Source: Caryophanales bacterium UBA3668
GTDB taxonomy: Bacteria; Bacillota_I; Bacilli_A; RFN20; CAG-826
Assembly: GCA_002373085.1 (NCBI GenBank)
Contig: DFJP01000014.1
Span: 1-15,813, forward strand
Direction of reading: 5' to 3'
Length of the DNA stretch: 15,813 bases
Shown: in pieces, positions 1 through 15,813 of the stretch
Position numbering within the stretch: the first letter of the stretch is position 1
How the letters are laid out: each line of letters begins with the position of its first letter
The notes under the pieces: model-generated
What the model saw: only the letters and a program-made list of their open reading frames with translations
The model's database searches: none
Told to the model about the DNA's origin: nothing
Translations under genes and position numbers: made by a program

Positions 1-285
1 CTTAAAAAAGGAATAAAACTCGAAGATAAAAAAGTTTTGTTTATTGTCTTTGCGATTATTGCTGGACTTGTAACCACAATCGCGAATACTGGAGCAATCT
101 TCTTAGACGCGATGATTTTTGAATATCCAGTCTCGATGGCGGTAGTAGAAAGTATCTTTAGATTTGTGTCTTCAATTCTTTCTTCTATCTTTATTGCCTT
201 AGTTACTCTTCCAATCATTTATGCATTAAAAAATGCGAACTTAATTCACGATCGCATTTCTAATAAGACTATTCTCAAAAATTAG
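1..285 (+). CDS. C-terminal part of a multi-spanning membrane protein, probably ECF transporter S component
   Basis: The reading frame is open from the first base of the window, so the gene begins upstream and only 94 residues plus the TAG stop are seen. The visible part starts with a short charged stretch (KLEDKK), followed by a hydrophobic helix around residues 13-35, a polar turn, and a second long hydrophobic stretch around residues 52-78 that ends in a basic tail. This size and pattern, including the final helix running into a short lysine/asparagine tail, fits the C-terminal end of the small substrate-binding (S) subunits of ECF vitamin transporters, but no substrate can be named. A TTG at 37 is not the real start because the frame continues upstream. 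The stop overlaps that of the convergent reductase gene. The family call is moderate; that it is a membrane protein is clear. Confidence 0.5.
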   Translation, partial: LKKGIKLEDKKVLFIVFAIIAGLVTTIANTGAIFLDAMIFEYPVSMAVVESIFRFVSSILSSIFIALVTLPIIYALKNANLIHDRISNKTILKN

Positions 286-716
286 AATAATTCTGATAAC
301 AAATTAGCTATCTCTTCGATTTCTTTTTGTAGAGATTCACTAAAAGAAGATAAATCATCTGAATCTAAATCAATTAAAGCGACTACTTCGTCGTTCTTCA
401 TAATAGGAACGACAAGTTCGCTTTTTGTTTTAGAAGAACAGGCAATATAGTTATGGAGTTTAGAAACATCTGGGACATTAATAGATACTTTATTAAGGAA
501 AGATTCTCCACATACTCCTCTGCCGATATTAATGATTGAACAAGCAGCGTCACCTTGGAAAGGGCCAAGATATAAGTGATCGCCTTCTACAATATAAAAG
601 CCTGCCCAGTCTACTCCCTTGATATCTTTTAAGATTGCAGAGGAATTCGCGAGGTTAGTCACTAGCGGATAACTCTTATCAACAATTGATTTAATTTGTT
701 CGCTTACTAAACTCAT
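282..716 (-). CDS. msrC: Free methionine-(R)-sulfoxide reductase (GAF-domain fRMsr)
   Basis: Cytoplasmic single-GAF-domain enzyme of 144 residues that reduces free L-methionine-(R)-sulfoxide with thioredoxin, part of oxidative-damage repair. The family signature is present in order: DWAGFY (36-41), LGPFQG (50-55), GRGVCG (65-70), VPDV (81-84) and SELVVP (99-104). Three cysteines, C59, C69 and C93, are spaced 10 and 24 apart, exactly as the catalytic/resolving cysteines C84, C94 and C118 of the E. coli enzyme, so activity is expected. The length is slightly shorter than the E. coli protein, at the N-terminus. The ATG at 716 lies 29 bp from the divergent Nudix gene, another enzyme often tied to oxidative damage. 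No ribosome binding site is visible upstream; the nearest -10-like box suggests a leader of only a few bases. Its stop codon overlaps the stop of the gene at 1-285. Confidence 0.92.
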   Translation of the reverse strand: MSLVSEQIKSIVDKSYPLVTNLANSSAILKDIKGVDWAGFYIVEGDHLYLGPFQGDAACSIINIGRGVCGESFLNKVSINVPDVSKLHNYIACSSKTKSELVVPIMKNDEVVALIDLDSDDLSSFSESLQKEIEEIANLLSELF

Positions 717-745
717 AATTATATACTAATATAATAAATGGAATT
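717..745. promoter_or_regulatory. Divergent promoters with overlapping -10 boxes
   Basis: The whole gap between the divergent genes is 29 bp. On the plus strand there is a perfect TATAAT at 730-735, which predicts a start of transcription near 742, about 4 bases before the Nudix ATG. On the minus strand TATATT occupies 733-728, which predicts a start near 721, about 4 bases before the reductase ATG. The two boxes share four base pairs, so polymerase can probably serve only one direction at a time. No convincing -35 box and no Shine-Dalgarno site are seen for either gene. Transcription start positions are inferred from spacing only. Confidence 0.55.
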
Positions 746-1198
746 ATGGTAGAAACCGTTTTAGCGTATATCGAAAAAGATAATCAGTATCTACTCCTAT
801 TTCGTAATAAAAAGAAAGTAGATATCAATAAAGGCAAGTGGATTGGAGTTGGAGGCCATATTGAAAAGAACGAAACTCCAGAAGACGCTTTAATTAGAGA
901 AGTTAAAGAAGAAACTAATCTTGATGTTTTAGAATACCAAAAAAGAGGAATTGTCTATTTCTGTTATAACGATATCGTCGAAAAGATGCATTTATTTACT
1001 GTTAGTAAATGTAGTGGTGTTTTATCTGAATGTAATGAGGGTACTCTTAAATATGTCGATAAAAAAGAAATGCTTAATTTACCAATGTGGCCTGGAGATA
1101 AAATCTTCCTTAAATACTTAGAAGAAAACGAACCTTATTTTGAATTAAAACTCGTTTATGTTAATGATGAACTTGTTTCATCTACGAGAATTAAATAA
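746..1198 (+). CDS. Nudix hydrolase, MutT/8-oxo-dGTP diphosphatase type
   Basis: Cytoplasmic pyrophosphohydrolase of 150 residues. The Nudix box runs from G37 to L59: G37, five residues, E43, seven residues, then REVKEETNL, in which R51, E52, E55 and E56 are the metal-binding and catalytic positions. The usual glycine near the end of the box is N58, a tolerated change. The preceding stretch (NKGKWIGVGGH, 28-38) matches the NxGKWNGVGGK pattern of Firmicutes proteins annotated as 8-oxo-dGTP diphosphatase, so sanitation of oxidised nucleotides is the best guess; the Nudix family is broad and other nucleotide substrates are possible. The ATG at 746 is chosen because the N-terminal strand (ETVLAYIE) starts directly after it, and an upstream ATG at 738 is out of frame. 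The HAD gene follows after 20 bp. Confidence 0.85.
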   Translation: MVETVLAYIEKDNQYLLLFRNKKKVDINKGKWIGVGGHIEKNETPEDALIREVKEETNLDVLEYQKRGIVYFCYNDIVEKMHLFTVSKCSGVLSECNEGTLKYVDKKEMLNLPMWPGDKIFLKYLEENEPYFELKLVYVNDELVSSTRIK

Positions 1199-1201
1199 TT
1201 G

Positions 1202-1210
1202 TGGTAGAAT
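1202..1210 (+). promoter_or_regulatory. Extended -10 promoter of the HAD phosphatase gene
   Basis: The sequence TGGTAGAAT is a TG-n extended -10 element with the hexamer TAGAAT at 1205-1210. It is eight bases before the ATG at 1219, so the transcript should start at about 1217, giving a leader of roughly two bases. No -35 box at usual spacing and no Shine-Dalgarno site are visible in the 20-bp gap. An extended -10 element is known to compensate for a missing -35. Confidence 0.5.
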
Positions 1211-1218
1211 ATTAAAGA

Positions 1219-2010
1219 ATGCAAAAGAAACTTATTATCTTCGATATGGATGGCACGATTTATTTAGGTGCCAACTTAATTGATGGAGCGTTAGAGACCT
1301 TTCAATATTTAAAAGACCATAATATTGATTATGTTTTTTTCACCAACAATTCATCTCATGACTTAGACTTCTATTACAAGAAAGTCTCTTCTTTTGGAAT
1401 TAGTTGCGATTTAAAAAAGAACTTCTATTCATCCACTGAAGTGACTATTGGATATTTATTAGATCACAATATCAAAGATATTTTTGTTATTGGAAATAAA
1501 TCACTTAAAAAGAAATTCGAGAAGCACTTTAATTTAGTGGATAAATATTCTGAATCCACTAAAGTGGATGCAGTGGTCACTGGATTCTCTACTGAACTCG
1601 TTTATGATGAACTTAAAGATGCTTGCTTATATTTAGAAACTAGAGATATTCCTTTTATCGCCACTAACGGAGATTATCGCTGCCCAATTGAAGATGGACT
1701 ATATATCCCAGATAATGGTGGAATGTGTGAATGGATTAGACTATGCACTGGTAAAAAAGCAACAGTCATGGGCAAACCAAATCCAGAAATAATTTATTAT
1801 TTAGCCAAACAATTTAATGTTTCTTTAGATGATGTATTAGTGGTAGGAGACCGCTTATACACTGATATCCTTGTTGGAATTAACGCTGATGTTGATTCCT
1901 TATGCGTCCTATCTGGAGAATCTTCTTTAGAAGATGTTAAAAGATATGACCACAAACCAACGTTCATTTTAAATAGCATAAAAGAATTACCTGATTTATT
2001 AAAAAAATAA
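1219..2010 (+). CDS. HAD-superfamily phosphatase, NagD/class IIA type
   Basis: Cytoplasmic phosphatase of 263 residues, the usual length for the NagD-like class. HAD motif I is DMDGT at 9-13 (nucleophile D9, acid/base D11), motif II is TNNSS at 42-46, the motif III lysine is K186 in GKPNPE, and motif IV is GDRLYTD at 210-216 with metal ligands D211 and D216. The large insertion between motifs II and III is the C2 cap of class IIA enzymes. The natural substrate of such enzymes is often a small sugar phosphate, a nucleotide or phosphoglycolate; it cannot be read from the sequence. The gene is followed after 9 bp by the MFS transporter, which has a strong ribosome binding site, so they are probably cotranscribed. 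Confidence 0.88.
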   Translation: MQKKLIIFDMDGTIYLGANLIDGALETFQYLKDHNIDYVFFTNNSSHDLDFYYKKVSSFGISCDLKKNFYSSTEVTIGYLLDHNIKDIFVIGNKSLKKKFEKHFNLVDKYSESTKVDAVVTGFSTELVYDELKDACLYLETRDIPFIATNGDYRCPIEDGLYIPDNGGMCEWIRLCTGKKATVMGKPNPEIIYYLAKQFNVSLDDVLVVGDRLYTDILVGINADVDSLCVLSGESSLEDVKRYDHKPTFILNSIKELPDLLKK

Positions 2011-2019
2011 GGAGGAACT

Positions 2020-3555
2020 ATGGAAGCAGTTCAAAATGAAAAAAAGCCATTCAAGCTTAATATGAAAAGGACGATGCTCATCGGCTTTGCGTTCTTTGGC
2101 ATATTACTCTTATGGCAAGTCTACGACTCTTGGTGTCCAACATTTTTGAGTGAAATGTTCGCAAAGGCGTTTGACCCAAATTATGAAACCTTACGAGCGA
2201 TTACTCTTGATTCTGGTCATACAGCACAGGAAGTCAATGACGCGATTAAAGAATGTAACAAGATTATCGAGAATCAGCAATACCTCGTTGGCATTATGAT
2301 GGCCATTGATAACCTTGCTGCGCTTATCTTACTCCCAATCTTTGGAAGCCTTTCTGATAAAACTAACACCAAGATTGGCAAGAGGATGCCTTATATCTTA
2401 GTTGGCACATTCGTGTGTGCTGTTGCATTCCCATTTATCCCTGTTTTATTCCATTACAATAACTTAGTAGGCGTTATTATCATGATGGCAATTGTTGTTT
2501 TATTTGCCATGATGTATCGTAACCCTGCAGTTGCGTTAATGCCAGATATCACCCCAAAACCTTTACGTAGTAAAGCTAATGGTATCATTAACATTATGGG
2601 CTATATCGGTGGAGCATTTGCAACAGTCGTCGGTATTGTCTTTGTTTTATCTCAATACTTAGGAACCGCTACTGTTAAAGATGAAGTTACTGGTTTAATT
2701 GGTTATAAAGCTCATAACTGGGCATATGGAAATATCTGGGCAATTGAACTCCCATTCATTATTGCTTCAGTGTTAATGCTTGTTTCTGCGGTGGTCTTAT
2801 TTATCACAATCAAAGAAAACAAAGTTAGAGAAGAAGTTAAAGACGAAATGGCTCGTGGTGAACTTGAAGCTGAAGTCGTTGATAAAGTCTCTGAAGATAA
2901 ACCAATGAGCAAAGCAAACAAGATTATGCTCATCCTTATCTTAGGCGCTGAATTCTTCTGGTTTATGGCAGATAACGGTATTGGAACCTTTATGGGTAAC
3001 TATGCTGTTTACTATTTAGGTGCTGAAAGTAGTTCTAACATGGTTAATACCATTTTAGGCGGTGTTGGTAGTGTTATCGGTTTTGCTATCGGTGGCATTA
3101 TTGCTTCAAAAATCGGTAGGAAGTGGACTCTTTTGGGTGGTTTAGGCATTACATTTGTTGCTTATGTCTTATGGGCAATCTTAACATTTACAGCGATTGT
3201 TCCTCATAGTGGATCATTCCCATTCTGGATTTTCATTATTTGGTTTGTTAAAGGATTTGGTATGTCCTTAGTTCACGTTAACTCCTTCCCAATGGTTGTT
3301 GAGTTATGTCCAAATAGTAAGATTGGTAGATTTACTGGTTTATATTATGCCTCTTCAATGGCTGCTCAAACCATTACCCCAGTTGCTTTAGGTACATTAT
3401 TACTTAACCCTGGGTTCTCTTGGGAATTCTTACCAGTCTACGCGTTAGCGTGTACCCTTGTTTCAATCGCTATCTTCTTCTTTGTGAAGAATGTTAAGAA
3501 TACAAAAACAACTTTCTCAAAAGGATTAGAAGCATTAGGAGAAGCTGATGACTAA
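2020..3555 (+). CDS. MFS transporter of the sugar/cation symporter (GPH/SLC45-like) type
   Basis: Polytopic membrane protein of 511 residues with about 12 hydrophobic helices. The cytoplasmic loop between helices 2 and 3 carries SDKTNTKIGKRMPYI (112-126), the family-typical G-x-SD...G+R motif, and the R-NPAVALMPD stretch at 167-176 resembles the corresponding motif of SLC45-like sugar transporters. A charged, glutamate- and lysine-rich cytoplasmic loop around 270-300 separates the two six-helix halves. Odd point: the stretch between helix 1 and helix 2 (about 46-88) is much longer than usual in MFS proteins and is polar, predicted to lie outside the cell. Translation starts at the ATG after a strong GGAGG at 2011-2015. 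The last 8 bases overlap the start of the phosphodiesterase gene, suggesting translational coupling. The substrate is unknown; a glycoside or other polyol compound is the family expectation. Confidence 0.82.
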   Translation: MEAVQNEKKPFKLNMKRTMLIGFAFFGILLLWQVYDSWCPTFLSEMFAKAFDPNYETLRAITLDSGHTAQEVNDAIKECNKIIENQQYLVGIMMAIDNLAALILLPIFGSLSDKTNTKIGKRMPYILVGTFVCAVAFPFIPVLFHYNNLVGVIIMMAIVVLFAMMYRNPAVALMPDITPKPLRSKANGIINIMGYIGGAFATVVGIVFVLSQYLGTATVKDEVTGLIGYKAHNWAYGNIWAIELPFIIASVLMLVSAVVLFITIKENKVREEVKDEMARGELEAEVVDKVSEDKPMSKANKIMLILILGAEFFWFMADNGIGTFMGNYAVYYLGAESSSNMVNTILGGVGSVIGFAIGGIIASKIGRKWTLLGGLGITFVAYVLWAILTFTAIVPHSGSFPFWIFIIWFVKGFGMSLVHVNSFPMVVELCPNSKIGRFTGLYYASSMAAQTITPVALGTLLLNPGFSWEFLPVYALACTLVSIAIFFFVKNVKNTKTTFSKGLEALGEADD

Positions 3556-4273
3556 AAAGAAATGCCTCAGTAAAATTAATCCAGTATTCCTTAATGGAAT
3601 CGCTCATCGTGGACTTCATAATTCTGAATATACAGAAAATGGAATGAAGGCTTTTGGAAATGCGATTAATCACGGAGTAGCGTTTGAATTTGATATTCAT
3701 CTCACAAAAGATAACGAACTAGTCGTGTGTCACGATGAAGATTTAAAAAGAACAACTGGAAAAGAAGGCATTATAGAAGATTTAACTCTTAAAGAGATTA
3801 AAGACAATTATCGTTTACTTGATGGAGGAGAGATTCCAACCTTACAAGAAGTTATTGATTTAAATAACGAAAAAGTTCCAATGGTCATAGAACTAAAAGT
3901 ATTTAGAAAGAACTATAAACCATTAGCGGCTCGATTTAAGGAATATCTACCTCAATTCAAAGATAAGAAGAATATACTTATTATCTCCTTTGATCCAAGG
4001 AGCTTATGGCCACTTAAAGGATTAGGATTTATTAGATCCTTGTTAGTCGCGAAAAGTGATGAATATACTTGGCCGTTTAGACACACAGTTGAATCAGTGG
4101 ATTTAGATATTCAACTCTTTGAAGAAAAAAGAGTGAGGAGATACGTTAAAAAACACTTCACAAATGTTTGGACAATCGAAAAAGAAGAACAATTAAAAGA
4201 AGTGAAGGAATATATCGATACTGCGACATTCCAGTATCTAGATCCTCAGTTAGTAAAAGATTATTTAAAATAA
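3548..4273 (+). CDS. Glycerophosphodiester phosphodiesterase (GDPD family)
   Basis: Metal-dependent enzyme of 241 residues that hydrolyses glycerophosphodiesters to sn-glycerol 3-phosphate and an alcohol. Conserved residues seen are H20-R21 (IAHRG), E30-N31, the metal ligands E47 and D49 (EFDIHLTKD), and catalytic H62-D63 (VVCHDEDL). The TIM-barrel end includes ELK (metal ligand E) and a terminal W-T strand around residue 210. No signal peptide or anchor is present, so it acts in the cytoplasm on imported or internally produced substrates. The start at 3548 overlaps the MFS gene and has AGGAG at 3537-3541, six bases upstream. Placement directly after a transporter and near a phosphatase suggests a small scavenging pathway for phospholipid head groups or teichoic-acid-like debris, but this is inference. 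Confidence 0.9.
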   Translation: MTKKKCLSKINPVFLNGIAHRGLHNSEYTENGMKAFGNAINHGVAFEFDIHLTKDNELVVCHDEDLKRTTGKEGIIEDLTLKEIKDNYRLLDGGEIPTLQEVIDLNNEKVPMVIELKVFRKNYKPLAARFKEYLPQFKDKKNILIISFDPRSLWPLKGLGFIRSLLVAKSDEYTWPFRHTVESVDLDIQLFEEKRVRRYVKKHFTNVWTIEKEEQLKEVKEYIDTATFQYLDPQLVKDYLK

Positions 4274-4282
4274 TTAGGAAAT

Positions 4283-4316
4283 GGACTATTGCAACGCAAT
4301 AGTTCTTTTTCTTTTT
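4283..4316 (+). terminator. Rho-independent terminator after the phosphodiesterase gene
   Basis: A 10-bp hairpin (one G-U pair) with left arm 4283-4292, loop AAC and right arm 4296-4305 is followed by two T runs at 4306-4310 and 4312-4316. It ends the 746-4273 gene run and separates it from the metal operon. Confidence 0.9.
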
Positions 4317-4336
4317 ACCTATATTATATAAAACAC

Positions 4337-4366
4337 TTGAATAGTTGCTCAAATATTCAATATAAT
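4337..4366 (+). promoter_or_regulatory. Promoter of the metal-efflux operon with overlapping ArsR-type operator
   Basis: A -35 box TTGAAT at 4337-4342 and a perfect -10 box TATAAT at 4361-4366 are 18 bp apart. The 7-bp inverted repeat TTGAATA (4337-4343) / TATTCAA (4354-4360) covers the -35 box and reaches the -10 box. Within it, TGCTCAAATATTCA at 4346-4359 resembles the CzrA operator core TGAACAAATATTCA known from staphylococci. A repressor bound here would block polymerase, which fits autoregulation by the ArsR-family gene just downstream, relieved by zinc or cadmium. The promoter assignment is strong; the exact operator boundaries are inferred. Confidence 0.72.
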
Positions 4367-4385
4367 AATGGCAGGGGTAAAAAAG

Positions 4386-4697
4386 ATGACAAACGAAGAA
4401 TTAGAAAAAGAATTAGAAATCGATGATTATCTCGAAGATATGTCGGATTTATTTAAAATCCTTGGTGATAAAACTAGAACTAAGATTCTTGCCTCACTAG
4501 AAAAAGGAGAAAAGAATGTTTCTTCTATTTCAGAAGTAGTAGGTTTACCAATCTCAGCGATATCTCACCAATTAAGAACACTTAGACAAGCTAAACTTAT
4601 TAGACCTAAGAAAGTTGGAAAAGAAGTTTTCTATTCTTTAGATGATGAACATGTATCAATGATCTTCGAATGTGCATTAGCCCACGTAAAGGAGTAG
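4386..4697 (+). CDS. ArsR/SmtB-family zinc-responsive repressor (alpha-5 sensor type)
   Basis: Winged-helix DNA-binding repressor of 103 residues. The core (LFKILGDKTRTKILASL, then ISEVVGLPISAISHQLRTLRQAKLI) is the ArsR helix-turn-helix, followed by a wing (KKVGKEVFYSL). The C-terminal helix carries D87-x-H89 ... H100-xx-E103, matching in spacing the alpha-5 zinc site of SmtB (D104, H106, H117, E120) and of CzrA. The N-terminal cysteines of the CadC cadmium/lead site are absent, so zinc is the most likely inducer. The start is set at 4386: the -10 box at 4361-4366 puts transcription near 4373, so an ATG at 4368 would not be in the mRNA, and AGGGG at 4373-4377 lies eight bases before 4386. It is the first gene of a three-gene operon with its own efflux pump. 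Confidence 0.9.
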   Translation: MTNEELEKELEIDDYLEDMSDLFKILGDKTRTKILASLEKGEKNVSSISEVVGLPISAISHQLRTLRQAKLIRPKKVGKEVFYSLDDEHVSMIFECALAHVKE

Positions 4698-4699
4698 TT

Positions 4700-4918
4700 A
4701 TGAAAAAGGTATATAAAATTGAAGTTGATTGCGCAGTTTGTGCAAACAAAGTCCAAGATGCGATTTGTAAAGTAAGTGGAGTGAATTCTGCCACTGTTAA
4801 CTTTATGACCCAAAAGATGGTTCTTGATATCAATGATGAAAATTATGATGAAGTTTATAAGCAAGTAGTGAAAGCCGCTAAAAAAGTTGAACCAGATTTT
4901 GAGGTTTTATCTAAATGA
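4700..4918 (+). CDS. Small heavy-metal-associated (HMA) domain protein
   Basis: A 72-residue single HMA domain with ferredoxin-like fold. The metal-binding loop is VDCAVCANKV with C11 and C14, in place of the usual GMTCxxC; an aspartate (D10) before the first cysteine, as here, is typical of zinc/cadmium-type ATPase domains (DCxxC) rather than of copper chaperones. It probably delivers metal to, or regulates, the ATPase encoded immediately after it. The start at 4700 has GGAG at 4691-4694, five bases upstream, and begins two bases after the repressor stop; a longer frame from 4670 would overlap the repressor and is not supported. Its TGA stop overlaps the ATPase ATG (ATGA). Confidence 0.9.
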   Translation: MKKVYKIEVDCAVCANKVQDAICKVSGVNSATVNFMTQKMVLDINDENYDEVYKQVVKAAKKVEPDFEVLSK

Positions 4919-6786
4919 GCAAAAAGCTCAAAAAGAGATTGATAAGAATAATTATCACTCTCGTCTTATTCATCCCGGTTTTTGTTGTCGATAAGGTTTT
5001 AGATTTATCGACATTTATTGGGGGTGAATTAGGATGGCTATTACCATTATTCATTTATTTAGCAATTTATTTGCTAATTGCTTATGACATCTTATTAAAA
5101 GCCATTAAGAATATTTCTCACGGACAAGTCTTTGATGAGAATTTCTTAATGATTGTTGCAACTATTGGTGCTTTCGCTCTTAAAGAGTTTCCAGAAGCAG
5201 TTGCCGTTATGCTTTTTTATCAAATTGGAGAATTCTTCCAAGACTTAGCAGTGTCTCGTAGCCGTAAATCTATATCAGAATTAATGGATATTAGACCTGA
5301 GACCGCTAACTTAGTCAAAGAGGACGGCTCAATTGAAATAGTTGATCCTGAACTAGTAGAAATTGATCAAATAATTAGAGTTAAACCTGGAGAAAAGATT
5401 CCTCTAGATGGAGTTGTTATCTCTGGTAGTACATCAATTGACTCTAAAGCGTTAACTGGTGAATCTTTACCAGTTGATGTTATTGAAGGAAGTAGTGTCA
5501 TCTCTGGAACAATTAACTTATCTTCAGTAATTGATGTAAAAGTATCTAAAACATTTAGTGATAGTGCAGTTAATAAGATTTTAGAATTAGTGGAAAACTC
5601 CACGAACACAAAATCAAAACAAGAAAACTTCATTACTAAATTTGCTAAGTGGTATACGCCAGTCGTTGTTATCTCTGCAGTTTTACTTGCTTTAATTGGT
5701 TCTTTAGTGACAAATAACTGGAATGAATGGGTCTCTAGAGCGCTTAATTTCTTAGTAGTTTCTTGCCCATGCGCAATTGTTATTTCTGTTCCACTTAGCT
5801 TCTTTGCAAGTATTGGCAAAGCTGCTAAAGTTGGAATCTTAGTTAAAGGTTCTTTATATTTAGAAAACTTTAATAAGGCTAAAACCTTTGTCTTTGACAA
5901 AACTGGAACTTTGACCAAAGGTAACTTTGTAGTTACAAAGATTTATCCAGAAGAAAATAGAGATGAGATTTTATCTTTAACAATGATTTGTGAAAATCAA
6001 TCAAATCATCCAATTGCTAATTCAATTAGAAAACTATATCAAGGTGAAGTTGATAACTCTTATCGAATCACTAATGTGCCAGGTGAAGGCTTAATTGCTA
6101 ACAAAGATAAAGAAGTTATTCTCTGCGGTAATGAAAAACTATTAAAGAATAACGATGTTATCTTTGATCCTGTTGATTTAGCAGGAACAATAGTCTATGT
6201 TGCCAAAAACAATAAATATGTTGGATATATTCTTATCCAAGACGAAATTAAAGATAACTCTAAAGAAGTTATATCTTATTTCAAGAAGCAAAATATCAAA
6301 ACTATTATGCTTACTGGAGATAATGAGAAAGTCGCTAAAGATATTAGTGATCAATTAGGGTTAAGCGAATATCGTTCTTCTTTACTCCCACAAGATAAAG
6401 TAGCGGAAGTTGATAAGATTCTTAAGAATAAGAAAGAAAACGAATTTATCGCCTATGTTGGAGATGGAATTAATGACGCTCCTGTACTCATGAGAAGCGA
6501 TATCGGAATTTCAATGGGTGGAGTAGGAAGTGACGCAGCTATTGAAGCTAGTGATATTGTCTTGATGAATGATGATTTATCTAGCTTGCTCAAAGCTAAA
6601 AAGATTGCTAAAAAGACAATGATGATTGTCACTGAAAATATTGTCTTCGCGATTTCAGTTAAAGTAGCTATATTAGTTCTATCAGCGTTTGGTATTGCTA
6701 ATATCTGGATTGCCATCTTTGGTGATGTCGGTGTAGCGCTATTATGTGTTCTTAATGCATTAAGAAGTGGAAATATTAAGTCCTAA
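4915..6786 (+). CDS. P1B-2-type heavy-metal ATPase (zinc/cadmium/lead exporter)
   Basis: ATP-driven exporter in the cytoplasmic membrane, 623 residues. Visible motifs: TGES at 181-184 (actuator domain), SCPC at 283-286 in the metal-transport helix, DKTGTLT at 328-334 with phosphorylated D328, the N-domain HP pair H365-P366, TGDN at 467-470, and GDGINDAP at 516-523. The last helix carries D604 in GDVG followed by NALR, the combination that marks zinc/cadmium/lead ATPases of the ZntA/CadA group rather than copper pumps. The N-terminus begins with basic residues and goes straight into the first membrane helix, so the usual cytosolic HMA domain is absent; it is supplied as the separate 72-residue protein upstream. 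The start overlaps the HMA gene by four bases, indicating translational coupling. Whether zinc or cadmium is preferred cannot be read from the sequence. Confidence 0.95.
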   Translation: MSKKLKKRLIRIIITLVLFIPVFVVDKVLDLSTFIGGELGWLLPLFIYLAIYLLIAYDILLKAIKNISHGQVFDENFLMIVATIGAFALKEFPEAVAVMLFYQIGEFFQDLAVSRSRKSISELMDIRPETANLVKEDGSIEIVDPELVEIDQIIRVKPGEKIPLDGVVISGSTSIDSKALTGESLPVDVIEGSSVISGTINLSSVIDVKVSKTFSDSAVNKILELVENSTNTKSKQENFITKFAKWYTPVVVISAVLLALIGSLVTNNWNEWVSRALNFLVVSCPCAIVISVPLSFFASIGKAAKVGILVKGSLYLENFNKAKTFVFDKTGTLTKGNFVVTKIYPEENRDEILSLTMICENQSNHPIANSIRKLYQGEVDNSYRITNVPGEGLIANKDKEVILCGNEKLLKNNDVIFDPVDLAGTIVYVAKNNKYVGYILIQDEIKDNSKEVISYFKKQNIKTIMLTGDNEKVAKDISDQLGLSEYRSSLLPQDKVAEVDKILKNKKENEFIAYVGDGINDAPVLMRSDIGISMGGVGSDAAIEASDIVLMNDDLSSLLKAKKIAKKTMMIVTENIVFAISVKVAILVLSAFGIANIWIAIFGDVGVALLCVLNALRSGNIKS

Positions 6787-6788
6787 CT

Positions 6789-6816
6789 TTGAAATAGATG
6801 TGTTAAGTGATAAATT
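6789..6816 (+). promoter_or_regulatory. Probable tRNA promoter
   Basis: TTGAAA at 6789-6794 and TAAATT at 6811-6816 are 16 bp apart, and TGA directly before the -10 gives an extended -10 element. The predicted start near 6823 is three bases before the mature tRNA 5' end. It begins right after the ATPase stop codon; readthrough from the metal operon is also possible because no terminator separates them. Confidence 0.5.
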
Positions 6817-6825
6817 AATAGTGCT

Positions 6826-6902
6826 GCGCTATTAACTCAACTGGATAGAGTGTCAGACTTCGAATCTGGAAGTTGAGGGTTCGAGTCCTTCATAGCGCGC
6901 CA
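6826..6902 (+). tRNA. tRNA-Arg (anticodon UCG)
   Basis: A 77-base cloverleaf. The acceptor stem GCGCTAT (6826-6832) pairs with ATAGCGC (6892-6898), discriminator G, and CCA is encoded at 6900-6902. The D stem is ACTC/GAGT, the anticodon stem TCAGA/TCTGG has a loop CTTCGAA with anticodon TCG at 6860-6862, the variable loop has 5 bases, and the T arm is GAGGG-TTCGAGT-CCTTC with one G-U pair. U34 should read CGN arginine codons. Every arm folds without a mismatch apart from G-U pairs. Confidence 0.96.
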
Positions 6903-6914
6903 AATAATATAAAT

Positions 6915-6939
6915 GTGCCACCAAAGCGTGGCACTTTTT
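6915..6939 (+). terminator. Rho-independent terminator after tRNA-Arg
   Basis: A 7-bp GC-rich hairpin, GTGCCAC (6915-6921) / GTGGCAC (6928-6934), has a 6-base loop and is followed by five Ts at 6935-6939. Confidence 0.9.
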
Positions 6940-6963
6940 GTTTCCTTATTAAACAAAGACTGG

Positions 6964-6992
6964 TTGATATAAATGAGCATAAAAGTTAATAT
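6964..6992 (+). promoter_or_regulatory. Probable promoter of the LicD gene
   Basis: TTGATA at 6964-6969 and TAATAT at 6987-6992 are separated by 17 bp, downstream of the tRNA terminator. The predicted start near 7000 leaves a leader of about 40 bases, in contrast to the leaderless genes elsewhere in this window. Confidence 0.45.
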
Positions 6993-7038
6993 TTAATCGT
7001 TGAGTTAGAAATATTTTCTAATTATTAGGAGTATCTTG

Positions 7039-7836
7039 ATGAAAGAGTTTACAAACGAGGACATAAAAAGAGTTGGACTTGATATATTGGATGTTGTTCA
7101 TAAATTTTGTGTTGATCATAATTTAAAATACACTTTAGCTTATGGCACTTTATTAGGGGCAATTAGACATAAAGGATATATCCCTTGGGATGATGATATT
7201 GATATCGCTATGCCTAGAGAAGATTATGAAACATTCTTAAAAACATTTGATGTTGAAAACTATGGAGTAATGTCTTGCTGGAATAACCCTCATTATTTCT
7301 TAACTTGGGCAAAAGTCTACGACAAAAGAACGATTAAGATTGAAGATGCTTATAACCCTGATGGATTAGAAATTGGTTTTAACATTGATATTTTCCCACT
7401 CGATAGTGTTGATGATTTAGAAGCTTTTCATAAAATGAAACAGAAATATAAAAATGTTGTTAAAAAACATCATTATTCAATGTTTCCTAAATTTAAAGGT
7501 AAGTCACCAGTTAACCTTGTAAAAAACATCATTATTGGCTATCTCAATAAAAGAAGTAATAAATACGCGCGAATTATTGAAGGAGCAACTTTAAAACGCT
7601 TTAAAGGTAAAGAAAGCAATCTCCTTGTTCAATTTGATGTTTATGACATTAATAGAGACTATATCTTCCACAAGGACACATTTAATAAATTAGTCCCTGT
7701 TAAATTTGAAGATAGAACTTATTTAGCAACCGAATATTATGACTTTACTTTAAAAGCAAGTTATGGAGATTATATGACTCCTCCTCCAGTGGAAAAGAGG
7801 CCATCTCTTCACTTGTTTAAGGCATATTTTAAATAA
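7039..7836 (+). CDS. LicD-family phospho-substituent transferase
   Basis: A 265-residue soluble protein of the LicD family (nucleotidyltransferase fold). The family core is clear: YGTLLGAIRHKGYIPWDDD begins at residue 35, with GT-LLG at 36-40, R43, and acidic cluster D51-D52-D53 followed by D55 that should bind metal. LicD proteins transfer phosphocholine or similar groups (in some relatives phosphoethanolamine or ribitol phosphate) to surface glycans. No choline uptake or CDP-choline genes are in the window, so the group transferred is unknown. The ATG at 7039 is chosen over a TTG at 7036 because GGAG at 7028-7031 lies seven bases before it. It precedes the glycosyltransferase genes and probably decorates the same glycan. 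Confidence 0.87.
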   Translation: MKEFTNEDIKRVGLDILDVVHKFCVDHNLKYTLAYGTLLGAIRHKGYIPWDDDIDIAMPREDYETFLKTFDVENYGVMSCWNNPHYFLTWAKVYDKRTIKIEDAYNPDGLEIGFNIDIFPLDSVDDLEAFHKMKQKYKNVVKKHHYSMFPKFKGKSPVNLVKNIIIGYLNKRSNKYARIIEGATLKRFKGKESNLLVQFDVYDINRDYIFHKDTFNKLVPVKFEDRTYLATEYYDFTLKASYGDYMTPPPVEKRPSLHLFKAYFK

Positions 7837-7843
7837 AAAAAGG

Positions 7844-7849
7844 TATAAT
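7844..7849 (+). promoter_or_regulatory. -10 box immediately upstream of a glycosyltransferase gene (leaderless)
   Basis: A perfect TATAAT at 7844-7849 is followed by six bases and then the ATG at 7856, so the first base of the start codon is exactly at the expected transcription start. There is no room for a Shine-Dalgarno site. A -35 box is not evident; the upstream region is A-rich and could act as an UP-like element. Only eight bases separate the preceding LicD stop from the box. Confidence 0.65.
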
Positions 7850-7855
7850 ATTTTC

Positions 7856-9040
7856 ATGAAGAAAATACTTTCAATAAATACAACTTCCTTCTTTTCTACA
7901 GGAACAATAATCAAAAATATTGAAAACGCCTTAGGCGATAAATATGAGTTTTATCACGCAACCGCGGATGCAGAAGGTGATAGGTCTTTTACTATTATCA
8001 AAAGTAGTGCGATGAGAGAATGGAAAAAAGTTCCTTCACAATTATTTGGAGAGGATGGATTTTTATTTAAAAAAGAAACAAAAGAACTTATTAATTGGAT
8101 TGATTCAGTTAAGCCAGATCTTATTCATATTCACAATTTGCACGGGTATTACACTAATTCGGAAATGGTGATGAATTATGCTTTTAAGCATAATATTCCC
8201 GTTATTTTTACGATGCATGATTGCTGGTCTTTCACTGGTAGATGCGCTAATTTTGACTGTGTTCACTGCGACAAATGGAAAGTCGGATGTGGTAACTGCA
8301 AACACAAAAACGTCTATCCATTAACTAGATTATTTGATAATTCTAAGAAACAGTGGCAAAAGAAAAAGAAGATGTTTGTAGGCCATAACATTACCTTTGT
8401 TACCCCGTCAAATTATTTAGCGAATCTAGCAAAAGAATCATTCCTTAAAAATGAGAATATTCACACCATTAATAATGGAATTGATATGTCTATTTTCTCA
8501 AATAAGATTACTGATATAGATTTGCCAAAAGAGATAGACACCAATAAGAGAATTTTACTTTCAATTGCCTATCCATTTACTAAAGAAAAAGGACTTGAAG
8601 ATATTAATAGACTTCAATCTATGATTGATAAAGATAAATATCAAATAGTGGTTGTTGGAGTGGAAGAAGATAAAAAAACTGTAAATGGAATTATTAGGAT
8701 TCCTCCAACAACAGATAAGAGATTCCTTGCTCTTTTATATCAAAATGCATATGCATTCCTATGCTTTACTTATCAAGATACCTATCCAACCGTGTTATTA
8801 GAAGCAATTGCATGTGGTACCCCTGCTATAACATATGACGTAGGAGGATGTACCGAAATTATTGTTGATGGAATAACTGGCTACTCGGTTAAGGTCGGAG
8901 ATATCGAAGAAGCATATAAAAAGATTGAAGAGATTGATTTAATTAATAAAGATAAATGCCAAAAAGTTGGACTAACTCATTCAATTGAAAACTTCACAAA
9001 AGAATACGAAAAATTATATAAAAAAATCCTTGGTGAATAG
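7856..9040 (+). CDS. GT-B glycosyltransferase, WcaC-like (family 4) with cysteine cluster
   Basis: A 394-residue cytoplasmic or peripheral glycosyltransferase that adds a sugar to a lipid-linked glycan. The N-terminal domain has HIHNLHGYY (91-99) and TMHDCWSFTGRC (119-130), a signature of the colanic-acid WcaC-like group, followed by a cysteine-rich stretch (C123, C130, C135, C138, C145, C148) with CxxC-x6-CxxC spacing that could hold a structural zinc. The C-terminal domain has K243/K245 in a FTKEKG loop and the nucleotide-sugar motif DTYPTVLLEAIACGTP (308-323), where the first acid of the E-x7-E pattern is D308 and the second E316, followed by YDVGGCTEI. The sugar donor is unknown. The predicted mRNA is leaderless. 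A terminator follows at 9055. Confidence 0.9.
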   Translation: MKKILSINTTSFFSTGTIIKNIENALGDKYEFYHATADAEGDRSFTIIKSSAMREWKKVPSQLFGEDGFLFKKETKELINWIDSVKPDLIHIHNLHGYYTNSEMVMNYAFKHNIPVIFTMHDCWSFTGRCANFDCVHCDKWKVGCGNCKHKNVYPLTRLFDNSKKQWQKKKKMFVGHNITFVTPSNYLANLAKESFLKNENIHTINNGIDMSIFSNKITDIDLPKEIDTNKRILLSIAYPFTKEKGLEDINRLQSMIDKDKYQIVVVGVEEDKKTVNGIIRIPPTTDKRFLALLYQNAYAFLCFTYQDTYPTVLLEAIACGTPAITYDVGGCTEIIVDGITGYSVKVGDIEEAYKKIEEIDLINKDKCQKVGLTHSIENFTKEYEKLYKKILGE

Positions 9041-9054
9041 CAATAATTAGAGGT

Positions 9055-9084
9055 AAATAACCACTTTGTGGTTATTTTCTTTTT
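9055..9084 (+). terminator. Rho-independent terminator
   Basis: A perfect 10-bp hairpin (9055-9064 with 9068-9077) has a TTT loop, and the T-rich tail runs to 9084. It splits the glycan cluster into two transcription units: 7039-9040 and 9129-13900. Confidence 0.9.
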
Positions 9085-9092
9085 ATGTCTCC

Positions 9093-9121
9093 TTGCGTCA
9101 TACGCGCTCGTGATATATAAT
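9093..9121 (+). promoter_or_regulatory. Promoter of the second glycan operon
   Basis: TTGCGT at 9093-9098 and TATAAT at 9116-9121 are separated by 17 bp. Immediately upstream of the -10 is TCGTGATA, shared with the RNA promoter at 13930-13958 at identical spacing. The small inverted repeat GCGT-CAT-ACGC at 9095-9105 lies in the -35/spacer region and could be a protein-binding site. The start of transcription should be 9128-9129, at the second in-frame ATG of the following gene. Confidence 0.62.
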
Positions 9122-9128
9122 GAACAAA

Positions 9129-10043
9129 ATGGACGAAAAATATTTAGTATCAATAATTATTCCTGTTTATAACGGCAGTGATTATGTTGCGTATGCACTT
9201 AAGTCTGCAGTTAACCAAACATATAAGAATCTTGAAATCATTGTTGTTAACGATGGCAGCAAAGATAACGGGCTTACTAAAGAAGCTGTTTTACCTTTCC
9301 TAGAAGATAAAAGAGTGAAATATATCGAAAAAGATAATGGTGGAGTTTCTTCTGTTTTAAATTATGGAATTGAACACTTCTCTGGAGACTTTTTTGTTTG
9401 GCTATCTCATGATGATGTTTTTCATCCAGAGTCAATTGAATTAAGAATTAAGAAATGGATCGCTTTAGGAGAAAACAAAAAGATTATTGTTTCCACTAAA
9501 ACGAAATATATCAACAAAGACGGCAAACTCAAATTTAGAGCAGCAGCAGGAAGCAAGGATATCAACAATATCTTTGATATTGTCTCTTCCACGATTAATG
9601 GCTGTTCACTCCTTATTCCTAAAGAAGTAATTAAAGGTCATTCGTTTATCGAAGGAATGGTCTATATGCAAGATTACTATTTATGGGCCACTTTAATTAA
9701 TGAAGGCGTGAGAATCAAACTTCTTAAAAAGAAAGTTACATACAATAGAATCCACGATAAGCAAATCACTTCTAGTAGAATGGATTTACTTGTAAGGGAT
9801 TTTGGCAAATTTGATGAAGCGTTTATTATGCCTTTATTTGATAAGAAAGAATATCGACAAATCAAAAAGATTGTTTTTGCCTTTACTAGAAGATTATCGG
9901 TTCGTCCTTTTTATAAAGGATATATCGCTAAATATAAGAGTGAATTAAAAGCACATAAAAAATGGAATATATTTGACTCCCTACACGTTATTTGTGATTC
10001 ATGTATCTGTTTTGCTGTTAAAATTCTCAGGAGAATTAAGTAA
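9129..10043 (+). CDS. GT2-family glycosyltransferase (GT-A fold)
   Basis: A 304-residue inverting glycosyltransferase. The GT-A domain shows VSIIIPVYNGSDYV (from residue 7), NQTYKNLEIIVVNDGS with D42, and the DXD-type metal motif HDD at 94-96 (WLSHDDVFHP). The C-terminal ~40 residues are basic and end in a hydrophobic stretch that may touch the membrane. The start is set at 9129 rather than the ATG at 9120 because the -10 box (9116-9121) overlaps 9120, placing the first ATG outside the transcript, and the family homology begins just after the second ATG. The stop overlaps the next gene by one base (TAATG). Confidence 0.9.
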   Translation: MDEKYLVSIIIPVYNGSDYVAYALKSAVNQTYKNLEIIVVNDGSKDNGLTKEAVLPFLEDKRVKYIEKDNGGVSSVLNYGIEHFSGDFFVWLSHDDVFHPESIELRIKKWIALGENKKIIVSTKTKYINKDGKLKFRAAAGSKDINNIFDIVSSTINGCSLLIPKEVIKGHSFIEGMVYMQDYYLWATLINEGVRIKLLKKKVTYNRIHDKQITSSRMDLLVRDFGKFDEAFIMPLFDKKEYRQIKKIVFAFTRRLSVRPFYKGYIAKYKSELKAHKKWNIFDSLHVICDSCICFAVKILRRIK

Positions 10044-11146
10044 TGAAAGTTATTGCTGTTAGTAATTATTTCATGTTTCATGATAGCGCTACTTGGGACG
10101 AACTTGTTAGTCGCAAAGATGTTGATTTTACATTCCTTGAAACTGATAGAACATTATCTGATGATCGTAAGAAAATGGGGTATGTTTTAGAATCAAGGCC
10201 ATATATCAAGCAATCTTTAGACATGAGTGATGATGAACTTAATAAAACATTTACTGGTGTAGATTTTGTTATTTATGGATCTTGCGAAGACCAAAGAGTT
10301 TCTAAAATTTGTAAAAATGTTCCTAACTTATTAGTGGCTTGTGAACACCTTTCTAAAAGGAAAAACAATTTCTTAAACTTTTTAGCAGTTATTAAATGGC
10401 TTCTCTTAGATAAGAGATACGTCAATAGTGGTGAGAAATTCTTACTCGCTAAATCATCTAAAGTTTATAAAGAATTCAAACACTTTGGTTATAAGGGACA
10501 TGGTTATCGATATGGATACTTTCCAGAACTAAAAGCTATTGATAAAGAAAGAGATCCATATTCACTTATTTGGTATGGAAGAGTGTTGTCTTGGAAAAGA
10601 GCAGATTACGCTTTATACGCTTTAAAATATCTAAAAAAAGCAGACTCAAGATATCATTTAGATATTATTGGTGAAGGTGCAAACCTTGATAATATTAAAA
10701 AACTAACAAAAAAATTGGAACTTGAAGATTCAGTTACATTCCACGGCTTTATGAATCACGATGAGATTATGGATATTCTTCCTGCTCACTCCATTCATAT
10801 GTTTACTAGTGATAATGGAGAAGGATGGGGCGTAGCCTTAAACGAAGGACTTAACTCTGGATGTATTTGCTTTGCAAATAGTAAAGCAGGTAGCACTAAT
10901 TTTTTAGTGGATGATGAATGCGGATTTGTCTTCCATAACAAGAGAACATTAAAAAAGCAACTTGATAAATATTTGTCCTTAAATGCTTCAGAAATTGAAA
11001 CTATGAGAACTAATGCTAGAAAAAGAATTAGTGAACTTTGGAATAACAAGACCGCTGCATTTAGACTTTACGAATTATTATTAAGCCTTTATAATCATAA
11101 GGAGTTTGATAAATATCAAACCGGACCTATTAGTAAGATAAAATAA
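10043..11146 (+). CDS. GT-B glycosyltransferase (family 4-like)
   Basis: A 367-residue glycosyltransferase. The N-terminal acceptor domain is divergent and I do not recognise a subgroup. The C-terminal donor domain is clear: WYGRVLSWKRADYAL (177-191, with R180 and K185 contacting the donor phosphate), LDIIGEG (206-212), VTFHGFMNHDEI (231-242), and the E-x7-E motif with E260 and E268 in GEGWGVALNEGLNSG. It is translationally linked to the preceding GT2 gene by a one-base overlap, with AGGAG at 10029-10033, and the flippase gene follows after two bases. The sugar donor is unknown. Confidence 0.87.
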   Translation: MKVIAVSNYFMFHDSATWDELVSRKDVDFTFLETDRTLSDDRKKMGYVLESRPYIKQSLDMSDDELNKTFTGVDFVIYGSCEDQRVSKICKNVPNLLVACEHLSKRKNNFLNFLAVIKWLLLDKRYVNSGEKFLLAKSSKVYKEFKHFGYKGHGYRYGYFPELKAIDKERDPYSLIWYGRVLSWKRADYALYALKYLKKADSRYHLDIIGEGANLDNIKKLTKKLELEDSVTFHGFMNHDEIMDILPAHSIHMFTSDNGEGWGVALNEGLNSGCICFANSKAGSTNFLVDDECGFVFHNKRTLKKQLDKYLSLNASEIETMRTNARKRISELWNNKTAAFRLYELLLSLYNHKEFDKYQTGPISKIK

Positions 11147-11148
11147 CT

Positions 11149-12822
11149 ATGAAAAATAAAGTTTCTATTAGTGATGAAACTAATATAAAGACCATTGAAC
11201 ACAAAAGCAAAAAGAACATTACTCTCGGGGCAATCGTTGGTTACCTCGCTATTTTCGTTAATATCGGTTCTGGTTTATTACTTACTCCATGGATCATTGA
11301 TACTGTTGGAGAAGCAAACTACGGCTTATATGGTTTAGCAACCTCTGTTATTGCCTTATTCTTACTTGATTTTGGTTTAACAACAACCACGAACACTTAC
11401 TTAGCCAAACTAAGAGCGGCAGGAGATAAGAATGGCGTTGAAAGGTTTTTAGCTGCCATCTTTAAAATTTATTTAACGATAGATGTGGTGTTTATTGCTG
11501 TTATTGTAGGATTATATTTTGCTTCACCTTATCTATATCAAAATACCTATACACAGGAACAATTAAAAACTTTACAGTATTTAATTATTATCGTTGGTGG
11601 TTATTCATTAGTGAGTTTCCCATCTACTGTCTTTACTGGTGTTATTTCTACCTATGAGAAGTTTGGAATTAACAAACTATTTGATTTAGTTCAAAAGCTT
11701 ATCTATTTAGGGCTTACAATTGCGGCTTTGAATTTTGATTGGGGCATTATTGGTATCACTATTATTAACGCGGGTAGTGGAATTGTCGCAGTTATTTCTA
11801 GATTCTTATACATGAGATTTTATCTCAATGTCCACCTCAACATTAAGTTAGGTATTACCAAAGAAGAAAGAAAATCAGTTTTTGCTTTCTCTATTTGGAG
11901 TTTGATATTTGCTATTTGCTCAAGATTAATCTTTAACGTTACCCCATCAATTCTAGGTATTGTTAGTGATTCTACTCAAGTTGCTTTATTTACAGTTGTT
12001 ATGACAATTGAAGGCTATATTTATACCTTTGGAGCGATGACCAGTAGCTTCTTCTTAGCAAAAGTTGCTCGAACCGACTCTAACGGTACAGAGGAAGAAA
12101 AAAGAGAACATCTCCAGCAACTCGCCTCTAAAATTGGTAAATTGCAATTCATTGTTATTACCTTAATCTTCTTTGGATTTGTTATTGTTGGACAAGAGTT
12201 CATGACCATTTGGATGAATGGTACAGAAAAATATCAAACCGTCTATTGGTGTATTATTGCTCTATGTGCTTATGATATTTTCTACATTCCTCAAGTTGTG
12301 TTTGATAGTGCAATGTATACACATGGACACATTAGACCACTTGCGATTAACGCGATTGTTAAGGCCACAATTAACTTAGGATTATCATTCTGGTTATCCC
12401 ATGAATATGGTGCGGTTGGTGCCTCTATCGCTATCATGGTGGCTAGATGGATTGAACTTGTTCTCAATAACTACGTTTATAAGAGATATCTCAAAATTTC
12501 TCTACTTAGATTCTTTAAATCTATCTATGTTAGAGGTGTTATTTCTTTAGCTATTTCTGTTGGCATTGGTCTGCTTATGCACTTCTATTTGCCAGTCAGC
12601 AGTGCGAAGATTAAATTTTTAGTTAATGGCTTTACATTCGTTATCATTCATATAATTTGTACATTATTCATCACATTCACTAAAGATGAACGACAATATT
12701 ATTTAGGAGTTCTTTTCGAACTTCTTCACATCAAGAGAAGAAAAGCTAAAACCTCTGAAGCAGTAGAAGAATCTTCTACTGAAGAAAGCGAAGAACAAGA
12801 TGGAACAAAAGAAGAAAATTAA
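11149..12822 (+). CDS. Wzx-type oligosaccharide flippase (MOP superfamily)
   Basis: A 557-residue integral membrane protein with about 12-14 hydrophobic helices; the N-terminal GAIVGYLAIFVNIGSGLLL helix followed by TPWIIDTVGEANYGLYGLA is the typical start of the polysaccharide-transporter (Wzx/RfbX) family. It moves lipid-linked glycan units across the cytoplasmic membrane. It is longer than many Wzx proteins because of a charged C-terminal tail of about 28 residues, first basic (RRKAK), then rich in glutamate and serine. The last 23 bases of this tail overlap the start of the next glycosyltransferase. No good Shine-Dalgarno site precedes the ATG, which starts two bases after the previous stop, so translation is probably coupled. 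Confidence 0.88.
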   Translation: MKNKVSISDETNIKTIEHKSKKNITLGAIVGYLAIFVNIGSGLLLTPWIIDTVGEANYGLYGLATSVIALFLLDFGLTTTTNTYLAKLRAAGDKNGVERFLAAIFKIYLTIDVVFIAVIVGLYFASPYLYQNTYTQEQLKTLQYLIIIVGGYSLVSFPSTVFTGVISTYEKFGINKLFDLVQKLIYLGLTIAALNFDWGIIGITIINAGSGIVAVISRFLYMRFYLNVHLNIKLGITKEERKSVFAFSIWSLIFAICSRLIFNVTPSILGIVSDSTQVALFTVVMTIEGYIYTFGAMTSSFFLAKVARTDSNGTEEEKREHLQQLASKIGKLQFIVITLIFFGFVIVGQEFMTIWMNGTEKYQTVYWCIIALCAYDIFYIPQVVFDSAMYTHGHIRPLAINAIVKATINLGLSFWLSHEYGAVGASIAIMVARWIELVLNNYVYKRYLKISLLRFFKSIYVRGVISLAISVGIGLLMHFYLPVSSAKIKFLVNGFTFVIIHIICTLFITFTKDERQYYLGVLFELLHIKRRKAKTSEAVEESSTEESEEQDGTKEEN

Positions 12823-13900
12823 GATCCTTCAAATTGTTGGAAATATGAATAACGGAGGCGTTGAAGCTTTCGTTTTGTCATATTATCACGAGCTTCATGA
12901 TTTATGTGAATTCACTTTTATGTGCTTCGATGAATCACGTCATATTCCTGAAGAAGAGATTAAAAGTTTAGGTGGTAAAATTGTCATCGTTCCACATGTT
13001 AAACATCTTCATGCATTTAATAAAGCGTTGGGTAAGCATCTTAAAGAAAACAAATATGACATCATTCATTCTCATTTAAATACCTTAAGTGTGTTCCCTT
13101 TAAGAATTGCTAAAAAGAATAAATGTCCAATTAGAATTGCACATTCTCATTCGGCATCTAATAAGAAAGAATTTAAGAGACATTTAGCGAAATCTATCCT
13201 TCGCTTATTCTCAAGAAAATATGCGAATGTCTATTACGCTTGTAGCGAAGTTGCGGGTAGATTCCAATTTGGAAATAAAGCGTTTGATAAAGGCTTAGTT
13301 GAGATTGTTATCAACGGAGTCGATTTAAATAAGTATAAATTCAACTTAGAAGCCAGAAACTCCATCAGAAAGGCCTTAAATCTTCAAGAAAACGATTATG
13401 TTGTTGGCAATGTCGGAAGATTTGTTGGCACTAAAAATCAACAATATATTTTAAAGATTGCTGCGAAATGTCCTGATAAGAAATTCTTGCTTTTAGGTAG
13501 CGGAGAACTTGAAGAAACTTATAAAAAAGAAATCGCCGATAAGCATTTAAATAACGTTATTTTAAAAGTTACTAATGAAAGCATTGTTGATTATTATTCA
13601 GCCTTTGATATGTTTGCCTTTCCTTCCCTATATGAAGGACTTGGTCTAGTTATGTTAGAAGCAGAATCAAACGGATTATATGTTGTCTGTTCTAACTTTG
13701 TTCCATCAGTAACTTTATTAACAGGATATGGAAAATATCTTCCTATTAATGATGAAGATATTGACAAATGGGTTGAAGAAATCAATAAAGCTCAGCCTAG
13801 ACAAGATCTTGTGTATAAGATTAAAGAGGCAGGATACGACATTAAAGACTCCGCAATTAGTCTTTACGAAAAATATCAAAACCTTATCAAAGAAAAATAA
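12800..13900 (+). CDS. GT-B glycosyltransferase, EpsF/CpsF-like (family 4)
   Basis: A 366-residue glycosyltransferase. KIKILQIVGNMNNGGVEAFV (residues 6-25) is the typical N-terminus of EPS glycosyltransferases of the EpsF/CpsF group. AHSHSA at 114-119, INGVDL at 171-176, GNVGRFVGTKNQ (203-214, R207 and K212 contacting the donor), LLGSGE (231-236) and the E-x7-E motif with E279 and E287 in YEGLGLVMLEAESNG follow in order. The ATG at 12800 is required because the conserved N-terminal strand begins at residue 6; it lies inside the flippase gene, a 23-bp overlap. It is the last gene of the glycan operon; an AT-rich 7-bp hairpin without a T-run follows at 13915-13931, so the operon end is not clearly marked. 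Confidence 0.92.
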   Translation: MEQKKKIKILQIVGNMNNGGVEAFVLSYYHELHDLCEFTFMCFDESRHIPEEEIKSLGGKIVIVPHVKHLHAFNKALGKHLKENKYDIIHSHLNTLSVFPLRIAKKNKCPIRIAHSHSASNKKEFKRHLAKSILRLFSRKYANVYYACSEVAGRFQFGNKAFDKGLVEIVINGVDLNKYKFNLEARNSIRKALNLQENDYVVGNVGRFVGTKNQQYILKIAAKCPDKKFLLLGSGELEETYKKEIADKHLNNVILKVTNESIVDYYSAFDMFAFPSLYEGLGLVMLEAESNGLYVVCSNFVPSVTLLTGYGKYLPINDEDIDKWVEEINKAQPRQDLVYKIKEAGYDIKDSAISLYEKYQNLIKEK

Positions 13901-13929
13901 TTTGTTACTTTACAAACTATTTATAATAG

Positions 13930-13958
13930 TTGTACTTAAGGCATTCGTGAGATATAAT
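13930..13958 (+). promoter_or_regulatory. Promoter of the candidate non-coding RNA
   Basis: TTGTAC at 13930-13935 and a perfect TATAAT at 13953-13958 are 17 bp apart. The 14 bases ending with the -10 box (13945-13958) match those of the glycan-operon promoter (9108-9121) at 13 positions. The predicted transcription start is about 13965, and there is no gene start codon with a ribosome binding site behind it. Confidence 0.62.
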
Positions 13959-13964
13959 TTACAT

Positions 13965-14203
13965 GGTGTAAGAAGTAATTCACGCGAGTATACTTTATAA
14001 CTAGTGAGAGAATTTGGAAAAATCGCCCTTATCCAAATTCGATAATGTTCAAAGGGCATAATAAAAGCGGTCAAGTACCGCAACTAAATTAGTTTTACAC
14101 ATAGCAGTTCGGAGCATATGATCTTCTCTTTTCTCGGCTAATAGCCAAACTTCTCCACTTACTGTTTGTGTTAAAATGGAAGGGCCGGTTTCCCGGCCCT
14201 TTT
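13965..14203 (+). ncRNA. Candidate structured non-coding RNA with pseudoknot
   Basis: This otherwise gene-free stretch of about 240 bases has a promoter, a GC-rich terminator and helices that fit together. P1: 13966-13973 with 14093-14100 (8 bp, one G-U) closes the 5' domain. P2: 13979-13983 with 14004-14008, extended by 13987-13992 with 13996-14002. P3: GAATTTGG (14010-14017) with CCAAATTC (14033-14040), 8 bp. The P3 loop contains GCCCTT (14025-14030), which pairs with AAGGGC (14052-14057) to make an H-type pseudoknot with connectors of 7, 2 and 11 bases, all sterically reasonable. P4: GCGGT (14067-14071) with ACCGC (14077-14081). In the 3' domain GGCT/AGCC (14136-14146) forms a small hairpin. 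I see no signature of tmRNA (no CCA end), RNase P RNA (no GAGGAAAGTCC), SRP RNA or a T-box. A divergent 6S RNA or an unknown class is possible. Expression is inferred, not shown. Confidence 0.6.
14180..14203 (+). terminator. GC-rich terminator, possibly bidirectional
   Basis: AAGGGCCGG (14180-14188) pairs with CCGGCCCTT (14193-14201) over a 4-base loop. On the plus strand the hairpin runs into a short T-run ending at 14203, terminating the candidate RNA. On the minus strand it lies just after the stop of the PAQR gene and is followed by CCATTTT, a weak tail, so it may serve both. Confidence 0.82.
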
Positions 14204-14209
14204 ACAATT

Positions 14210-14890
14210 CTAAATGAAGAGTAATAACACACCAACAGTCTGAAATACTGTTCCCAGTAAAACAAATATGTGGAAAATGGAATGGAAAGAAAGAATTTTG
14301 TGTCCTACTCCATATAGAATTGATCCGACTGTGTAAAGAATTCCTCCTATTAATATATAAAGGAAAGAATTGTTTGGAAGATAAATAAATCCTCCGGTAA
14401 ATAAGATTAGCCAACCTAACGCTAAATAAAGGAACATGGAAATGGTTTTGACTGCCTTATTAGAAAAGTCGACAGCGTTTATAATTATTCCAACAATCGC
14501 TAAAAACCATTCAATAATAAGAATTACTAATCCAATTACATTAATAGTCATTAGATAAATGCATATAGGAGTGTAAGTGCCTGCAATCAGAAAATAGATA
14601 GTACAGTGATCAACCACTCTTTTTATTTTCTTACTCTTAGCTTTATCAGCACTTGATCCGTGATATATGCTACTAACCATATATAGTGTGATGATAGATA
14701 CACCAAACACTAATAGACCGATGAAATAATTAACACCAATGTTATGGCCTAAAAATAGGCCTAAAGATATAGCGATAACTAATATCCCAACTGGAACGCC
14801 TAAAAAGTGAGAAACACTATTAAAAAGTTCCTGCTTAATCGTATAGGAAGGGATATCAATCTTTCGTAACATCTTTTCACTAGTTGTCAT
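14210..14890 (-). CDS. PAQR / hemolysin III family membrane protein
   Basis: A 226-residue protein with seven hydrophobic helices, the usual size of bacterial hemolysin III (YqfA/YplQ-like) proteins related to adiponectin receptors. Conserved positions: E21, N24 and H28 (QELFNSVSHFLG), S73-S74-I-Y-H77, D94-H95, GTYTP (104-108), and H203-xxx-H207 before the last helix. H77 and D94 are 17 apart and H203/H207 are four apart, the same spacing as the zinc ligands and nearby aspartate of human AdipoR1 (H191, D208, H337, H341), so a zinc site in the membrane is expected. Despite the name, a haemolytic role is not established for most members; a hydrolase on membrane lipids is suspected. The ATG at 14890 has GAGG on the minus strand at 14901-14898, seven bases upstream. 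Confidence 0.93.
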   Translation of the reverse strand: MTTSEKMLRKIDIPSYTIKQELFNSVSHFLGVPVGILVIAISLGLFLGHNIGVNYFIGLLVFGVSIITLYMVSSIYHGSSADKAKSKKIKRVVDHCTIYFLIAGTYTPICIYLMTINVIGLVILIIEWFLAIVGIIINAVDFSNKAVKTISMFLYLALGWLILFTGGFIYLPNNSFLYILIGGILYTVGSILYGVGHKILSFHSIFHIFVLLGTVFQTVGVLLLFI

Positions 14891-14957
14891 ACCTTTTCCT
14901 CGGTGATTTAAATATAACCTAGGTTTCTATTTAAGTAATTGAACCGTTAAAGATTTG

Positions 14958-14997
14958 ATTCTCTTGTTAGAAAAGTGGACTCTCCTGGCAAGAGAAT
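14958..14997. repeat. 9-bp inverted repeat upstream of the XRE gene
   Basis: ATTCTCTTG (14958-14966) and CAAGAGAAT (14989-14997) are perfect inverted copies separated by 22 bases. Arm centres are 31 bp apart, close to three turns of the double helix, placing both arms on one DNA face. It sits between the divergent PAQR and XRE genes, upstream of the XRE -35 box. It may be an operator, or a hairpin in RNA. Nothing else is seen in the 156-base gap apart from the promoters. Confidence 0.6.
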
Positions 14998-15011
14998 ATG
15001 CCCTTTTTTGC

Positions 15012-15040
15012 TTGAATTTTGGCAAATATTTACCTATTAT
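15012..15040 (+). promoter_or_regulatory. Promoter of the XRE membrane regulator (leaderless)
   Basis: TTGAAT at 15012-15017 and TATTAT at 15035-15040 are exactly 17 bp apart. Six bases separate the -10 box from the ATG at 15047, which is therefore at the predicted transcription start. It is the clearest complete leaderless promoter in the window. Confidence 0.75.
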
Positions 15041-15046
15041 AGCGAT

Positions 15047-15646
15047 ATGAAAGAAGAAGAAATTAAAATTAACTTTTCTAAAAATCTATATGCGCTTAGG
15101 AAATCTAAAAATTTATCTCAAGCTCAATTAGCAGAAGCGCTTAACTATACTCATAAGGCAGTTAGCAAGTGGGAAAATAAAGAAACGATGCCTGATATTG
15201 TTACTTTAAGTTCCATTGCTGAATATTTTGATATTACTGTTGATGATTTGATTAATAGCCATGACGCGGTAAAAAAATCACAAAAGAAAAGAGATAGAAG
15301 AAGAATCACTTTATCCTCTATTGGTATTTGTTTCTTCTTAACTGCAGTTATTTATCTTGTTTTATTAGTCACTAACGTTCCTAAATCATATATATCTATT
15401 CCTTTTGCCTTTTTAACAAGTGGAATTGTCTATGTTGTTTTTGCTTCATTATGGTTTAAAAAATATCATGTCTTTATAGCGACAAGCATAATTGTTTGGT
15501 CAACCGCGATTATATTAATGTTATTTATGGATTTTGCTTATTGGTGGTTGGTGTTAATAATTGCCTTTATCACCGACTTAGCGTTTTATCCATTCTTCAG
15601 AATATTCTTCAATAACGCAAAAGAAAAATCCACTAGCACGAACTAG
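15047..15646 (+). CDS. XRE-family DNA-binding protein with four membrane helices
   Basis: A 199-residue protein with an N-terminal Cro/CI-type helix-turn-helix (residues 8-65; LSQAQLAEALNYTHKAVSKW is the recognition core at 23-42, followed by KETMPDIVTLSSIAEYFDITVDDL). After a basic linker (KKSQKKRDRRR, 76-86) come about four hydrophobic helices at roughly 87-108, 114-135, 140-161 and 165-186. This puts the DNA-binding domain on the cytoplasmic face of the membrane. Such proteins are common in gut Bacillota; their signal is usually unknown. The start at 15047 is fixed by the promoter and by the family N-terminus; an upstream GTG at 14975 in the same frame lies before the -35 box and is not in the predicted transcript. 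The last codons form part of the terminator hairpin. Confidence 0.9.
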   Translation: MKEEEIKINFSKNLYALRKSKNLSQAQLAEALNYTHKAVSKWENKETMPDIVTLSSIAEYFDITVDDLINSHDAVKKSQKKRDRRRITLSSIGICFFLTAVIYLVLLVTNVPKSYISIPFAFLTSGIVYVVFASLWFKKYHVFIATSIIVWSTAIILMLFMDFAYWWLVLIIAFITDLAFYPFFRIFFNNAKEKSTSTN

Positions 15647-15659
15647 TGGATTATTTTTT
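15627..15659. terminator. Bidirectional terminator overlapping the XRE stop codon
   Basis: A perfect 10-bp stem, AATCCACTAG (15627-15636) / CTAGTGGATT (15643-15652), has a 6-base loop and is followed by a T-run at 15654-15659. On the minus strand the A-rich flank before 15627 gives a T-rich tail, so the hairpin also suits the convergent deoD gene. The XRE stop TAG (15644-15646) is inside the right arm. Confidence 0.9.
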
Positions 15660-15672
15660 GTTTTAACAATTA

Positions 15673-15813
15673 TTAGTCACAGTAATGCTCTGCAGTTTTG
15701 ATTGCGAGTTCAATCATTCTTCCTAGACCGAACGCTCTTTCTTCTGATGTGAGCTTTGTACTATGATCTAAGAAACTATCTGTAACTGTTAATAAGCAAA
15801 GAGCTTTTTTATG
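15673..15813 (-). CDS. deoD: C-terminal end of DeoD-type purine nucleoside phosphorylase
   Basis: Reading the minus strand from the window edge gives 46 residues of a protein that starts outside, then two TAA stops in tandem (15675-15673 and 15672-15670). The visible part, KKALCLLTVTDSFLDHST followed by LTSEERAFGLGRMIELAIKTAEHY, matches the end of DeoD-family enzymes: the aspartate in TVTD corresponds to the catalytic D204 of E. coli DeoD, and the arginine in SEER to R217. The enzyme splits purine (deoxy)nucleosides with phosphate to base and (deoxy)ribose 1-phosphate in the salvage pathway. The frame is open to the last base of the window, so the gene is cut by the window and not by mutation. 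Confidence 0.87.
   Translation of the reverse strand, partial: HKKALCLLTVTDSFLDHSTKLTSEERAFGLGRMIELAIKTAEHYCD

Follow-up and report, generated by a model that had tools for sequence, protein, structure and literature searches.

Comparison of three homologous loci suggests that the 309-base gap downstream of the glycan operon in the window (the whole 15,813-nucleotide stretch of DNA analyzed here) harbors a structured RNA whose conserved core is a 3′ hairpin with a CU-rich loop, and not the H-type pseudoknot that a preliminary description of the same DNA had presented as its hallmark. We consider it quite likely that the structured RNA gene is real, and the RNA probably has its own promoter and terminator. 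Through the comparison, a less conspicuous hairpin replaced the striking pseudoknot as the center of the finding. To our knowledge, which draws on a limited literature search, the regulatory RNAs of uncultured gut and rumen Bacilli seem little charted, and this candidate, with its fixed loop and paired changes, gives searches of rumen metatranscriptomes something definite to look for. The features referred to below are as follows:

6826-6902, + strand: tRNA-Arg(TCG), at the left edge of the variable region, whose other end is the RNA
13930-13958, + strand: possible promoter, TTGTAC - 17 - TATAAT, from the sequence
13965-14091, + strand: 5′ segment of the predicted transcript, for which relatives show no detectable counterpart
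14010-14017/14033-14040 and 14025-14030/14052-14057, + strand: H-type pseudoknot, present in the sequence, to which relatives give no support
14067-14081, - strand: 5-bp hairpin with a T run on the - strand, terminator-like in the scan (1 found, 0.1 expected)
14092-14097/14172-14177, 14098-14101/14167-14170, 14103-14108/14161-14166 and 14111-14114/14153-14156, + strand: conserved imperfect hairpin with a homologue in G005
14122-14131, + strand: conserved unpaired loop motif TCTTCTCTTT, identical in the window, G176 and G005
14136-14146, + strand: small hairpin GGCUAAUAGCC, 3′ of the motif, two of its four pairs changed on both sides in G005
14177-14204, + strand: terminator stem-loop with T run, after the hairpin in all three copies
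14210-14890, - strand: hlyIII-type membrane protein gene (PF03006, 1.1e-32), convergent neighbor in all three copies

As previously described, the gap spans 309 bases from the last glycosyltransferase gene of the operon (PF00534; stop at 13900) to the convergent hlyIII-type gene (stop at 14210), and about 850 bases beyond it are free of genes on the same strand, the next + strand gene beginning at 15047. ARAGORN detected one tRNA and no tmRNA in the window. Homologues of the RNA occupy the same place, convergent with hlyIII, in two related genomes, G176 and G005, and all three loci share the order P-type ATPase, tRNA-Arg(TCG), variable place, RNA, hlyIII and HTH gene. The variable place contains the glycan operon in the window (6826-13900), three reading frames in G005 (one encoding a sugar transferase, PF02397, and one of marR type); in G176 it is devoid of protein genes. 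Each of the three has a terminator-like hairpin behind the tRNA, although the pattern scan does not list that of G176. The best protein match of hlyIII (71% identity) belongs to the uncultured Erysipelotrichaceae bacterium RUG14536 (genome G001, locus L001), and the matches come from rumen and gut bacteria. The RNA is absent from the G001 locus, where 33 bases with a terminator-like hairpin separate a glycosyltransferase gene from the convergent hlyIII. The interval from tRNA-Arg(TCG) to hlyIII is about 12 kb long in G001; in G172, where both lie on one contig (G172:C4:57523-60535), it is 2.3 kb. Across the window, L005, L091, L001 and G172, this interval looks like a gene-exchange hot spot beside a tRNA gene. 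In another genome, G002, a long reading frame lies on the opposite side past hlyIII (L002 1-1000); from the type of sequence, we take it to resemble an IS605-type transposase gene.

What the window, G176 and G005 have in common is the 3′ part of the RNA (14092-14204). Their three folds are alike in layout, with a lower stem, an upper stem, a loop strand with UCUUCUCUUU, a small hairpin, a return strand and the terminator. All ten letters of UCUUCUCUUU are identical in the three copies, and the motif lies in a loop in every fold. The stems of the window and G005 differ in sequence but keep their pairing: 7 of the 20 comparable stem pairs, a count that includes the small hairpin and comes from two sequences only, are changed on both sides. 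In this alignment, which MAFFT built without structure and whose pairs were taken from the window's own fold, 93.2% of 44 cells are paired, and 2 of 500 shuffles reach that value together with the paired changes. When the partners were slid by one to three columns as a control, 36.4-46.5% were paired, with 0-1 both-side changes. Pairs were counted in the window and G005 only because in the first MAFFT alignments the G176 motif is one base out of register. Compensatory changes in homologous regions, which the preliminary description had proposed to look for, occur in the 3′ hairpin; the pseudoknot has no detectable counterpart in which to seek them. A covariance model made from the window's 14092-14177 alone (R1) finds the G005 copy at 30 bits (E 2.8e-5 in 22 kb). 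R1 also hits G176 where the copy should lie, although two chance matches within the window score higher (16.4 and 13.8 bits) than this hit, which reaches 13.3 bits (E 0.47).

The terminator is indeed present at 14177-14204, with 12 pairs and a folding energy of -20.3 kcal/mol for 14172-14210. The terminator stem-loops of the three copies have energies of -20.3, -20.0 and -11.0 kcal/mol and are each followed by T on the + strand; the pattern scan lists that of G005 only on this strand, leaving the window's 14177-14204 unlisted. The TATAAT is likewise found at 13953-13958, and 17 bases upstream of it stands a weak TTGTAC (13930-13935) that matches the -35 consensus in three of six letters. It is because of this weak -35 that the promoter scan does not list 13930-13958. 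Upstream of the G176 copy, we found TTTACA-18-TATAGT in a stretch with three promoter-like sites, compared with 1.6 expected from shuffles, which makes the G176 promoter mild evidence. In general, promoter-like sites are no commoner in the window or in G176 than in shuffles. A candidate inner promoter, TTTACA-17-TATGAT (14094-14122; 1.4 expected), was rejected, since it falls within the hairpin stem and neither G176 nor G005 retains it. A short reading frame at 14118-14141 was also dismissed because, as judged by eye, the homologues do not preserve it.

The idea of an independent RNA gene is borne out by the terminator, found in three of three copies. As to a promoter, candidates precede the RNA here (the TATAAT with its weak -35) and in G176, and the promoter scan lists none before the G005 copy. 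In G176, there is nothing upstream of the RNA except tRNA-Arg with its own terminator-like hairpin, so that the RNA is probably its own gene. The G005 copy directly follows the marR-type gene, its hairpin beginning three bases past the stop codon. This arrangement and the missing promoter are what one would expect if the hairpin belonged to the 3′ untranslated region of the upstream message (marR-type in G005, the glycan operon here) as a structured element that protects the end of that message or is cut off as a 3′-derived sRNA, with no promoter of its own. We regard such an element as unlikely, given that G176 has no protein gene between the terminated tRNA-Arg and the RNA, that the upstream genes differ in all three loci, and that a TATAAT and a weak -35 precede the copy in the window.

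Since the + and - strands fold about equally well (-17.4/-18.5, -15.6/-15.4 and -19.1/-18.0 kcal/mol), the assignment of the RNA to the + strand depends on the promoter and the terminator only. The 5-bp hairpin reported previously is present at 14067-14081, where our scan reads it as terminator-like on the - strand. It could be the terminator of the hlyIII message, beyond the conserved hairpin, and if hlyIII transcription ends there, two convergent transcripts would overlap over the RNA. One might accordingly ask if the other strand is the functional one, with the hairpin in the hlyIII 3′ UTR showing a purine-rich AAAGAGAAGA. Besides the equal folding, this reading draws on the - strand terminator-like sites past the hairpin (14081-14067 in the window, L114 1183-1164 in G005) and on hlyIII being the one constant neighbor; it is nonetheless rather unlikely, as in every copy the T run of the strong terminator past the hairpin lies on the + strand, and no such - strand site is listed in G176.

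Folding energies alone discriminate less clearly. The region 13960-14204 folds at -65.4 kcal/mol, compared with -50.09 (sd 4.43) for its shuffles, none of which is as low (0 of 200; z -3.46), and the terminator supplies much of this excess. Single hairpin folds are modest, with z values of -2.28 for the window (hairpin domain 14086-14178, without the terminator), -1.38 for G176 and -1.84 for G005, and with 8, 49 and 23 of 500 shuffles as low, respectively. These modest folds, the small number of three sequences and the loss in G001 would be compatible with an idle intergenic stretch that merely has a terminator, its likeness among genomes being leftover ancestry. We consider this improbable in view of the both-side pair changes beside an unchanged loop, and because letter shuffles seldom reach the similarity of the 3′ parts (2 of 500 for the window and G176, 0 of 500 for the window and G005, 4 of 500 for G176 and G005). 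It is very unlikely that the hairpin instead acts as folded DNA, marking a site or border in a tRNA-Arg hot spot of glycan-gene exchange, with its pairing serving DNA handling and not RNA: the cargo between tRNA-Arg and the hairpin does differ (none in G176, three genes in G005, the glycan operon here) and both strands do fold equally, but a terminator follows the hairpin in all three loci, and G001 and G172 carry cargo between tRNA-Arg and hlyIII at places where the hairpin was not found; nor was an integrase-like gene noticed in the window.

In contrast to the 3′ hairpin, the 5′ part has no recognizable homologue. The pseudoknot can be drawn as described, with P3 at 14010-14017/14033-14040 and a second helix that pairs GCCCTT (14025-14030) with AAGGGC (14052-14057) through four G-C pairs. 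It had been called unlikely by chance, a claim that survives in part. Using a rough script (a simple stacking sum over maximal stems only), we found the stacking sum of the pseudoknot to be reached by 4 of 1000 shuffles of the 127-nt 5′ part (13965-14091), by 5 of 400 shuffles of the RNA without its terminator, and by 15 of 400 shuffles of the whole RNA (13965-14204); it is thus somewhat better than shuffles of the 5′ part, but less clearly so over the whole RNA. A pseudoknot in G176 was discarded, as shuffles equalled it in 645 of 1000 and 436 of 1000 cases. Neither homologue bears out the pseudoknot as the hallmark of the RNA: the similarity of the window's 5′ part to G176 lies at the shuffle median (247 of 500 shuffles as high), and G005, whose conserved hairpin starts right behind the marR-type stop codon, has no room for it. 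Nor did we find all the proposed helices to be mutually compatible. For the 8-bp closing helix, to which the preliminary description assigns no coordinates, we could write just one version, 13966-13973 with 14093-14100 (one G-U pair included), which overlaps the 5′ arm of the conserved hairpin (14092-14101, which pairs with 14167-14177). Because this helix competes with that hairpin for these bases, it could at most form in an alternative state. As for the pseudoknot, it may exist in this species, but the comparison lends it no support, and it is the least supported part of the proposed RNA.

We searched for further copies in several ways. A DNA search with the whole RNA in 224 genomes of the family gave matches at E up to 0.05 in 19 genomes, at 20 places, and among the three places read (L070-L072) only G176 was at the hlyIII place. 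The G176 copy was found through its terminator (E 3.7e-5), and the bases before the terminator show the same 3′ layout. The third copy, that of G005, was seen past hlyIII when downstream sequence was inspected at the best 30 hlyIII loci, hlyIII being matched in 158 of the 224 genomes. A whole-RNA search of 10 genomes yielded matches at E up to 1 in seven, at 11 places, and the five loci read were judged to be chance. The pattern TCTTCTCTTTYYYN{18,48}GTTRAA occurred at 24 places in 21 of the 224 genomes, compared with 25 for the reversed control, and therefore gives no signal beyond G005 and G176. R1 over the 224 genomes produced matches at E up to 1 in four, all read and judged chance; as this search, with stricter filters, missed G005, it shows absence elsewhere only weakly. 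With a further model, R2, matches in 41 relatives fell at 11 places in nine genomes, where G005 was true and the other 10 were read and rejected, and G176 was missed. Over 81 loci, R2 recovered the window along with three matches of E 1.4-4.7. In the order, represented by 279 genomes, it gave G005 and two others, which were rejected as lying inside long reading frames. Over 19 sibling loci near tRNA-Arg or hlyIII, it gave matches at E 0.24 and 2.1 only, missing the known G176 copy (L211). Of the tRNA loci scanned (16 of 17, some reaching less than 100 bases), G176 alone has the motif CTTCTCTTT downstream of the tRNA. Searching with the G176 RNA, we obtained matches at E up to 0.5 in 29 of the 41 relatives, of which three loci were read and rejected, and the best match outside G176 had an E of 1.0e-3. 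The exact patterns were not found in viral contigs, and no copy was seen in the ends searched of G172, in which tRNA-Arg and hlyIII lie 2.3 kb apart.

Overall, no further copy was recognized in the 224 genomes of the family, the 279 of the order (the two sets overlap), the 41 relatives or the sibling tRNA-Arg loci. As R1 missed G005 over the 224 genomes and R2 picked up G176 barely or not at all, these searches are weak, and more distant copies would be overlooked. The RNA is probably of narrow range, belonging to one group of gut and rumen Bacilli.

The best reading of these data, offered tentatively and by analogy, is a narrow-range, stand-alone sRNA gene with a CU-rich base-pairing seed. 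On the + strand, the transcript would begin near 13965 and end at about 14204. A pairing seed, we infer, could be expected to take the form seen here, a pyrimidine-rich loop that stays constant and unpaired while its stem drifts. Such a seed, with AAAGAGAAGA as its complement, could bind purine-rich sequence at ribosome binding sites and would lower translation, as with RsaI, LhrC and RoxS. The species-specific 5′ part, here with the pseudoknot, might act as an exchangeable cap that protects the RNA or adjusts its activity. A far bolder and highly improbable extension envisages an orphan RNA class, known from three species of one group, with a fixed CU-rich loop on a freely drifting yet paired stem, located where a tRNA-Arg hot spot of surface-glycan genes has its right-hand end, and with a 5′ part swapped between species; it would tune the adjoining glycan or membrane genes or aid exchange as a folded strand.

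Neither of two simple target tests supported a seed of this kind. AAAGAGAAGA is not enriched up to 14 bases before ATG: it occurs there 13 times in G005, two of them where the RNA locus is read in reverse, and 11 times in G176, compared with 4-21 times in 17 related genomes without a recognized copy of the RNA, a crude count because the word resembles a Shine-Dalgarno sequence. In the window, the start region of hlyIII (14880-14905, CCGAGGAAA) can form nine pairs, one of them G-U, with UUUUCUCGG of the RNA loop region at -12.6 kcal/mol, and 74 of 4506 windows are as good. It ranks second among 16 gene starts, behind the glycosyltransferase at 12800 (-14.6). The hlyIII-start pairing is not kept in G176, where 18% of windows are as good.

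The RNA is uncatalogued, a statement that applies to Rfam 15 only. The preliminary description could match the gap to none of tmRNA, RNase P, SRP, T-box or a common riboswitch, and we found that none of the 4227 Rfam families matches it at the gathering score, the only such match in the window being a tRNA. A permissive scan of the gap reached 18.7 bits at best, compared with a cut-off of 47, and permissive scans of the homologues gave 17.8 bits against 80 in one and nothing in the other; the names returned for the three copies were weak and unrelated. The suggested check against 6S (RF00013) detected no match in the window. RF00013 also remained without a match in six of six genomes of the group (G001, G002, G005, G172, G174 and G176), and since a control detected it in only 5 of 14 known genomes, a diverged 6S RNA could exist there unseen.

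Compared with known systems, the candidate is like 6S RNA in being a stand-alone RNA of about 200 nt, but G005 has a 73-nt hairpin only and no rod closed by two RNA ends. RsaI has pseudoknots, and no staphylococcal sRNA in Rfam matches the window or its homologues. The parts of PMC8383071 that treat RsaI (RsaOG) of Staphylococcus aureus depict a stand-alone RNA with an unpaired CU-rich stretch and a second domain, as proposed here, whereas the CU-rich stretch here is the loop of a long 3′ hairpin. LhrC of Listeria monocytogenes, according to the same parts, binds the ribosome binding site of a target with CU-rich motifs, as the CU-rich stretch of RsaI does (PMC8383071); LhrC has three such motifs, in contrast to the one fixed motif here, and the candidate has no Rfam match to it. 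RoxS/RsaE and FsrA are, in the sections of PMC8464778 concerned with them, short intergenic RNAs of Firmicutes with C-rich seeds, whereas the seed proposed here is U-rich with single Cs (UCUUCUCUUU) and has no C run, again with no Rfam match; RoxS is there said to need no Hfq for its ppnKB target (PMC8464778). Taken together, the relevant sections of these two sources describe CU- or C-rich unpaired stretches of RsaI, LhrC and RoxS that pair with mRNAs, mostly at ribosome binding sites (PMC8383071, PMC8464778). The RNA described here is probably new as a family and would, by this analogy, work in a known, RsaI/LhrC/RoxS-like way.
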